NCBI RefSeq assembly: GCF_002572525.1
Contig: NZ_PDBS01000001.1
Span: forward strand, 620,001 to 684,000
Origin: Natrinema sp. CBA1119
Lineage (GTDB): Archaea; Halobacteriota; Halobacteria; Halobacteriales; Natrialbaceae
Reading direction: 5' to 3'
Length of the DNA stretch: 64,000 bases
Every line of letters begins with the position of its first letter. The stretch's first letter is position 1. The translations under genes and the position numbers were made by a program. Shown in pieces: positions 1 through 64,000 of the stretch. The notes under the pieces are model-generated. The model was not told the origin of the DNA. It saw only the letters and a program-made list of their open reading frames with translations, and did no database searches.

Positions 1-1781
1 GTCGCGGTCGTCGTCGATGGATAGGCACCAGTCCGATCGATCAGCGTCTGATACGGGTGGTCAGTGTGAAGTTGCTGATCCCTCCGAATTTCATCACCCG
101 AGGGTGAGCCAGTCAGTTCGCCGATCGCCTGGGCCGCGGCGAGTTCCGTCTGGTCGTACGCGAGGCGCTCGTGGTGATCCGAGAAAACCGGGTTGTCGGC
201 GTTGCTCCCGGGAGCGAGGACCATCGCGCCGGGAAAAACGAGCGAGAACAGGATCAACACGGTGACGGCGAGTGCCGGCGTCAGGCTCCCCCGAAGCGTC
301 TGCAGTCCGATCGCACCGAGGATGGCCATCGGCGCGTAGAGGAACGCGAACCAGCGCGTGGGGATGAAGTTCCGGATGCCGAACATCGGCAATCCGAGGA
401 CGAACACGAGCATGAACGCCGCCGCAAGCAGGAGGGTGAACACCGACTGTTCGGCGCGTCGCCTGTGGACAACGTACAGACAGCCGACGAACGTTACTCC
501 GAGCAAGAGTAGGAAGCCGAGCGCGTCCACGTAGGGAACCACCTGATCGATCAGCGACGGTGCGGCCTCGGCCCCTGCCTCACCGCCGTCGGACGAGGAC
601 GCGCTCGCGATATTGAGGAAGCCGGCGCTCTCCTCGAGTGTCTGTGAGAAGTAGCTCAGAACCGTGGCCAGGAACGACTCCTGTCGGTACGGCGTGAGCG
701 ACCAGACGAAGATCGTCAGCCCCAGATTGAAGACGACGAGCCCGACGAGGTTGACCGGTTTCTTCGTCCGGAAGACGCTCGTATCGAGCCGCGTCAGCCC
801 CAGCGGACCGATCACGAACACGACCTGTGCGAGAAACGCCGCGAGCAGCAAGACGAGCATGATGAACGTCGACACCTGGTGCGTGAGGATGACGGCGACG
901 CTCATCAGGAGGAGGAGGGAGAAGTCCCGGATCGTGTACTCGATCCGCATCACCCGGATCAGCGCGTACAGCATCCCGAGGAAGAAGACCAAGCCCAGAC
1001 TCGTCGGGATGATATGCATTCCCCACCTCGCGACGTGACTCGAGAACGCGTAGAGCGCCGTCGCCAGCACCGCCCACCGCACCGGGACGAGCAGGTTCGT
1101 CGTCGAGTAGACGAGCAGGGCTGCCAGGGGCATCACGATTCCGACGGAGAGGTACAACGCGGCGCGAATCGGAACGTCGTACAGCAGTGACGAGGTGGCC
1201 ACCAGCAGGTGGTAGAACGGCGATCCGTAGTGTTTGTCGTGAGAGATCGCGCTCAGGGACTCCTCCGTTAGAATCGCGTCGACGAACCCCTGGTGCGTCC
1301 AGATATCGATCCCGACGTACCCCGGCGTCGCGTACAGTGCGGTAAACCGGAAGACGAACGCGAAGCAGACGATCTGAAACACCAGCAGTCCGGGATGGAG
1401 GTCGCGGTCGCTCGCGAAGAGGACCTGGCCGATAACGAGCGTCCCGACGACGCTCGCCAGTCCGAAGAAGAGGAGGGTTCGCTCCCCCTGTATGACAGTG
1501 AGCGTCACGAGCGCGGCGAGTCCGACCAGCACGACACTCGGGAGCGCCATCGTCACCGCGGACGGGAGGGTCGGGAACGTCTGCGCGTCGTCCCGCTGCT
1601 GGTACAAGGAGAGAAGATACAGCGCACACGCGGTTCCGAGTACCAGCGGGACGGTATTGATGTACAGCTGCGACGTGAGGAATCGGAGCGGGAACAGCAG
1701 CGCTGCGAACAGGAACCCAGCGATCGCCGCGAGCGTGTCGAGTCGCAGCGGCCGCAGTTCCGACAACGAGCTAAACTTCAT
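1..1781 (-). CDS. Large multi-spanning membrane protein, GT-C glycosyltransferase-like, partial
   Basis: The frame opens with ATG at 1781 and stays open to the left edge, so at least 593 residues are visible and the C-terminus is missing. It reads as a polytopic membrane protein with about ten or more hydrophobic segments; the first two lie near residues 17-36 and 43-58. A loop after the early helices carries DIWTH (residues 159-163), followed by HYGSPFYHL. Acidic and His residues in an early extracytoplasmic loop are typical of GT-C enzymes, which move sugars from lipid carriers on the outer face of the membrane. It is the last visible gene of the glycan operon and overlaps the GT4 gene by 11 bp. 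The GT-C assignment is inference from topology, loop motif and context; a flippase or polymerase is also possible. Confidence 0.7.
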   Translation of the reverse strand, partial: MKFSSLSELRPLRLDTLAAIAGFLFAALLFPLRFLTSQLYINTVPLVLGTACALYLLSLYQQRDDAQTFPTLPSAVTMALPSVVLVGLAALVTLTVIQGERTLLFFGLASVVGTLVIGQVLFASDRDLHPGLLVFQIVCFAFVFRFTALYATPGYVGIDIWTHQGFVDAILTEESLSAISHDKHYGSPFYHLLVATSSLLYDVPIRAALYLSVGIVMPLAALLVYSTTNLLVPVRWAVLATALYAFSSHVARWGMHIIPTSLGLVFFLGMLYALIRVMRIEYTIRDFSLLLLMSVAVILTHQVSTFIMLVLLLAAFLAQVVFVIGPLGLTRLDTSVFRTKKPVNLVGLVVFNLGLTIFVWSLTPYRQESFLATVLSYFSQTLEESAGFLNIASASSSDGGEAGAEAAPSLIDQVVPYVDALGFLLLLGVTFVGCLYVVHRRRAEQSVFTLLLAAAFMLVFVLGLPMFGIRNFIPTRWFAFLYAPMAILGAIGLQTLRGSLTPALAVTVLILFSLVFPGAMVLAPGSNADNPVFSDHHERLAYDQTELAAAQAIGELTGSPSGDEIRRDQQLHTDHPYQTLIDRTGAYPSTTTA

Positions 1782-2733
1782 GACTGACCCCCGCTCGATG
1801 GGTCGTCCCGGTCGGCCGCTCGAGGACGCGACGATACACGTCGAGGAGCTGGTCGCCCATCGCCTCGAGCCCGAGCCCGTCGATCGCGTCGCGCCCGTTC
1901 GACCGACGAGCGCCGTCGAGGACGCGCTCGAGGCCGGCGGCGAGTTCGTCGTCGGTCGTCCCCACGACGCAGTCATCGACGTCGCCGATCGTCTCGCGGA
2001 CGAAGCCGACGTCGGTCGAGACGATCGGGACGGTACAGGCGGCGGCCTCCTTGACGACCAGCGGCCCGCTTTCACGCGTCGATGTCACGAGGAGGACGTC
2101 GCTCGCGTTCATGTAGTAGGGCATTTCTTCGTAGGGGACGTCGTCGATCGTCCGTACCTCGAGGTCGACGTCGGCGCGGTCGGCGACGCGTTCGGCTCGC
2201 GGGAAGTCCTTGACGTCCCGACTCCGGTCGTACGGAAACAGCGCGACCCGCGCGTCGGTGTCCCACCCGATTCGATTGCGAGCCTCCTCGCGCGGGATCG
2301 GTCTGAACAGCTCCGTGTCGATGCCGAACGGGATCTCGACGTGTTCGGCGTCGAGTTCGCGGGACATCGCCGGGCTCGGGACGATCGTCGCGTCGGCGAA
2401 CCGAGCGCCGTACCGGCTGATCCGACGGAGCCACCCCATGTCGCTCATCAGGTCCGTTCCCCAGAGGCTCAACACGACGGGACGGGTCGGCTGAGCGAGG
2501 AGGAACGGCGCGACGAGGCCGTAGTGGCCGTGGACGAGATCGTACTCGTCCGACAGGACGTGGGAGAGAACGCGCGGGTAAAAGCGGAGGTAATCCAGCG
2601 GCGTCCGTGGAGAGTCGGCACTGTACTCCCCGGGAACGCCGACGACGGTACACTCGATACCGCGGTCCTCGAGGACCGATATCTGCTGTTCGAAGAACGA
2701 TCGCGTGGAGGTGATGAGATGAAGGACGTGCAT
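1771..2733 (-). CDS. Glycosyltransferase family 4 (group 1)
   Basis: This 320-residue soluble protein has a GT-B two-domain layout. The N-terminal Rossmann half begins MHVLHLITSTRSFFEQQ and includes DLVHGHYGLVAPFLL, the acceptor-side pattern of GT4 enzymes. The C-terminal half carries ESGPLVVKEAAACTVPIVST, the conserved EX7E-type nucleotide-sugar binding motif. It probably transfers a sugar from a nucleotide donor to a lipid-linked glycan on the cytoplasmic face. It starts 2 bp after the DUF354 gene stops and its end overlaps the next gene by 11 bp, so translational coupling is likely. The sugar and acceptor cannot be read from the sequence. At 320 residues it is slightly shorter than typical GT4 enzymes. 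Confidence 0.85.
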   Translation of the reverse strand: MHVLHLITSTRSFFEQQISVLEDRGIECTVVGVPGEYSADSPRTPLDYLRFYPRVLSHVLSDEYDLVHGHYGLVAPFLLAQPTRPVVLSLWGTDLMSDMGWLRRISRYGARFADATIVPSPAMSRELDAEHVEIPFGIDTELFRPIPREEARNRIGWDTDARVALFPYDRSRDVKDFPRAERVADRADVDLEVRTIDDVPYEEMPYYMNASDVLLVTSTRESGPLVVKEAAACTVPIVSTDVGFVRETIGDVDDCVVGTTDDELAAGLERVLDGARRSNGRDAIDGLGLEAMGDQLLDVYRRVLERPTGTTHRAGVSHEV

Positions 2734-2735
2734 AG

Positions 2736-3806
2736 TTAGCCAGGATTCGACGCGAGCGTCGATTTGTTCGGATCGGTTCCGGAGCCGGCCGTCTCGACCT
2801 CGCGGACGATGACGTCGGTGACGTCAGTCCGGTCGGCGAGGAGCCGGTCGCGTCGGCGCTGCCACGTCGATCGATCGCCGTCTTCGACGATCGATACCGC
2901 CCGCTCGAGCGATCGAACGTGGCGATCCTCGCCGTTGTAGCTGAAGACGAGATCGTACTCCTCGTCGAGTTCGGTCACGTACCCGAGCGCGAGCGAGTTC
3001 ACGTACACCGCCGGCGTCCCGAGGACCGCCGCCTCGGCGGCCATCGTCGCACCCTCGCCGACGAAACAGTCCGCGTAGGCGAGCAGATCGTGCATTCGGT
3101 CCGGCGCCAGCGCGTACCGGTGGGACTCGAGTTCGGCCGGAAGATCGACTTCCGACGTGAGCAAGACGGTCGCGCCGGCGTCCTCGAGACGGTCGACGGC
3201 GTCGACGGGATCGTCGAATCCGCCCTGCCCGACGTCGTGCGAGGAGTCCCAGCTGCTCAACCGCATCACCACCAGGGTGTCGTCCGGTTCGAGCCCGGCG
3301 TCCGCGAGGACGGCGGGATCGGGGTCGAACCGGTCGGGGTGCAGGTACGCGAGTTCGTGATAGCCGGGGTACGTGCGGTGCTTCGAGCCGATGTCTCCCT
3401 GATAGCACTCGGGCGTACAGACGGCATCGGCGAACGGATACGCGAGTTTCGTGATGATCGTCGCGTGTTCCGTGTCGTAGAAGACGACGCTCTTCGCACC
3501 GACCACCGACGCGACGTGAGCCGCGGCGACGCCGCCGATCGCCGTGATCACGTCCGGCTCTATCCGTCGCGCCCGTCGCAGGAGCCGCGTCTCGTAGGTC
3601 GCCTGCACGGCCGCCAGCGAGAACAGCGAGTTCGACTCGCCGGCCAGCACCTCGTGGTCGATTCCCGCGCGCTCGAGCAGTTCGACCGTCACCTCGTTTT
3701 CGCGGGCGAAGATGTGGAGCTCGTGGCCCTGCGACTGGAGCTCCCGGATCGCGTGCTTGAAGAAGTGGACGTGACCCGGATGCTGGATCGTCACGATCGC
3801 ACGCAT
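2736..3806 (-). CDS. DUF354 family protein (GT-B/2-epimerase-like fold)
   Basis: This 356-residue protein starts MRAIVTIQHPGHVHFFKH, the hallmark N-terminus of DUF354, a family related in fold to UDP-GlcNAc 2-epimerases and GT-B glycosyltransferases. A Gly-rich segment (ITAIGGVAAAHVAS) and the later block VGEGATMAAEAAVLGTPAV match the nucleotide-sugar binding half of such folds. In archaea and bacteria the family usually lies in polysaccharide or N-glycosylation loci, as here. Its stop codon is 2 bp from the GT4 start, and its own start overlaps the GT2 stop by one base (TGATG). The reaction has not been established for the family; transferase and epimerase activity are both possible. Confidence 0.8.
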   Translation of the reverse strand: MRAIVTIQHPGHVHFFKHAIRELQSQGHELHIFARENEVTVELLERAGIDHEVLAGESNSLFSLAAVQATYETRLLRRARRIEPDVITAIGGVAAAHVASVVGAKSVVFYDTEHATIITKLAYPFADAVCTPECYQGDIGSKHRTYPGYHELAYLHPDRFDPDPAVLADAGLEPDDTLVVMRLSSWDSSHDVGQGGFDDPVDAVDRLEDAGATVLLTSEVDLPAELESHRYALAPDRMHDLLAYADCFVGEGATMAAEAAVLGTPAVYVNSLALGYVTELDEEYDLVFSYNGEDRHVRSLERAVSIVEDGDRSTWQRRRDRLLADRTDVTDVIVREVETAGSGTDPNKSTLASNPG

Positions 3807-4894
3807 CAGCGACGCACCCCCAGTTCGGCGTTGTCCCTCGCGTCGGTTCGCATCGCGACTAGGAACAGCCCGACGCTGGTGAGGAACGCGAACGCGGCCG
3901 CGGTCGGTTCGCGCACCGACGCCTCGCCGTCGACTGCGTTCACGCCACCGAGGGTCGCGATCGCGGCTGCGGCCGCCAGCACGGCCATCCCCGCCGCGTA
4001 ACAGAGGACGGTGGGGTGCAGTCTATCGACGGCGAACTGAGCCGTCATCCGCTGACAGAAGCCACGCAGGAGCGTGATCGAGGTGACCGGGATAAAGGTC
4101 TTGTACTCGATCGTACTCTCCTCGTCGGCGTAGACGGCCGGCATCGACACGTCAGCGACGCGCATCTCCGCGATGTTCAGTCGGACGAGCAGGTCGTTGG
4201 GATACTCGTGATCGTCCGGAAGCGCCTCGATATCGATCGCCGACAGCGCGTCGTGAGAGATCGCAGTGTACCCGTTCTGGGGGTCCTGCAAGCGCCAGTA
4301 GCCGCTCGCGATCTTCGTGAGCTGGGTCAGGACCCAGTTACCGAACAACCGGAACGGTGGCATCTCCCGACGCGAGGCCCGATCGGCGAGTCGGTTCCCC
4401 TTCGCGTAGTCGGCGTCGCCCTCCACGATCGGATCCAGGAGCGTCGGGAGCTGATCCGGATCCATCTGTCCATCAGCGTCCATCGTGACCGTGATATCGA
4501 TGTCGTCGTCGTCGCGTGCGCGAACATAACCGGTTCGCAACGCGCCGCCGGCACCCTGATTCTCCGCGTGCCGAATGGGGACGATTTCCGGGTCCACGAC
4601 TGCACCGCCGTCCGGGAGGGACGCGCGGAGTTGCTCGCTCTCGTCCTCGAGCGCATCGTTCTCGGACGCCCCAGTCTCGGGACGGCCGCTTTCGAGCGCG
4701 TCGCTTTCGACTCGATCTCCCTCCCTCGAGGCGGCCGCGTACGTCTGAATGATCCGCCAGGTGTCGTCCGTCGAGTCGTCGTCGACGGCGTAGATGCGGT
4801 CGACGAAGTCGGGCATCGTCGCGAGGACGTCACCGACGTGATCTTCCTCGTTGTACGCCGGGACGATCACGCCGATCGTGTGTCTTCGGTACAT
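3806..4894 (-). CDS. Glycosyltransferase family 2, dolichol-phosphate-mannose-synthase type
   Basis: This 362-residue GT-A glycosyltransferase begins with IGVIVPAYNEEDHVGDVL. Nucleotide-binding acids are at DDDST (residues 38-42) and the metal-binding DAD is at residues 139-141. Two hydrophobic helices near residues 295-320 and 330-350 anchor the C-terminus in the membrane, as in AglJ- or Dpm1-like enzymes that charge dolichol phosphate. A charged, Ser/Glu-rich insert of about 50 residues (roughly 54-103) interrupts the catalytic domain between the first acidic motif and the HAENQGAGGALR segment. Most relatives lack this; it may be a flexible loop. The gene is joined to its neighbours by one-base stop/start overlaps on both sides. 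Confidence 0.88.
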   Translation of the reverse strand: MYRRHTIGVIVPAYNEEDHVGDVLATMPDFVDRIYAVDDDSTDDTWRIIQTYAAASREGDRVESDALESGRPETGASENDALEDESEQLRASLPDGGAVVDPEIVPIRHAENQGAGGALRTGYVRARDDDDIDITVTMDADGQMDPDQLPTLLDPIVEGDADYAKGNRLADRASRREMPPFRLFGNWVLTQLTKIASGYWRLQDPQNGYTAISHDALSAIDIEALPDDHEYPNDLLVRLNIAEMRVADVSMPAVYADEESTIEYKTFIPVTSITLLRGFCQRMTAQFAVDRLHPTVLCYAAGMAVLAAAAAIATLGGVNAVDGEASVREPTAAAFAFLTSVGLFLVAMRTDARDNAELGVRR

Positions 4895-6294
4895 TATAAA
4901 CTGCGATAGACGAGTTCGGCGTCGGCTGCATCGTTCGGTTCGAACGCGCCCGCGATGTCGATCAGTGCGGCGTCGTCGTCGAGGTCTGCCGCGACATCGT
5001 CGAGTTCGATATCCTCGAACTCCGAGTGCGAGGTCGTGAGGAGGACGGCGTCGAATCCGTCGAACGAGAGCGATTCCTGAATGTCGATGTCGAACGAGTT
5101 TCGGATCTCGTCGTGGTCGGCGTACGGATCGTATCCCGCGACATCGATATCGAACTCGTGGAGGTGGTCGACGACGTTCGCGACCTTCGAACTGCGGATG
5201 TCACCCACGTCCGACTTGTACGCGAGTCCGAGCACCAGCACGCGGCTCTCTCGCAGTGTCTTATGACACTCGTTGAGCGCCTTGATCGTCAACTCGGCGA
5301 CGTGGTTCGGCATCGACTCGTTGACCTTCCGGCTCGTGAGCATCAGTTCCGGATCCACACCGTCTCGCTTCGCGCGATGCGCGAAGAAGTACGGATCGAC
5401 CGGAATGCAGTGCCCGCCGACGAGCCCCGGCCGGTAGTCGTGGAAGTTCCACTTCGTCCGCGCCGCCTCGAGCACCTCTCGCGTGTCGAGCCCCATCTGT
5501 TCGAAGGCCATCGATAGCTCGTTGACGAGCGCGATGTTGACGTCGCGCTGGATGTTTTCGATGACCTTGCAGGCCTCGGCAACCTCGATCGACGGGGCGG
5601 GGTGGACGCCCGCGTCGACGACCGATTCGTACAGCGTCGCGACGTCCTCGAGGACCGTGTCGTTTTGCGCACCGACCACCTTGACGACGTCCTCGAGCCC
5701 GTGGTCGTTGTCGGCCGGCGTCGCGCGTTCGGGCGAGTAGCCGACGAAGAAATCCTCGCCCGCGCTCAGCCCGGACGCGTCCTCGAGCGCCGGGACGAGG
5801 ATCTCGCGCGTCGAGCCCGGGTAGACGGTCGACTCGAGGACGACGGTGGTTCCGGGATCCAGTTTCGACCCGACGGTCGTCGCCGCGCTCTCCACGTAGC
5901 CGAGGTCCGGCTGCTCGTCGTCGTCGATCGGCGTCGGAATCGCGATGATGACGTAGTCGGCCTCGGTGATCGTGGTCGCGTCGGTCGTATAGGAGATATC
6001 GCCGTCCTGTATGGCGTCGTCCGTGAGGTCACCGGTCGTGTCGATACCCTCCTGTAGTCGGTCGACCGTCACGTCGTCGACGTCGTAGCCGATCACGCGG
6101 TAGTCCGACTGCGCGAATCCGACCGCGAGCGGGAGGCCGACGTATCCCAGTCCGACGACGCAGATCGTCGCCTCGCGGGTCGATTGCTCCGTTGTGTGCT
6201 CGAGGGTGGTTCCCTCACCGCTCGATTCGAGCGCGTACTGACCGCTCGCTCGCTCGTCCGCTCGCTCTTCCGTATCGCCAATTATCGTGGTCAT
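4894..6294 (-). CDS. UDP-sugar (ManNAc/Glc-type) 6-dehydrogenase
   Basis: This 466-residue NAD-dependent nucleotide-sugar dehydrogenase oxidises a UDP-hexose(amine) at C6 to the uronate in two steps. The Rossmann motif GLGYVGLPLAVGF is at residues 48-60. GYSPERATPADND is near 185-197. The catalytic Cys296 lies in VGGHCIPVDPYFF, a form typical of the WecC/UDP-HexNAc dehydrogenase branch; AglM-like UDP-glucose dehydrogenase is the alternative. The first ~43 residues are an acidic, Thr-rich extension before the Rossmann fold, so translation could begin later, although no closer ATG is evident. It is the first gene of the operon and supplies uronic acid donors to the following glycosyltransferases. 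The 350-bp upstream gap contains GGGGT/ACCCC around ACTATA near 6404-6420. Confidence 0.9.
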   Translation of the reverse strand: MTTIIGDTEERADERASGQYALESSGEGTTLEHTTEQSTREATICVVGLGYVGLPLAVGFAQSDYRVIGYDVDDVTVDRLQEGIDTTGDLTDDAIQDGDISYTTDATTITEADYVIIAIPTPIDDDEQPDLGYVESAATTVGSKLDPGTTVVLESTVYPGSTREILVPALEDASGLSAGEDFFVGYSPERATPADNDHGLEDVVKVVGAQNDTVLEDVATLYESVVDAGVHPAPSIEVAEACKVIENIQRDVNIALVNELSMAFEQMGLDTREVLEAARTKWNFHDYRPGLVGGHCIPVDPYFFAHRAKRDGVDPELMLTSRKVNESMPNHVAELTIKALNECHKTLRESRVLVLGLAYKSDVGDIRSSKVANVVDHLHEFDIDVAGYDPYADHDEIRNSFDIDIQESLSFDGFDAVLLTTSHSEFEDIELDDVAADLDDDAALIDIAGAFEPNDAADAELVYRSL

Positions 6295-6607
6295 GAGTGA
6301 TCGTTATCGCGTGACCGTCACACGACCGAGTGCGACGGTGACTGTTCGAAAGTGGACGCCCGCCATCGGCGGGGCGCGCCGTAATAATCGAGAAGCCGCC
6401 GTCGGGGGTTTACTATACCCCGGATAAACGATTGCAAGCGTTCCACGCAGTGAAACCGGGAACGGGCGGGCGCTATCGACGGCAATGGCCAGTCAACGGC
6501 TCGGTGCCAGGATGAGAGCTTAAACCGTTGTTAAACGCTCCTATACGAACTCATAATGAAGGTCCCCAAAGCCGGAGTATCAGTACGGTCGGCGAGTTCA
6601 CGTCATC
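6295..6607. other. Divergent intergenic region between the glycan operon and the wHTH gene
   Basis: No gene is supported here. On the minus side the region must hold the promoter of the glycan operon; a TATA-like stretch (ctatacc) lies near 6412. On the plus side, TTAAAC occurs twice near 6520-6540, followed by tcctatacgaac. No long inverted repeat was seen beyond the short GGGGT/ACCCC pair near 6404-6420. Confidence 0.5.
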
Positions 6608-7297
6608 GTGACTCGGATCACGCACCGGCCGCCACAGAACCGCGTAATCATGGTGTCCAATCCCCAGATCGGAGTCGGAGCCCAGCTCGCATCGATTCAC
6701 AGCGCCGTCTCGATCGGAACGGGTCCGGCTTCGACTCACCACCAGGGTGCCTACGCGATTCCCTCGAGGGCGATTGTCCCCGGGGCTGGCGATCACCCCG
6801 ATGGACCGTTGTCCGCGATACAACTGCTTCGCGTGTCGTCGTTCTGGGAAACGGCCCTGATCGCGGTTCTATTCCTGCTGATCAGCGCACTCATCGGGAT
6901 TCGAATGGGCGACGTGCTGTCGAAACGCGAACTCGAGATGTCGTCGCTCCCGTTCGTCGTGAACGCAGCGGGTAACACGGACGAATCAGTCCACACGCAT
7001 GCGGACGATCACTGGGCGTCCGAATCGTATCTGTCGCCCGAAACGCCGCCGAAGCTCCTGAGCGACGAGGGCAAGGTCGTCCGGCTGCTCGTCGCAAACG
7101 ACGGTCGCATTCGCCAGCACCAGATCGCGGACGAAACGGGCTGGTCGAAGTCAAAAGTCAGCAGGATCTGCTCGCAGATGCACGCTGACGGGACGATCGA
7201 AAAGCAATCGGTCGGTCGAGAGAACGTCATCGTCTTCTCCGAACCACTGCCCGACGACGAGACGCGGTCTACTGAGATTGGGAACCCACACCCGTAA
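6608..7297 (+). CDS. Membrane-anchored winged-helix regulator
   Basis: This protein of up to 229 residues has one transmembrane helix (FWETALIAVLFLLISALIGI) preceded by a low-complexity N-terminus. It is followed by a cytoplasmic winged helix with GRIRQHQIADETGWSKSKVS as helix-turn-helix and GRENVIVF as the wing. This layout is a common haloarchaeal regulator type (DUF7343-like, MarR-related). The start could also be the ATG at 6650; the N-terminal ~75 residues are poorly conserved in character. It sits divergently upstream of the glycan operon and before glmS, so control of surface-glycan or aminosugar genes is plausible but unproven. The soluble protein at 12895-13290 has a similar winged helix without the membrane anchor. 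Confidence 0.75.
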   Translation: MTRITHRPPQNRVIMVSNPQIGVGAQLASIHSAVSIGTGPASTHHQGAYAIPSRAIVPGAGDHPDGPLSAIQLLRVSSFWETALIAVLFLLISALIGIRMGDVLSKRELEMSSLPFVVNAAGNTDESVHTHADDHWASESYLSPETPPKLLSDEGKVVRLLVANDGRIRQHQIADETGWSKSKVSRICSQMHADGTIEKQSVGRENVIVFSEPLPDDETRSTEIGNPHP

Positions 7298-8066
7298 GCA
7301 CCTGACGACCACAGCAGTATCCGTGACGACTACAGCAGTGTTCTTGGCGACTATAGCGGTGTTCGACCGGGGATATCGTTGTTTCACGGACCGAATCAGT
7401 TTCCACCGACTGCATCGCTGCCGTAGCGATCCGGTTTCGAACTCGGTCCCCGAACGACGCGGGTTTTGAGCCGCGGGAATGCGAACGGTGAGCGAAGCGA
7501 GCCGTGAGCGAGAACCGCAGGCTGTGCGATCGATATGTGAATCGTTCAATGGCTACGAGAGTGTCTCGCGTGGCAGTTTGTACTTCGACAGGGCCGTGGC
7601 TGCAAGTCAGTGCATCGTATCAGCGGACCGGTCTCGGTCACCCATTCGACCGACGACGGCCGACAGTGCACTCGGTTTACCCGTCTCGAAGCGATCTCTC
7701 ACCGCGGCACGGGAAAACTGTACGAATGTCATGCTCTGTTGTGACAACGGGCGGAGTGAGACGTGAAGCCGAAGTTGGAAAAACGAATGGGGTGTTATGC
7801 ACTCGATAGTTCGCATGATATTCGCAGTACGGTCTTATTCGTGGTATAGTAATGCCCGCTGTTGCCCGTGGTAGGAGTAGCGCCCGATCCGTCGGCAGTG
7901 AACGGATGGGCTCGATGATACCAATGACACGAAACAGTCCTCCACGGAAGGCAGCGGTCTCGAACCGACTTGCGACAGCCGTCACAACCGCCGATCGCTC
8001 CGCCGACCACCGTTCTGATAGTGTAGCGTGGTCACTGGCCACCGCTCAAACGGCGGTGATCGGCTG
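7298..8066. other. Gene-poor region upstream of glmS
   Basis: About 770 bp with no frame that looks like a real protein. It starts with three tandem 21-bp units (7304-7366), followed by mixed sequence including the GAGCGAAGCGAG motif near 7489, frequent in haloarchaeal spacers. A TATA-like gtggtatagtaatg occurs near 7842-7855, 210 bp before glmS. No convincing core promoter is visible directly upstream of the glmS ATG. Confidence 0.5.
7304..7366 (+). repeat. Three tandem imperfect 21-bp units
   Basis: Units at 7304-7324, 7325-7345 and 7346-7366 follow the pattern gRcgacyayagcRgtrttc. They begin seven bases after the stop codon of the membrane-bound regulator. In one forward frame (start 7278) they would encode a heptad, TTTAVSV/TTTAVFL/ATIAVFD. 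The frame has no other protein-like feature, so it is treated as non-coding. Confidence 0.75.
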
Positions 8067-9878
8067 ATGTGCGGTATTATCGCGCGGATCGGTCACGGAA
8101 ACGCGGCGGAGTCGCTCCTCACGGGGCTCGAGAACCTCGAGTACAGGGGATACGACTCGGCGGGGATCGCCGTCCAGAACGGCTCCGGGGTCAAGGTCCA
8201 CAAGTGTTCAGGTGAGGTGTCCCGCCTCAAATCGAGCCTGAACGGACAACCGCACGGAAACATGGGGATCGGCCACACCCGATGGAGCACCCACGGGCCG
8301 CCGACCGACGAAAACGCCCATCCGCATACGGATACGGCGGGTGACGTCGCGGTCGTCCACAACGGGGTCATCGATAACTACGACGAACTCAAGGCTGAAC
8401 TCCGGGCGAAGGGCCACGAGTTCGACAGCGACACCGACTCGGAGGTCATCCCGCACCTCATCGACGAATACCGAGAGGAAACCGGTGACACCGAACAGGC
8501 GGTCCGCCGGGCCGTCGACACGCTCGAGGGGAGCTACGCGATCGCCGCGATCGTCGACGGCGAGGAAGCGGTCTACGCCGCACGGAAGGGCTCGCCGCTC
8601 GTCCTTGGCCTCGACGACGAGGAGTGGTACCTCGCGAGCGACGTGCCGGCGTTTCTCGAACACACCGACGAGGTGATCTACCTCGAGGACGGCGATATCG
8701 TGGTTCTCGACCCGGACTCCTACCAGATTTCCGATCTCGACGGCACCCCGATCGAGCGATCGACCGACACCGTCGACTGGGATCCGGAGGACGCGGGCAA
8801 AGGCGAGTACGACCATTACATGCTCAAGGAGATCAACAACCAGCCGACCTCCCTCGCCAATACGATCGAGGGACGGATCGAAGACGGCGACGTCGCCTTC
8901 GAGAGTCTCCCGCCCGGCTCGTTCGCCGATATCGACACCGTCCAGTTCGTCGCCTGCGGGACGTCCTATCACGCGGCGATGTACGGCGCACAGCTAGTGC
9001 GAGAGGCCGGCCTCCGAACCGAGGTGCTCCGCGCGAGCGAGTACGGGTCCACGTCCGGGCCGGTCGACGAGAACACGCTCGTCATCGCGGTCACCCAGAG
9101 CGGCGAGACCGCCGACACCCTCGATGCGGTCCGGAAAGCGGCCGAGCGCGGTGCTCGGTCGCTCGCCGTCACGAACGTCGTCGGTTCGACAGCCGCGCGC
9201 GAAGCCGACGATGCGGTCTACATCCGCGCCGGCCCGGAAGTCGGCGTCGCAGCGACGAAGACGTACTCCTCGCAGGCGGTCACGCTCGCGCTGCTCACCC
9301 AGCGAATCGCGGCGGACGTCCCGGAGGGGACTCCCGCCGACGATCGAGCGGGGATGCTCGAGGCGCTCAAGGACCTCCCGGAACACGTCGAGGCCGTCCT
9401 GGAGACGAGTCAGGCGGAAGCGCTCGCCCAAGACGTGTTCGATAGCAAGTCGTACTTCTTTATCGGTCACGGACTCGGCCACTCGGTGGCCCTCGAGGGC
9501 GCGTTGAAGTTCAAGGAGATCACCTACGAGCACGCGGAAGGGTTCGCTGCCGGCCAACTCAAACACGGCCCGCTCGCCCTCGTCACCGATGAGACGCCGG
9601 TGTTCGCCGTCTCGACAGGTAGTGACAGTGATAGTAAGACGAAGACGAACGCGATCGAGGCCCAGTCCCGCGGCGCGCCGATCGTCGCCGTCGGACCGGA
9701 CGATCAGTCCCTCGTCGACGTCGCCGACGACCACCTGTCGGTGCCCGACACCCACCCCGTCTGGGCCGGCCTGCTCGCCAACGTCCAACTCCAGTTGCTC
9801 TCCTACTACGCCGCGAGACAACTCGACCGCCCGATCGACAAACCGCGCAACCTCGCGAAGAGCGTCACAGTCGAATGA
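8067..9878 (+). CDS. glmS: Glutamine--fructose-6-phosphate aminotransferase (isomerizing)
   Basis: GlmS makes glucosamine-6-phosphate from fructose-6-phosphate and glutamine, the entry step to UDP-GlcNAc. The start is fixed by MCGIIARIGHG, because mature enzymes expose Cys2 as the amidotransferase nucleophile; the 13 codons upstream in frame are therefore not translated. The glutaminase domain covers about residues 1-220 and includes GHTRWSTHG and HNGVIDNYDELK. Two SIS sugar-isomerase domains follow (for example CGTSYHAA, TQSGETADT, and the later HGLGHSVALEGALKFKEITY). The protein ends NLAKSVTVE, the usual GlmS C-terminus. The 603-residue length is normal. No glmS-type ribozyme is expected or seen. 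Confidence 0.97.
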   Translation: MCGIIARIGHGNAAESLLTGLENLEYRGYDSAGIAVQNGSGVKVHKCSGEVSRLKSSLNGQPHGNMGIGHTRWSTHGPPTDENAHPHTDTAGDVAVVHNGVIDNYDELKAELRAKGHEFDSDTDSEVIPHLIDEYREETGDTEQAVRRAVDTLEGSYAIAAIVDGEEAVYAARKGSPLVLGLDDEEWYLASDVPAFLEHTDEVIYLEDGDIVVLDPDSYQISDLDGTPIERSTDTVDWDPEDAGKGEYDHYMLKEINNQPTSLANTIEGRIEDGDVAFESLPPGSFADIDTVQFVACGTSYHAAMYGAQLVREAGLRTEVLRASEYGSTSGPVDENTLVIAVTQSGETADTLDAVRKAAERGARSLAVTNVVGSTAAREADDAVYIRAGPEVGVAATKTYSSQAVTLALLTQRIAADVPEGTPADDRAGMLEALKDLPEHVEAVLETSQAEALAQDVFDSKSYFFIGHGLGHSVALEGALKFKEITYEHAEGFAAGQLKHGPLALVTDETPVFAVSTGSDSDSKTKTNAIEAQSRGAPIVAVGPDDQSLVDVADDHLSVPDTHPVWAGLLANVQLQLLSYYAARQLDRPIDKPRNLAKSVTVE

Positions 9879-10759
9879 TCGTCTCGTTTCTCGAGTAACG
9901 TCTTTTCGACGCGTCCGTTCGACACCGACTGCGGCAGTTCTCGAACCGATACCGGACGGAACCGGTCGCGTGTATCCAGCGAACGGTGAGCCACATCGCT
10001 CGGAGCGACGGGATCACAGGGCTCGTCCGTCCGCTCGAGCGATCGAGAGACGACGGCAGAGACCACACGAACCTGGACATCGAGCGGTCACGCACACCGA
10101 TAACAGCAGGCAGCCATACACACCCGAAACGCTGAGCGATCACGGACACTCGGACTGCCGAGGTTCGAGCGTTGGCAGCCACGATCGCCCGCAGCGAGAC
10201 GAGCGATACTCGACGTGCTGTCGAGCCGAGTATCGAGGCGATATGGCGGAACGATCCCGTCCTCGCTCACTCCGTTCTCACCCGAATACGTCGGTGATCT
10301 CCGGAACTACGCCGCAGCAGGCGTGGTACGCGCCAGGTACAGGATACCACTCCTCTCGAGTAGTCACGAGTAGTCGTTTCACGTGACTCCGATATCCGAT
10401 CGATCACGGGCATTCCTCGAGGAGAGGGACGCTCGTTGCCACCGCATTTGCACTGCTCCCTGCCATCGATTCCAGTGAACACGGTGATCGATGGTGGGAC
10501 AGGTGATCGGATGATGAACCGAGGCCGATAGTACGGAATCGTAAAACGAGTGTCGAAGGGCTTTGCACGCTTCGTGGCTCTGTTCGCGTTTGAGGTCCGA
10601 TCAGCGAGCGAGTCGCTGAGCGGTGTCCCTACCGGCACGAGAAAGAGTCCGGGTCACGTCGACGCTCGAACAACCAGTCGATCGGCGAACGTACCGGTGC
10701 GATCGATTCTGAGAAACGGTGAAAACGAATGATAAAATCGTAGCTGAACCGAATCGGTG
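9879..10759. other. Long intergenic region without supported genes
   Basis: About 880 bp. Open frames here are short, arginine-rich and lack protein-like composition. A perfect 9-bp inverted repeat (CGATACTCG at 10204-10212, CGAGTATCG at 10227-10235) encloses an alternative TCGAC/GTCGA pair, so two hairpins compete. A short direct repeat, cgagtagtc, occurs twice near 10356-10375. No tRNA or transposase remnant was recognised. Confidence 0.5.
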
Positions 10760-11746
10760 CTAGTTGTCAGCTATCTCGTATTCCAACCGCATTGTGTCGT
10801 CACCATCGAACTCGACTGTCTGTTCCTCCGACTCGTTCCCGTCCACAGTCACGGTCAACGAATACTCGCCGTTCTCGCGCTCGAAGTCGACCTCGCCGTT
10901 CTGGTCGACGGTTTTCTCCTCTTTCCCTCGAACGTCTCCAAACGTTTCCCGCTCGAGCGCAACGGTCGCATTGTCGAGCGTGTCGCCGTTCTGGTCTTGC
11001 ACGATGAACGTCACCGTGCTACTATCGTCGCTCGACTCGTCACCGTCCGAGCCGTCGCCATCGTCCGAGCTGTCGTCTTCTTCCTCGAGCGTCAGCTCGA
11101 TCGATTCGTCGTCGCCGTCGATCTCGACGCTGTCTTCAGCGGACTGGTATCCGTCCGTGTTCGCGGTGACGCTGTAGGTGCCGTCCTCGACCTCCCACTC
11201 GACCTCGCCGTCTCCGCCGGTCGTTTTCTCGTCGCTGGAGGCGTCATCGAGGCTCACGTCGGCCCCGTCGATCGCGTTACCGTCTTGGTCTATCACGGAC
11301 ACTGTCAACGCGTGTGTTCTGTCGTCGCCGTCGTTACTATCTCCGTTGTCACCACCGTCGCTGTCATCGCCGTCAGTATTGCCATCATCACTATCGCCAT
11401 CGCCGTCGCTGTCGTCCCCACCGTCGCCGGTATCGCTGTCACCACTGTCGGTATCGCCATCACCACTATCGCCGGTATCGCCGTCACTGCCGTCGGTATC
11501 ATCGGTTTCGTTCCCACTGCCAGCGTCCGCGGCGTCGCCGTCCGACGAGTCGATATCGTCGGCCGGTTGGCTCGAGTCGTCAAATCGGTCGGTGACCGAT
11601 CCGATGGCGCTGCTGACGGATGCCCCGCTCGCAGCGAGTACCAGTCCGGCCAGGAGGAAGACGATGCCACTGATAGTGAGTAAAACCTGGACGCTGCGCT
11701 GAATCGATCGGGTCTTCGTGCCGTGTTGTTGGGTGTTGCGGCTCAT
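10760..11746 (-). CDS. Membrane-anchored surface protein with Asp/Ser/Gly tract and two carboxypeptidase-regulatory-like domains
   Basis: The protein has 328 residues. A short cytoplasmic N-terminus precedes one hydrophobic helix (about 20-42), which would leave the rest outside the cell as an uncleaved anchor. Residues ~62-142 are almost entirely Asp, Ser, Gly, Asn and Thr. Two similar beta-rich modules follow (about 147-221 and 244-325). Each has the pattern VxDQxGxxxDxAxVxL ... GEVxxExExGxYSxTV, as in carboxypeptidase-regulatory-like or SpaA/PEGA-type Ig modules. A second acidic linker (222-243) separates them. No LPXTG, PGF-CTERM or C-terminal helix is present, so archaeosortase processing is not indicated. 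Function is unknown; a stalked surface structural or adhesive protein fits. Confidence 0.8.
   Translation of the reverse strand: MSRNTQQHGTKTRSIQRSVQVLLTISGIVFLLAGLVLAASGASVSSAIGSVTDRFDDSSQPADDIDSSDGDAADAGSGNETDDTDGSDGDTGDSGDGDTDSGDSDTGDGGDDSDGDGDSDDGNTDGDDSDGGDNGDSNDGDDRTHALTVSVIDQDGNAIDGADVSLDDASSDEKTTGGDGEVEWEVEDGTYSVTANTDGYQSAEDSVEIDGDDESIELTLEEEDDSSDDGDGSDGDESSDDSSTVTFIVQDQNGDTLDNATVALERETFGDVRGKEEKTVDQNGEVDFERENGEYSLTVTVDGNESEEQTVEFDGDDTMRLEYEIADN
11321..11563 (-). repeat. Low-complexity GAC/TCC-type tract encoding the Asp/Ser/Gly stalk
   Basis: Within the surface-protein gene, about 243 bp are built from near-repeats of short units coding GDSDGD-like peptides. On the opposite strand the tract reads as a long hydrophobic Val/Ile/Ala frame, an artefact of the repeats. 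Such tracts are prone to length change by slippage. Confidence 0.8.
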
Positions 11747-12213
11747 TATCGGTAATTGAGGGATTGCAATCCGGTGATCAGTGGGTTACGCACTCGTCGT
11801 CTCGCTGACCGCTGCGACCGTCAGTCGTCGTCGGGCCGCGGGCGGCCAGTCGGTCGTCTCCGCCCTCGAGCGATCAGTTTCCGCTGTCGAAACGACCACG
11901 CTCTCGGTCGACTGTCGATTCAGACGGCCGTTGGAGGCGTTGTACTGGTCGTACCGCTCGTCGCGGACGAGTATGCGAGATTTCATTACGCGATACTTTC
12001 GCTGTTCGGCGGTTCACTATACGGATCATAAAGCCGTTTCAATGGGACAAATGCCCCCGCTCAGAGCCTGAATGACGAGGAGCGTCGCCGTTGATTCGGA
12101 CCGGTGATACCGTTTCGAACACCGTGGGATCCCGTGAGTTCGAGTACCCTGAACGACGACCAGAGTAGCCACTGTCGCCCTGCGCGTATTTCTCCCCGGC
12201 AGCACTACTCGGA
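11747..12213. other. Intergenic region, 467 bp, no supported gene
   Basis: Contains the upstream region of the surface-protein gene. A TATA-like atacggatcataaagc lies near 12018-12035. Short open frames are Arg/Ser-rich and unconvincing. No repeat or RNA gene was recognised. Confidence 0.45.
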
Positions 12214-12411
12214 TCAGTCGCCGTCGGGGTCGGGCCCGAGACCGTCATTCGAATCGTCAACCGGTTCGAAGTCGGTCGAACCGCACGAACAGCCGTCCTG
12301 CCCGATGATCTGAATCTCGCCGTCCGGCCACCGTCGCGCCGCGTAGGCGGATCCACACGCCGTACACGCTGCGAGCACCCTCGTTACATCGTCTTTGTGC
12401 GCCATCCCCAT
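12214..12411 (-). CDS. Small zinc-ribbon protein
   Basis: This 65-residue protein has a four-cysteine zinc ribbon: CTACG near residues 16-20 and CSCG near 41-44. The core resembles the zinc-binding mini-proteins common in haloarchaea. The tail (FEPVDDSNDGLGPDPDGD) is acidic, as expected of a halophile. The start may be the second Met (MAHKDD, 12405) rather than the first. No partner gene is clearly linked: the next gene upstream on the same strand ends 95 bp away. The molecular role is unknown; nucleic-acid or protein binding is the usual guess for such ribbons. Confidence 0.75.
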   Translation of the reverse strand: MGMAHKDDVTRVLAACTACGSAYAARRWPDGEIQIIGQDGCSCGSTDFEPVDDSNDGLGPDPDGD

Positions 12412-12506
12412 CGTGACGTAGGAAAAACACCGGAATCAAGGTTTCCACTCGAGGGGAAGTGTCACGAAAGCGGACCGGTTACACACCGGGCCGACGCTAT
12501 GGGGCA

Positions 12507-12686
12507 TCAGTCCCGATAAACGATGTACCCCTGCGCCTCGAGTTCCTCGAGCACCTCGTCGGGGACCGTCGCCTCCGGCGCGCTCGTCTCCGCGTACTCG
12601 AGTTCGGTGTCGCCGACGACCTCGAAAGCGTAGTCGGTTCCCTCGTAGTCGACGACGACCCGTGCGTCTTCGATCGTGAGATCCAT
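12507..12686 (-). CDS. Small acidic protein (59 aa), unknown function
   Basis: This short frame starts MDLTIEDARVVVDYEGTDYA and ends EELEAQGYIVYRD. The composition is strongly acidic, with third-codon G/C bias typical of real haloarchaeal genes. The pattern (short beta strands, then a C-terminal helix EVLEELEAQ) suggests a compact folded protein. A good TATA box (ctttatac on the minus strand, 12717-12724) lies 31-38 nt upstream of the ATG, consistent with a short leader. I do not recognise the family with certainty; it resembles the many small conserved haloarchaeal proteins of unknown function. Confidence 0.72.
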   Translation of the reverse strand: MDLTIEDARVVVDYEGTDYAFEVVGDTELEYAETSAPEATVPDEVLEELEAQGYIVYRD

Positions 12687-12716
12687 CGGAATCGGCTCCG
12701 CGTACGCCGACGCCGC

Positions 12717-12724
12717 GTATAAAG
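12717..12724 (-). promoter_or_regulatory. TATA box of the 59-aa protein gene
   Basis: CTTTATAC on the minus strand, 31-38 nt before the ATG at 12686, matches the position and sequence of an archaeal TATA box for a leaderless or short-leader mRNA. Confidence 0.6.
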
Positions 12725-12894
12725 ATGGGGCGGGAGATGGCTGGGTGACAGCGTTCGTCGGAACGGAGAACGGATGACACGTACTGATCGAACCCGCCGC
12801 TCTCGAGTCGAAGGCCGGCTCGGTGGGGATCGAACGTCGCCGTCGTTTCGGGGGAGGGGAACTGTGCCGTCGTTTGGGGCGGGAGACCGGGCTG

Positions 12895-13290
12895 TTATTC
12901 GTTGAGGTGACCGCGATAGCCTTTCGGTTCGAACCCGCGTCGGCAGATCACGCGCTTGCGACCGACGGTGATGGCGCTGACCTGGTCGTCGTCCTCCATC
13001 CGGTCGATAACGTCTTCGAGTCGATCCGTCGACCACCCCGTTTCCTCGCGAATGGTCGATTGGTCGACGCGACCGCCGCGTTTGACGAGCAATCGGAGAA
13101 TTTTGTCCTCGTCCGGGAGGTCGTGTTCGTCGACGCCGTACTCGATTTCTTCGGCATAACTTAACGTTTCGTCGTCGGATTCCTCGCTCGTTTTCTCGCT
13201 CGATGTCGATGCAGACTCGCTCGCTCGGGACTCGTCGGACGACCCGCTCCAGAGAGACGAGATGCGAGTCCAGAGTGTATTGAATACCAT
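12895..13290 (-). CDS. Soluble winged-helix regulator
   Basis: The protein has 131 residues. After a Ser/Glu-rich N-terminus (about 60 residues), the C-terminal half is a winged helix: EDKILRLLVKRGGRVDQ, then the helix-turn-helix STIREETGWSTDRLEDVID, then the wing SAITVGRKRVICRRG. The core pattern (LRLLV..GGR..Q..I..ETGWS) closely resembles the membrane-bound regulator at 6608-7297, so the two are paralogues, but this one has no transmembrane helix. A TATA-like CTTATGATA is 25-33 nt upstream on the minus strand (13315-13323). Its targets are unknown. Confidence 0.8.
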   Translation of the reverse strand: MVFNTLWTRISSLWSGSSDESRASESASTSSEKTSEESDDETLSYAEEIEYGVDEHDLPDEDKILRLLVKRGGRVDQSTIREETGWSTDRLEDVIDRMEDDDQVSAITVGRKRVICRRGFEPKGYRGHLNE

Positions 13291-13761
13291 CTATTGATCA
13301 CGCTCCATTGGAACTATCATAAGTTGAACGCCCACCTACCTTGGTTTTATGTTTTGGAAATGACATGGTTGCAAGCCGGCGATTACGGCGTGACTATCGT
13401 GACGGTTCCGTCGTCGAATAGCCGCTTCCTTGCGACCCGCAAGCCAGTTATCACTTTGAGCGACCGACAGGCTCGCCGACAACGCGATTCCGACCGAGGC
13501 GCTCATCTACCACTCGGTCGATACTGCGGTAGTCACCGATTTCCGCGTCTCGAGCCCTGTTACCGGTCGTAACACGGGAACACTGTTACCACTTGCGACA
13601 CGCGGTTCGCGCCGTCCGTTCGAGCGGGTGTCGACGCGACTCGCTCGCACCGAGTGACGCGCCGACAGTTGTCAGCGGCGTCGCCTTACCCCCAAGCGAG
13701 CCGAGACGTGACCGTCGCTGTATCCGATCACGCGCTGCCAGGAGAAGCGAATGTAGCCGTC
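13291..13761. other. Intergenic region, 471 bp, no supported gene
   Basis: Apart from the promoter of the regulator at its left end, nothing is recognised: no protein-like frame, RNA gene or strong repeat. It is downstream of surE on the minus strand. The first 60 bp are relatively AT-rich, as expected for a promoter region. Confidence 0.45.
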
Positions 13762-14550
13762 TCAGAGACTGCTGTAGGTGTCAGCGAGCGCGTCGAGCGC
13801 CTCGTGGTGGTTCGTCGAGTGAGGCGCGGTCAGCGGCGAGACGCTGATACGGCCCTCGACGACCGCGCGGCGGTCGGTGCCCTCGGGATCGGGAAGCCCG
13901 TCGGGGGTCATGTCCTCCCAGACGCGGTCGTGAAGGGTAACGTGTGCGCCGTCGCGTTCGGCGTCCATCTCGTAGCGTTTCGAGGGGCGCGTGACATCGA
14001 TCGGGGCGGGTTCGCCGTCCGGCAGCGGAACGTTGACGTTGAGATAGGCGGCGTGGTCGAAGACGCCGGCCTCGAGCGCGCGCTCGGCGAGATAGCTCGT
14101 GACGCGGGTCGCTTCGGCGTAGTCGTCGTCGGATACCTCGGTCTCCGCGAACGGCGTGTCGTCGACGGGGACGTACAGCGAGGTCGCGATCGCGGGGACG
14201 TCGAAGAAGGCGGCCTCGACGGCCGCACTGATCGTTCCCGAACGACCGAGGACGTACTCGCCGAGGTTCGCTCCCTTGTTACAGCCGGCGACGACGAGGT
14301 CCGGAAACGGGCCGAGTTCGGCGAGGCCGGCGACGACGCAGTCAGCAGGGGTCCCGTAGACCGCATAGCCCAGTTCGTGGTCGTCGACCTCGACTTCGTG
14401 GGAAAGCGACCGGCCGCAGGCGCTTCGGTCGTCGGCCGGCGCGACGACGGTCACGTTGGCGTGCTCGGAGAGGGCGTCGTACAGCGCCCTGATACCGGTG
14501 CTGTCGATCCCGTCGTCGTTGGTCAACAGGATCTCGAGGTCGTCGCTCAT
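13762..14550 (-). CDS. surE: 5'/3'-nucleotidase SurE
   Basis: SurE is a metal-dependent survival-protein phosphatase that dephosphorylates nucleoside 5'- and 3'-monophosphates. The start MSDDLEILLTNDDGIDSTG carries the family signature, with the metal-binding DD of TNDDG near the N-terminus. The second motif is APADDRSACGRSLS, followed by GTPADCVVAG and AGCNKGANLGEYVLGRSGTISAA, where the Asn and Ser complete the metal and phosphate site. The 262-residue length is normal. A longer in-frame extension upstream is Arg/Ser-rich and not credible. The gene stands alone, 172 bp from the methyltransferase gene end. Confidence 0.95.
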   Translation of the reverse strand: MSDDLEILLTNDDGIDSTGIRALYDALSEHANVTVVAPADDRSACGRSLSHEVEVDDHELGYAVYGTPADCVVAGLAELGPFPDLVVAGCNKGANLGEYVLGRSGTISAAVEAAFFDVPAIATSLYVPVDDTPFAETEVSDDDYAEATRVTSYLAERALEAGVFDHAAYLNVNVPLPDGEPAPIDVTRPSKRYEMDAERDGAHVTLHDRVWEDMTPDGLPDPEGTDRRAVVEGRISVSPLTAPHSTNHHEALDALADTYSSL

Positions 14551-14722
14551 GTCACGCCGGTCGGTCGGCGGTACGAAAAGCCCACCGCTTTTCCGTCTCG
14601 TGCGATTCGGTCGGCTGTCTCGGGTGGGTTGGTCGACCGTTTTAGGCGATCCGCTGTCACCGTGTCCCGGCGCACCGCGACCTGCCAGACGGGCGCGCCG
14701 AAACAGACTACCAGTAACCGCC

Positions 14723-16288
14723 TCAGCCGATTCGATCGACGACCGTCTCCTCGTCGACGACCAGATTGTAGGCTTCCTCGTCGTCGTTCCAGAGCGCGAG
14801 GATGCGTTCGAACGTGCAGACCTCGCCATAGTCGGCCTCGAGTAGCGGTCTGTTGAGCGACGTTTCGTTCGTCACGACGGCGTAGTGATCGACGGCTTCG
14901 CTGCCGTCGCTGATCTTGAACAGCGGATTCGACCGGCCGCCGCGGCCGCCGTTCCCGTCGCCGTCCCCGCTTAACGACCGGCTAAGCTTCGCCGCCACGA
15001 TATCGATCCGGTTCGTGACGTGGCGTCCCATCTCGGCCATCTTCGCCCACTTGTTCGTCTCGAGCGCCATATCGATCCGTCGACGACCGTCGAGGCGCAG
15101 GAGCGAGTAGGAAAACTGGACGTCGACGTTGACGAACTCGCCGGGTGCGTGATCGTCGTCGTCGGCCGGCGCGGCCTCGTCGAGACGCCGCTGGAAGTCC
15201 GGAACGGCGAGATCCGGGCGGACGTCGAACGACCAGCCCCGGTCCGACGGGGTTTCACCGGGCCAGAGCCTGACGGCGGGACCGTAAACGGTCACCGCTC
15301 CGCGACGATAGGCTGCCGAGTCGGAATCGCCAGACGCGTCGATGTCTACGGCCGCTCGGTCCCAGAGACGCTCACCCTCGAGGTCCCGTTCCACCTCGCG
15401 CAGTCCCACGCTGGTGTTCTTGTCCGCAGGCGCCATCGCGAGCAGCGCCCCCTCCGGCGCGAGCGTCTCGAGGAACGATCGCGTGACTTCGGCGGGATCC
15501 TCGAGTTCGCTCAGGACGTTGCAGGCGAGGACGAGATCGAAGCCGTCGTCCGGTGCGGTGGGATCGAACCCATCGCCGGAACCGCCACCGTTCACGGCCT
15601 CGCTCGGATCGAACGCCTCCGCGGTGGTCCGGTGAATCGTCGTGTGGACGTTCCGCCCCGTCTCCGCGAGCAGTTCCTCGAGCACGTCCGCGGCCGCGCT
15701 CGGCTCGATCGCGTGATACTCGAGCAGGGAATCGTCGGGGAGGTAGTCACAGAGGCCGAGCGCGGGGCCGCCGACGCCAGCGCCGATATCGAGGACCCGA
15801 AGCTTCCGGCCCAGTAGCCCCCGTTCCGCGAGATCGTCGAGCGCGTACTGCACCGCCGCGTAATAGGCCGGAAGGTGGTAGATCGCGTACCCCGCGGCCA
15901 CGTCGTCGTCGTACTCGACCGGTCGCCCGTCGAGGTAGCTCGCTTTGAACCGACGGATCGTCGAGCGGAGCAGGTCCCCCGACGCGCCGCCCTCCCAGTT
16001 CGGGCCATACCGATCGGCGAGCAGGTCCTCGAGCCGGCGTTCGTAGTCGGCTGGAAGCCGTTCGATCGGTCCCCCCAGGGGCTGAACCGGCTCGTCGTCG
16101 ACCGGAACGAACAGCCCGTCGTCCCGCTCGAGGAGTCCGAGGTCGGCGGCCTCCTCGCGGAGGAGTTGTCTGACCACTGCCGGATGGGGCGCCCCCTCGA
16201 CGTACTCGCAGATCTCCTCGGGGTCGATCGGCCGGACGTTGCGCAGATACTTCGCGTTCGATCGAACGGCGTCTCGATGGTCGCTCAC
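14723..16288 (-). CDS. SAM-dependent methyltransferase, Rsm22-like
   Basis: This 521-residue protein has a central class I methyltransferase domain. Motif I is RVLDIGAGVGGPALGL, an acidic Glu follows at EYHAIEPS, and a post-motif reads FDLVLACNVLSELEDP. The N-terminal ~150 residues are helical, with the RYGPNWEGGASGDLLRS segment. A C-terminal domain follows after LWPGETPSDRGW. The overall architecture matches the Rsm22/mS-rRNA-associated methyltransferase-like family, whose members in eukaryotes act on the small mitochondrial ribosome; the archaeal substrate is not established. A Gly/Asp-rich insert (SLSGDGDGNGGRGGRS) lies near the C-terminus. The start overlaps tyrA by 4 bp (ATGA), so the two are co-translated. 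Confidence 0.75.
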   Translation of the reverse strand: MSDHRDAVRSNAKYLRNVRPIDPEEICEYVEGAPHPAVVRQLLREEAADLGLLERDDGLFVPVDDEPVQPLGGPIERLPADYERRLEDLLADRYGPNWEGGASGDLLRSTIRRFKASYLDGRPVEYDDDVAAGYAIYHLPAYYAAVQYALDDLAERGLLGRKLRVLDIGAGVGGPALGLCDYLPDDSLLEYHAIEPSAAADVLEELLAETGRNVHTTIHRTTAEAFDPSEAVNGGGSGDGFDPTAPDDGFDLVLACNVLSELEDPAEVTRSFLETLAPEGALLAMAPADKNTSVGLREVERDLEGERLWDRAAVDIDASGDSDSAAYRRGAVTVYGPAVRLWPGETPSDRGWSFDVRPDLAVPDFQRRLDEAAPADDDDHAPGEFVNVDVQFSYSLLRLDGRRRIDMALETNKWAKMAEMGRHVTNRIDIVAAKLSRSLSGDGDGNGGRGGRSNPLFKISDGSEAVDHYAVVTNETSLNRPLLEADYGEVCTFERILALWNDDEEAYNLVVDEETVVDRIG

Positions 16289-17097
16289 GTGGTGTTCCCT
16301 CCGGTATCGCGTCGTTCGTCGCGTTCGTCACCTTCGTCGTGTTCGTCGCGTTCGTCGCGTTCGTCGTGCCAGTTCGCGGCCGCCTCCCGATACAGCGCCT
16401 CGAGCTCCTCGGGTCCGGCAGCGGCGATTTCGGCGGCGGCGTCGGCGACGGCATCCGCGCCGTCGAACGTGTCCTGAATATCGGCGTAGACACGCGGCGT
16501 GCCCGCGGTCATCTGGCGGGCGAGTCGCCGCAACTCCTCGTAGATCGGCGTTTCGAACCCGTCGGGGACCGACTCCGCCACGAGGGCGAAAGAGAGAACC
16601 GCGGCGTGGGTCGCCGCCTGGACGGTTTCCATAGCCTCGTCGTGTTCCACGGCCGTCGTCTCGAGCAGTTCGTTCCCCCGTTGTTCGAGGGCCGTAAGTA
16701 GCTCGTCGGTTACCGGCCCCGAGCGAGCCCGGACGACGGCGATCGAGCCGGGTGCCCGCTCGGGTGCGAACAGCGGGTGCAGGCTCACGCGTTCCAGCTC
16801 CGGAGCGTGACGTTCCATCGCCGTGATCGCGGGCTCCATCACACCCGACACATCGACGATCGCTCGCTCGGCGCGGTCGGCCTGCGCGGCGATCGCATCG
16901 GTCACGTAGGCCATCGGCACCGCGAGACAGACGACGTCGAACGTCGTCTCCCCCTCGAGGTCGGTGACATCCCCTCCGACCGTCTCGGCCGCGGTCGCCG
17001 CCGCGTCTCGGTCGAGATCGGCGAACGTGACCCGGGCGTCGATCCCGTCCCCGAACCACGTCCCCATCGACCCCGCGCCGACGATCAGTACGTCCAT
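16285..17097 (-). CDS. tyrA: Prephenate dehydrogenase
   Basis: TyrA converts prephenate to 4-hydroxyphenylpyruvate with NAD(P)+ in tyrosine synthesis. The 270-residue protein starts MDVLIVGAGSMGTWFG, a Rossmann GxGxxG. It continues with CLAVPMAYVTDAI, VDVSGVMEPAI and VSLHPLFAPERAPG, where the HPLF.P motif is a family hallmark. The last 30 residues are a DE-R/H/G tripeptide repeat (DERDERDEHDEGDERDERRD), encoded by a 9-bp microsatellite at about 16309-16368; this tail is unlikely to be part of the fold. The gene is upstream of, and overlaps by 4 bp, the methyltransferase gene. The region 17098-17303 separates it from a divergent oxidoreductase. Confidence 0.9.
   Translation of the reverse strand: MDVLIVGAGSMGTWFGDGIDARVTFADLDRDAAATAAETVGGDVTDLEGETTFDVVCLAVPMAYVTDAIAAQADRAERAIVDVSGVMEPAITAMERHAPELERVSLHPLFAPERAPGSIAVVRARSGPVTDELLTALEQRGNELLETTAVEHDEAMETVQAATHAAVLSFALVAESVPDGFETPIYEELRRLARQMTAGTPRVYADIQDTFDGADAVADAAAEIAAAGPEELEALYREAAANWHDERDERDEHDEGDERDERRDTGGNTT
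16309..16368 (-). repeat. 9-bp microsatellite (gcgttcgtc) inside the tyrA 3' end
   Basis: Six to seven near-copies of GCGTTCGTC lie head to tail on the plus strand, two with changes (ACCTTCGTC, GTGTTCGTC). Each adds one DER, DEH or DEG tripeptide to the TyrA tail. Unit gain or loss keeps the frame. Confidence 0.85.
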
Positions 17098-17303
17098 CGC
17101 CCGCCCCTACCTGCCGACGTTGCAAAAGCCGTTCGATCCGACGGTTCGCGTGACCGTTCGATCGCTCGAGACGAGGCGGTAACTTCCACACGTCGGCCGA
17201 CATCGATGACCGGCGAGCGGCGTGGTCGACGGGCCGTCGAGCGTTCGGACCACCGCAGTTTGGGCCGGATTACTTGATCCCTCGAGACCGAACTGCGAGC
17301 GTG

Positions 17304-18356
17304 ATGCAAATCGGGATCGTCGGTGCCGGGGCAGCCGCCGCGGCCGCGGCCCACACCATCGACGGAACGCCGACCGAGACGGAGATTACGGTCCTCGAGA
17401 AGTCCCGCGGACTCGGCGGGCGGGCTGCGACGAGGCGTCGCGACGACGTCGTCTACGAGTACGGCGCGAACTACGTTACCTCGGACGATGAGCGGGTGGT
17501 CGAACTACTGACGGAGACGCTCGATACCGAGGGACTGGTGGACGTGACCGACCCGATCTGGACGTTCGGTCGCGCGGGGACGGTATCACCGGGAGACGAC
17601 CGCGACGATCACAAGTGGACCTACCGACAGGGGCTGACCCAGATCGCGAAGCGACTCTTCGCCCGCACCGACGCGAGCGTCCACCGGGAGACGCGAGTGG
17701 AAACGCTGATTCGTGAACCCGACGGCGGGGACGAGAGCTGGTGGCTCGAGGACGCGTCCGGAGCCCGCTGGGGTCCCTTCGACGCCGTGCTCCTGAATCC
17801 GCCGGCACCCCAGACGGCCGACCTACTGCGGTCGGCCGACTGGGCCGGTGACACCGACGTGTTGGAATCGCTCGCAGACGCCGTCGACGCGGTCCCCTTC
17901 CGGACGATCTGGACCGGGATCTTCCACTATCCGTTCGAACTCGAGCGCCCCTACTACGCGCTGGTCAACACGGACAAGGCCCACGAGATCGGGTGGGTCG
18001 CCCGCGAGGAGTGCAAACCCGGCCACGTCCCCGACGGCGAGTCGGTGCTGATCGTTCAGGCTAACCACGAGTGGTCGGTCGACCGCTACGACGAACGCCC
18101 AGCGGAGAACTGCGAGCGACTCGCGGCGATGACCGCTGACCTCGTCGGGGACGATCGCCTGTGCGAACCCGACTGGACCGACTTTCAGGGATGGCGGAAC
18201 GCGCTCCCGGAGGCCGGCGTCCCCGGCGAAGCGCTGGACCGCGCCGAGCGCGAGGGGCTGTACTGTCTCGGCGACTGGGTCGCCGGCGAGGCCCGACTCC
18301 ACGCGGCGCTTCGCAATGGGCTCGCGGTCGGCGATCGAGTCGCCGACGCCGGGTGA
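17304..18356 (+). CDS. NAD(P)/FAD-dependent amine-oxidase/renalase-like oxidoreductase
   Basis: This 350-residue flavoprotein starts MQIGIVGAGAAAAAAA, where the dinucleotide-binding GxGxxA is followed by EKSRGLGGRAATRR, the FAD-ribose motif of the renalase/protoporphyrinogen-oxidase-like group. YEYGANYVTSDD and the C-terminal YCLGDWVAGEARLHAALRNG (second FAD contact) complete the pattern. The substrate is unknown. The ATG at 17304 was chosen because the Rossmann strand starts directly after it; a GTG lies 3 bp upstream. It is convergent with trkA, with only 9 bp between the stop codons. The divergent neighbour is tyrA. Confidence 0.85.
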   Translation: MQIGIVGAGAAAAAAAHTIDGTPTETEITVLEKSRGLGGRAATRRRDDVVYEYGANYVTSDDERVVELLTETLDTEGLVDVTDPIWTFGRAGTVSPGDDRDDHKWTYRQGLTQIAKRLFARTDASVHRETRVETLIREPDGGDESWWLEDASGARWGPFDAVLLNPPAPQTADLLRSADWAGDTDVLESLADAVDAVPFRTIWTGIFHYPFELERPYYALVNTDKAHEIGWVAREECKPGHVPDGESVLIVQANHEWSVDRYDERPAENCERLAAMTADLVGDDRLCEPDWTDFQGWRNALPEAGVPGEALDRAEREGLYCLGDWVAGEARLHAALRNGLAVGDRVADAG

Positions 18357-18365
18357 GACGGGCGG

Positions 18366-19703
18366 TTACAGGGCCGAAGTGGCCTCGTTCAGTACCGCAG
18401 TATCGACGAAGACGACCACGTGATCGCCGCTCTCGACTCTGGTCTCCCCCCGCGGGGTAATCAACTCCCCGTCGCGGGTGATCGCCCCGATGACGATCCC
18501 GTCGGGGAGGCCGGCCATCGCGTCGCGGATCCGCGCTCCGGCGAGCACGCTCTCGGAACCGACCTCGATCTCGAGGACCTCGGCGCGGTCGGACTCGAGC
18601 ATGGCGACGTTCTCGGTCTGTCGCTTGCGGGTAAAGCGGGTGATTTCCTCGGCGGTGACGAGCCGCGGGTTGACCCCGACGTCGATACCAACGGTCTCGA
18701 AGAGGTCGACGTACTCGCCGGCCTCGACGATGCCGATGGTTCGCTCGACGCCGATCCGTTTCGCGAGCAGTGAGATCAGCAGGTTCCTCTCGTCGCCCTC
18801 GACCGCAGCAACGACGATGTCGGACTCATCGACGTGTTCGCGGACGAGGAAGTCGATGTCCGTCGCGTCGCTTTGCAGTACCAGCGTCCTCGGCAGTTTC
18901 TCGGCCAGCTCCCGTGCCCGTTCGGGATCCCGTTCGACGAGCCGCGGCTCGAGCCCTTCGGCCTCGAAGAGCCGCGCCGTCTGGTAGCCGATCTCGGTGC
19001 CGCCGACGATAACGATCTCTTCGGCGTCCTCGAGGCCCGGTTCCGGCGTCAGGGTGCCCGCAAACTCGCGGACGTTCTCAACGGAACCGATGACGACGGC
19101 GGCGTCGCCAGCCTCGATGACCGTCTCACCGTGTGGGACGATGATGTCGTCGTCGCGCAACAGCGCCGCGAAGGTCAGCGACTCGAAGCGGTCGGCCTCG
19201 GAGACCGTCTCACCGGCAATCGGACTGTCTGGACCGACTTCGAACTCCGCCATCTGGACGAGGCCGTCGGCGAACGTCTCCACGTCATGAGCGCCAGGCA
19301 AGCCGGCGATCCGGACGATCGTCTCTGCGGTCTGGAGATCCGTACAAACCATGAAATCGACGCCGAACGCCCCCATGGATTGCTCCCACGTCCGCAACAG
19401 ATTCGTCTTCGTGACGCGAGCGATCGTGAACGGCTCGGCGACGGCCTTCGCCGCCCCACAGATGACGATGTTCGTTTCGTCGATGTCGGTGCTCGCGATG
19501 ACCAGACCTGCCTCCTCGATGCCGGCCTCCTCGAGCGTCCCGATGGCGGTCCCGTCGCCCTGGATCGCCAGCACATCGTGAGAGTAGGTGACCGACTCGA
19601 CCCGATCGGGATCCGTGTCGACCACGACGACATCGTGCTCGTCGTCGAGGCTGGCAGCGATGTTCGAGCCGACTTGGCCCGCACCGACGATGATCACTCG
19701 CAC
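18366..19703 (-). CDS. trkA: Trk K+ transport NAD-binding regulatory protein
   Basis: TrkA is the cytoplasmic RCK subunit that gates the TrkH-type potassium channel in response to NAD(H)/nucleotides. The 445-residue protein has two tandem RCK-N/RCK-C units. The first begins MRVIIVGAGQVGSNIAASL, with VVVVDTDPDRV as the adenine-ribose acid. The second Rossmann begins EEIVIVGGTEIGYQTARLF. Each is followed by a TrkA-C domain; the last one contains DGELITPRGETRVESGDHVVVF. No trkH lies in the window, so the membrane partner is encoded elsewhere. Potassium uptake is central to the salt-in strategy of haloarchaea. Confidence 0.93.
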   Translation of the reverse strand: MRVIIVGAGQVGSNIAASLDDEHDVVVVDTDPDRVESVTYSHDVLAIQGDGTAIGTLEEAGIEEAGLVIASTDIDETNIVICGAAKAVAEPFTIARVTKTNLLRTWEQSMGAFGVDFMVCTDLQTAETIVRIAGLPGAHDVETFADGLVQMAEFEVGPDSPIAGETVSEADRFESLTFAALLRDDDIIVPHGETVIEAGDAAVVIGSVENVREFAGTLTPEPGLEDAEEIVIVGGTEIGYQTARLFEAEGLEPRLVERDPERARELAEKLPRTLVLQSDATDIDFLVREHVDESDIVVAAVEGDERNLLISLLAKRIGVERTIGIVEAGEYVDLFETVGIDVGVNPRLVTAEEITRFTRKRQTENVAMLESDRAEVLEIEVGSESVLAGARIRDAMAGLPDGIVIGAITRDGELITPRGETRVESGDHVVVFVDTAVLNEATSAL

Positions 19704-20177
19704 CGGCGGACCACCCGCGAGGGTCGCGGACGCGACCTGACGCTCCCGCTACTCATATCACTTGTGTCGTCACCGAGCAGTAAGTGGGTTTGGCATGAGT
19801 AAGGCAGGGGTGTCGTTAGCGGGTCCTCGAGCGAATGAGCCCGACGTAGCGGATTGGACGGTACGGACCAAGGAATGACCGCTTCGGGATCGGAAAGAGT
19901 GCATCCGCGAGCGACCAACGGGAGCGCGCCCTTTGTAGCGTAGATTTTTGCGGCTTACGAGGGACGAGAGGCGTCCCTCGAGCCGTCCGAGCGGGCCGAA
20001 GGCCCGCGAGCAGAGAGCGGTTCCGAGCGAAGTCGTTCGAAAGACGTAAAGCGTCTTTCGTGCCCTTCAAAAGAGCGCTTGCGCTCTTTTGGACCTCGCC
20101 GAGCGAAGCTCGGCTCAGTGACAAGAGACCTTCGGTCTCTCGAACTACGAGGAATCCCGAGGCGCAAAAAGGTACGT
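19704..20177. other. Intergenic region with stem-loop array
   Basis: A 474-bp spacer between two minus-strand genes. Its right half (19958-20140) is packed with perfect inverted repeats, described separately. The left part (19704-19957) includes the trkA upstream region, with tcatatcac near 19755 as a weak TATA candidate. A 102-residue minus-strand frame crosses the array but is Arg/Ser-rich and driven by the palindromes, so no gene is called. Confidence 0.6.
19958..20140. repeat. Array of consecutive perfect stem-loops
   Basis: Perfect inverted repeats in order: 9-bp arms CGAGGGACG/CGTCCCTCG (19958-19980, 5-nt loop); 7-bp GCGGGCC/GGCCCGC with GAA loop (19991-20007); 9-bp CGAAAGACG/CGTCTTTCG (20038-20060, 5-nt loop); 10-bp CAAAAGAGCG/CGCTCTTTTG (20068-20091, 4-nt loop); 7-bp GCCGAGC/GCTCGGC with GAA loop (20098-20114); 7-bp AGAGACC/GGTCTCT with TTC loop (20124-20140). 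A weaker G-U containing stem is at 20024-20039. Most stems differ in sequence from one another, but the spacing is regular. It could act as an RNA structure in the SRPBCC 3' UTR or trkA 5' UTR, as a DNA binding array, or as a repetitive-element scar. Confidence 0.9.
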
Positions 20178-20699
20178 CTACGGCATTTCGTGAACCGTCA
20201 ACTCCACGTCCCGCGGCCGCCCCTCGATGTCCGCGACCAGCCGCTCGACGACGGTCTCGGCCTCGGCGAGCAGTTTGGGTTCCACCGTCCGAACGACCCA
20301 GTCCAGCGAGACGAGCCGCGGTAACGAGATCGCGTTCTCGTCCGCCGAGTGGGGATCGTAGACGGCCTCGAAGTAGATCCGGCTCGCCGTCTCCACGTCC
20401 GTCGGCGCGGATTCGGCCTCCGGTTCAACGCGCCACTCGCCGCGAGCGTCGAGATCGTTGATCAGTTCCCACGCGATCGACTCGGGCGCGGAAATATCGG
20501 TCACCCTCGAGCGGGCGGTGTAGCTGAGCTTCCACCACGCCAGTTTGAGGTCGTAGACGGAGCCGACACCCCCGTCCCCGTTGACGCGAACCTCCTTCAG
20601 GTGGTCCGTGTACCGCGGGTAGTCGGCAAACGACTGTACGTACGGAAACACCTCCTCGGGCGACCGATGGGCGAGCGTACTGAGGAGAATCCTGTCCAC
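20178..20699 (-). CDS. SRPBCC family (START/Bet v1-like, COQ10 type) protein
   Basis: This 173-residue protein has a helix-grip fold. VDRILLSTLAHRSPEEVFPYV and SFADYPRYTDHLKEVRV match the beginning of the polyketide-cyclase/COQ10 family, ESIAWELINDL and EWRVEPE sit mid-domain, and the ending VVERLVADIEGRP matches its C-terminal helix. Such proteins bind hydrophobic ligands such as quinones or lipids. The start is the GTG at 20699: the Pfam-like domain begins right after it, while the longer in-frame opening upstream runs through the M48 gene and is Arg-rich. It lies 53 bp after the M48 protease stop on the same strand, so co-transcription is likely. The ligand is unknown. Confidence 0.8.
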   Translation of the reverse strand: MDRILLSTLAHRSPEEVFPYVQSFADYPRYTDHLKEVRVNGDGGVGSVYDLKLAWWKLSYTARSRVTDISAPESIAWELINDLDARGEWRVEPEAESAPTDVETASRIYFEAVYDPHSADENAISLPRLVSLDWVVRTVEPKLLAEAETVVERLVADIEGRPRDVELTVHEMP

Positions 20700-20752
20700 A
20701 CCCGCCGTACGACGGATCCGAAAGTAAGGATTTCCATCCCACCGATTGCCGC

Positions 20753-21985
20753 TCAATCGCTCGGCGTCGCCCGCACTCCCTCCCCCTCGGAGTCGCCCCG
20801 AAGCGCATCGATTCGGTCGGCGATCGGCGGGTGCTGGGTCGCGAGGCTGTAGAGCAGGCCCGCCTCGCGGCGAGTGTCGTTCGCGTCGGCCAGCGTCTCG
20901 AGGGCCTTGCTGATCGCCTCGCGACCGGCTTCCCGGGCCGCGTACGCGTCCGCACGGAACTCCTGCCAGCGCGCGAGCCCGCCCAGCAAGACGACGTGGT
21001 AAAGCGCGTACAGCGCCATGAACGGCACGAAGAAGCCGACGAAACCATAGCGCTCCTCGAGCCCGCCGAGTCCGAACCGCTGGACGACGAGGATCCAGGC
21101 ACCGAAGACGGCGACCGTCAGCAGGCCGCGCTGCCAGAGGTGGCGGCCGGCGACGTGGCCGAACTCGTGAGCGAGGATCGCGCGCAGTTCGTCGTCGTCG
21201 CACTCCGCGAGCAGGTAGTCGGTCAGGAAGACGTATCGCAGGCCGGGGACCGTGCCCGCGACGAGCGCGTTCGCGGTCTTGGTGGACTCGCCCTCGAGCA
21301 CGAAGAGTCCGCGGGGTCTGTAGCCCAACTCCGTACAGAGCCGTTCGACGCGCTCGCGGCGCTGCCCCTCGAGCGGGACGCGATCCCGAAAAACCACGAT
21401 CAGATACGGCGAGAGACCGAAGCTGGCGAAGACGATCGCACCGAGGGTGGCGACGAGCACGAGGGTCGACGACCCGACGACCGAAATGACCGCGAGGAAG
21501 CCCCCGACCCCGATCATGGCCGAGCCGACGGCGACCGCCATCACGGTGAGCACACCTTTCGCGACCCGCCACATCGATGCCGACGTCTCCCGCAGCGATC
21601 GAACCGCGGGGTAGGTGCCGAGCGCCATCGACACGATCGGGACGGTGACGATTCCGAAGATAACCAGGATGAGGACTGCGAACTCGAGGATCGCGATGCC
21701 GAACAGTTCGACGCCGCCCGTTTCGACGGCGGCAGTCGATCGGTCTATCAGCCCGAGAGTGTAGCCGACCAGAACGGCGACGACCGGCAGTCCGAATCCG
21801 CCGACCTGCTGAACTCGATTGAGTCGGTGCAAGCGGTCTTCGATCGGTTCGTCCATCGCCTCGACGCGGCGGGCGTATGCCCGAAACCCGAGGAACGGCC
21901 CGACTGCGAGGACGAGGACGAATGCGGCACCGACGAGCATAGTCATCAATTCGATATCACGGATCAAAATAGTGTTGGGATTCAT
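20753..21985 (-). CDS. M48 family membrane zinc metalloprotease
   Basis: This 410-residue integral membrane peptidase has hydrophobic segments at about residues 14-36, 62-80, 92-125, 145-200 and 285-335. The zinc motif HEFGH is at 273-277, with the downstream Glu ligand in EFRADAYAA near 345. The catalytic domain starts around 205 (RERVERLCTELGY), and FVLEGESTKTANALVAG is a usual M48 segment. HtpX/Ste24-like enzymes degrade misfolded membrane proteins. The four N-terminal helices before the catalytic domain differ from the classical HtpX plan, so substrate and role are open. It is the first gene of a pair with the SRPBCC gene and is divergent from the repeat element and FAD gene. Confidence 0.9.
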   Translation of the reverse strand: MNPNTILIRDIELMTMLVGAAFVLVLAVGPFLGFRAYARRVEAMDEPIEDRLHRLNRVQQVGGFGLPVVAVLVGYTLGLIDRSTAAVETGGVELFGIAILEFAVLILVIFGIVTVPIVSMALGTYPAVRSLRETSASMWRVAKGVLTVMAVAVGSAMIGVGGFLAVISVVGSSTLVLVATLGAIVFASFGLSPYLIVVFRDRVPLEGQRRERVERLCTELGYRPRGLFVLEGESTKTANALVAGTVPGLRYVFLTDYLLAECDDDELRAILAHEFGHVAGRHLWQRGLLTVAVFGAWILVVQRFGLGGLEERYGFVGFFVPFMALYALYHVVLLGGLARWQEFRADAYAAREAGREAISKALETLADANDTRREAGLLYSLATQHPPIADRIDALRGDSEGEGVRATPSD

Positions 21986-22054
21986 ACACGACTTGGAACC
22001 GTAATCCCTGCTGTGGGTCTGTAGCCAGAATCTGTCGGCGACATCCGCTCAGTA

Positions 22055-22312
22055 GAGGTAATCTACGTATTGCTCCAGACCGGTCACCCGGCAGCGGTGG
22101 CGCGCGCTGGGCCGCGGTGAACTGCGAGGCATGAACGAAGTGAAGGCCTCGATGGTGTGAGCGGTGACCGGAGGGAGCCGCGAACCACTGTGAACCGCGG
22201 CACGGAACTGCGCGAGGGATGAGTGAGCGACAATAGGAGCGAACGAATCGGCTGGGGAGGGCGTGGCGATTCCCTGTTGCCACGGTAGCAGGACGATTCG
22301 TCTCACTCATTC
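22055..22312 (+). repeat. Dispersed structured element, copy A
   Basis: Plus-orientation copy, the longest of four. Conserved blocks in order: gtggcgcgcgctg at 22097; a hairpin with loop gaacgaagtgaa closed by CGAGGC/GCCTCG; gcgcgagggatgagtgagcga; then gaatcggctggggagggcg, with GAATCG pairing CGATTC across the G-rich segment; then gccacggtagcaggac, and a tail cgtctcactc. Compared with the others, the variable arm is enlarged by about 70 bp, including an outer GCCGCGGT/ACCGCGGC stem. It lies in the 419-bp gap between the divergent M48 protease and FAD oxidoreductase genes. Confidence 0.85.
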
Positions 22313-22404
22313 TCGCCAAAATCCACTGCTCCATTCACAACTGCCCGTGCACGAACAGACGGAAGACGGCAACCTTCTATACCCGCGGCCGCCAACGAGC
22401 GAGC

Positions 22405-23187
22405 ATGCGAGACGTCTGTATTGTCGGCGGCGGCGTCGCCGGCCTCGCCGCCTCGATCTTCACCGCACGCGCGGGACTGGATACCCTCGTCATCAGCGAG
22501 GGACCAAGTCCCTCGAGCAGCCGGACGCAGTCCGGCGACGACGGGGGCGAATCGATCCTCGCGCGCAACGCCAGCCTCGAGAACTACCCCGGCTTTCCCG
22601 AGGGCGTCGACGCCCGCAGGTATCTGCGACTGAGCCACGAACAGGCCCGCAACGCGGGCGTCGAGTTCGAACTCGGTCGGGTCACGAGCACGGAACTGGT
22701 CGACGAGACGGACCTCGAGGCCGGCTTCGTCCTCGAGACCGAGGGCGGCGAGCCCCTCGAGGCGCGGCGGGTGATCGCGGCCTCGTGGTCGGACAGCGAG
22801 TATCTCGTCCCGCTCGATGTAGGGCGCATCCAGCGCGGGAGCAAGCATTTCGTCGATACCGACGAGGCCGGCCGGACGGCCGTCGACGGCGTCTACGCCG
22901 CGGGCCGACTCGCAGAAGAGCCCCATCAGGCGATCGTTGCCGCGGGCCACGGCGCGAAGGTCGCCCTCGCCGTGATCCACGATTCGGACGCGAACTTCTA
23001 TCACGACTGGGTCGCGCCGGAGGGATACTTCACCGGCCGCGACCGCGAGGTGCCGCCGGGGTGTGAGGAGATCGGCGACGGGGAACGACTCGAGCGCGAC
23101 GAAACGGCGAGAAATCGTATGCTCGAGGCCTTCGAGGAACCACTCGACGAGGTGCCGACGATGCACCCGAGCGTCGCGGAAGACTAG
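22405..23187 (+). CDS. FAD-dependent oxidoreductase, thioredoxin-reductase-like
   Basis: This 260-residue flavoprotein starts MRDVCIVGGGVAGLAASIF, with the FAD GxGxxG. ASLENYPGFPEGVDAR follows, the segment that contacts flavin in TrxB-like enzymes. The C-terminal FAD motif is VDGVYAAGRLAEEPHQAIVA. The redox CxxC of true thioredoxin reductases is absent, and the NADPH-binding insert is much reduced, so it is not a functional TrxB; the electron partner is unknown. The C-terminal part (DANFYHDWVAPEGYFTGR) looks haloarchaea-specific. The gene is bracketed by copies A and B of the dispersed element in inverted orientation, and stands alone on its strand. Confidence 0.8.
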   Translation: MRDVCIVGGGVAGLAASIFTARAGLDTLVISEGPSPSSSRTQSGDDGGESILARNASLENYPGFPEGVDARRYLRLSHEQARNAGVEFELGRVTSTELVDETDLEAGFVLETEGGEPLEARRVIAASWSDSEYLVPLDVGRIQRGSKHFVDTDEAGRTAVDGVYAAGRLAEEPHQAIVAAGHGAKVALAVIHDSDANFYHDWVAPEGYFTGRDREVPPGCEEIGDGERLERDETARNRMLEAFEEPLDEVPTMHPSVAED

Positions 23188-23293
23188 CAGTAGGTAGTTC
23201 CCGACCGACAGTCGGTGACCAACAACCCGAACGGAAAGTGGCAGTTTTGTTCATTTTTCCCGCGAATGGAACGGTGTATCCGGGCTGAGTCAA

Positions 23294-23485
23294 GTGAGAC
23301 GAAACGTCCTGCTACCGTGGCAACACGGAATCGCCACACCCTCCCCAGCCAATTCGCTCGCTCCTGGCGTCGCTCACTCATCCCTCGCGCAGTGTCATCG
23401 ACCGGCCTCACTCTCGTTCGACCGATCGACAGCGCGCGCCACCGCCCGCCGGTTTACTGGTCTGGAGTGATGCGTTAATCTTCTT
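23294..23485 (-). repeat. Dispersed structured element, copy B
   Basis: Minus-orientation copy. Read on its own strand it has ctccagacc, ggtggcgcgcgctg, then a 10-pair arm (TCGATCGGTC/GGCCGGTCGA with two G-T pairs) around loop gaacgagagtga. It continues with gcgcgagggatgagtgagcga, ggctggggagggtgtggcga flanked by GAATTG/CGATTC, and CCGTG/CACGG around ttgc. It ends with agcaggacgtttcgtctcac. It lies between the end of the FAD gene and the CinA-like gene. Homology may continue a few bases further (gattaacgcat). Confidence 0.85.
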
Positions 23486-23601
23486 CATCAAGCGCCCGCC
23501 ACACGGTCAGTCTGCATAAAAACGCGCTACCAATACGGCTGTGTCAGGGGGAGGAGCACCGGGCCGTATCCTTTTGCCGGCTGCCCGCGTCGAGTCAGTC
23601 G

Positions 23602-24336
23602 ATGGAGGTCGCCATCCTCACCGTCGGCGACGAAGTGCTCGCCGGAGACATCGCGAACGCGAACGCCCAGTGGCTCGCGACCCGGCTGACCGACAGCGGT
23701 GCAACCGTCGATCGGATCTTGACGATCCCGGACGACCGCGAGCGAATCGCGGCGACGCTCGGCAAGTGGACGACCGCCCTCGACGCCGCGATCGTGACCG
23801 GCGGGCTCGGCGGCACCCACGACGACGTCACTGCCGACGCGCTCGCGGATGCCTTCGACCGCGAGCTGACCGTCGACGAGCCCGTCCGCCGGGATGTCCT
23901 CGAGACCGTCGCGGACTACCGGGACCTCGATCCGGAGACGGTCACGGCCGACGATCTGGACTTCGACGTCGACGCCTGGGCGGCGCTGCCCGAGGGCAGT
24001 CGGCCGGTACTCAATCCCGAGGGGCTCTGTCCCGGCTGCGTGCTCGAGAACGTCTACGCGTTCCCGGGCGTGCCCGCGGAGATGCGGGCGCTGTTCGAGC
24101 GCGTCGACGCGGAGTTCAGCGGCGACGCCGTCTCGCGGGTGGCGTACACGCCCCAGCCGGAGGGTTCGATGGCCGCGGCTATCGATGGCGTCCGCGAGCG
24201 GTTCGACGTGACGATCGGCAGCTACCCCGACACGGAGCGGCGAAACCGGCTGAAGGTGACCGGCACCGATCCCGAGACCGTCGACGCGGCGCTCGAGTGG
24301 CTCGCCGAACGAGTCGACCTCGACGTGAGCGAGTGA
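23602..24336 (+). CDS. CinA/MoaB-type molybdopterin-binding domain protein
   Basis: This 244-residue protein consists of the CinA-N/MoCF-biosynthesis domain. It starts MEVAILTVGDEVLAGDIAN, matching the TxGDE motif, and continues with AIVTGGLGGTHDDVT, the conserved GGxGxTxDD loop. VYAFPGVPAEM is the proline-rich segment usual in CinA-N. No C-terminal deamidase domain follows; archaeal members often lack it. In bacteria the domain has nucleotide/ADP-ribose pyrophosphatase activity, and relatives bind molybdopterin; which applies here is unknown. The coaBC gene follows 64 bp downstream with its own TATA candidate. Confidence 0.85.
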   Translation: MEVAILTVGDEVLAGDIANANAQWLATRLTDSGATVDRILTIPDDRERIAATLGKWTTALDAAIVTGGLGGTHDDVTADALADAFDRELTVDEPVRRDVLETVADYRDLDPETVTADDLDFDVDAWAALPEGSRPVLNPEGLCPGCVLENVYAFPGVPAEMRALFERVDAEFSGDAVSRVAYTPQPEGSMAAAIDGVRERFDVTIGSYPDTERRNRLKVTGTDPETVDAALEWLAERVDLDVSE

Positions 24337-24368
24337 GCGAACCCGACCCGCGACGACGCCTCGCTACG

Positions 24369-24378
24369 CTTAACATAC
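24369..24378 (+). promoter_or_regulatory. TATA box candidate for coaBC
   Basis: GCTTAACATA ends 22 nt before the coaBC ATG at 24401, in the correct window for an archaeal TATA box of a leaderless transcript. It implies coaBC can be transcribed independently of the preceding gene. Confidence 0.5.
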
Positions 24379-24400
24379 CCCGAGAGAGACTAGCAGACGA

Positions 24401-25573
24401 ATGCTCGAGGGAGTCAACGTCGCGCTCGGGATCACGGGGTCGATCGCGGCCGTGAAGACGGTCGAACTGGCCCACGAGCTGCGACGCCACGGTGCGGCGG
24501 TTCGCGGCGTGATGACCGGCAGCGCACAGGGGATCGTCCACCCCTGGGCGGTCGAATTTGCCACCGAAAACGAGGTCGTCACGGAGATCACGGGCGGCGT
24601 CGAACACGTCGATCTCTGCGGCTACGAGGGCTGGGCCGACGTATTCTTGATCGCACCCGCGACGGCGAACACCGTCGGCAAGATCGCGGGTGCCGTCGAC
24701 GACACGCCCGTCACGACCTGTGCCACGACCGCGCTCGGTGCCGACACACCAGTCGTCATCGCGCCCGCGATGCACGAACCGATGTACGACCACCCCGGCG
24801 TGCTCGAGGCCATCGACACCGTCACCGAGTGGGGCGTTGACTTCGTCGATCCCCGCATCGAGGAGGGGAAAGCCAAGATCGCGAGCGAGGAAGCGATCGT
24901 CTGTGATGTGGCCCGCGCGGCCGGCGACCGGCCGCTCGAGGGCGAGCACGTCGTCGTCACGAGCGGCGCGACGAGCGAGTCGATCGACCCCGTCCGGGTT
25001 ATCACGAACCGGTCGTCGGGCAAGATGGGGCGAGCGGTCGCGAAAGCCTGCTACGTCCGCGGAGCCGACGCGACGCTCGTTCACGACGGGACCGACGTCC
25101 CCTACGCCGACGTTTGCGAGGTCGAGAGCGCAAGCGAGATGCTCGCGGCCACGCGCGAGGCCTGTACGGACGCCGACGCGCTCGTCTCGGCGGCCGCGAT
25201 CAGCGACTACACTGTCGAGGGGAGCGACGAGAAGATCCGCTCGGGCCGGGAGCTCACGCTCGAACTCGAGCCCACGCCGAAGCTCATCGACGAGATTCGT
25301 ACCGAATACCCCGACCTGCCGATCGTCGGCTTCAAGACCGAGACCTCCGGTGACGACGGGGCGATGATCGAGCAGGCCAGAACAACCCTCGAGCGAGCCG
25401 ATCTCGCGTTCGTCGTCGCCAACGACGCGAGCGTGATGGGGGCGGAGACGACGAGCGCGCTGCTCGTCCACGCTAGCGACGTTGCACGCTACGAGGGGAC
25501 GAAAGCCGGGCTGGGTGGCGAGATCGCCGATTCGATCGCGGCGGTGCTCGGGGCGAGGCCGACAACGGACTGA
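24401..25573 (+). CDS. coaBC: Phosphopantothenoylcysteine decarboxylase / phosphopantothenate-cysteine ligase
   Basis: This bifunctional coenzyme A synthesis enzyme has 390 residues. The CoaC flavoprotein half begins LEGVNVALGITGSIAAVKTVEL. It carries LIAPATANTVGKIAGAVDD, with the conserved Asn, and APAMHEPMYDHP. The CoaB half starts around 185 with GEHVVVTSGATSESIDPVR; it includes ITNRSSGKMGRAVA and the later SAAAISDYTVE and PKLIDEI segments, which bind CTP/phosphopantothenate. It decarboxylates 4'-phosphopantothenoylcysteine to 4'-phosphopantetheine after forming it. The length is normal for archaea. Confidence 0.95.
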   Translation: MLEGVNVALGITGSIAAVKTVELAHELRRHGAAVRGVMTGSAQGIVHPWAVEFATENEVVTEITGGVEHVDLCGYEGWADVFLIAPATANTVGKIAGAVDDTPVTTCATTALGADTPVVIAPAMHEPMYDHPGVLEAIDTVTEWGVDFVDPRIEEGKAKIASEEAIVCDVARAAGDRPLEGEHVVVTSGATSESIDPVRVITNRSSGKMGRAVAKACYVRGADATLVHDGTDVPYADVCEVESASEMLAATREACTDADALVSAAAISDYTVEGSDEKIRSGRELTLELEPTPKLIDEIRTEYPDLPIVGFKTETSGDDGAMIEQARTTLERADLAFVVANDASVMGAETTSALLVHASDVARYEGTKAGLGGEIADSIAAVLGARPTTD

Positions 25574-25688
25574 GCGTTCAGCGCGCCCGTCAGGAGAATT
25601 ATATGGGTGGGGTTCATCCGACCGAACTAATGGGTATTCGACCTGGTTTGAACGCGATCGAACGACCGGAGTCGTCCGGGCCCCCGAG

Positions 25689-26336
25689 GTGACCGACGTG
25701 GCGCAAATACACCGAACCGACGACACCCCCACCACCGACGACACCGACGGCGATGACGCGTCCGACGACGATCACGACGCGCCTGACGAACCGCTCTCCA
25801 AAGGCGAGGTCTTCGAGGTGTTGCGGAATCAGCGGCGTCGCTATATCCTGCAGTACCTCAAACAGGACGATCGACCCGTCGAACTCGGCGATCTCGCCCA
25901 GCAGATCGCCGCCTGGGAGTACGACACGACCCTTGAGGGTGTCACCCCCGAGCAGCGAAAGCGGGTCTACACGACGCTGCAACAGACCCATCTTCCGAAG
26001 ATGGACGCAACCGGCATTCTCTGCTTCGACGCCGATCGAGGCGTCATCGAGGGGACCGAGCGAACCGGAGACATCAGCGTCTACCTCGAGATCGTCCCCG
26101 GCCGGGAGTTCGCGTGGCGCGAGCTGTACCTCTCGCTGGGCGCGATCAGCTGTGCGCTGGTCGCCGCACTGTGGCTGGAGATCTATCCGCTAACGCATCT
26201 CTCGGAACTGACCTGGACTGCCGCCATCGCGGGGACGTTCACGCTCACTGCGGTCGTCCACATCTACCACGAGCGAAACATGCGTCTCGGTCACGGCGAC
26301 CAGCCACCGGAACTGAGCTACAGCGCCGACGACTGA
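25689..26336 (+). CDS. wHTH regulator with two C-terminal membrane helices (DUF7344 type)
   Basis: About 215 residues from the GTG at 25689. After an Asp/Thr-rich linker, a DUF7344-like winged helix follows: [38 protein letters not shown] and [19 protein letters not shown]. This matches a large haloarchaeal regulator family. Two transmembrane helices near the C-terminus ([15 protein letters not shown] and [16 protein letters not shown]) tether the domain to the membrane. The in-frame upstream codons overlap coaBC and are not credible, so a GTG start (25689 or 25698) was chosen. The target is unknown. hpt follows 115 bp downstream with its own TATA box. Confidence 0.8.
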
Positions 26337-26420
26337 TCGGTCCTCGAACGGTCTGGCAGCCCGAAACGGGCGGCAATCGTCCGGTCAAGAAATATCGCGG
26401 CTCACTCGTTCGGATCGTCA

Positions 26421-26428
26421 ACTTTTAC
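26421..26428 (+). promoter_or_regulatory. TATA box of the hpt gene
   Basis: ACTTTTAC lies 24-31 nt before the ATG at 26452, the standard spacing for a leaderless haloarchaeal mRNA. Confidence 0.55.
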
Positions 26429-26451
26429 TCCGCGACGGTTCGACCCACAGC

Positions 26452-27021
26452 ATGGATCAGCTGAAGCAGTCCCTCCTCGAGGCGCCGATCATCGAGAAGA
26501 ACGGCTATCATTACTTCGTGCACCCGATCAGCGACGGGCTCCCGAAACTCGATCCGGGGCTACTCCGCGAGATCGTCATCCGAATCATCCGGAAAGCCGA
26601 ACTCGAGGAGGTCGATCGGATCGTCACCCCCGCGGCGATGGGCATTCACATCTCCACCGCCGTCTCGCTGATGACCGATATCCCGCTGACCGTCATCCGA
26701 AAGCGCGAGTACGGCCTCGAGGACGAGGTCGCGATCTCCCAGAAGACCGGCTACTCGGAAAACGAGATGTACATCAACGACGTCCGCGAGGGCGAGCGCG
26801 TCCTCGTCCTCGACGACGTCCTCTCGACGGGCGGTACGCTCGCCTCGGTGCTCACGGCGCTCCACGAAATCGGTGCGGAGGTCGTCGATACGGTCGCCGT
26901 GATCAAGAAGGTCGGCGGCGAGAACAAGGTCGACGACGCCGGCTACGACGTCAAGACGCTCATTAATGTCGACGTCGTCGACGGCGAGGTCGTCATCGTC
27001 GACGAGGAAGGCGATCAGTAA
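26452..27021 (+). CDS. hpt: Hypoxanthine/guanine (purine) phosphoribosyltransferase
   Basis: This 189-residue type I phosphoribosyltransferase makes purine nucleotides from free base and PRPP. The PRPP-binding motif [17 protein letters not shown] lies near residues 117-133. [18 protein letters not shown] and [10 protein letters not shown], the flexible loop region, match archaeal HGPRTase/Apt-like proteins. The start [20 protein letters not shown] is characteristic of the archaeal Hpt group. Specificity between hypoxanthine/guanine and adenine cannot be read with certainty. It is monocistronic between a regulator and the peptide importer operon. Confidence 0.9.
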
Positions 27022-27256
27022 GCGACCGCCGGCGGGCGGGTCGTCGAACGGCCCGTATCATACGAATTGAACGGAATCGAGTGAAGTGTCCTGCTGACCG
27101 TCTTCGTCCGATCGCTCGCGACGGTCCGTCGAATCTCGATACCGACGGCCGGCCAACAAATTGCGGCCGGGACCGGGGACTCGTGTTCGGGGTTTCGAGC
27201 CCCTGCGTGTCTCCCCAACACAAGGAATATGTTCGCCGGATCAGAACTCTACGACT

Positions 27257-28921
27257 ATGTCAGGGAATAGTATCGGGCCGAGTGAACGCGGTCGTCTGCG
27301 ACGGCGTTCACTCCTGAAGGGTGCGGGGGCGGCCGGGGTTGCGGGACTTGCGGGCTGTATCAGGTTCAACAGCGTCACGGCCGACGGCCCGGCCGAGGAG
27401 CTAATACAGGAGGGGTTCGAGGCGGCGGGCGTCGAGCCGCCGTTCGAAACCACGATCGCTATTACCGAAGACGAGGAACGGAACAAGGTCGCACAGCTTC
27501 TCCGGAGCGAACTCAACGGAACCGGCTTTTTCGACGTCTCGATCACCGCTCAGGATTTCGGCTCCCATATCGATATGATGTTCGCCGCGGCCGAGCGGAA
27601 CGAAAACGCCATGTTCGTCTCGAGTTGGACCGGCGGCTGGGATCCGAGCAACTACGTCGACATGCTCTTTCACTCGGACGATCACACGCCGAACGGGTCC
27701 AACATCGGCCACTACTCCAGTGAGACCGTCGACGAGTATATCGACGCCGGCCTCACCGAAACCGATCACGAGGACCGCGTCGAGATTTACCAGAATCTTC
27801 AGGAAGAACTGGTCGCCGATTCGCCGGCGTCGTTCGTTCGCTTCCGCGAAGCGACCCACGTCTGGGACGACGACGTCGTCGGTGGCTGGCAGACGTATCC
27901 GCTTCGACCGGGGACGTACTACGCGATATACGCGCCCTGGGCCGGCGTCTACACCGAACTCGAGGAGGAGTCCGAGTTCGTCGGCGACCTCGGGAGCGAT
28001 GTCACGAACTACGATCCCGTCACGATAACCGGGACCGTCTCCAGTCAGGCGACGGCGCTGCTCTACGAGCAACTCGTCGGCGTCGACTTCGACGGCGAGA
28101 TTCGACCGATGCTCGCCACCGACTGGGAGCGAATCGATGACGAGCAAACTGACGAGATGACCTATCGATTCTCCCTCCGCGAGGGCGTCCGATTTCACAA
28201 CGGCGAGCGACTCACCGCGGCCCACGTCAACGGCTCGCTCGAGCGCTACGAGGGAACGCCGCGAGAGAACGATGTCTACGACTGGTATGAGAGCAGCGAG
28301 GTTATCGACGATCAGACGATCGAGATCAGTTGCTCGCGGGAGTACGGCCCCTTCGAGAGCGCGCTGTTCAACGTCTCGATCGTTCCGATGGCGGTAATCG
28401 ACGGCGAACACGACCTCGAGTCGGAACCGATCGGAACCGGCCCCTACCGGTTCGTCGAACACGAGAGCGACGACCACTGGCGCATGGAGCGCTTCGACGA
28501 GTACTGGTACGAGGGCGGCACCAAAGCGGTCCCCGACACGGCACCGATCGAAACCGTCACGCTCGAGATTATCACCGAAAAGTCGTCCCGACAGGGCGCA
28601 CTCGAGGCCGGGAACATCCACTTCAGTTACGGCGTACCGTCGGCGAGCATCGCCGACTTCGAGAGCGACGCGGCCTACGACGTCGGTCGCCACGTCGGCG
28701 GCGGGTTCGATATGGTGATCTACCCCACCTACCGCGCGCCGTTTTCCGAGCGGTCGGTCCGTCGCGGCTGTAACATGTTGATTCCGCGCGAACGAATCCT
28801 CGAGAACGTCTACCGAGGCATCGGCCAACTGGCGTATACGCCGATCTCACCGCTGCTCGAGGACTATGCGAGCGGATCGTTTCAGGAGATGGTCGCCGAC
28901 GAGTACGTCCGTCCGAACTAA
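27257..28921 (+). CDS. ABC importer substrate-binding lipoprotein, SBP_bac_5 family, circularly permuted
   Basis: A 554-residue Tat lipoprotein: RRRSLLKGAG is the twin-Arg signal and LAGC (Cys34) the lipobox. The domain order is abnormal. Residues ~44-235 (GPAEELIQEGFEAAGV, later WDPSNYVDMLFHS and TDHEDRVEIYQNLQEEL) match the C-terminal third of SBP_bac_5 proteins. Residues ~240-554 match the N-terminal two thirds: NYDPVTITGTVSSQ, LLYEQLVGVDFDGEIRPMLA, FSLREGVRFHNGERLTAAHV, GTGPYRFVEHE. The frame then stops at DEYVRPN, just where the moved block would normally continue. It starts the importer operon, 22 bp before the permease. Ligand: probably a peptide or other small solute. The start ATG was chosen for the Tat signal. 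Confidence 0.85.
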   Translation: MSGNSIGPSERGRLRRRSLLKGAGAAGVAGLAGCIRFNSVTADGPAEELIQEGFEAAGVEPPFETTIAITEDEERNKVAQLLRSELNGTGFFDVSITAQDFGSHIDMMFAAAERNENAMFVSSWTGGWDPSNYVDMLFHSDDHTPNGSNIGHYSSETVDEYIDAGLTETDHEDRVEIYQNLQEELVADSPASFVRFREATHVWDDDVVGGWQTYPLRPGTYYAIYAPWAGVYTELEEESEFVGDLGSDVTNYDPVTITGTVSSQATALLYEQLVGVDFDGEIRPMLATDWERIDDEQTDEMTYRFSLREGVRFHNGERLTAAHVNGSLERYEGTPRENDVYDWYESSEVIDDQTIEISCSREYGPFESALFNVSIVPMAVIDGEHDLESEPIGTGPYRFVEHESDDHWRMERFDEYWYEGGTKAVPDTAPIETVTLEIITEKSSRQGALEAGNIHFSYGVPSASIADFESDAAYDVGRHVGGGFDMVIYPTYRAPFSERSVRRGCNMLIPRERILENVYRGIGQLAYTPISPLLEDYASGSFQEMVADEYVRPN

Positions 28922-28942
28922 CATCACACTCTACTCCTACCA

Positions 28943-29890
28943 ATGACGCTCGGCCGATACGTCTGGACGCGGTTGTTGGTCACCGCGCCGGTCCTCTTCG
29001 GCGTCACCGCACTGACCTTTTCGTTCGTCCACCTGTTGCCGGGCGACGCGGTCGACGCGATAATCGGCTTTCAGGACGTCAGCCCGGCGGTCGAGGCGTC
29101 GATCCGGGCCGAGTACCACCTCGACCAGCCGGTCTGGAAACAGTACGTGCTATGGCTGGGCGACGCGGCGACCCTCGAGTTCGGCGAGTCGCCGATCACC
29201 GGTCGCGACGTCTCGGCGACGATCGGTCGGCGACTCCCAGCGACGCTCGCGCTCGGCGGGGCCGCGTGGCTGCTCGCGCTCGCGGTCGGGATCCCCGCGG
29301 GAATCGTCGCCGCCGTGAGGGCGGGCGAGCCGGCCGACGAACTCGGGCGGATCGCGGCGCTTGCCGGGATCGCGACGCCGAACTTCTGGCTCGGCCTCAT
29401 CCTGTTGTTCGTCTTCAGCGTCCGGCTGGGCTGGTTTCGCGTCATCCCGCCGGACGCGCCGCTCGCCAGCCTCGCGATGGCGAAGTTCATGCTCCTGCCG
29501 ACGATCACGCTCGGGACCGCGTCGGCCGCACTGATCACGCGCCTGTTGCGGTCGTCGATGCGCCGGGAACTCGAGGCGGCCTACGTCCGGACCGCACGCG
29601 CGAAGGGGCTCTCCGAACGAACGGTGATTCTGAAACACGTCCTGCGAAACGCCCTGCTTCCGGTCGTCACCGTCGCCGGCCTCCAGCTCGCCTTTCTCGT
29701 CGACGGTGCCGTCGTCGTCGAACAGATATTCTCCTGGCCGGGCATGGGGCGGCTACTTGTCCGGTCGATCCTCCGGCGCGACTACACCGTCATCCAGGCG
29801 ACCGTCCTCGTCATCGGCGTCGCGATCGTGTTCGCGACCCTGCTCGTCGACATCGTCTACGCGATCCTCGATCCGCGAATTCGATACTGA
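28943..29890 (+). CDS. dppB: Dipeptide/oligopeptide ABC importer permease, DppB type
   Basis: This 315-residue inner permease begins LGRYVWTRLLVTAPVLFGVTA, the classical DppB first helix, followed by a large external loop and about six helices. The coupling-helix EAA motif is AAYVRTARAKGLSERTVILK, with HVLRNALLPVV after it. It pairs with the DppC-like subunit 3 bp downstream and the two ATPases, forming a complete importer in the order SBP-B-C-D-F. Family assignment is firm; the transported solute (dipeptides, oligopeptides, nickel or glycans) is inferred only from family. Confidence 0.92.
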   Translation: MTLGRYVWTRLLVTAPVLFGVTALTFSFVHLLPGDAVDAIIGFQDVSPAVEASIRAEYHLDQPVWKQYVLWLGDAATLEFGESPITGRDVSATIGRRLPATLALGGAAWLLALAVGIPAGIVAAVRAGEPADELGRIAALAGIATPNFWLGLILLFVFSVRLGWFRVIPPDAPLASLAMAKFMLLPTITLGTASAALITRLLRSSMRRELEAAYVRTARAKGLSERTVILKHVLRNALLPVVTVAGLQLAFLVDGAVVVEQIFSWPGMGRLLVRSILRRDYTVIQATVLVIGVAIVFATLLVDIVYAILDPRIRY

Positions 29891-29893
29891 CCA

Positions 29894-31021
29894 ATGAGCG
29901 ACCGACATCCCACCACCCAGCGCGGCCGGATTCGCATCGTCGGCTTCGACGACGCCGTCGCGGACCAGCAAGCGGGTGATCGGGACGACGACGACGATAT
30001 CGACGCCACAACAGCGGCGGGATCCATCGCCAGTTCGACGACGCCCGAGGAGACCACAACGGAGACAGAGTCAGAACCCGATCGGCCGAGACGTCGCCTC
30101 GAGGACGCGTGGCGTCGGTTCCGACGGAACCGAACGGCGATGGCCGGGCTGGGAGTGATCGTCGTCATGGCGGTGCTGGCCGTCTTCGCCAGACCGATCG
30201 AGGTGTCGACGGCGGAAGTCACGATCACGCTCCAGCCGTTCTCGCTGGCACCGTACGATCCGTCCGCGATGTTCGTCGGCCCGGCGAACGCGCCGCCCTC
30301 TCGAGCGCATCCCTTCGGCACGGACTGGGCGGGCCGCGACCAGCTCTCGCGGGTCCTCGTCGGCGGCCGGTACACGCTGGGAATCGGGCTCGTCGCCGTC
30401 GCACTGGCGCTTTGCGTCGGCGTCCCCCTCGGGGCGATCGCAGGCTACTTCGGCGGCTGGATCGACGAGGCGATCATGCGACTCGTCGACGTGCTGTACG
30501 CCTTCCCGTTTCTGGTGCTGGCGATCGCGATCGTCCCGATCCTCGAGCCGGTGCCGATCCTCGGCGGCGGCTTCTGGACGGTGGTGCTGGCGCTGGCCGT
30601 CACCGGCTGGATCGGCTACGCTCGCCTGTTGCGCGGCGAGGTTCTCTCGGTCCGAGAACGCGAGTACGTCACGGCCGCGAGAGCGCTCGGCGTCCCCGAT
30701 CGGACTGTCATCCGCAGACACGTCGTCCCGAACGCCGTCGCCCCCGTCGTCGTCCAGGCGACGCTCAACGTCGGCACGGTCGTCCTCACCGCGGCGGCGC
30801 TCGGCTTCCTCGGCCTCGGCCTCGAGCCCGGGAGCGCCGAGTGGGGTGCGATGCTCTCCCAGGGCCGGAGTTCGCTCGTACAGGGCCGCTGGCACATCAC
30901 CGTCTTTCCCGGGCTCGCGATCTTCCTGTTCGTGCTGGCGATCAACCTCGTCGGTGACGGGATCAACGACGCGCTGGACCCCCACCGGGACGTGAGCGAC
31001 GAACGGAGGCGGCTGCGCTGA
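29894..31021 (+). CDS. dppC: Dipeptide/oligopeptide ABC importer permease, DppC type
   Basis: A 375-residue permease with an unusual N-terminal cytoplasmic extension of about 75 acidic, Thr-rich residues before DAWRRFRRNRTAMAGLGVIV, where the standard OppC-N region starts. The EAA motif is REYVTAARALGVPDRTVIRR, followed by HVVPNAVAPVV. A periplasmic-type loop with PFGTDWAGRDQLSRVLVGG is typical of DppC. The stop overlaps the next ATG by one base. The extension is absent from bacterial DppC and may be a haloarchaeal disordered tail. Confidence 0.92.
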   Translation: MSDRHPTTQRGRIRIVGFDDAVADQQAGDRDDDDDIDATTAAGSIASSTTPEETTTETESEPDRPRRRLEDAWRRFRRNRTAMAGLGVIVVMAVLAVFARPIEVSTAEVTITLQPFSLAPYDPSAMFVGPANAPPSRAHPFGTDWAGRDQLSRVLVGGRYTLGIGLVAVALALCVGVPLGAIAGYFGGWIDEAIMRLVDVLYAFPFLVLAIAIVPILEPVPILGGGFWTVVLALAVTGWIGYARLLRGEVLSVREREYVTAARALGVPDRTVIRRHVVPNAVAPVVVQATLNVGTVVLTAAALGFLGLGLEPGSAEWGAMLSQGRSSLVQGRWHITVFPGLAIFLFVLAINLVGDGINDALDPHRDVSDERRRLR

Positions 31022-32157
31022 TGTCGCTGCTCGAGGTGGATGATCTCGTCGTCCAGTTCTATACCGAAAACGGCGTCGTCCGGGCGGTCGACGGCATCAG
31101 TTACGAGATCCGCGCGGGCGAGACGCTCGGACTCGTCGGCGAGAGCGGAGCCGGCAAGAGCGTCGCCAGCCTCGCGTTGCTCCGGCTAATCGACTCCCCC
31201 GGCGAGATCGTCGGCGGCGAGATCAGGTTTCGCGGGCGGGACGTTCTCGAGCTATCGGCCGACGAGATGCGCGGGCTCAGAGGCGACGAGATCGCGATGG
31301 TCTTTCAGGACGCGGGCGCGGCGCTCAACCCAGTCTACACCGTCGGCGAACAGATATCGGAGGCGATCCGTACACACGAGGCCGTCACCGACGAGACGGC
31401 TCGCGACCGCGCGATTGCGCTCCTCGAGCGGGTCGGAATCTCTGACCCGGCCGCCCGATATTCGGACTACCCCCACGAGTTCTCCGGTGGAATGCAACAG
31501 CGGGCCGTCATCGCGATGGGGCTGTCCTGCGATCCCGCCCTGCTCGTCTGCGACGAGCCGACGACCGACCTCGACGTCACTGTTCAGGCAGGGATCCTCG
31601 AGTTACTCGCGGATCTCGCGCGGGAGTCAGAGACGGCGATCCAGCTGGTCACCCACGACCTCGGCGTCGTCGCCGAGATCTGCGATCGGGTACTGGTGCA
31701 GTACGCGGGCGAAATCGTCGAGCGCGCGCCGGTCGAGGAGCTGTACTACGACCCGAAACACCCCTATACCGTGGGGTTACTGGCCTCGATTCCCCGAGTA
31801 GGCGACGGGCGTGAGCGCCTCGCGACCGTCCCCGGGACGACCCCCGACCTCGTCGATCCGCCAACCGGCTGCCGGTTCCACCCGCGCTGCCCGTACGCGG
31901 AGGGCGTCTGTGCCAGACGTCGCCCGCCGCTCGTCGAGACGGAATCGGGAGCTCCGGACGACGGCCACCCCGAGACCCACGTCGCCGCCTGTCTCGAGTA
32001 CACCGGCGACCTCGAGGAGGGGCTGGACTACGAGGTGCAGGTTCGGGACGGAGCGGACGAATCGACCGAGTCGAACGAACCGGACGAACGCCATCTCGGC
32101 GGGGACGACGGCGAAGAACCGACCCGCGAACGCGACCGGAGGGGTGAGCCGCGATGA
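31021..32157 (+). CDS. dppD: Dipeptide/oligopeptide ABC importer ATPase, DppD type
   Basis: This 378-residue ATPase has Walker [13 protein letters not shown]-loop [12 protein letters not shown], signature [15 protein letters not shown], Walker [17 protein letters not shown] and switch His in [11 protein letters not shown]. The C-terminal oligopeptide-transporter domain contains [20 protein letters not shown]. An acidic tail of about 45 residues follows. It overlaps dppC by one base and dppF by four bases, so translation is coupled. It energises import together with the DppF homologue. Confidence 0.94.
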
Positions 32158-33479
32158 CGACGACCGACGACCCACTGATTCGCGCCGAGGGGCTCGAGAA
32201 ACGCTACACGACGGCTGACGGCTTTCTCGATCGACTGCTCGGGCGGCGCGAAACGGTTCGGGCGGTCGACGGCGTCGACCTCGAGATTCGCGCCGGCGAG
32301 ACGCTCGGGCTGGTCGGCGAGAGCGGCTGCGGCAAGACGACGCTCGGCCGGGCGCTCGTCCGACTGCTCGAGCCGACTGCGGGCTCGATCACCTACCGCG
32401 ACACCGAACTGACCGAGTGCTCCCGGTCCGAACTCCGGGCGCTGCGATCCGAGATTCAGTACGTCTTTCAGGATCCTCTCGCCAGCCTGAACCCGCAGCT
32501 GACCGTCGCCGACATCGTCGGCGAGGCGCTCGCGGTTCACGACGTCGTTCCGCCGGAGCACCGCGACGAGCGCGTTCGGGAGTTGCTCGAGACGGTCGGG
32601 CTGCAACCCAATCACGCGAGCCGGTACCCCCACGAGTTTTCGGGCGGCCAGCGCCAGCGGATCGGCATCGCACGCGCGCTCGCGGTCGAACCCGAGTTCC
32701 TCGTCTGCGACGAGCCGGTGTCCTCGCTCGACGTCTCCGTACAGGCCGGGATCATCAATCTGCTCGCCGACCTCCAGAAGGAGTTCGGGCTTTCCTATCT
32801 CATTATCACCCACGACCTCTCGGTGGTCGAGCACGTCGCCGACCGGGTCGCCGTGATGTATCTCGGGGGACTCGTCGAAACCGGGACGACTACCGAGGTC
32901 TTCGACGCGCCCTCTCACCCCTACACCGAAGCGCTGCTGTCGGCGATCCCCGAACCCGACCCCTGCTGGGCGGGCGATCGGATCGTCCTCGAGGGATCGG
33001 TTCCCTCCCCCACCGATCCGCCCTCTGGCTGTCGATTTCACACGCGCTGTCCGAAAGTCATCCCGCCCGCCGAGTACGACCTCGAGACGGACTCGTTCCG
33101 CTCGATCATGGCGCTTCGAACGCGACTCGCCGAGGCGGACGCCGACGCGGGACTCGAGGCGCTCCTCCCGCGAACCGACGCCAGCGGGGACGCCACCGCG
33201 GCGATCCGGGACGCCAACGGGATCCCCCACCAGCTCTCCGATCCGGACGCGGAGGCGGCTCTCGCGGACGCGCTCGAGGTCGCTTCGGCCGGCGATTTCG
33301 AGGCCGCACGGGATCGGCTCGCGTCGGCGTTCGAGACGCCCTGCGAGACGACTAAGCCGGCGCTCGAACCGGGGACGGCCGACCATCCGATCGCCTGCCA
33401 CCGGTTCGATGATCGACTCGAGGGCGAACCCGAACCGATCGCCGGAACGAAACGCCGTATGCGAGGGACCGACCGATGA
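32154..33479 (+). CDS. dppF: Dipeptide/oligopeptide ABC importer ATPase, DppF type
   Basis: This 441-residue ATPase has Walker [14 protein letters not shown]-loop [13 protein letters not shown], signature [13 protein letters not shown], Walker [18 protein letters not shown] and switch His [11 protein letters not shown]. The C-terminal oligo_HPY region carries [13 protein letters not shown]. Beyond it is an Ala/Asp-rich extension of about 110 residues, longer than the bacterial protein, of the type common in haloarchaeal DppF. It overlaps both neighbours by 4 bp. Confidence 0.94.
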
Positions 33480-34021
33480 CGGGAAACGACGACTTCGACG
33501 CGCTCGAGCGGTCGACCGACGATCCGTTCGCGCCCGGGCGGGAGAGCGGTAACGGGGGCGGGGGCGGGGGCGGGGGCGGGCGCACGATCGACTGGACAGC
33601 GTTCAGCCACGCGTTCACGCCGCGGGCGTTGCGTCACCGCGCGATCGACATCAGCGTCTCGACGGATAACCGCCGATACGAGCACGGCGAGCCGGTCGAG
33701 ATCACCGTCGAGTTTCGCAACCGGCTCCCGCTCCCGATTCGGATCCGGACCGAGTCGCCAAAGCGCTGGGTCTGGGCCGTCGACGGCTACAGGGAGGCCT
33801 CGCAGGTACCGCGGACGGTTCCCGACCGGCCCGCCGCGTTCTCCTTCGCCCGGCGCGAGCGCAAACGCTTCCGCCGACGGTGGTCCCAGCGAATTCGGGT
33901 TTCCGACGACGAGTGGAAGCCGGTCGACGCGGGCACGTACGCGATCGAGGTGCGGCTCAATTGCGCGGACGCTGCAGCCCGCGGTCTCGTCGATCGAACC
34001 GCGATCGAAATCGAGGGCTAA
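33476..34021 (+). CDS. Uncharacterised Ig-like (BsuPI/DUF7974-like) protein, last gene of the importer operon
   Basis: A 181-residue protein co-translated with dppF (4-bp overlap). After an acidic start and a 9-Gly linker (about residues 27-35) lies a beta-rich domain: [21 protein letters not shown], then [19 protein letters not shown], then the final strand [11 protein letters not shown]. The order 'polar strand, aromatic W-x-W-x-V/S-DG hairpin, GTY-strand' recalls the BsuPI intracellular protease-inhibitor-like Ig fold. I infer the resemblance; no homologue can be confirmed here. There is no signal peptide. Its fixed place after dppF suggests a link to the transporter or to peptide/protease control. 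The Gly linker DNA is a G-run microsatellite. Confidence 0.65.
33554..33580 (+). repeat. Tandem GGGGGC run (poly-Gly linker, possible G-quadruplex)
   Basis: Four consecutive GGGGGC units followed by GGGC sit on the coding strand. The sequence meets the simple four-G-tract requirement for a G-quadruplex, and encodes consecutive Gly residues. Gain or loss of a unit keeps the frame. Confidence 0.8.
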
Positions 34022-34100
34022 CGCGCCGCTCCGGACGCGCGTCGATCCCCAATACGCGTTTCTCGAGCGGTTGCTTCCGAGGACCGAAAATAGCGGTATG

Positions 34101-34121
34101 AGAGGTACCTATAATACCTCT
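34101..34121. promoter_or_regulatory. Perfect 7-bp inverted repeat, putative operator of the exporter operon
   Basis: AGAGGTA (34101-34107) and TACCTCT (34115-34121) flank CCTATAA. The site is 65-85 nt upstream of the ABC ATPase ATG at 34186. The spacer contains TATA-like bases; an alternative TATA (acgttattt) lies nearer the gene at about 34151-34159. A dimeric regulator is a plausible binder. Confidence 0.5.
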
Positions 34122-34185
34122 AGAACACGTTCAGACGATCTGATAACCCGAACGTTATTTCCGTCTCTTCGTGTGAGTCAGGCAC

Positions 34186-35208
34186 ATGCCGGCAATACGA
34201 ACGCGGGGACTCACGAAACGCTACGGTGCCGGCGACGAGGCCGTCGTTGCGCTCGAGGAGCTCGACCTCGAGGTCGCGGAGGGGGAGGTGTTCGGCTTTC
34301 TCGGACCGAACGGCGCCGGAAAGACGACCACGATCGACCTGTTACTGGATTTCGTCCGGCCAAGCGATGGATCAGCGACCGTCCTCGGCTACGACGCACA
34401 GGACGAGACGGACGCGGTCCGCGACCGCGTCGGCGTACTGCCGGAAGGATTCGATCTCTGGGACCGCTCGTCGGGCTATCGCCACCTCGAGTTCGCGATC
34501 GAGTCCCAGGACGGTGAGCGGGAGCCGGACGCCCTGCTCGAGCGGGTCGGACTCGATCGGAACGACGGGCAACGGCCGGTCGGGGACTACTCGAAGGGAA
34601 TGCTCCAGCGACTCGCGATGGCGATGGCGCTCGCGGGCGACCCCGACGTGCTCATCCTCGACGAGCCGTCGGGCGGGCTCGACCCGAACGGGATTCGGAC
34701 GATGCAGGAGATCGTCCGCGAGGAGGCCGAGACCGGAACGACCGTCTTCTTCTCGAGTCACATCCTCGGGCAGGTGGCGGCGGTCTGCGACCGGGTCGGC
34801 ATTCTCGACGACGGCGAACTGGTCACCGTCGACACCATCGAGGGGCTTCGCGACGCGGCGGGCGTAGGATCGCGACTCGTCGTCGAGGTCGCCGGCGAAC
34901 CCGGAGAGCCGGTCACCGATCTGACGACGATCGAGGGCGTCACCGACGTCAGCCGCGCCGAAGACGGAGTGCACGTCTCCTACACTGATCCGCGCGCCAA
35001 GGCGACGGTCGTCCACCGACTCGTCGATTCAGACGCGGCGGTGCTGGACTTTGACATCGAGGAAGCGACGCTCGAGGACCTGTTCGCGGCGTTTACCGGA
35101 TCGGACTCGAGCCGCGAGGCCGATCACCGAGCCGAGCGGGACGTGCGGATCGAAACCGGGGATGATGGGCCCGCGCTCGAGGCCGAATCGGAGGAGGTGG
35201 ACCGATGA
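34186..35208 (+). CDS. ABC transporter ATPase, DrrA/CcmA type
   Basis: This 340-residue ATPase is of the export class. Walker A is GPNGAGKTTTIDLLL, the Q-loop region GVLPEGFDLWDRSSG, the signature DYSKGMLQRLAMAM, Walker B VLILDEPSGGLDPNG and the switch His SSHILGQV. A C-terminal regulatory extension (from about residue 225) includes VSRAEDGVHVSYTD and an acidic tail. It overlaps the permease by 4 bp, and together they form a minimal ABC-2 exporter. The substrate (drug, lipid, copper-related or other) is not indicated. Confidence 0.92.
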   Translation: MPAIRTRGLTKRYGAGDEAVVALEELDLEVAEGEVFGFLGPNGAGKTTTIDLLLDFVRPSDGSATVLGYDAQDETDAVRDRVGVLPEGFDLWDRSSGYRHLEFAIESQDGEREPDALLERVGLDRNDGQRPVGDYSKGMLQRLAMAMALAGDPDVLILDEPSGGLDPNGIRTMQEIVREEAETGTTVFFSSHILGQVAAVCDRVGILDDGELVTVDTIEGLRDAAGVGSRLVVEVAGEPGEPVTDLTTIEGVTDVSRAEDGVHVSYTDPRAKATVVHRLVDSDAAVLDFDIEEATLEDLFAAFTGSDSSREADHRAERDVRIETGDDGPALEAESEEVDR

Positions 35209-36101
35209 CCTGGGTCGCGATCGCGCGCAAGGACTTCGAGGACGTCGTGCGCTCGCGGATGGTCTGGGGAATCATTGCGGTCTTCCTGTTCCTGATGGGG
35301 ATCGTGACGCTCGGCGCGTCGGCCCAGATCGAGGACCCGAGCGCGACGGACGTCATCTTCTTCTTCACGAACGTCGGCGGACAGATATTCGTCCCCATCA
35401 TCGCGCTGGTCGTCGGCTACATGGCGATCGTCGGGGAGCGCCAGTCCGGCAGCCTCCGGATCCTGTTCGGGCTCTCGCACAACCGCCGCGACGTGCTCTT
35501 CGGAAAACTCGCGAGTCGGACCGGTGTCATCGTCGTCGCGACGCTCGTGGCCTGTGCGTTCGCTGTAGCCCTCATGGTCGCCCTGTTCGGCTCGCTGCCC
35601 GTCCGAACGGTGCTGGGATTCGTCGCCCTGACGCTCCTGCTCGGAGCCGCCTTCACCGCCATCGCCGTCGGCGTCTCGGCGATGACCGACACCCGAATGC
35701 GGGCGATGGGCGGCGCGATCGGCAGCTACATCCTGTTTACCATGGTGTGGCACCCGCTGGTCGCCGGCGTCCACTACCTGCTTGCGGGAGAACTCGTCGG
35801 ACTCGAGGCACCGGCGTGGTACCTCTTTGCGCTCCGGCTGAACCCGCTCGAGGCGTACAGGCAGGCTATGAGCCTGCTGATCGACGGGTTCGTGCCGGCG
35901 CTTGTCGGGTGGGAGAACATCGTCGAAGACGTTCCGGCGTCGGCGTTTCAGGGACAGGAGTCGCTCATGGTGTCGAACCGCATCGCCGGGGACGTCCCGT
36001 TCTACCTGACGGAGTGGTTCGCCGCCGTCATCCTGCTCGCGTGGATCGTCGTCCCGATCGCGATCGGCTATCGGCGCTTCGAACGAGCTGATCTGAACTA
36101 G
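35205..36101 (+). CDS. ABC-2 type permease, NosY-like
   Basis: This 298-residue membrane protein has about six helices. It begins MTWVAIARKDFEDVVRSRMVW, the amphipathic element before the first helix of NosY/ABC-2 permeases. GERQSGSLRILFGLSHNRRDVL, between helices 2 and 3, is the conserved coupling segment. It pairs with the preceding ATPase (ATGA overlap). The run ends 68 bp before a tRNA-derived repeat. Confidence 0.88.
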   Translation: MTWVAIARKDFEDVVRSRMVWGIIAVFLFLMGIVTLGASAQIEDPSATDVIFFFTNVGGQIFVPIIALVVGYMAIVGERQSGSLRILFGLSHNRRDVLFGKLASRTGVIVVATLVACAFAVALMVALFGSLPVRTVLGFVALTLLLGAAFTAIAVGVSAMTDTRMRAMGGAIGSYILFTMVWHPLVAGVHYLLAGELVGLEAPAWYLFALRLNPLEAYRQAMSLLIDGFVPALVGWENIVEDVPASAFQGQESLMVSNRIAGDVPFYLTEWFAAVILLAWIVVPIAIGYRRFERADLN

Positions 36102-36168
36102 CTATCCGCTCTCGTCTCTGCTGACCCACGCGACGGCTGCTCGCTTCGCTCACGGGCTTGTTCATGTC

Positions 36169-36195
36169 GAAAAGTAGCGGGAGGTAGATTTGAAC
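36169..36195 (-). repeat. Duplicated tRNA-iMet 3' end (att-site-like)
   Basis: These 27 bp are identical to 36309-36335, exactly 140 bp further right. They comprise 21 nt of the tRNA 3' end (second half of the T arm, acceptor strand and discriminator) and 6 nt of 3' flank. A direct repeat of a tRNA 3' end is the classic product of tyrosine-integrase integration (attL/attR). No integrase or cargo is left between the repeats. Confidence 0.75.
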
Positions 36196-36252
36196 CACGC
36201 CGTCACCCTCGCTACGCTCGGGTGCCGTCTGGTTCAAATTACCACTAAACTA

Positions 36253-36312
36253 TTTCACGGATTCAGTACTCCCTTCTCGTCACACTCGTCGGTCGTCGTT
36301 GAATCCGTGAAA
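36253..36312. repeat. 13-bp perfect inverted repeat downstream of the tRNA
   Basis: TTTCACGGATTCA (36253-36265) and TGAATCCGTGAAA (36300-36312) are perfect reverse complements around a 34-nt loop. The inner end touches the tRNA 3' flank. It could be a transcription terminator/processing hairpin, or a recombinase-related site. Confidence 0.75.
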
Positions 36313-36314
36313 AG

Positions 36315-36389
36315 TAGCGGGAGGTAGATTTGAACTACCGGTCTGCGGGTTATGAGCCCGCCGGAATCTCCTGGCTATCCCATCCCGCT
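36315..36389 (-). tRNA. Initiator tRNA-Met (CAU)
   Basis: 75 nt, intron-less. The acceptor is AGCGGGA/TCCCGCT with discriminator A, starting with the A1:U72 pair typical of archaeal initiators. The anticodon arm GCGGG-CTCATAA-CCCGC has the three consecutive G:C pairs of initiator tRNAs; the anticodon CAT is at 36352-36354 on the complement. The T arm is GGTAG-TTCAAAT-CTACC. CCA is not encoded. A T4 run follows the 3' end. A TATA-like CTTAAC (complement of 36414-36419) lies about 25-30 nt upstream of the 5' end. Confidence 0.96.
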
Positions 36390-36455
36390 ATCACATCATA
36401 TCCGAGTGCGCTAGTTAAGGGTTGTGATTCGGTTGCCGTATGCGGGTTTCTACCG

Positions 36456-36902
36456 CTACTCCTGATGGACCTGCCACGTGTAGAGGCTCTCACAGGTGTA
36501 GTTGACGAAGAAGCCGACGCCGATCCCGACCACGTTCGCCGCCACGTACCAGACGTCGAACCGGCGGACAAGGATCGCCAGTACCGCGAGCGTCACCAGA
36601 AACCCGCCGAGCCGGACCAGATTCGAACGCAGAAACCGCCGTCCTAACGGTCGAAGTCCGACCTTTCCGTACTCCGAAAACGTCCACCGTTCGTTGATCG
36701 CGAAGATAACCACAATTCCGAGCTCCCAAGAGAGCACCTTCGCGACGATCGGGCCGAGAACCGTCGCCTCAACCAGTAACACGAGGACCACGTTATCGAC
36801 GGTCGCACCGACGGTACCGACGCCGACGAACTGGCCGAACCGCGTCGTCGACCAGAGCGCGCGAATTCGCATTCGGACGGCCTCTGACAGAGAATTACTC
36901 AT
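36456..36902 (-). CDS. GtrA-like membrane protein
   Basis: This 148-residue protein has four predicted transmembrane helices. The GtrA pattern is clear: RFGQFVGVGTVGATVDNVVL in the first helix, FAINERWTFSEYG (conserved N.xWTF), and a last segment ANVVGIGVGFFVNY with YTWQVHQE at the end. GtrA proteins move lipid-linked sugars (usually undecaprenyl- or dolichyl-phosphate glucose) across the membrane. The start MSNSLSEAV was chosen because the in-frame upstream codons are Arg-rich. The gene is alone, 67 bp from the tRNA 5' end. A role with the glycan enzymes at the left end is possible but unproven. Confidence 0.85.
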   Translation of the reverse strand: MSNSLSEAVRMRIRALWSTTRFGQFVGVGTVGATVDNVVLVLLVEATVLGPIVAKVLSWELGIVVIFAINERWTFSEYGKVGLRPLGRRFLRSNLVRLGGFLVTLAVLAILVRRFDVWYVAANVVGIGVGFFVNYTCESLYTWQVHQE

Positions 36903-37104
36903 CGTCGTGTTCGATCTCGAGCGTACCGATGACTGACGAGGGCACCGGTTTCCATCTTCCGGTCGCCGTCTCAAGCAGACAACACGCTGATATCAATCCT
37001 AGATAGTCAATTTGCATGTCCGACTCGTTCGTCCGGTACTGACAGGAGTCACAAAGCGTTCGGATACGAGCCCACGATTGCACCATTACGAAGACGGAAT
37101 ACCG

Positions 37105-37389
37105 TTAGATCGCGAGATCGCTCTTCGCTCGGACGACCTCGACGTCCTCGGCGTCGACGCGGTCGACGTCGAGGAAGTGCGGCGTGAAGTTCCGTTTCTC
37201 GTAGTCCTCGTACTCGTCCTCGGCACCGACGGTACACCAGAGCTGGACCTCATCGGGACCGTGGTACTCGCCGTTGCGATTGATACCGAAACAGACGACC
37301 TCCGATTCCCCGTCCCCGTCGTCTCCCTGGTATCGAACGATGGCCCCGTTTCGGATCCCGGGGTCCCCGTGGATGATGAGCTGCTTCAT
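37105..37389 (-). CDS. HAH_0734 family protein
   Basis: This 94-residue protein is conserved in haloarchaea and has no known function. It starts MKQLIIHGDPGIRNGAIVRY; the signature EVQLWCTVGAEDEYEDYEKR and the end FTPHFLDVDRVDAEDVEVVR match the family as I know it. It is highly acidic with no signal or membrane helix. A TATA box (GTTTAAT on the minus strand, 37414-37420) is 25-31 nt upstream, indicating a leaderless mRNA. It is divergent from the L44e translation operon and shares its control region. Confidence 0.85.
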   Translation of the reverse strand: MKQLIIHGDPGIRNGAIVRYQGDDGDGESEVVCFGINRNGEYHGPDEVQLWCTVGAEDEYEDYEKRNFTPHFLDVDRVDAEDVEVVRAKSDLAI

Positions 37390-37413
37390 GCGCTCAGCTT
37401 CACAGGAGAGCGG

Positions 37414-37485
37414 ATTAAACGCTTCGGAGGCCTCTGGGACGACAACTGGCCGTCCGAACGACGGCGAACCAAACGGGTTATAAAC
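37414..37485. promoter_or_regulatory. Divergent promoters of the HAH_0734 gene and the translation operon
   Basis: Minus: GTTTAAT (37414-37420), 25-31 nt before the HAH_0734 ATG. Plus: TTATAAAC (37478-37485), about 35-42 nt before the L44e ATG. The plus transcript therefore has a short leader, and gtgaga near 37509-37514 may serve as a Shine-Dalgarno sequence. Confidence 0.6.
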
Positions 37486-37519
37486 GGCGCTATCTTAGGC
37501 CACGGCAAGTGAGATAACT

Positions 37520-37801
37520 ATGCAGATGCCACGCCGATTCAATACGTACTGTCCGCACTGCAACGAACATCACGAACACGAAGTCGAGAAGTCCCGAACG
37601 GGCCGCTCGAGCGGCATGAAGTGGGACGCTCGCCGTACCCGACGGAACAGTTCCTCGATCGGGAACTCCGGCCGGTTCTCGAAGGTACCCGGTGGCGAGA
37701 AGCCGACCAAGAAGACCGACCTCAAATACCGATGCAGCGAGTGCGGCAAGGCCCACCTCCGCGAGGGATGGCGCGCCGGCCGACTCGAGTTCCAGGAGTG
37801 A
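37520..37801 (+). CDS. rpl44e: 50S ribosomal protein L44e
   Basis: A 93-residue zinc-binding large-subunit protein near the E site. [24 protein letters not shown] and the C-terminal [20 protein letters not shown] give the two CxxC pairs of the zinc ribbon. [20 protein letters not shown] is the conserved tRNA-facing region. The start at the first Met gives the same N-terminus as the known haloarchaeal protein; the Met two codons later is less likely. It is the first gene of the L44e-S27e-aIF2alpha-Nop10-PAC2 operon. Confidence 0.97.
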
Positions 37802-37806
37802 TACCA

Positions 37807-37980
37807 ATGGCAGGAAATTTCTACAGCGTTCGATGCAGTGACTGCGAGAACGAACAGACCGTCTTCGGCAAGGCCTCCTCGGAGGTCGCCTGTGCCGTCT
37901 GTGGCACGACGCTCGTGCGACCGACCGGCGGCAAAGCCGAGATCGAACACGAGATCCTCGAAACAGTCGAGTCACGATGA
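37807..37980 (+). CDS. rps27e: 30S ribosomal protein S27e
   Basis: A 57-residue protein whose zinc ribbon has four cysteines: [20 protein letters not shown], then [18 protein letters not shown]. All are typical of S27e, and the length is normal. It starts 5 bp after L44e and ends in an ATGA overlap with aIF2alpha. Confidence 0.97.
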
Positions 37981-38777
37981 AGTACAGCGGCTGGCCCGAC
38001 CCCGGCGAACTCGTCGTCGGCAAGATCGACGAAATCGAAGACTTCGGCGTCTTCGTCGATCTCGAGGAGTACGAGGACAAGCGCGGACTGATCCACATCT
38101 CCGAGGTCGCGAGCGGCTGGATCAAAAACGTCCGCGATCACGTCCGCGAGGGTCAGATCGCCGTCTGCAAGGTCCTCGACGTCGACAAGAGCTCCCAGCA
38201 GATCGATCTCTCGCTCAAAGACGTCAACGACCACCAGCGCTCCGACAAGATTCAGGAGTGGAAAAACGAGCAGAAGGCCGACAATTGGATGGAACTGGCC
38301 TTCGGCGAGGAGATCGAGGACGAAGACTACACCGCGATCGCCAACGAACTGATCGCCATCCACGGGGGGCTCTACGAGGGCTTCAAGCAGGCCGCGATCC
38401 ACGGCGAAGCGGCGCTCGAGGACACCGATCTGGACGACGACGAGATCGAATCGATCGTCGAGACGGCCCGCGAGAACGTCTCGGTGCCGTACGTCAACGT
38501 CACCGGCTACGTCGACCTCTCGAACCCCACCGACACCGGCGTCGACGGGATCCGCGAGGCACTCGAAGCGGCCGAAGGCAACGGCGAGATCCCCGAAGAG
38601 GTCGATCTCGAGGTGAGCTACGTCGGCGCACCCGAGTACCGGATCAAAGTGAAGGCACCGAACTACAAGACCGCCGAATCCCACCTCGAGGAGAGCGCAC
38701 AGCGAGCGGTCACCGCGATCGAAGGCCACGGTGGGACCGGTCAGTACCACCGCGAGCGCCGAACTGACGACGAATAA
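37977..38777 (+). CDS. eif2a: Translation initiation factor aIF2 subunit alpha
   Basis: This 266-residue factor is part of the trimeric complex that brings Met-tRNAi to the small subunit. The N-terminal S1/OB domain reads [40 protein letters not shown] and [21 protein letters not shown] helical domain and a C-terminal alpha-beta domain follow ([20 protein letters not shown]). The 51-type Ser of eukaryotes is replaced, as is usual in archaea. It is co-translated with S27e by a 4-bp overlap. The tRNA it uses is encoded about 1.6 kb upstream on the other strand, which is coincidental as far as can be seen. Confidence 0.96.
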
Positions 38778-38783
38778 GGACCG

Positions 38784-38963
38784 ATGAAATCCGATATCCG
38801 GGTGTGTTCGGCGTGGCGCGAGGTCCACGACCGCCCGGTGTATACCCTTTCTGACAGCTGCCCCGACTGCGGTGCCGAGACGGTAAACAGCGCGCCAGCG
38901 CCGTTCGATCCGACGGATCCACACGGCGAGTACCGACGCGCTCTTAAACGTCGCAACCGCTGA
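38784..38963 (+). CDS. nop10: H/ACA RNP protein Nop10
   Basis: This 59-residue zinc-binding protein of the pseudouridylation complex works with Cbf5, Gar1 and L7Ae. MKSDIRVCSAWREVHDRPVY and TLSDSCPDCGAETVNSAPAP give a partial zinc site (one Cys in the first half and CPDC in the second). FDPTDPHGEYRRALKRR is the conserved C-terminal helix that binds Cbf5. It begins 6 bp after the aIF2alpha stop and ends 6 bp before the PAC2 gene. Archaeal Nop10 usually has four zinc ligands; here the first pair is reduced to a single Cys, as in some haloarchaea. Confidence 0.93.
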   Translation: MKSDIRVCSAWREVHDRPVYTLSDSCPDCGAETVNSAPAPFDPTDPHGEYRRALKRRNR

Positions 38964-38969
38964 TACGGT

Positions 38970-39737
38970 ATGGACGAACTCGAGATCGACGTCGTCGCCG
39001 AGGTCGAACTGGACGACCCCGTTCTCGTCGAGGGGTTGCCGGGAGTGGGACACGTCGGCACCCTCGCTGTCGAGCACTTGCTCGAGGAACTCGAGGGCGA
39101 GAGCACGCTCGTGCGGCGCATCTACTCCCGTGAGTTCCCGCCGCAGGTGAGCGTCGAGGACGGCATCTCGGAACTGACCTGTGCCGAGATCTACGCCGTC
39201 GATGTTCCCGAGGGTCGCGATCTGCTGCTTCTGACCGGAGATCATCAGGCCCAGAGTAACGACGGCCACTACACGCTCACGGACGCCTTCCTCGATATCG
39301 CCGAGGAGTTCGGCGCGACCGACGTGTACGCACTCGGCGGCGTTCCGACCGGCGAACTCATCGACGAGTACGCCGTCGTCGGGGCCGTCAGCGACGAATC
39401 GATGCTCGAGACGCTCGAGGACGCGGGCGTCGAGTTCCGCGAAGACGAGCCGGCGGGGGGTATCGTCGGCGTCTCCGGGCTCCTGCTCGGGCTGGGCGAA
39501 CGCCGCGGCTTCGAGGCGAGTTGCTTGATGGGCGAAACCAGCGGTTATCTGGTCGATCCCAAGAGCGCGCGAGCGGTGCTCGAAGTGCTCGAAGCGGTGC
39601 TCGGCTTCGACCTCGAGTACGAGTCCCTGGACGAACGGGCCGACGAGATGGAGGAGGTCATCGGCAAGATCCAGGAGATGGAACAGCAACAGCAGATGGA
39701 CGTGCCGACGGACGACGATCTGCGCTACATCGGCTAA
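38970..39737 (+). CDS. Proteasome assembly chaperone, PAC2/PbaB family
   Basis: This 255-residue protein contains the PAC2 domain: LVEGLPGVGHVGTLAVEHL, the conserved DLLLLTGDHQAQSNDGHY, VYALGGVPTGELIDEYAV and GIVGVSGLLLGLGERRGFEA. In archaea PbaA/PbaB homologues assist assembly of the 20S proteasome or interact with the 26S cap. It is the last gene of the translation operon, an association seen in many archaea. The C-terminus is acidic and contains a Gln run (EQQQQMD). Confidence 0.88.
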   Translation: MDELEIDVVAEVELDDPVLVEGLPGVGHVGTLAVEHLLEELEGESTLVRRIYSREFPPQVSVEDGISELTCAEIYAVDVPEGRDLLLLTGDHQAQSNDGHYTLTDAFLDIAEEFGATDVYALGGVPTGELIDEYAVVGAVSDESMLETLEDAGVEFREDEPAGGIVGVSGLLLGLGERRGFEASCLMGETSGYLVDPKSARAVLEVLEAVLGFDLEYESLDERADEMEEVIGKIQEMEQQQQMDVPTDDDLRYIG

Positions 39738-39839
39738 CGGCCCCGCTTTCTATCGAAGTTGCACTCGGTTACGATCAAGTTCCGTCAGCGGTCGCTCCCG
39801 TCCGTCGGCGGTCGGTCAATCCAGTGACAGCGGACCGTA

Positions 39840-40619
39840 TCAGCCCTCGAGTACTTCGTAGGAGACGTCGGCGTCTCGGAGCGCGTCCGTGACTCGGCCG
39901 ACCTCGTTCGTCGTGGCAACTGCGGTCACTTCGAGGCCGCGTTCAGCGCCGTCGGCGGCGACTGCACCGGCCGCAAACGTGACCGCCGGATCGGTTCCGA
40001 CCTCTCGGCAGGCGACGACTGCCTCGACACCGGCTGCGACGACGAGATCGGCGTCCTCGCAGTGCTCGGAGACGAGCGTCGAATCGACCGCTCGGCTGCC
40101 ACCGGTGCGTACCGCAGGTACCTGCAGTACCGTCACCGAACCGGGCTCGAGTTCCATGACGCCCTCGAAACTCGTGACGCCGACGTCGGTACCGGCCTCG
40201 GCGTCGGTGGTCGCGACGCCGGTGGCCGGTCCCTCATCACCGGGAGTCGCGTGGAGTAATCCGTCCTCGACCGAAAGCGAGACGGTCTCCCCGTCGTCGA
40301 TGTCGTCGGTCGCGATATAGGCGGCCTCGCTCATCGCGCCAAGAACGTCGCCGGTGACGTGGTCGGCAAAGCGGCGAACGTCGTCCGCGGTTCGAAAGAG
40401 CCAATCGACACCTTCGTTGGTGACGCGATATCTGGACCTGCCTTCCTTCTCGACGAACCCCTCGTCGACGAGATCGCGGATGTACTCGCTGACGGCTTGG
40501 CTCGTCACGCCGACTTCCTCGGCGATCTCCCCCTGGCTGACCGCGGGCTGTCGCTCGGCGATCTGCACGAGGATCCGAAACCGCGTTGCGGCCCGTTTGT
40601 TGTCGAGGACGTCGACCAT
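39840..40619 (-). CDS. COG1497-type winged-helix transcriptional regulator
   Basis: This 259-residue regulator has a winged helix at the N-terminus (KRAATRFRILVQIAERQPAV, SQGEIAEEVGVTSQAVSEYI, GFVEKEGRSRYRVTNEGVDW) and a C-terminal sensory-type domain (from about 100) rich in Val, Ala and Asp. The architecture matches the archaeal COG1497 predicted regulators. The start MVDVLDNKRA was chosen by family; a longer in-frame opening upstream is Arg-rich. It is divergent from artA, with 157 bp between, so it may regulate artA or itself. The signal is unknown. Confidence 0.83.
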   Translation of the reverse strand: MVDVLDNKRAATRFRILVQIAERQPAVSQGEIAEEVGVTSQAVSEYIRDLVDEGFVEKEGRSRYRVTNEGVDWLFRTADDVRRFADHVTGDVLGAMSEAAYIATDDIDDGETVSLSVEDGLLHATPGDEGPATGVATTDAEAGTDVGVTSFEGVMELEPGSVTVLQVPAVRTGGSRAVDSTLVSEHCEDADLVVAAGVEAVVACREVGTDPAVTFAAGAVAADGAERGLEVTAVATTNEVGRVTDALRDADVSYEVLEG

Positions 40620-40776
40620 ACGGCTAGTGTTTCGTGAGAACGGCAAAAAGGTACGCGATCGCACGATCGCATAGTCCAGCGAGAACCGGCGTCGAGTCCG
40701 GGACGATCCGACGGCGGCGATCGCGGCCCTCGGGCCGAGGCGTCAAGTTGATAGCGGGAGAGTCCGTCGGGTTCAC

Positions 40777-41901
40777 GTGAGTATGCCGGCCCTACCAGCG
40801 ACGACCGTCGCGAGCACGGGGGTCGCCGATCCCGTTGCGACGGGACCTGCGACAATCCTCGCTTCGACCGCCGGATCCATTCCGTTCGCGGACTCGCTCG
40901 CGTGGATCGCGATCGGCGCGTTCGTCGTGGCGATGGTCCTCGAGTGGTACGGCGCCGTCGACCCCGCGCGATACCTCGCCGCGGGCGCCTGGGTCGTCTT
41001 CGGCGTCTTCTGGCTGACGATGACCCCCCACTACTACCTCGAGGTCAAGAGCCCCATCCAGACGCTGCTGACGGTCGCCGCGTTGCCGCTGTGTGCCTAC
41101 GCCGGCTACCTGCTCGTTCAGGGCCGCGAGTCGCTGCTCTTGCTTTCGAAAGCGATCGCGTTTATGGGACTCATCTATCTGCCGGCCGAGACGATCCCGT
41201 TCGTTCGCACCTGGCTGATCGAGACGACCGCGTCCCAGACCCACTTCGGGATGGAACTGCTGGGGCACAGCCCCGGCATCGAGGAGGGCTCGAACGGCTA
41301 CCAGAGCCGCTTCGCCTTCGATCCCGACGAGACGGTCACCGGGCGGACGACCTACATCATCATGTCCTGTACCGGGATCGGCAGCATGGCCATCTTCGGC
41401 GGGTTGATCGCGTCGGTCAAGGCACCGCTCAAACGGAAGGTCGTCCCGTTCGCGCTCGCCATCGGGGTCATCTGGTTCCTGAATCTCGTCCGCAACGTCT
41501 TCATCGGCCTTGCGTCGCCATGGGGCTGGTTCCAGCAGGATGTCCTCGTTTACGTCGCCACGGAGTTCATGGGCGCGCCAGCCGACCGGACCTCCTACAT
41601 CGTCGCCCACAACTTCATCGCCCAGTCGCTGTCGATCGTCGCGCTGCTGGGGATCACCTACCTGGTCGTTCGCCTCCTCCCCGAGGTCTTCGAGCCCCTC
41701 GAGGAGGTCCTCTACATCCTGACGGGCACGGAGTACGACCTCGCGGACGCGCTCGGCACGGAATCGCGTCCCGTCGGTGGCTCAGACGCGGTCGCCACGT
41801 CCGAATCGGCTTCGGACACCGGTGACACGCCCGATCCTGGTGTCACCGACCCCGATGTCGATCCCGAGTCCACGTCGGGATCGGAACCGAACGATGACTG
41901 A
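40777..41901 (+). CDS. artA: Archaeosortase A
   Basis: ArtA is the integral-membrane transpeptidase that cleaves the PGF-CTERM tail of surface proteins and joins them to a lipid. About eight helices are seen in 374 residues. The family active-site residues are in order: Cys198 in YIIMSCTGIGSMAIFGG, Arg239 in FLNLVRNVFIGLASPWG, and the third conserved block DRTSYIVAHNFIAQS with Arg271 and His278. A Ser/Asp-rich tail of about 50 residues follows. The first Met could be three residues downstream (MPALP). Its substrates are not in this window. It overlaps the phosphoesterase gene by 8 bp, and the COG1497 regulator is divergent. Confidence 0.94.
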   Translation: MSMPALPATTVASTGVADPVATGPATILASTAGSIPFADSLAWIAIGAFVVAMVLEWYGAVDPARYLAAGAWVVFGVFWLTMTPHYYLEVKSPIQTLLTVAALPLCAYAGYLLVQGRESLLLLSKAIAFMGLIYLPAETIPFVRTWLIETTASQTHFGMELLGHSPGIEEGSNGYQSRFAFDPDETVTGRTTYIIMSCTGIGSMAIFGGLIASVKAPLKRKVVPFALAIGVIWFLNLVRNVFIGLASPWGWFQQDVLVYVATEFMGAPADRTSYIVAHNFIAQSLSIVALLGITYLVVRLLPEVFEPLEEVLYILTGTEYDLADALGTESRPVGGSDAVATSESASDTGDTPDPGVTDPDVDPESTSGSEPNDD

Positions 41902-42607
41902 CGTCGACATCGACGTCCCGTTCGATGTCCGCGATCGGTCCGTCTACGTTCCCGCCGCGGAGACGCTCGTACTCTCGGACGTTCACCTCGGCAAAGCGGC
42001 TGCCTCGAGCGTCGACGCCCCGATCAACGACGGGAGCGACGTCCGCGAGCGACTGCAGCGATTGCTCGAGGCGACCGAGCCGGCGACGGTCGTCGTCGCC
42101 GGCGACCTCCTGCACTCGTTTTCGCGACTCCCGCGCGGCGTCGAGCGGGATCTCGACCGGCTGCTCGAAGCGGTCGACGCCGCCGGTGCCGATCTGATCG
42201 TCACGCCGGGCAACCACGATACGATGCTCGAGGAGGCCTTCGGCGGCGAGACGGCCGTCGAATGCGAACTGGCCGACGGCGAGACGGTGGTCTGTCACGG
42301 CCACGAGCGACCCGACGCGACGGCCGAGCGATACATCGTCGGTCACGACCACCCCGCGCTGGCGATCGAGGGGCGCAAACGGCCGTGTTTCCTCTACGGT
42401 CCCGACGCCTTCGAGGGAGCGGACGTGCTCGTGCTCCCGGCATTCACCCGGCTGGCCGCCGGTTCGACCGTCAACGGAATGGACGGCCGCGACTTCCAGA
42501 CGCCGCTCGTCCGGAACGTCGACGGGTTCTACCCCGCGGTCAGGGACGACTCGAGCGGCGAAACGCTCTGGTTCCCGCCGCTGGGCGAGTTGCGCCGGTT
42601 GTTGTGA
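41894..42607 (+). CDS. Metallophosphoesterase, calcineurin-like
   Basis: A 237-residue dimetal phosphoesterase. The five blocks are visible: LSDVHLGKAA (D, H), VAGDLLHSF (D), TPGNHDTMLE (N-H-D), VCHGHERPD (H) and IVGHDHPAL (H-D-H). The gene starts within the artA 3' end (8-bp overlap) and so is probably co-translated with it. It matches haloarchaeal phosphoesterases of the nucleic-acid/nucleotide type. The substrate is not known, and its coupling to an archaeosortase has no established explanation. Confidence 0.88.
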   Translation: MTDVDIDVPFDVRDRSVYVPAAETLVLSDVHLGKAAASSVDAPINDGSDVRERLQRLLEATEPATVVVAGDLLHSFSRLPRGVERDLDRLLEAVDAAGADLIVTPGNHDTMLEEAFGGETAVECELADGETVVCHGHERPDATAERYIVGHDHPALAIEGRKRPCFLYGPDAFEGADVLVLPAFTRLAAGSTVNGMDGRDFQTPLVRNVDGFYPAVRDDSSGETLWFPPLGELRRLL

Positions 42608-42625
42608 TTGCCGTCTACGAGTTCA

Positions 42626-42830
42626 GTAACAGTGATCTACGTATCACTCAGACTGATCGATCGACGTGCCGTGGCGCGCGCTGTCGGCCGGACGAGCGCT
42701 AGCGAGAGCGGCCGACGACATTGTGCGAGGGATGAGCGAGTGAGCGGAGCGAACGAGCGAATCGGCTGGGGAGGGCGTGGCGATCCCTCGTTGCCACGGT
42801 AGCAGGACACTTCTTCTGCGCATTCCCATC
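42626..42830 (+). repeat. Dispersed structured element, copy C
   Basis: Plus-orientation copy between the convergent phosphoesterase and FAD oxidoreductase genes. The blocks gtggcgcgcgctgtcggccg, gtgcgagggatgagcgag and gaatcggctggggagggcg lie in the same order as in copies A, B and D. The element ends with gccacggtagcaggacac. The variable arm is GTCGGCCG/CGGCCGAC around an 18-nt loop. One base change breaks one pair of the GAATCG/CGATCC stem. The upstream flank gatctacgtatcactcagac is shared with copy A in part. Confidence 0.85.
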
Positions 42831-42908
42831 AGCGGCCACTGCACCATTCGAACGTCTACTGAACGCACGAACGACTCGAGAGACCGAATCACGACCCGAG
42901 AAAACGAC

Positions 42909-44276
42909 TCATTCCGACAGATCGTCGATGACCGCCTTCGCGGCTTGCCGGCCGCTCTCCATGGCACCCTGAATGGACGACCACCGCGTGTAGTCACCGG
43001 CGAGATAGACCGGTCCCGCGGGATCGCGGACATCGGGCAGCTCCTCGAAAAACCCCGGCGGCTGCGCGAACTGGGCGAACGGAACCCGTGCAGTGTGTAC
43101 CGCATCGAGCCCGTCGAACCCCTTATTCGGATACCACGACTCGAGCGTTCGTCGCGTTAGCGCAGCGAGTTCCGCATCGTGCTCCGTCCGCTCGCCGAGA
43201 TAGGTCGCGCTGATGAGGGTCGTTCCGCTCGGCGCGTACTCCGGCGCAACCGCGCTGTGGGGAACGACGTGGTTGGGCCCCTGCTCGGTCGCGTTCAGCA
43301 GCAGCCGGCGTCCCGTCTCGAGGTCGAAGCCAGCCGGCAGCGCGTAGTACTGGGTGACACAGCCGCGCGCTTCGGTGGGGATCGCGTCGACGCCGGTCAA
43401 CTCGCGAGCGGACGGCGGATCGGTCGCGACGACGACCGCGTCGGCCGCGACGCTTCCGGCGTCGGTCTCGACTGTGACGCTCGCGTCCGATCCGCGCCCG
43501 CCGACGCCTCCGTCCGGTCCGCGCTTGCCACCGCCGGCGTCCGATCCGCACTCGCCACCGCCGCTCGAGTCTCCGGCAGCCCCCGAGACCGACTCGACCG
43601 TGACCCCGGTCTCGATCCGGCCGCCGACCTCGCGAACGCGGTCGGCGAGTTGCGTCGGAATCGCTTCCATCCCCGCTGCGGGAACGGCGATCTCGCCCGC
43701 TGCGAGCGTCTTGAAGGTGTACTCGAAGACGCGGCTCGAGGTCGACAGCGACCGATCGAGGGTGATCCCACCGTAGAAGGGGGCGACGAACTCCTCGACG
43801 AATCGCCTCGAGAAGCCACGCTCGCGGAGGAACTCGGCGATGGTCGCGTCATCGCCGGCGAACAACGCCGATGGATCCGTTCGCCGGAGATCCCACCAGA
43901 GTCGCGCGATCCGCAGAGCGTCACCGACGGAGACGGAGGGATTGGACAGCGTCGACGGGATCGTTCCGGGCTCGCGGAGCGGGTCCGCGAGCGTCGATCG
44001 GCCGTCGGGACCGGCGACGGTGGCACCCGGGGAGAACCGGCGCAACTCGAGCGCCTCGCGATCGAGTTCGCGCTGTACCGCGGGATAGGCGGTGAACAGC
44101 ACCTGAAAGCCGCGATCGAATCGATAGCCGTCCCACTCGAGCGTGCGGACGCGGCCGCCGACCGTGTCGCGGCGCTCGAGTAGCGCGACATCGATACCGC
44201 CGCCGGCGAGGTGACGGGCGGCGACGAGACCGGCGAGACCACCGCCGACGACGAGGACGTGCGGGGGCGAGGGCAT
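42909..44276 (-). CDS. FAD-dependent amine-oxidase/phytoene-desaturase-like oxidoreductase
   Basis: This 455-residue flavoprotein begins SPPHVLVVGGGLAGLVAARHLA, with ERRDTVGGRVRTLEWDGYRF, the GG-doublet motif of the amine-oxidase superfamily. RGFQVLFTAYPAVQREL is a carotenoid-desaturase-like segment, and the C-terminal FAD contact is PVYLAGDYTRWSSIQGAMESG. The middle carries a Gly/Asp insertion (SGGGECGSDAGGGKRGPDGG) of low complexity, absent from homologues. Substrate is unknown. The ATG at 44276 was chosen at the Rossmann fold; an in-frame extension upstream is Ala-rich without support. Confidence 0.85.
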   Translation of the reverse strand: MPSPPHVLVVGGGLAGLVAARHLAGGGIDVALLERRDTVGGRVRTLEWDGYRFDRGFQVLFTAYPAVQRELDREALELRRFSPGATVAGPDGRSTLADPLREPGTIPSTLSNPSVSVGDALRIARLWWDLRRTDPSALFAGDDATIAEFLRERGFSRRFVEEFVAPFYGGITLDRSLSTSSRVFEYTFKTLAAGEIAVPAAGMEAIPTQLADRVREVGGRIETGVTVESVSGAAGDSSGGGECGSDAGGGKRGPDGGVGGRGSDASVTVETDAGSVAADAVVVATDPPSARELTGVDAIPTEARGCVTQYYALPAGFDLETGRRLLLNATEQGPNHVVPHSAVAPEYAPSGTTLISATYLGERTEHDAELAALTRRTLESWYPNKGFDGLDAVHTARVPFAQFAQPPGFFEELPDVRDPAGPVYLAGDYTRWSSIQGAMESGRQAAKAVIDDLSE

Positions 44277-44368
44277 AGTGGCTGCTCGAGCGGAAGCGAC
44301 TAAAGTGGCGGACCTAACGGCGACGGGAGCAACGGCAGCGGCCGGGACGCCGGCACCGACGGGGGCGC

Positions 44369-45019
44369 TCACGACGTCCCGTCGCTTCGGTCGACCCGAC
44401 GGCCGACGAGCCTCGAGACGCCGTCGAAGTAGCCGGTCCCCCACAGCGCGACGAGCAGCGCACCGAACGCGTTGTAGAGGAGATCGAAGACGATGTCGCT
44501 CGTCCCGTACTGGGCCAACACCGGTTCGCCGCCCACGACGCTCGCCAGACCGGCGGAGGCGAACTCGCTGATCTCCCAGAGGACGCCGAACGCGAGGACG
44601 AATATGAGGATGAACAGGAAGCGGAATTCGCTGGGAACGTCGACCGACTCGGCGGACTGATCGAGCGCGTCGACGACGGCGTAGCCGACGCCGGCAACGA
44701 GCGTCGCCGAGACCGTATGCGTTACCGAGTCATACCAGCCGAACCGTTCGTAGGGTCCGAGCGTGCCGACCGCGTGGAGCAACGCCGCCGCCGCGATCCA
44801 GAGGGCGAGTCCACCCCCCATCTCGTGGCCGAACTCGCGACGAACGAGACGGGGGAGGAAGGTGAGAGCCAGCGGAATGCCGGCGTTTACGACCAGACCG
44901 AAATCGACCGTGACGAGCGCGTAGCCGACGACAAGCGCCAGCAGCCCCTGAATTACTCGAACGGCGTGCCAGCACCGGCGCTCGGAGAGCCCCAGAACGG
45001 TGTCGCTGTCTTCCGTCAC
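44369..45019 (-). CDS. Six-helix membrane protein, DUF2238/YjdF-like
   Basis: This 216-residue membrane protein has about six helices. The WYDSVTHTVSATLVAGVGYA block, and the following FRFLFILIFVLAFGVLWEIS with GTSDIVFDLLYNAFGALLVA, resemble the DUF2238 family (YjdF), which carries conserved acidic/His residues in the membrane. It is downstream of, and overlaps by 4 bp, the gene for another membrane protein. Function is unknown. Confidence 0.75.
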   Translation of the reverse strand: MTEDSDTVLGLSERRCWHAVRVIQGLLALVVGYALVTVDFGLVVNAGIPLALTFLPRLVRREFGHEMGGGLALWIAAAALLHAVGTLGPYERFGWYDSVTHTVSATLVAGVGYAVVDALDQSAESVDVPSEFRFLFILIFVLAFGVLWEISEFASAGLASVVGGEPVLAQYGTSDIVFDLLYNAFGALLVALWGTGYFDGVSRLVGRRVDRSDGTS

Positions 45020-45600
45020 GACGGATCACCCGAGCGTTCGCGGCGACCGACGCTTGCGGTATCGTGGCGATAGAAGTACACGACGAAGAGCGCGGCGGCG
45101 AGCCCGCCGAACGCGGTCGCGTAGACCAGATCCCACATCAGTTCACCCTTCGTCGTGAGAAACGACGTCGCGAGGAGGGTATCGGAGAGCCACTGGGCGA
45201 TCACCCAGAGCCCGGCGACGGCCATCGTCGCGAGCACGACGAACGCGACGGCAAAGCGCGGCGACATCTCGATCGGCGTGTAGGCGTCGAGTTCGACAGT
45301 GATCAGTAACGCGATCGTCGCGACCGTGAGGAAGCCGGCGATGGGAAGCGTTCCGAACAACCGCGCCCAGATCGGCGCAGCGGCGAGCGCCAGCAGTTCC
45401 CACGGGAGCATGACCAGCGCATCCCACCGAACGATCGTTGGCACGAACGCGAGGACGACGATCGCCGTCGCGAGGGCAGCCCAGAGAAACGATCCCCGGC
45501 TGGCGGTCAGGACGGCCACGACGGCGATCGAGCACACGATCGGCCAGGCGAGCGCCGCGTTCACCCGTTCGTTATCGATGAGCGATTGGAGGACCGGCAT
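45016..45600 (-). CDS. Haloarchaeal multi-helix membrane protein, unknown
   Basis: About 194 residues with six hydrophobic segments (for example WPIVCSIAVVAVLTASRGSF, PIAGFLTVATIALLITVELD and YATAFGGLAAALFVVYFYRH). The ATG at 45600 has a good Shine-Dalgarno-like GGTGA just upstream and was preferred over the ATG 24 nt further upstream. It overlaps the DUF2238-like gene by 4 bp; the two have similar length and may form one complex. No recognised motif. Confidence 0.65.
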   Translation of the reverse strand: MPVLQSLIDNERVNAALAWPIVCSIAVVAVLTASRGSFLWAALATAIVVLAFVPTIVRWDALVMLPWELLALAAAPIWARLFGTLPIAGFLTVATIALLITVELDAYTPIEMSPRFAVAFVVLATMAVAGLWVIAQWLSDTLLATSFLTTKGELMWDLVYATAFGGLAAALFVVYFYRHDTASVGRRERSGDPS

Positions 45601-45748
45601 TCGTTCACCCGTGCCGTGAGTCACGACAGCCGAACGGAAACCGTCACGGCTTTCACACCCATCCCGCGATCCCCGCTCCCCCCGCGATCCGAACGGATAG
45701 CGGTCGTTCGACCGGCCGTACCTTTGGATTCCGCGTCGACTCTCGCCG

Positions 45749-45878
45749 TCACAGGTTCGCGAAAAGTCGAAGACCGATACCGAGGAGAATCACCGGTATC
45801 CCCGGTCGCGAGCGGTGGAATCGGGACGAGGAGCAATCCGACGCCGACGATCATCACCACCGTCGATACTCGGACCAT
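45749..45878 (-). pseudogene. Frameshifted small two-helix membrane protein gene
   Basis: From ATG 45878 the frame reads a hydrophobic N-terminus ending GLLLVPIPPLAT. It then passes through GGGG; one base less would give GIPVILLGIGLRLFANL and a stop at 45749, a 42-residue helix-turn-helix hydrophobic protein of a type common in haloarchaea. As sequenced, it runs in a different frame to an 85-residue hydrophilic, Arg-rich tail. This suggests a +1 insertion in a G run, either a real mutation or a read error. Confidence 0.55.
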
Positions 45879-46009
45879 GCACCGTGGCCGATAGCTCGAG
45901 ACATACCGCGTCGGCAGGCATTCACAGCAATTTGACCGGCGGCCGTGGTCGGAGCGCGACCGCTTGCCGTGGCCGGTACGGTTTTGCTCGTCGCGGTAAC
46001 GGTGTCGGT

Positions 46010-46486
46010 ATGGGAGACCACGCTCCGAGCGATTCCGAACGCGACTCCGACGGCCCCACCTTCCGGCCCGTCTTCGAGAATCGCGTCCGCTTTGCCGAGA
46101 CCGACCAGCAAGGGATCGTCTTCTACGGCGAGTACTTCACGTTTCAGGACGAGGCCGTCTCCGCGTTCTTCCGAGAAGTGGACTACGGCTACGACGACAT
46201 GCTCGAGGACGGCTGGCAGATCCACGTCGTCAACACGGAACTGAACTACTACACCGGCGCGGCGTTCGAAGACGTGATCGTCAACGAGCTGCGGGTCGCC
46301 GACATCGGAACGGCGAGTCTCGAGTACGAGTATCGAGCCACGCGGAAGGGTGACGACGAGATCCTGGCCGACGGCACCGTCACGCAGGTCGCTGTCGATC
46401 TCGAAACCGAGGAACCGACTCGAATCCCCGACGAGTTCCGCGACGCCGTCGCGGCGTTTCAGGGAGGCCTCGAGTCCGGCGAGTAG
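46010..46486 (+). CDS. Acyl-CoA thioesterase, hotdog fold (YbgC-like)
   Basis: This 158-residue protein has a 4HBT-type hotdog domain. NRVRFAETDQQGIVFYGEYF matches the YbgC/4HBT catalytic region, where an acidic residue and Tyr lie near the start of the long helix FTFQDEAVSAFFRE. Strands such as LNYYTGAAFEDVIVNELRV and SLEYEYRATRKGDDEILADG complete the fold. It hydrolyses acyl-CoA esters; the chain length is unknown. The start at 46010 was chosen by domain. It lies convergent with the first Liv importer (56-bp gap). Confidence 0.85.
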   Translation: MGDHAPSDSERDSDGPTFRPVFENRVRFAETDQQGIVFYGEYFTFQDEAVSAFFREVDYGYDDMLEDGWQIHVVNTELNYYTGAAFEDVIVNELRVADIGTASLEYEYRATRKGDDEILADGTVTQVAVDLETEEPTRIPDEFRDAVAAFQGGLESGE

Positions 46487-46541
46487 CGCCGCGGCTCCGG
46501 CGGTCAGTTCGGCACCGAAAAATGCGAACCGAGATCGTCGC

Positions 46542-47261
46542 TTAGTGGACGCCGACGTACGCCTCGCGGACGTACTCGTTGTCGTGGAACTCATCGTGCG
46601 TCCCCGAGAGCTCGATCTCGCCGGTCTCGATCAGCGAGAGCCGTTCGGCGTGAGTCAGGGCGAACGTCGAGTTCTGCTCGGCGAGCAGGATCGTCAGCCC
46701 CGTCTCCGCCTGGAGTTTCTCGAGGGCGTCCCCGATGTCCTGGATGATGACCGGTGCGAGCCCGAGCGTCGGTTCGTCGAGCATCAACACGTCGGGGTCG
46801 CTCATCAGCGCGCGACCGACGGCGAGCATCTGCTGTTCGCCGCCGCTCATGGTCTCAGCCTCCTGCTCGCGGCGTTCGTCCAGCCGCGGGAACAGGTCGT
46901 AGACCATGTCGAGGTCGTCTGTGACCTCGTCGCGATCGGTGCGGAACTGAGCGCCCATCAACAGATTCTCGTGGACCGAGAAGTACGGGAACAGGTCCCG
47001 ATCCTCGGTGCAGTAGATCAGGCCGTCCCTGACGATCTGCTGTGGCTTCACGGTGGCGAGATCCGTTCCGTCGTAGCGGATCGTGCCGTCGTACTCGACG
47101 AACCCCGCGATGGCGTTGAGCATGGTCGTCTTCCCAGCCCCATTCGGGCCGATCACGCCGTAGATTTCGCCCTCGTTGATCGACAGCGAGACGCCTTTCA
47201 GTGCGTGTGACTTGCCGTAGTAGACGTTGAGGTCCTCGACCTCGAGTATCGGATCAGTCAT
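46542..47261 (-). CDS. livF: Branched-chain-amino-acid-type ABC ATPase LivF
   Basis: This 239-residue ATPase has Walker A GPNGAGKTTMLNAIAG, signature ETMSGGEQQMLAVGR, Walker B DVLMLDEPTLGLAPVI and switch LAEQN. The compact size and LGLAPVII after Walker B are typical of LivF. It is the last gene of a five-gene minus-strand cluster (SBP, H, M, G, F) and overlaps LivG by one base. Confidence 0.93.
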   Translation of the reverse strand: MTDPILEVEDLNVYYGKSHALKGVSLSINEGEIYGVIGPNGAGKTTMLNAIAGFVEYDGTIRYDGTDLATVKPQQIVRDGLIYCTEDRDLFPYFSVHENLLMGAQFRTDRDEVTDDLDMVYDLFPRLDERREQEAETMSGGEQQMLAVGRALMSDPDVLMLDEPTLGLAPVIIQDIGDALEKLQAETGLTILLAEQNSTFALTHAERLSLIETGEIELSGTHDEFHDNEYVREAYVGVH

Positions 47262-47989
47262 TATAGTCCCTCCCCAGCGAGATACGCCTCCTGGACCGCG
47301 TCGTCCTCGGCGATCTCCTCGGGCGTTCCCGACGCGAGGAAGTCGCCGTTGTTGAGGACGACGACGCGGTCGACGAGCTCCATCAACCCGCCCATGTTGT
47401 GGTCGACGACGACCATCGTCATGCCTTCCTCGCGGAAGCGTTCGATCTGGGCGGCAAGCTCCCCGATCTCCGCCTGGTTCATCCCGGCGAAGGGCTCGTC
47501 AAGCAACAGGAGCTCGGGCTCGGTCGCCAGCGCCTTGGCGATCTCGAGGCGGCGAACGTCCGCGTGGGGTAGTTCGTCCGGCATTTCCTGGAGATCGTCT
47601 TCGATATCGATGCGGGATGCGTAGTCGTATATCTCCTCCTGCGTGGCACCGCCGCGCAGCGAGACGATGCTGTTCGGCAGCGTGAACAGCTTGATGTTTC
47701 CGGCGACCGACATCGAGTCGATCGGGTTCGATTCCTGTGAGACTCGCGAGAGTCCCTTGTTGACGACCTGGTGGGTCGAATCGTCGGTGATGTCGTCACC
47801 GTTGAACCGGATCGACCCCTCGGTGACGCCGTAGATGCCCATGATGCAGTTGAACACCGTGGACTTGCCCGAGCCGTTCGGGCCGATCAGGCCGACGATT
47901 TCGCCCTCGTCGACCTCGAACGAGAAGTCGTCGACGGCGACGAGGCCGCCGAACTTCTTCGTGAGTCCGTCGACTTCTAGCACGCTCAT
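47261..47989 (-). CDS. livG: Branched-chain-amino-acid-type ABC ATPase LivG
   Basis: This 242-residue ATPase has Walker A GPNGSGKSTVFNCIMG, signature DVRRLEIAKALATEPE (the LivG-specific form RLEIAxAL in place of LSGGQ), Walker B LLLLDEPFAGMNQAEI and switch HNM in VVVDHNMGGLMEL. It overlaps LivM by 4 bp (ATGA) and LivF by one base. Confidence 0.93.
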   Translation of the reverse strand: MSVLEVDGLTKKFGGLVAVDDFSFEVDEGEIVGLIGPNGSGKSTVFNCIMGIYGVTEGSIRFNGDDITDDSTHQVVNKGLSRVSQESNPIDSMSVAGNIKLFTLPNSIVSLRGGATQEEIYDYASRIDIEDDLQEMPDELPHADVRRLEIAKALATEPELLLLDEPFAGMNQAEIGELAAQIERFREEGMTMVVVDHNMGGLMELVDRVVVLNNGDFLASGTPEEIAEDDAVQEAYLAGEGL

Positions 47990-49113
47990 CGGCGATCACC
48001 TCCGAGCCGCTCGAGCCCGTACCACAGTTTGCGGAACAGGCCCTGGCGGGCGAAGACGAGGATCAGCAGGACGATTATCCAGAGGATCGCCCACCGGAGC
48101 TGGGCATCGAGTCCGAACGCGTGCAACACGATGTCCTCCATCAGGATGATGAAGAACGCGCCGCCGAGCGGGCCAAGTATCGAACCCATCCCGCCGACGA
48201 CGGCCATCGCGATCATCTCGATGCTGTTATCGACGACGATGAACGAGCCGGGATCGACGCCGCCGAATCGATGTGCGAGGAGAACGCCGCCGATCCCCAT
48301 CGGGATCGAACTGAGCATGAACGACCAGATCTTGAACTTGGTCGCGTTGATGCCGGCGGCTTCCACCGCTGACTCGTTCTCTCTGATCGCCAACAGGATG
48401 AGTCCGATGTTCGATCGTGCGACGATCAAAAGGGCGACTGCGACCGCGAGCATCGGGAGCAAGAAGAGGTAGTAGCTCTGGACCGGTTCAGTGATGTCGA
48501 AGATCTTCTCGACCCCGGCGAGACCGGTTTCACCGCCCGTGTATTCGCTGAGCGGGTTCATCATCCGGTAGAAGATCAACACGGCGACGAACGTGATCAA
48601 CGAGAAGTACGGACCGCTCAATCGGAGCGACGGCAACGCGATGAGCAGCCCGATTCCCAACGCTGCGAGCACCGAGACGGGTATCGTCACCAGCATCGGC
48701 AACTCCGGGTTAACGTTGTGTATCAGCATCGCTGTCGTATATCCAGCACCGCCGGAGAGAACGGAGTGACCGAAGCTGATGTAGCCGGTGTATCCGCTCT
48801 GAATGTCCCATCCCATCGCGAGGATGGCCCAGATGCTGGCCGCGATCATCGCCTGAATGAGGGCGTAATTCCCCCAGAACGGCGCGGTCAGCAGCCCGAC
48901 GAGCGTGCCGATGACCAACACGAACTGCAGGCCGTTCATCTCGCCGAAGTAACCGCCGATCAGACGGTTGTAGACGTTGGCGAGCGGCTGCAACGCGCGG
49001 TTTATCGGTCCGGTGACGGTCGTGAGCCGATCGAGAGCGGCGCCGCCGGCGCGGCCGGCTGCACCGCTGATTCGGGAAGCGATTCCGCTCGGGCGGCCGG
49101 TTTCGCTACTCAT
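47986..49113 (-). CDS. livM: Branched-chain-amino-acid-type ABC permease LivM
   Basis: A 375-residue permease with roughly ten helices. The LivM motif GYTGYISFGHSVLSGGAGY marks the family. RENESAVEAAGINATKFKIWSF is the coupling segment and GGMGSILGPLGGAFFIIL the conserved C-terminal motif. The first ~60 residues are a helical, cytoplasmic extension. It overlaps LivH by 8 bp and LivG by 4 bp. Confidence 0.92.
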   Translation of the reverse strand: MSSETGRPSGIASRISGAAGRAGGAALDRLTTVTGPINRALQPLANVYNRLIGGYFGEMNGLQFVLVIGTLVGLLTAPFWGNYALIQAMIAASIWAILAMGWDIQSGYTGYISFGHSVLSGGAGYTTAMLIHNVNPELPMLVTIPVSVLAALGIGLLIALPSLRLSGPYFSLITFVAVLIFYRMMNPLSEYTGGETGLAGVEKIFDITEPVQSYYLFLLPMLAVAVALLIVARSNIGLILLAIRENESAVEAAGINATKFKIWSFMLSSIPMGIGGVLLAHRFGGVDPGSFIVVDNSIEMIAMAVVGGMGSILGPLGGAFFIILMEDIVLHAFGLDAQLRWAILWIIVLLILVFARQGLFRKLWYGLERLGGDRR

Positions 49114-49996
49114 GGGCGAACTCCCTCCCGTAGAGGCCCTCCGGTAAGAGGAGCAAGACCGCCACGAGGACGATCAGTGACGGAATTCCGACGTATCCCT
49201 GTCCGATGAACTCGGTCGTAAACTGCTGGAGATAGCCGATCAGGTAGGCGGCGACGACGGAGCCCTTGATGCTGCCGATGCCGCCGATCACGACGATAAT
49301 GAACGCGTTCGCGAGCGGATTGAGCCACATCTGCGGCGTCGTCGGTTCGACTGTCCCTAGAATGACACCGGCGATACCGGCGAACGCGCCGGCAATCAGC
49401 CACGTGCGAGACTTGACGGACAGCAGATTGACACCGGTCAACTGTGCACCGCGTTCGCTCATCGACGTCGCGAGGATCGACCGCCCTTCGTCGGTTTGCG
49501 TGACGTAGTACCATAGTAATCCGATCGTAATCCACGAGAGAACGAACCCGAGGATGTACATGTAGCCGATTCGCGTTCCGAACCCTTCCAGATGAAGACT
49601 GCCGCTCAGAACGCTCGGAGTCCCCTGCGGATTCGCCCCGAATCGATAGTGAATGAGATTCGTCAACAGGAGCGCGACCATCACGGTCGAGAGGAACGTG
49701 ATGACGACGTTGTCTTCGATGTATCTGACGAGACCCGCGTACAGCGCGTACGAGGCCAGTGCAGTACCGACAACCGCGATGACGAACCCCGCGGCTGGCG
49801 GAACCGCAATCGCGCCGACAACCGACGACGAGGTGAGGACCATGTAGGCGTATGCACCGAACATGATCAGCCCGCCGTGGGCGAGGTTCAGGACTCCGCC
49901 AACGCCGAATATCATCGTAAATCCGATCGCGACCAGTGCATAGATCGCACTTACCACTGCCCCCAGGAGCAAGACTGATAGAATTTGATCGAGCAT
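49106..49996 (-). CDS. livH: Branched-chain-amino-acid-type ABC permease LivH
   Basis: This 296-residue permease begins LDQILSVLLLGAVVSAIYALVAIGFTMIFGVGGVLNLAHGGLIM. The 'GVLNLAHG' motif marks LivH. Eight helices follow, with IVVIGGIGSIKGSVVAAYLI near the C-terminus. It lies 6 bp after the binding-protein gene, so the importer is one transcription unit. Confidence 0.92.
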   Translation of the reverse strand: MLDQILSVLLLGAVVSAIYALVAIGFTMIFGVGGVLNLAHGGLIMFGAYAYMVLTSSSVVGAIAVPPAAGFVIAVVGTALASYALYAGLVRYIEDNVVITFLSTVMVALLLTNLIHYRFGANPQGTPSVLSGSLHLEGFGTRIGYMYILGFVLSWITIGLLWYYVTQTDEGRSILATSMSERGAQLTGVNLLSVKSRTWLIAGAFAGIAGVILGTVEPTTPQMWLNPLANAFIIVVIGGIGSIKGSVVAAYLIGYLQQFTTEFIGQGYVGIPSLIVLVAVLLLLPEGLYGREFAHE

Positions 49997-50002
49997 GTCT
50001 TG

Positions 50003-51346
50003 CTACATCCAGGGGGGCGCGATGTGGTCGCCAGACGAATTGGCCGCGGGATAGACGAGTTCCTGATGTCCACCCTCGTCGTCCTCGTTTGCCTGCCACT
50101 GGGTGACCGGATAGTTCGAGATCTTTCCGTCGGTTCGTGTCTCCTTGGCGTCGTTCGGATAATCCGAGTCCTCGCCGTAGAGCGAAATCTCTGCGGCAGC
50201 ACCGGTGTACTCGACACTGTGCATCGCTTCGACGATGTCGTCGAGGTCGTCGTTGTAATTGATGGTGCCAGCCTCTTCGGCGACCTTGCTGTAGAAGTGG
50301 ATCGCGTCGTAGGTGTTGAACCCCATGTACATGGGCTTGGTCGGCGCACCATCGTCACCGTACTCGTCCTCGTAGGCTTCAACGAACTCCAGCGTCTTGT
50401 CAGTGATATCTGTAACCCCGCCACCGCCGGACTGGGCCGTCGTCTCGAAGCGACAAATTCCCTGCGTCTGTCCCCAGAACTCCGGATTCATCGATGCGAC
50501 GTGCGTACCTTCCACTGCGAAGGGGTACCGGTTCGTGATCCACGGCTTGAGTAGCTTCCCCTGTCCACCGGACGCGAAGAAACGGAGGACTGCGTCCACT
50601 CCTGCACTCTCGAGATCGTCCAGGATCGACGTGTAATTATCCGTGCTGAGGCTCACGGTATCGTCGTAGGGGACATCGAATCCGCGGCTCCTGAGTTCAT
50701 CCGGAAGCAGTTCCTGAAACGACTTGGTCCAAGCAGCTTCCTCGGACAGATGACCGAACGTGTTCCAGCCGTGTTCGTCGGAGAGGAACTCCGCGTAATC
50801 GGCCATCGCTTCGGCCTGCAGTTCGGAGTTGATCGGTCCCGTTCGGAAGATATTCTTGTTGTGTTCGTAGTCATCACCGGTCGTGTTCGCCATCGTACTC
50901 TGGTCCGCTGATCCCGTGATAATGAACGGAACGTCCTCGTCGGCGATGGTCCCGGTGATCCGCTGAGTGACCTCGCTCGAGAACGTGCCGACGATCAGAT
51001 CGACGTTGTCCTCTACGATCATCCGTTCGACGATCTCGGACGTTCCGCCCGGATCCGTTTCGGTGTTCTCCGAGATCAGTTCGATCTCCTGGTCGCGGAC
51101 CTTTCCGACTTCATCGACGGCGAGCTCGGCACTTCGTTCCGAGCCGACCCCCATCGCCATACCGGTCGGTGCGAGGTGACCGATTTTGAATATTCCATCA
51201 TCGTCATCGCCGCCGACGCCGCCGAGGCAGCCGGCCAGCGTCGTCGTCACGGCACCGGCACCGGCCGCTCCGAGAAACGTTCGGCGTCCGAGTGTGCCCT
51301 TACCATTCCTACCCAAGTTAAGATTATTATTATCTTCGTTAGCCAT
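50003..51346 (-). CDS. ABC importer amino-acid-type binding lipoprotein (LivK class)
   Basis: A 447-residue Tat lipoprotein with signal GRRTFLGAAGAGAV and lipobox LAGC. The mature domain is a periplasmic-binding-protein type I fold: FKIGHLAPTGMAMGVGSERS, ENTETDPGGTSEIVERMI, LIVGTFSSEVTQRITGTI, then the hinge region and AAEISLYGEDSDYPND at the C-terminal end. The family binds branched-chain amino acids, amides or urea; the ligand here is unresolved. It is the first gene of the first Liv operon, with an inverted repeat about 80-100 nt upstream. Confidence 0.92.
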   Translation of the reverse strand: MANEDNNNLNLGRNGKGTLGRRTFLGAAGAGAVTTTLAGCLGGVGGDDDDGIFKIGHLAPTGMAMGVGSERSAELAVDEVGKVRDQEIELISENTETDPGGTSEIVERMIVEDNVDLIVGTFSSEVTQRITGTIADEDVPFIITGSADQSTMANTTGDDYEHNKNIFRTGPINSELQAEAMADYAEFLSDEHGWNTFGHLSEEAAWTKSFQELLPDELRSRGFDVPYDDTVSLSTDNYTSILDDLESAGVDAVLRFFASGGQGKLLKPWITNRYPFAVEGTHVASMNPEFWGQTQGICRFETTAQSGGGGVTDITDKTLEFVEAYEDEYGDDGAPTKPMYMGFNTYDAIHFYSKVAEEAGTINYNDDLDDIVEAMHSVEYTGAAAEISLYGEDSDYPNDAKETRTDGKISNYPVTQWQANEDDEGGHQELVYPAANSSGDHIAPPWM

Positions 51347-51424
51347 TGTGTATCAGTGAGTTACCGATTCTCAGTCTCCAGTTTTGAGTCACCCGTAATA
51401 AAGGTGAGGGAAGTTAGCAAGGAT

Positions 51425-51443
51425 CTCGTGAACTATACACGAG
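51425..51443. promoter_or_regulatory. 6-bp perfect inverted repeat upstream of the Liv binding protein gene
   Basis: CTCGTG (51425-51430) and CACGAG (51438-51443) flank AACTATA, 79-97 nt before the ATG at 51346. A TATA-like taataaagg lies between them near 51396-51404. A repressor/activator site is plausible. Confidence 0.4.
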
Positions 51444-51532
51444 TGTTGTGTTTTACTTCTCTCTCGAGTTACGCGGAGGAACAGGTGACGGAGGAATGCG
51501 CCGCTCGAGCCCGAGCGGCCATCAACTGCCGT

Positions 51533-52501
51533 TCAACGGACTTCGTCCTCGATCCCGGCCGGCTCCTCGAGGAGTCGATACTCGCCGCGTTCGAACGCGA
51601 CGACGCCGTCGTGGCGGAGGTGATCGAGATGGGCGAAGGCCTCCCCCGGTCCGTGGACGATATGGATCCCCTCGAGGTCGCCGAACAGGTGGGCGCTGAC
51701 CGTCCAGGCGTCGGCCGGGCCGTGGTCATCCAGAAACGCGAGGATCGTGTCCGTTCGCTCGCGGTGGTGCTCGAGGATCGCCTCGGCGCGGGCGGTCGGC
51801 TCCGCGATCGGATCACGGTGGCCGGGCCAGACCCGCTCGTAGTCGCGGTCGATGAGTCGATCCAACGTCGCGACGTAGCGCTCGAGCGGGCGCTCGACCC
51901 GGACGTCCGCGCCGCCGACGTTCGGCGTGTACACCGGCAGGATAGCGTCGCCGACGAACGCCTCGTCGCCGCTCTCGGTTTCGAAACAGCACAGCCCCGC
52001 CGCGTGTCCCGGCGCGTGCACCGTCTCGAGCGTTCGACCGCCGACCGCGAGTCTCTCCCCGTCCTCGATCGGGGTCGGGTCGGCCGGTGATCCCTCGATC
52101 TCCGCGGACTCGAAGAAGGCGAGGAGTTCGGCTCGTGCATCGTCGGGGACGCCCCACTCCTCGAGGAGTTCCCGACGCCGCTCCTCGACGGCGGCGACGG
52201 CGGCGGGATCCTGTGCGACCAGCGGGGCGTCGGCCTCGTGGACGTAGACGGTCGCGTCGCTTTCGGCCTGAATTTCGCCGGCCAGTCCGGCGTGGTCGAC
52301 GTGGAAGTGGGTGAGGACGATGTCGTCGACGTCGGTGAACTCGTAGCCGCGCTCGGCGAGCCCCTCGCGGAGGTCTCGGCGGATGTCGTCGGTGGCGATG
52401 CCGGTATCGACGAGTGCGAGTTCGTCGGCGTCGTCGTCGGCGAGGACGTAGGCGTTGTTCCGGCCCTCGAACTCCTCGTTTCCGAGTACGATGCGGTCCA
52501 T
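51533..52501 (-). CDS. MBL-fold metallo-hydrolase
   Basis: This ~322-residue protein begins MDRIVLGNEEFEGRNNAYVL and has the metallo-beta-lactamase motif VLTHFHVDHAGLAGEI (HxHxDH). The second His is in HAPGHAAGLCCFE, the bridging Asp in AFVGDAILPV and the last His in VWPGHRDPI. A C-terminal winged-helix-like domain (ADAWTVSAHLFGDLEGIHIV) matches the LACTB2/haloarchaeal hydrolase type. It hydrolyses a thioester, lactone or RNA; the substrate is unknown. The start at MDRIVL was preferred; five extra codons lie upstream. Copy D of the dispersed element follows it on the 5' side. Confidence 0.87.
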   Translation of the reverse strand: MDRIVLGNEEFEGRNNAYVLADDDADELALVDTGIATDDIRRDLREGLAERGYEFTDVDDIVLTHFHVDHAGLAGEIQAESDATVYVHEADAPLVAQDPAAVAAVEERRRELLEEWGVPDDARAELLAFFESAEIEGSPADPTPIEDGERLAVGGRTLETVHAPGHAAGLCCFETESGDEAFVGDAILPVYTPNVGGADVRVERPLERYVATLDRLIDRDYERVWPGHRDPIAEPTARAEAILEHHRERTDTILAFLDDHGPADAWTVSAHLFGDLEGIHIVHGPGEAFAHLDHLRHDGVVAFERGEYRLLEEPAGIEDEVR

Positions 52502-52630
52502 ATCGGCTACCCACATGTTGTCCGCTAATAATTCGCGCGATAGCGGAACTGGACGAGGCGAAGGGACGGTCCCGCTCGGCTCGATAAAACGTCAGTAACT
52601 GCTCAAGTACAGTGCGGATAGAGAGAGTTC

Positions 52631-52820
52631 TGATGGAAAGGAGTGAGAAGAAATATCCTGCTATCGTGGCACCACGGAATCGCCACGCCCTCCCCAGCCG
52701 ATTCACTCACTCCCTGCAGTCGCTCGCTCATCCCACGCGCAATATCGTCAGCTGACCTCACTCTCGTTCGGCCAGCCGACAGCGCGCGCCACCGCACGTC
52801 GGTTGGTCAGGCTGAGCGAG
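52631..52820 (-). repeat. Dispersed structured element, copy D
   Basis: Minus-orientation copy between the MBL hydrolase and gatB. On its strand the order is cagcctgacc, ggtggcgcgcgctg, then an 11-pair arm (GTCGGCTGGCC/GGTCAGCTGAC with two G-T pairs) around loop gaacgagagtga. It continues with gcgtgggatgagcgagcga, ggctggggagggcgtggcga flanked by GAATCG/CGATTC, and gccacgatagcaggatattt. It is the same orientation as copy B. Confidence 0.85.
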
Positions 52821-52855
52821 AGAGCAAAAGCGGAACGTGACCACGAAACCGCCAA

Positions 52856-54352
52856 TTAGCTCTCGAGTTCGGCCCGCAGCAACTGATTCACGTCACCGGG
52901 GTCCGCGCTCCCGCCGGTCTTCTGCATAACCTGGCCGACGAGGAAGTTGATCGCGCCGTCGTCGCCCGACTCGTAGTCGTCGACGGCGTCCGGGTTCTCG
53001 TCGATTGCGTCGACGACGGCCTGTTGGACTTCGTCCTCGCCGGTCTTGCCCAGTCCCTCCTCGGCGACGACTTCCTCCGGCGTTCGGCCGTCGTCCAGCA
53101 TCGATCGCAGAACCGTCTCGCGGGCGTTCTTCGCCGTGATCTCGTCCTCCGCGACGAGTTCGACGAGCCGTTTGATCTCCTCGAGGCGGCCCTCGATCTC
53201 GGTGATCTCGATGTCGCGGTAGTTGAGTTCGCCCAGCAGGTTGTCCGCGACCCACGTGGCGGCGAGGTCGGGATCGAACTCGCCGGCGACGTCCTCGTAG
53301 AAGTCCGCGACCTGTTTCGTCGAGGTGAGCTTCGAGGCGGCCTCCTCGCTCAGATCGTACTCCGCCTGAAACCGCTCGCGGCGGGCCGAGGGGAGTTCGG
53401 GAATCTCGATTTCGTCTTTCCAGTCCGAGACCCGCAGCGGCGGGAGGTCCGCCTCCTCGAAGTAGCGGTAGTCCTTCTCCTCTTCCTTCGAGCGCATCGA
53501 GACGGTGATTCCCCGCGACTCGTCCCAGTGGCGGGTCTCCTGTTCGACCGCGCGCCCGCGCTGGATGGCGTTCTTCTGGCGAGTCTCCTCATAGGCCAGG
53601 GCCTTCTCCGCGCCCTTGTGACTCGAGATATTCTTGACCTCGGTCCGGTTGGCTGCCTCGAGCGCGTCCGTCCCGATCTCGTCGGTATCGTCGCCGTCGA
53701 TCGCTTCGTCGGGGATGATCGAGAGGTTGGCGTCGATCCGCAGGCTGCCGTCGCGTTCGGCGTCGAAGACGCCCAGGTACTCGAGGACCTCCTCGAGTTC
53801 GGCCAGAAACGCGCGCACCTCGCCGGGACTGCGGAAGTCCGGCGCGGTGACGATTTCCATCAGCGGCGTCCCCGCGCGATTGTAGTCGACGAGGGTGTAC
53901 TCCGCCGAATCGATGCCGCCACCGCCGCCGACGTGCTGGAGGCTTCCCGGGTCCTCCTCGAGGTGGGCGCGCTCGATCGCGACGGTTCGGCGCTGACCCT
54001 CGACGGAAATCTCGAGTTCGCCCTCCTGACAGATCGGCTCGTCGTACTGGGTGATCTGGAAGTTCTTGGGCAGGTCGGGGTAGTAGTAGTTCTTCCGGTG
54101 GAAGCGGGTCTCTTCGGGGATCTCGGCGTCGATCGCCTTGCCGATCTTGACGGCGGCCTCGACGGCTCCCTCGTTGAGCACCGGCAGCGCCCCCGGCAGG
54201 CCGAGACAGACCGGGCAGACGTTGTCGTTGGGCTCGTCGCTCGGCTCGGTCGAACAGCCACAGAAGATCTTCGTGTCGGTCTCCAGCTGGACGTGGACCT
54301 CGAGCCCGATGACGGTCACGAGGTCGCCCTGCTGGACGGTCTGGGCAGTCAT
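52856..54352 (-). CDS. gatB: Asp/Glu-tRNA(Asn/Gln) amidotransferase subunit B
   Basis: This 498-residue GatB subunit phosphorylates and amidates Glu-tRNA(Gln) or Asp-tRNA(Asn) to give Gln- or Asn-tRNA. TVIGLEVHVQLETDTKIFCGC is the N-terminal motif; a zinc cluster with CGCSTEP and VCPVCLGLPG (four Cys) follows. NYYYPDLPKNFQITQYDEP and RTEVKNISSHKGAEKALAYE are family segments. The C-terminal YqeY tail domain is present (DPDLAATWVADNLLGEL onwards). The start MTAQTVQQGD was chosen because upstream codons are not conserved in type. It is single on the minus strand between the dispersed element and the toxin-antitoxin locus. Confidence 0.96.
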   Translation of the reverse strand: MTAQTVQQGDLVTVIGLEVHVQLETDTKIFCGCSTEPSDEPNDNVCPVCLGLPGALPVLNEGAVEAAVKIGKAIDAEIPEETRFHRKNYYYPDLPKNFQITQYDEPICQEGELEISVEGQRRTVAIERAHLEEDPGSLQHVGGGGGIDSAEYTLVDYNRAGTPLMEIVTAPDFRSPGEVRAFLAELEEVLEYLGVFDAERDGSLRIDANLSIIPDEAIDGDDTDEIGTDALEAANRTEVKNISSHKGAEKALAYEETRQKNAIQRGRAVEQETRHWDESRGITVSMRSKEEEKDYRYFEEADLPPLRVSDWKDEIEIPELPSARRERFQAEYDLSEEAASKLTSTKQVADFYEDVAGEFDPDLAATWVADNLLGELNYRDIEITEIEGRLEEIKRLVELVAEDEITAKNARETVLRSMLDDGRTPEEVVAEEGLGKTGEDEVQQAVVDAIDENPDAVDDYESGDDGAINFLVGQVMQKTGGSADPGDVNQLLRAELES

Positions 54353-54416
54353 TGAAGACCGATTCGGCCCCGCGGGGGTAAAACGTAACGGGACGCGCTC
54401 GTTTGGTCTCAACCAA

Positions 54417-54436
54417 ATAGTGTGCCACTACACTAT
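54417..54436. promoter_or_regulatory. Inverted repeat overlapping the TATA box of the antitoxin gene
   Basis: ATAGTGT (54417-54423) and ACACTAT (54430-54436) are perfect reverse complements with a 6-bp spacer. The right arm runs into CTATATTTG (54433-54441), a TATA box 25-33 nt before the ATG at 54466. Binding by the AbrB-type product would block the promoter, as in autoregulated antitoxins. Confidence 0.6.
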
Positions 54437-54465
54437 ATTTGTATCTTCGACACCTACCGTCGAGT

Positions 54466-54711
54466 ATGAGTACCGATCGGATCGACGCCGAAAGCAAGGT
54501 CTCCGGAAATCAGGCCAATATTCCCGCGCGAATCCGGCGGCGACTCGACATCGATGACGGCGACCGACTTCGATGGAACGTCGAGGACGATGGAACGGTC
54601 CGGGTAGAGGTCGTTCACCGTCGTGGCGGTTCGTTCGCGGATTTCACGGGATACGACGGTGACGAGGAGACTGACGCAACGACGGATCACGACGCATGGG
54701 GAGTCGAATAA
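54466..54711 (+). CDS. AbrB/MazE-type antitoxin candidate
   Basis: This 81-residue protein has a swapped-hairpin AbrB domain: ESKVSGNQANIPARIRRRLD and IDDGDRLRWNVEDDGTVRVE match the SpoVT-AbrB signature (K-V-x-x...IP..IR..L.I..GD.L). The acidic C-terminal tail (DEETDATTDHDAWGVE) could wrap the toxin. The gene ends exactly at the base before the PIN gene, with no spacing. The start is given by the TATA box position: the ATG at 54466 matches a leaderless transcript, and the in-frame codons before it are rejected. The toxin-antitoxin role is inferred from the pair. Confidence 0.8.
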   Translation: MSTDRIDAESKVSGNQANIPARIRRRLDIDDGDRLRWNVEDDGTVRVEVVHRRGGSFADFTGYDGDEETDATTDHDAWGVE

Positions 54712-55146
54712 ATGCCGCGTGCGGTCGTCGATACGTCGGTACTGTTCACTGCGAGTTACCGTCGGGACGGGGCATACGAAGACGCGCTTCCGATTCTTCG
54801 CGGGATGGACGATCAGTCCTTACCCGAAGCCGTCATACTCGATTTCGTTCTCGCAGAGACGCTCAACGGACTGACGACGTACGCTGGTCACGATCCGTCC
54901 GTTGATTTTCTCGACCGCATAGAAGAAAACGACAGATTCCACATCGTCTCGCCAGCAGCGGATACGTTGCCGATAACAAAATCGTTGTTTCGCCGGCACA
55001 GAGGCCTTTCGTTCGTCGACGCGTGCATCGTCGCGTATATGCAAGCCAACGACATCGAATATCTGTACGCGTTCGACGACGATTTCGATCGCATCGACGA
55101 CATCACTCGCCTCGAGACGGCGACCAATCCGTACGACCCGCGCTGA
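54712..55146 (+). CDS. PIN-domain protein (VapC-like) toxin candidate
   Basis: A 144-residue PIN endonuclease. The conserved acids are at Asp7 (VVDTSVLFTAS), Glu49 (VLAETLNGLTTYAG), Asp103 (SFVDACIVAYM) and near Asp122-124 (YAFDDDFDRID). These residues bind the metal ions of the RNase site. PIN toxins cleave tRNA or mRNA and are held by the partner antitoxin. It begins immediately after the AbrB-type gene (0 bp) and ends directly at the stop of the convergent acyl-CoA synthetase. VapC-like identity is clear; toxicity is untested. Confidence 0.87.
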   Translation: MPRAVVDTSVLFTASYRRDGAYEDALPILRGMDDQSLPEAVILDFVLAETLNGLTTYAGHDPSVDFLDRIEENDRFHIVSPAADTLPITKSLFRRHRGLSFVDACIVAYMQANDIEYLYAFDDDFDRIDDITRLETATNPYDPR

Positions 55147-57177
55147 CTACCGCGCGTCCTCGAGTTCCTCGAGCGCTGCCGGATTCTCGATGCTACTCAT
55201 GTCGCCGAGATCTTCCCCGGTGTAGGCCGCCTGAATGGCCCGTCGGATAATCTTGCCCGACTGGGTCTTGGGGAACTCGTCGACGAACAGCACCTCGCGC
55301 GGGCGGAACGGTTTGCCCAGCTCCTCGCCGACCTGGGCGCGCAGTTCCTCGCGGAGGTCGTCCGTTTCCTCGACGCCCGCCTCGAGGACGACGTAGGCGA
55401 CGACGGCGGTGCCGGTGGTGTCGTCGGGCGCGCCGATCGCGGCGGCCTGATTGACTGCCTCGTGGTCGATGAGCGCGCCTTCGACCTCCGCCGGACCGAC
55501 CTTGCGGCCGGCCACGTTGAGGGCGTCGTCGGCGCGGCCGTGGAGGAACCAGAAGCCGTCGTCGTCCTTCTGGGCCCAGTCGCCGTGGTCCCACATGGGC
55601 GGGTCCCGGAACGTCGACCAGTACTCCTCGAGGTAGCGCTCGTCGCCCGACCAGAGCGATTTGGTCATCGACGGACAGGAGTCGCGGGCGACGAGATAGC
55701 CCCGCTCGTTGTCCTCCCGGACGGAGTTCCCCTCGCGATCGACGATGTCGATGTCCATGCCGAGGCCGGGGCCACCGAGCGTGCAGGGTTTCAGCGGTTC
55801 AGTGGGCAGCGGCGTCAGGAAACAGCCGCAGATCTCGGTCCCCCCGGAGATGTTGATGATCGGCGACTCGCCGCCGCCCACGTTCTCGTAGAACCAGTGC
55901 CAGGACTCGGGGTCCCAGGGCTCGCCCGTCGAGCCGAGGATCCGGAGCGAAGAGAGGTCGTGGCCGGAGAGCCACTCGTCCCCGTGCTTGCGGAGTGCCC
56001 GAATGGCGGTCGGTGAGATGCCGAACTGGGTGAGCTTGTGGCGGTCGATCATCTCCCAGAACCGATCCGGGTCGGGATAGTCCGGCGCGCCCTCGTACAT
56101 GAAGACGGTGCCGCCGAAGGTGTGGGTCCCGATCAGACTCCAGGGCCCCATCATCCAGCCGATATCGGACACCCAGAAGAAGCGGTCGGCGGGCTTGAGG
56201 TCCATGCCGAAGTAGACCTCCTTCGGACACTGGACCTGGACACCCGCGTGCGTATGCACAATTCCTTTCGGCTTCCCCGTCGTCCCCGACGAATAGAGGA
56301 GCATCGACTCCTGACTCGAGTCGAGCGATTTCGTCTCGTACTCGTCGTCCTGACTCTCGACGGCGTCGGCCCACCACTCGTCGCGATCGTCGATCCAGGG
56401 AATTTCAGGTTCGCTGGTCGCGGAGCTGGCCCCTAATCTGTCGAAGACGATCGTGTGTTCGACGTGCCCGGCCTCCTCGATCGCCTCGTCGGCGGCGGAT
56501 TTGAGGAAGACCGGGTCGCCGCGACGGTAGAAGCCGTCGCCGGTAAAGAGCACGGAACACTCGGAATCCGCGATCCGGGTAGCGGCTGCGTCGACGCCAA
56601 ATCCGGAGAAGATCGGCACGGCGATCGCACCGACCTTGAAACAGCCATAGAGGATCGAGACGACTTCGGGGACCATCGGCATGTAGAGCCCCACGGTATC
56701 GTCCGTTCCGATACCGCGTTCCTCGAGCGCGTTCGCGACCCGGTTCGCTTGCCGGTGGAGTTCGTGGTAGGTCACCTCCCGGACCTCGCCATGCTCGCCC
56801 TCCCAGATGGTGGCGACTTTGTTCCGGCGCTCCTCGTCGACGGCCGCGTGGCGATCGACGACGTTGTGGGCGATGTTGAGTTCGCCGCCGGGGTACCAGT
56901 CGGTGAACTGCGGCCCGTCGCTATTATCGCGGACCTCGTCGTACTCCTCGTCAAACTCGATCCCGAGGTAGTCGACCAGTTCGTCCCAGAACCAGTCGAC
57001 GCCGCTCTCGGGTTCCCCCTCGAGTTCGGTCGTCGTCCGTTCGATGAGGTCGTCGTAGTCGTCGATCCCGTACGTCTGCATGAACTCGGCGACGTTGGTC
57101 GATTCGACGAACTCCTGGCTCGGTTCGTGAGCGATCTCGTCGATATCCTCGAGACTCGGGCTGGTGTTTCCGGGCAT
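55147..57177 (-). CDS. AMP-forming acyl-CoA synthetase (acetate/acetoacetate type)
   Basis: A 676-residue ANL ligase. The N-terminal ACAS region (from FWDELVDYLGIEFDEEYDE) is followed by the P-loop YSSGTTGKPKGIVHTHAG, ILGSTGEPWDPESWHWFYEN, NISGGTEICGCFLTPLP, the hinge FLHGRADDALNVAGRKVGPA and the catalytic Lys in TQSGKIIRRAI near the end. It activates a short acid with ATP to acyl-AMP, then CoA. The size and ACAS_N point to acetyl-, propionyl- or acetoacetyl-CoA synthetase. It starts 3 bp after the SDR stop, so the two are one operon. Confidence 0.88.
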   Translation of the reverse strand: MPGNTSPSLEDIDEIAHEPSQEFVESTNVAEFMQTYGIDDYDDLIERTTTELEGEPESGVDWFWDELVDYLGIEFDEEYDEVRDNSDGPQFTDWYPGGELNIAHNVVDRHAAVDEERRNKVATIWEGEHGEVREVTYHELHRQANRVANALEERGIGTDDTVGLYMPMVPEVVSILYGCFKVGAIAVPIFSGFGVDAAATRIADSECSVLFTGDGFYRRGDPVFLKSAADEAIEEAGHVEHTIVFDRLGASSATSEPEIPWIDDRDEWWADAVESQDDEYETKSLDSSQESMLLYSSGTTGKPKGIVHTHAGVQVQCPKEVYFGMDLKPADRFFWVSDIGWMMGPWSLIGTHTFGGTVFMYEGAPDYPDPDRFWEMIDRHKLTQFGISPTAIRALRKHGDEWLSGHDLSSLRILGSTGEPWDPESWHWFYENVGGGESPIINISGGTEICGCFLTPLPTEPLKPCTLGGPGLGMDIDIVDREGNSVREDNERGYLVARDSCPSMTKSLWSGDERYLEEYWSTFRDPPMWDHGDWAQKDDDGFWFLHGRADDALNVAGRKVGPAEVEGALIDHEAVNQAAAIGAPDDTTGTAVVAYVVLEAGVEETDDLREELRAQVGEELGKPFRPREVLFVDEFPKTQSGKIIRRAIQAAYTGEDLGDMSSIENPAALEELEDAR

Positions 57178-57179
57178 TG

Positions 57180-58037
57180 TTACTCGTAGGTAAGCGTCAT
57201 ACCACCATCAAACAACAGGTCGCCGCCGTCGAGGTGTCGGCCGAGATCGGAGAAGCCGAGCAGGTAGAGGTTAGCGACGTCAATCGGTTCCATCATTTCC
57301 TTGACGCGGGACTGGCCGAGCATCACGTCCTCGATCACCTCGTTAACGCTGATACCGCGCTGTTCGGCGGTGTCCTCGAGCTGGGCCGTCACCAGCGGTG
57401 TCTTCACGTAACCGGTGCTGATCGAGAACGCGCGGATCTGCCCGTTGCCCTCGGCGGCGATCGACTGTGTTAGCCCGCGCAGGCCGAACTTCGAGACGTT
57501 GTAGGCGACCTTGTCGCTCGTGACGTAGTGGCCGTGGACCGAGGCCATGTTTCCGACGCAGCCCGCGCCGTCCTCGGTCTCCCGAAAGTGAGGAATACAG
57601 AGCTTCGAGAGATAGAGCGGTGCCCGGAGCATAATCCGGTGCATCGTATCGTACGTCTCCATCGGGAACTCGTCGATCGGATCGATGTGTTGCATCCCAG
57701 CGACGTTCGCGAGGTACTTGATATCACCCAGTTCGGCGCCCTCCTCGACAACCCGCTCTATGTCGTCGTCGTCGGTCAGGTTTCCGGGGATCAGCTCGAT
57801 TGCCCCCTCGAGGCCGAGTTCCTCGCCGCGGTCGACGGTCCCCGCGAGACCGTCCTCGTCGATGTCCGTGGCCGCGACGGTCAGTCCGTTGCCGGCGGCG
57901 GCCAGCGCGGTCGCCCGGCCGATGCCGGAGGCGGCGCCCGTCACAAGACAGACGTTGCGATCGGTAAACGAGTCGTCCGGGAACGGATAGATGTCGTCGC
58001 GTGCCACCGTCGGTGGCGTGACGTTGTTCTGAGACAT
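57180..58037 (-). CDS. SDR dehydrogenase, 3-hydroxybutyrate-dehydrogenase-like
   Basis: A 285-residue short-chain dehydrogenase. NAD-binding TGAASGIGRATALAAAG and NVAGMQHIDPI; catalytic Ser in NMASVHGHYVTSDKVAYNVSK with the YxxxK; then GYVKTPLVTAQLEDTAEQRGIS. The YVKTPLV and VMLGQ segments resemble bacterial D-3-hydroxybutyrate dehydrogenase, which interconverts 3-hydroxybutyrate and acetoacetate. A Shine-Dalgarno-like GAAGGAG lies next to the ATG. The inverted repeat 24-45 nt upstream suggests an operator. It is 2 bp from the acyl-CoA synthetase gene. The exact substrate remains an inference. Confidence 0.8.
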   Translation of the reverse strand: MSQNNVTPPTVARDDIYPFPDDSFTDRNVCLVTGAASGIGRATALAAAGNGLTVAATDIDEDGLAGTVDRGEELGLEGAIELIPGNLTDDDDIERVVEEGAELGDIKYLANVAGMQHIDPIDEFPMETYDTMHRIMLRAPLYLSKLCIPHFRETEDGAGCVGNMASVHGHYVTSDKVAYNVSKFGLRGLTQSIAAEGNGQIRAFSISTGYVKTPLVTAQLEDTAEQRGISVNEVIEDVMLGQSRVKEMMEPIDVANLYLLGFSDLGRHLDGGDLLFDGGMTLTYE

Positions 58038-58060
58038 TCTCCTTCGGGTACTCGTTCGGT

Positions 58061-58082
58061 AGAGACGCCCTAAAACGTCTCT
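58061..58082. promoter_or_regulatory. 7-bp perfect inverted repeat upstream of the SDR gene
   Basis: AGAGACG (58061-58067) and CGTCTCT (58076-58082) are separated by 8 bp, 24-45 nt upstream of the SDR ATG (58037). A TATA box (TTTATATG on the minus strand, about 58087-58094) lies just beyond, so the repeat covers the transcript start. The divergently encoded bat-type regulator is a candidate binder. Confidence 0.55.
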
Positions 58083-58265
58083 ATTAACATATAAACGGCG
58101 ACATCTACCTCGACCGACAGAGCACGAGTGAGAGTGCGAGAGAGCGGCTGTGCGCTCGTTTCGCCGGTCGTACCGAACAATCAGATACCCAGTATGTCTA
58201 CCTATACAGCCCATGTATAATAACAACTATTAATACATTGTATGGCAGTGTTCCTCTCAGTAGCG

Positions 58266-58982
58266 ATGATCGACCTCGATATCGATATGCGACAGTACGA
58301 TTGTCCCTTTATCGATACGACCGACGACGTCGATATCGCGTTTTCGGCTGTCCAGTGGCAGCTCGATACCGGCGCTGAAAAGCTCGAGACGAGGCTCATC
58401 GCCAGAGCGGACTCGAGAGGCACGCTCGACGATGGCCTGCGGGTCCTTCGGGAGCATCCCAACATGCGGGACTGCTACATCCTCTCGAAGCGAGACGGCG
58501 TCGCCGAGATTGGGACGAAAATCGAGCAGACGAACGCGATGCAGTCGATCCAGCGGAACGGCGGCTACATCACCGGCCCGTTCCGAATCGAGAACGGCCG
58601 CGAACGGTGGCACATCGGCTTCGACGAGGACGAGGACGAGGATCACGCACTCGCCGAACTCGAGCGACACAACGATTTCAGCGTCGAGGACCGCGATCAG
58701 TTCGGCCCATCGACGTTGTTTGATCTCCTCGAGAACTCCGAGAGCGCAACGCAACTTCTCGAAGGCTGTCGGTCGCTGACCGAAACCGAACGCGAAACGT
58801 TCGAGGTCGCGTCACGGAACGGCTACTACGAGACGCCACGGGCGACGACGCTCGACGAACTCGCGGATCACTTCGATATCTCGAAGACAGCCGTTTCGAT
58901 GAATCTGCGCCGGAGCGAGCGAAAGGTCCTTCGGGCGGCACTGGGGGCGATCGATCGAATGGAGGACGACGACCAACTCTGA
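58266..58982 (+). CDS. Bat-type helix-turn-helix regulator
   Basis: This ~238-residue regulator has an N-terminal sensory-like domain starting MIDLDIDMRQYDCPFIDTTD and a C-terminal HTH_10: CRSLTETERETFEVASRNGY, ETPRATTLDELADHFDISKTAVSMNLRR. This architecture is the haloarchaeal bacterio-opsin-activator-like family. The longer opening from 58242 is possible; the family start and a TATA-like tattaata at 58227-58234 favour 58266. It is divergent from the SDR/ligase operon and near a Liv cluster, so control of their uptake/activation is likely but inferred. Confidence 0.86.
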   Translation: MIDLDIDMRQYDCPFIDTTDDVDIAFSAVQWQLDTGAEKLETRLIARADSRGTLDDGLRVLREHPNMRDCYILSKRDGVAEIGTKIEQTNAMQSIQRNGGYITGPFRIENGRERWHIGFDEDEDEDHALAELERHNDFSVEDRDQFGPSTLFDLLENSESATQLLEGCRSLTETERETFEVASRNGYYETPRATTLDELADHFDISKTAVSMNLRRSERKVLRAALGAIDRMEDDDQL

Positions 58983-59293
58983 GATCGGCGGGTAGAACGA
59001 CGAATCGGTGCTCTATACTCTTATTCTTCGGCCGCATTTCGTACGCGGCTGTTCTCTCCACGGACGGAACGACTGCTACCAAGTACCTATCCGCAAGCGC
59101 AGTGAGGCGTTCTCCACCAGAGCGAGGTGAAACCGCGCGACTACGGCCCTTTTTCAGCGACATCCGTGAGAGTGAAACTCTCTTACGCTACCGAAAACCT
59201 CCGAGTTCCGGGAACGCGCCTCCACGGGAATGCGGCTGGCGTCTCAGACGCCGGGTGATGTTCGAGAAAAGAAGTCGCGGTCGACGGGACCGA
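58983..59293. other. Intergenic region with short triloop hairpins
   Basis: 311 bp with no gene-like frame. Two perfect hairpins: GAGAGT/ACTCTC with a GAA loop (59168-59182), and GGCGTC/GACGCC with a TCA loop (59238-59252). They resemble the stems of the 19958-20140 array in size and triloop. The region follows the regulator and lies beyond the end of livF2; possible 3' UTR processing structures. Confidence 0.5.
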
Positions 59294-60064
59294 TTACTCG
59301 CCGCCGCCCTGCATGAGCATCTGGATTTCTTCGTCCGACGAGAGTTCCGCGGGATCGCCGCTGGCGACTATCTCGCCGCGTTCGATCACGTACATCCGGT
59401 CGACGATCTCCGGGACGTGACTCGCATTCGACTCGGCGATCAACACCGAGATGTCCCGATCGATGATCTCGCGAATGTAGGATTTAACGTTCTCGACGAC
59501 CACCGGAGCCAGCCCCTCGAGCGGTTCGTCGAGGATGAGCAGATCCGGCTTAAGCGCGAGCGCCCGCCCGATCGCGGTCATCTTCCCCTGACCGCCGCTC
59601 AGGTTCTGCACCTCGGCGTCGCGCCGATGCTCGAGTTCGTCGAAGAGGTCGAAGATGTCCTCCACGACGGCGTCCTCGTCTTCGACCCCGCGTGCGTCCC
59701 CGGCGGTCCAGATCGGAAGCCGAAAGTTCTCTTCGACGGTCATCCCGGTGAATAGATCTCGGTTCTCCGGCTGGTAGCCGATTCCCCGCTTGGGAATCAG
59801 TTCGGGCCGCATCTCGAGTAATTCTTTCCCGTTCAACCGAATCGAGCCGTTCGTAACCGGCGTGAGCCCCATTATCGACCGGAACGTCGATGTCTTGCCG
59901 GCACCGTTACGGCCGACAAGGGCAACGGCCTCGCCCTCATTGACCTCGAGATCGACGCCGCGAGTGACCTCGAACCCCTCGACCGTCGCAGAGAGGTCCG
60001 ACACCTCGAGCAACGGACCCGACGCGCCGTCACCGGCGTCGGACCCGGGTCCGAGTGTGCTCAT
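59294..60064 (-). CDS. livF: Branched-chain-amino-acid-type ABC ATPase LivF (second system)
   Basis: A 256-residue ATPase. Walker A GRNGAGKTSTFRSIMG, signature QNLSGGQGKMTAIGRAL, Walker B LLILDEPLEGLAPVVV and switch LIAESNAS. A 15-residue acidic N-terminus precedes the domain. It overlaps LivG by 4 bp. Second Liv importer, distinct in sequence from the first (for example 'EPLEGLAPV' against 'EPTLGLAPV'). Confidence 0.9.
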   Translation of the reverse strand: MSTLGPGSDAGDGASGPLLEVSDLSATVEGFEVTRGVDLEVNEGEAVALVGRNGAGKTSTFRSIMGLTPVTNGSIRLNGKELLEMRPELIPKRGIGYQPENRDLFTGMTVEENFRLPIWTAGDARGVEDEDAVVEDIFDLFDELEHRRDAEVQNLSGGQGKMTAIGRALALKPDLLILDEPLEGLAPVVVENVKSYIREIIDRDISVLIAESNASHVPEIVDRMYVIERGEIVASGDPAELSSDEEIQMLMQGGGE

Positions 60065-60834
60065 TCGTCCACCCCCAACAGGACTCGTCTGAGTTCCGAG
60101 TCGGTCTCGAGTAGGGAGGGGTCGCCTTCTCGAAAGACCGCCCCCTCGTGGAGGACCACGAGACGATCCGCGTACTCCTTGACGAGGTCCATGTCGTGTT
60201 CGATCGTCACCGTCGTCACGTCGTCGGCCTCGCCGGCCTCGACGATCGTCTCGATTACGTACTCCTTCTCGCGAGTGGCGACGCCGGCCGTCGGCTCGTC
60301 GAGTAGCAGGTACGTCGGGTCGAGTCCGAACGACATCGCCACGTCGAGCAGTTTCCGGTCGCCGTGAGGGAGCGTCTCGGCGATCTCGTGCTGGACGTCC
60401 GTCAGGCGGAACTGTGCGAGGAGGTCGTCGATTTCGCGTTCGACGTCCTCGTGACCGTCGTCGACGGAGCGCATGCTCAGCGTCTTGCCGTGTCGGGAGA
60501 GGACCGCGATACGAAGGTTCTCGCGGACGGTCATCTCCTCGAAGACGTGGACGATCTGGAAGCTCCTGACCAGCCCCGCCTCGACGCGGTCCTCGGTGGC
60601 CATCTCCGTGATGTCCTCCTCGACGCTCGAGCCGTTCTCTCTCCCGTGGACGACAACCGACCCCTGATCGGGTTCGAGCAGTCCGGTCAGCAGATTGATG
60701 AGCGTCGTCTTGCCGGCCCCGTTCGGGCCGACGATGAACACCATCTCGCCGGCGGTCTCGCCGAACGTCAGCGAGACGTCGTCCGTAGCGCGCAGTTCTC
60801 CGAATTCCTTGCGAAGATCTCGTGCTTCGAGCAT
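60061..60834 (-). CDS. livG: Branched-chain-amino-acid-type ABC ATPase LivG (second system)
   Basis: A 257-residue ATPase. Walker A GPNGAGKTTLINLLTG, signature LPHGDRKLLDVAMSF (LivG type), Walker B YLLLDEPTAGVATREK and the switch His in VTIEHDMDLVKEYA. A loop with ENGSSVEEDITEMATEDRV differs from the first LivG. Stop/start overlap with LivF is 4 bp; one base separates it from LivM. Confidence 0.9.
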   Translation of the reverse strand: MLEARDLRKEFGELRATDDVSLTFGETAGEMVFIVGPNGAGKTTLINLLTGLLEPDQGSVVVHGRENGSSVEEDITEMATEDRVEAGLVRSFQIVHVFEEMTVRENLRIAVLSRHGKTLSMRSVDDGHEDVEREIDDLLAQFRLTDVQHEIAETLPHGDRKLLDVAMSFGLDPTYLLLDEPTAGVATREKEYVIETIVEAGEADDVTTVTIEHDMDLVKEYADRLVVLHEGAVFREGDPSLLETDSELRRVLLGVDE

Positions 60835-60835
60835 A

Positions 60836-61978
60836 TCAGTTGACCCCGAAAACGATGATTCGAACGGTAGTTACGGCGCGAGTCACGCCCTGTCGAAGCG
60901 ACGAGCCGATCGTCGCGACGTCTTCTCGGAACAGTTCGGGCTCGCGACGCCGTCGCGCCAATCCGGTGCCGATTTTCGGGATCGATCCGAGGATCCCCTC
61001 CGGCAGGAAGAGCACGACCGCGAGCAACAACAGCCCGGTCAGCGCGTTGTAGTACTCCACGTAGAACGGGGCCTGAACGAGCATGTAGACGAGCACGACC
61101 CCGCCGACGACCGGGCCGACGAGCGTTCCGAATCCGCCGAGGATCGCCATGAACAGGATCTCCCCCGACACGAACGCGTAGAGGGTCGGCTCCGGACTGA
61201 CGTGCAACTGCAGGAGCGCGAACAGTCCGCCGGCGAGCCCGCCGTAGATACCCGAGATCACGAACGCAACCCAGACGTACTTCTCGACCGGGATGCCGAC
61301 GAATCTGGCTCGCGTGCGGTTCTGTCCGATGGCGTCCAGCGCCCGGCCGAACGGCGAGTTAACGAGCTTCCACATCACGAGCAGCGAGACGACGAGCACG
61401 ACCACCGTGAAGTAGTACAGGATCAGGTCGTACCCCGTCGACGTCCACTGGAGGCCGAACAGCGTCGGCGGGTTCAGCCCGTCGGGACGGACGCTGAGCC
61501 CGTCGCTGAAGTTGAAGTAGCCGCTCTGCAGGACGAACGCGTACAGCACTTGGTTGAACGCGAGCGTCAGCAGCGCGAAGTAGATATCGAGGTAGCCGGC
61601 CACGAAGTAGCCGATCAGTACCGAGATCGTCGTCGCCGCGAGAACGCCCCCGAGGAGCAACAGGAGGCCGCTCGAGACGTTGAAGTGCGACGCCAGCACC
61701 GCGGCGCCGTAGGCACCGACGCCGAAGAACGCCGCGTGACCGAACGAAACGAGTTCGGTGTGGCGAAGCAGCAGGTTCAGTCCGACCGCCGCGAGACCGA
61801 ACAGGATCCCGCGGTGAATCGCCTGGAACGAGAGGCTGGTCAACCGCGCGATGTCCGGGACCACAAAGAGGACTGCGAGTCCGACGACCGCAAGGATCGA
61901 CTGACTTTTCGTCAGTTCCATGCCCTCCGAGAGGCGCACGCGGGTCTCACCGTCCCGCTCGACGAAGAAGCGACTCAC
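60836..61978 (-). CDS. livM: Branched-chain-amino-acid-type ABC permease LivM (second system)
   Basis: A 380-residue permease with eight to ten helices. RHTELVSFGHAAFFGVGAYG is the family motif; NRTRARFVGIPVEKYVWVAF and GGFGTLVGPVVGGVVLVYML are the coupling and C-terminal segments. The N-terminus (FFVERDGETRVRLSEGMELT) is charged and cytoplasmic. It overlaps LivH by 4 bp. Confidence 0.9.
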   Translation of the reverse strand: MSRFFVERDGETRVRLSEGMELTKSQSILAVVGLAVLFVVPDIARLTSLSFQAIHRGILFGLAAVGLNLLLRHTELVSFGHAAFFGVGAYGAAVLASHFNVSSGLLLLLGGVLAATTISVLIGYFVAGYLDIYFALLTLAFNQVLYAFVLQSGYFNFSDGLSVRPDGLNPPTLFGLQWTSTGYDLILYYFTVVVLVVSLLVMWKLVNSPFGRALDAIGQNRTRARFVGIPVEKYVWVAFVISGIYGGLAGGLFALLQLHVSPEPTLYAFVSGEILFMAILGGFGTLVGPVVGGVVLVYMLVQAPFYVEYYNALTGLLLLAVVLFLPEGILGSIPKIGTGLARRRREPELFREDVATIGSSLRQGVTRAVTTVRIIVFGVN

Positions 61979-62895
61979 TGGATCTCACCCCATGTTCCGT
62001 ACAGGCCCTCGGGCCTGACCAACAGGACGAGCACCATCAGGAGGAACGGCACCGCCAACTCGAGTTGCGGGTATTCCGACGTCACGACGCGGCTGGAGAC
62101 GCCGACCAGAATCGCGCCGACGAACGCCCCCTTCAGGCTCCCGAGCCCGCCGATAACGATCACGACGAACGACAGTACAAGCCAGTTGAGGCCCATCCCG
62201 AGAGAGGCGCTACTCGGCCCGATACTGACCATCGCGCCGCCGAAGCCGGCGAAGAACGCGCCGATGGCGAACACGAGCGTGAACATGCGGTCCGTGCTGA
62301 CGCCGATCGCCGTCGACATCTCCCGGTTGATGGCGGTCGCCCGCACGATGCGACCGGTCTTCGTCCGATCGAAGAACCAGACGAGCCAGACGAACACCGC
62401 GACGCCGACTAGAATGACGAGGACGTTGTACGAGGGGTAGCTGAAGCCGACGAGTTCCGTCGTCGGAATCTTGTTGATGCCGCTGAAGACCCCCATGTCG
62501 ACCGGCGACGGTCCCCAGACGAACTTCATCACGTCGGTGAGGACAAGCAGCAGTCCGTACGTCAGCAGGAGCTGATAGACCTCGTTCCGATCGTAGATCG
62601 GTCTAATGAACGTCGCCTCGAGCGCGCCGCCGACCGGCAATAACACGGCCGCGGCCGCGAGCGAGCCGGCGAGGACGACGAGCCCGAAGACGATCGCGGT
62701 CGCGGGGCCGGTCGGGGCCGCGACCTGTCCGGCGAAGAAGCCGACGATACTGAAGGCACAGAACGCACCCAGTGCATACAGTTCACCGTGTGCGAGGTTG
62801 AGGATGCCGAGGACGCCGAAGATGATCGTCATCCCCGACGCGATCATGAACAGCACCGAGCCGTAGTAGAGCCCGTTGAGTACGTGTTCGAGCAT
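61975..62895 (-). CDS. livH: Branched-chain-amino-acid-type ABC permease LivH (second system)
   Basis: A 306-residue permease. LYYGSVLFMIASGMTIIFGV followed by LGILNLAHGELYALGAFCAF is the LivH signature; RATAINREMSTAIGVSTDRM is the coupling region and VVIVIGGLGSLKGAFVGAIL the conserved terminus. It lies 28 bp after the binding protein gene and is the second gene of the second Liv operon. Confidence 0.92.
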   Translation of the reverse strand: MLEHVLNGLYYGSVLFMIASGMTIIFGVLGILNLAHGELYALGAFCAFSIVGFFAGQVAAPTGPATAIVFGLVVLAGSLAAAAVLLPVGGALEATFIRPIYDRNEVYQLLLTYGLLLVLTDVMKFVWGPSPVDMGVFSGINKIPTTELVGFSYPSYNVLVILVGVAVFVWLVWFFDRTKTGRIVRATAINREMSTAIGVSTDRMFTLVFAIGAFFAGFGGAMVSIGPSSASLGMGLNWLVLSFVVIVIGGLGSLKGAFVGAILVGVSSRVVTSEYPQLELAVPFLLMVLVLLVRPEGLYGTWGEIQ

Positions 62896-62923
62896 AGTTA
62901 CTGAAAGCGGTTTCGCACGGCGT

Positions 62924-64000
62924 TCACCAGCTCCCGATCCAGTCGGCAGAGACCTCGCCCGGCGGCGGCGAGACGTTCTTCGCCGCGAAGACGCTCACGT
63001 CAGAGAGCGCCGCCGCGTCGTGTTCGTCCGACCAGGCCAGTTCGCCGAAGTGGGCGTTGGAATAGCCCTGATGGTCTGCGCCGATGGTGTGGTACCCCGC
63101 CGGCGTGAAGAAGCCGTGATTCTCGAGGATCGTCGCGAGTTCCTCCTGTTCCGGCCAGCGGCCGAGGAGACGGACGGCCTTCTCGGCGGCCGTCGCCCAC
63201 GCCGTCACCGCGCCGTAGCCGCTCATGAAGTGGGCCGTCGGAACGACGCCGTACTCGCTCTGAACCTCGTCGACCAGGTCCGCGGCCGGACTCCACCGGT
63301 CGGTCGACGGTTCGCCCCAGTAGAAGTTCCGCGATCCCGAGTAGATCGGCCCCTGAACCAGGTCTTCGCTCATGTCGTTGGCCGAGCCGTAGAGGACCGG
63401 CCCGACCAGCAGGTCGACGTTGTCGAAAATGTCGTTGGCGTGACCCTGCTCGAGCAGCAGCGTCGCGTCGCCGCCCCAGCAACTCGAGAAGACGACGTCG
63501 GGTGCCTGCCCGTTGACCTCGGTGATGTGAGTGGACATGTCGCTGGCACCCAGCTCCGGGAACCCGCTGTACACCTGTTCCGCCCCGGTAAGCTTCTCGA
63601 TCCCCTGCGAGAACAGCTTCATCTCGTCCTGCCCAAACGCGTAGTTGGGGTTGATGCCCGCGTACGTGTCGATGGAGTCCGCACCGAGGACTTCGACCGC
63701 CTGCTCGACCGCCGCGAGCGCCTCCATCACGTCGTGGTTCTGGAACCGGAACGAGTAGGTCACGTCCGGGAAGTCCTCCTCGTAGAGGGTCGTCACCGTC
63801 CCGTCCGTCGAGACGTTGATGACCTCCTGAGCCTCGATCTCCGGGACCATCTCCGCGTGGCCGCTGCTCGAGATCGGGCCGAAGGTAACGTCTTTCCCCT
63901 CGTCAACGAACTGCTGGTAGTTCGTGAGGTACGCCCCGCCCTCCTCAACGACATCGAGATTCATTTCGCGGCCGGCGATCCCGTCGTTCTCGTTGATCCG
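62924..64000 (-). CDS. ABC importer binding protein, LivK class (second system), partial at the right edge
   Basis: At least 358 residues are visible; the signal peptide and N-terminus lie beyond position 64000, because the frame is open through RINENDGIAGREMNLDVVEE at the edge. The type I binding-protein fold shows in NYQQFVDEGKDVTFGPISSS, LGADSIDTYAGINPNYAFGQ and DVVFSSCWGGDATLLLEQGH. The C-terminus ends VSADWIGSW. It probably binds an amino acid or short organic acid. Its operon is next to the acyl-CoA synthetase/SDR unit, which hints at a non-amino-acid ligand. Confidence 0.88.
   Translation of the reverse strand, partial: RINENDGIAGREMNLDVVEEGGAYLTNYQQFVDEGKDVTFGPISSSGHAEMVPEIEAQEVINVSTDGTVTTLYEEDFPDVTYSFRFQNHDVMEALAAVEQAVEVLGADSIDTYAGINPNYAFGQDEMKLFSQGIEKLTGAEQVYSGFPELGASDMSTHITEVNGQAPDVVFSSCWGGDATLLLEQGHANDIFDNVDLLVGPVLYGSANDMSEDLVQGPIYSGSRNFYWGEPSTDRWSPAADLVDEVQSEYGVVPTAHFMSGYGAVTAWATAAEKAVRLLGRWPEQEELATILENHGFFTPAGYHTIGADHQGYSNAHFGELAWSDEHDAAALSDVSVFAAKNVSPPPGEVSADWIGSW

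Follow-up and report, generated by a model that had tools for sequence, protein, structure and literature searches.

A circularly permuted family-5 solute-binding protein predicted at the head of a haloarchaeal importer operon points to repeated change of chain order in its family

Here, we analysed a window of 64,000 nucleotides from Natrinema sp. CBA1119 (positions 620,001 to 684,000 of contig NZ_PDBS01000001.1, assembly GCF_002572525.1), in which the open reading frame at window positions 27257-28921 of the forward strand encodes a protein of 554 residues with a Tat motif and a lipobox, RRRSLLKGAGAAGVAGLAGC; the match to the TAT_signal profile is weak and lies under the cut-off. The four genes that follow this putative solute-binding protein (SBP) code for permeases and ATPases of the Dpp/Opp type, and the locus is laid out as follows.

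27257..27358, + strand: Tat signal peptide with lipobox (residues 1-34, RRRSLLKGAGAAGVAGLAGC), with Cys34 as predicted lipidation site; conserved in orthologs
27386..27961, + strand: SBP C-terminal block, now N-terminal (residues 44-235), assigned from phmmer (57-202 to 5u4o 357-495) and a profile of normal-order orthologs
27962..27973, + strand: new linker between the old C-terminus and the old N-terminus (about residues 236-239), placed by comparison with the tails and heads of normal-order orthologs
27974..28918, + strand: SBP N-terminal block, now C-terminal (residues 240-554), assigned from Pfam SBP_bac_5 (281-540, profile 1-257) and 5u4o 52-335
28943..29890, + strand: DppB-type permease (BPD_transp_1 and BPD_transp_1_N)
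29894..31021, + strand: DppC-type permease (BPD_transp_1 and OppC_N)
31021..32157, + strand: DppD-type ATPase (ABC_tran and oligo_HPY)
32154..33479, + strand: DppF-type ATPase (ABC_tran and oligo_HPY)
33476..34021, + strand: small last gene of the operon, without a Pfam match, syntenic in the permuted and most normal-order loci

The gene at 33476-34021, which is kept at the end of the operon, is a possible partner of the importer. Upstream, at 25716-26336, lies a gene with a DUF7344 domain; its synteny with the operon extends to several related genomes.

The two halves of the window protein match the family-5 SBPs in exchanged positions. Pfam SBP_bac_5 aligns residues 281-540 with only positions 1-257 of its 368-position profile (191.4 bits against a cut-off of 32.4), and the remainder of the family lies upstream of this match, rather than following in the canonical single run from 1 to 366; a normal-order ortholog, by comparison, covers profile positions 2-366. 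The best chain in the PDB, 5u4o, is matched by phmmer in two pieces of swapped order, residues 247-536 on 52-335 (E 1e-25) and residues 57-202 on 357-495 (E 2e-12). As the beginning of the Pfam profile thus stands at the C-terminus and the two 5u4o blocks come in reverse order, the halves are swapped, and both segments are homologous to the parent, as in a circular permutant. At the level of sequence homology, then, the window protein is a family-5 (DppA/OppA/NikA-type, SBP_bac_5) SBP with a real circular permutation. Cluster B sugar-binding proteins do not occur among the 60 PDB sequence matches listed, which are of the family-5 type, and no NCBIfam equivalog reaches its cut-off (DppA NF043070 scores 78 bits against 1005).

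The unpermuted counterparts of this protein are found in the genomes of other families. Across the order, where the strongest family-5 matches were listed, close relatives in canonical order occur at loci L061-L079, with the C-block after the N-block and identities to the window protein of at most 49% (N-block) and 41% (C-block). Whichever the chain order, the SBP gene stands first in the same operon, SBP-dppB-dppC-dppD-dppF, in most cases with a counterpart of the gene at 33476-34021 at its end, which argues that the order of the SBP changed inside an otherwise unchanged transporter. The cut can be placed closely: one normal-order ortholog (L062) reads through EEYMRYDPEQARELLERGFSALDIS, whereas the window protein ends in DEYVRPN followed by the stop, directly before the helix where the normal protein carries on, and starts after the signal with DGPAEELIQEGFEAAG. 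The join in the window protein is YAIYAPWAGVYTELEEESEFVGDLGSDV; L062 ends with IYAPWANTYTSLGGG and begins with ELVATLGADV. Invariant residues are shared between permuted and normal orthologs, and the column entropies of the two sets are correlated (r=0.54, with 0.14 the highest value in 1000 shuffles). These comparisons bear out the preliminary description of the locus on four points: the block boundaries at 44-235 and 240-554; the end of the frame exactly where the moved block begins, the point that L062 reads across; the normal dppBCDF genes, in which DppB, DppC, DppD and DppF domains were found; and the assignment of residues 44-235 to the SBP, since they match C-terminal halves of SBPs.

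Permuted family-5 proteins extend well beyond this operon. In the host genome, 4 of the 6 SBP_bac_5 proteins are permuted, and the three besides the window protein group with proteins of many haloarchaea and of Alphaproteobacteria (Nitratireductor, Ketogulonicigenium, Roseomonas) in a single clade (SH-aLRT 99), hereafter clade B, which has a strong match in 8 of 240 sampled alphaproteobacterial genomes. The cut of clade B lies about 25 residues beyond that of the window protein, after the helix and not before it, with a C-terminus of the type ALEAAGYTWSDDGKL, and the Pfam match ends at position 284-285 in the members scanned, as against 257. The PDB alignments shown for clade B proteins have two pieces in swapped order; among the chains listed, none matched over the whole length, the best stretches covering one half. 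Two of the host proteins of the clade B type, L006 and L007, adjoin each other at G000:C1:340919-344669, and the third, L003, lies at G000:C1:3227022-3228527. In Ketogulonicigenium (L124) and Roseomonas (L125), the clade B SBPs adjoin genes for hydantoinase/oxoprolinase and M20/M28 peptidases, a setting suggestive of peptide- or hydantoin-like substrates.

An assembly or sequencing error that rearranged a normal gene would yield swapped halves in one genome. However, a search of the genus recovered a permuted ortholog in 25 of 29 Natrinema genomes; in 24 of these the match runs unbroken from residue 1 to about 554. Identity is 65-91% in the other species of the genus, and the complete chromosome of Natrinema zhouii (L035) is among the carriers; the other four genomes (G012, G015, G016 and G025) had no ortholog at E 1e-60. 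Family-wide, the permuted ortholog is present in 44 of 125 genomes and 9 of 29 genera, with identity as low as 43%. Because the same order is kept, with graded divergence, in so many independent assemblies of the genus and the family, we reject an artefact, the probability of which is negligible. The preliminary description was thus right to regard the permutation as genuine, and the search it had called for, for the same order in other haloarchaea, was successful; its expectation that such a permutation would be rare in the family is not supported, in view of the four permuted proteins of the host and the second permuted clade, with members in haloarchaea and Alphaproteobacteria. Viral contigs, searched as well, yielded no match. 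It could further be argued that the rearranged gene is decaying or non-functional and hitch-hikes in the operon, given that the functional role of the protein is read from its sequence. Against this stand the dN/dS values of 0.17-0.24 relative to five congeners, by which the gene is judged to be under purifying selection, the invariant residues common to the permuted and normal orthologs, and a frame that is intact in all congeneric orthologs but one. In that exception (L099, around 6088-6105; G026:C5), the SBP gene is split by CTGTCTCTTATACACAT, which we take to be the end of a Nextera adapter, followed by an N; this looks like a flaw or contamination of that public assembly. We therefore consider a decaying gene very improbable, though not to the same degree as an artefact, and the window gene to be very probably a genuine, functional, circularly permuted cluster C lipoprotein of a peptide-type ABC importer.

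Whether all permuted proteins go back to one ancient event is a separate question. Such an origin is suggested by the two cut sites, which lie just about 25 residues apart and flank one helix, so that differing trimming of a redundant, duplicated helix could have produced both, with the normal-order relatives of type A having reverted or being misplaced in the trees. Since both cut sites can be explained in this way, it is the tree and not the cut site that carries the inference of two events. The SBP tree was built on re-ordered halves, and the compositions were screened by script (in several attempts the aligner had set C-halves on N-halves). Holding all permuted proteins as one clade lowers the log-likelihood by 55.9 and is rejected by the AU test (p=1e-4), which implies at least two order changes. 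Moreover, type A sits among syntenic normal-order haloarchaeal orthologs, and any reversion would count as one more permutation. A single ancient permutation is thus improbable, and the sequences indicate that the family-5 SBPs underwent at least two order changes, with more possible. Within type A, L080 with L093, and L094-L096, lie near normal-order proteins in the SBP tree; in the DppBCD tree, the L080/L093 pair goes with normal-order operons and L094-L096 are placed elsewhere. Both trees set normal-order proteins among type A, but neither data set rejects a single origin for the type-A proteins (p=0.228 for the SBP and p=0.166 for DppBCD). Tentatively, we therefore raise the possibility, to which we give somewhat less than even weight, that the helix is a hot spot at which chain order has changed repeatedly, through two or more independent permutations and, in type A, one further permutation or a return to normal order, while the operon and the partner proteins stayed constant.

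Turning to the protein itself, we ran AlphaFold on shallow, hand-built alignments of the window protein, its N. zhouii ortholog and halves of bacterial relatives. The resulting models are of low confidence (pLDDT 51 and 55), and it is homology that indicates how the chain as a whole would fold; within the model, the match to family-5 structures is confined to residues 209-442 (Z 12.8, 1xoc), and the N-block alone clearly resembles them. By homology, the chain would adopt the two-lobed shape customary in these binding proteins, with a short linker joining the old termini and the new termini placed in the second lobe. In DppA and OppA, both original termini lie in lobe I, close in space, and the cut of the window protein, presumably at about DppA residue 320-340 to judge from the PDB alignment ranges, would fall in lobe II; given these positions, the lipid anchor would hold lobe II and not lobe I. 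Most likely, the window protein is a binding protein of the ordinary lipid-anchored kind whose anchor has shifted to the other lobe; it would capture a solute, a peptide-like compound or a metal chelate, and pass it to DppBCDF. Tandem duplication followed by trimming is a plausible route to its permutation, which probably arose in place, and no intermediate of this route was seen. A second order change, with the other cut site, would have founded the large separate clade of haloarchaea and Alphaproteobacteria.

It is unusual for orthologs of both chain orders to persist in one syntenic operon, and their persistence opens the evolution and the cost of such a change to direct test. If the helix is indeed a hot spot, these natural ortholog pairs would allow the effects of chain order and of anchor position on an importer to be tested. 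The automatic label 'ABC transporter substrate-binding protein' conceals a topological class, possibly a common one to judge from its share of the family-5 proteins in the host. In the open-licence literature, we found no report of a permutation in family 5 or in haloarchaeal binding proteins. A permuted protein was already known in cluster B; those of family 5 are widespread and were previously masked by ordinary annotation.

Among the known systems, the window protein is closest to the family-5/cluster C SBPs (SBP_bac_5; DppA, OppA, AppA, NikA), with which it shares homology in both halves, many conserved residues, and permease and ATPase partners of one type; unlike them, it has its halves swapped and, by inference, its new termini within the second lobe and its anchor on the other lobe. 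Clade B shares with it the half swap, the Pfam family and the adjoining permease and ATPase genes of an ABC importer, but is cut after the helix (284) rather than before it (257) and forms a separate clade. The known parallel is TpMglB-2 (Tp0684) of Treponema pallidum, a permuted cluster B glucose-binding protein for which the class 'Type Ic / Cluster Bc' has been proposed (PMC4990184). It is a natural, functional permutation of a lipoprotein-anchored SBP of an ABC importer, as the window protein is predicted to be. TpMglB-2 differs in its Type I fold, in which only strands of the N-lobe were relocated to the C-terminal part and the chain crosses the hinge a fourth time (PMC4990184). For TpMglB-2, membrane tethering has been raised as selecting for the permuted topology (PMC4990184); as the alphaproteobacterial clade B proteins that were read have signal peptides without a lipobox, they argue against anchoring as a general reason for this topology.
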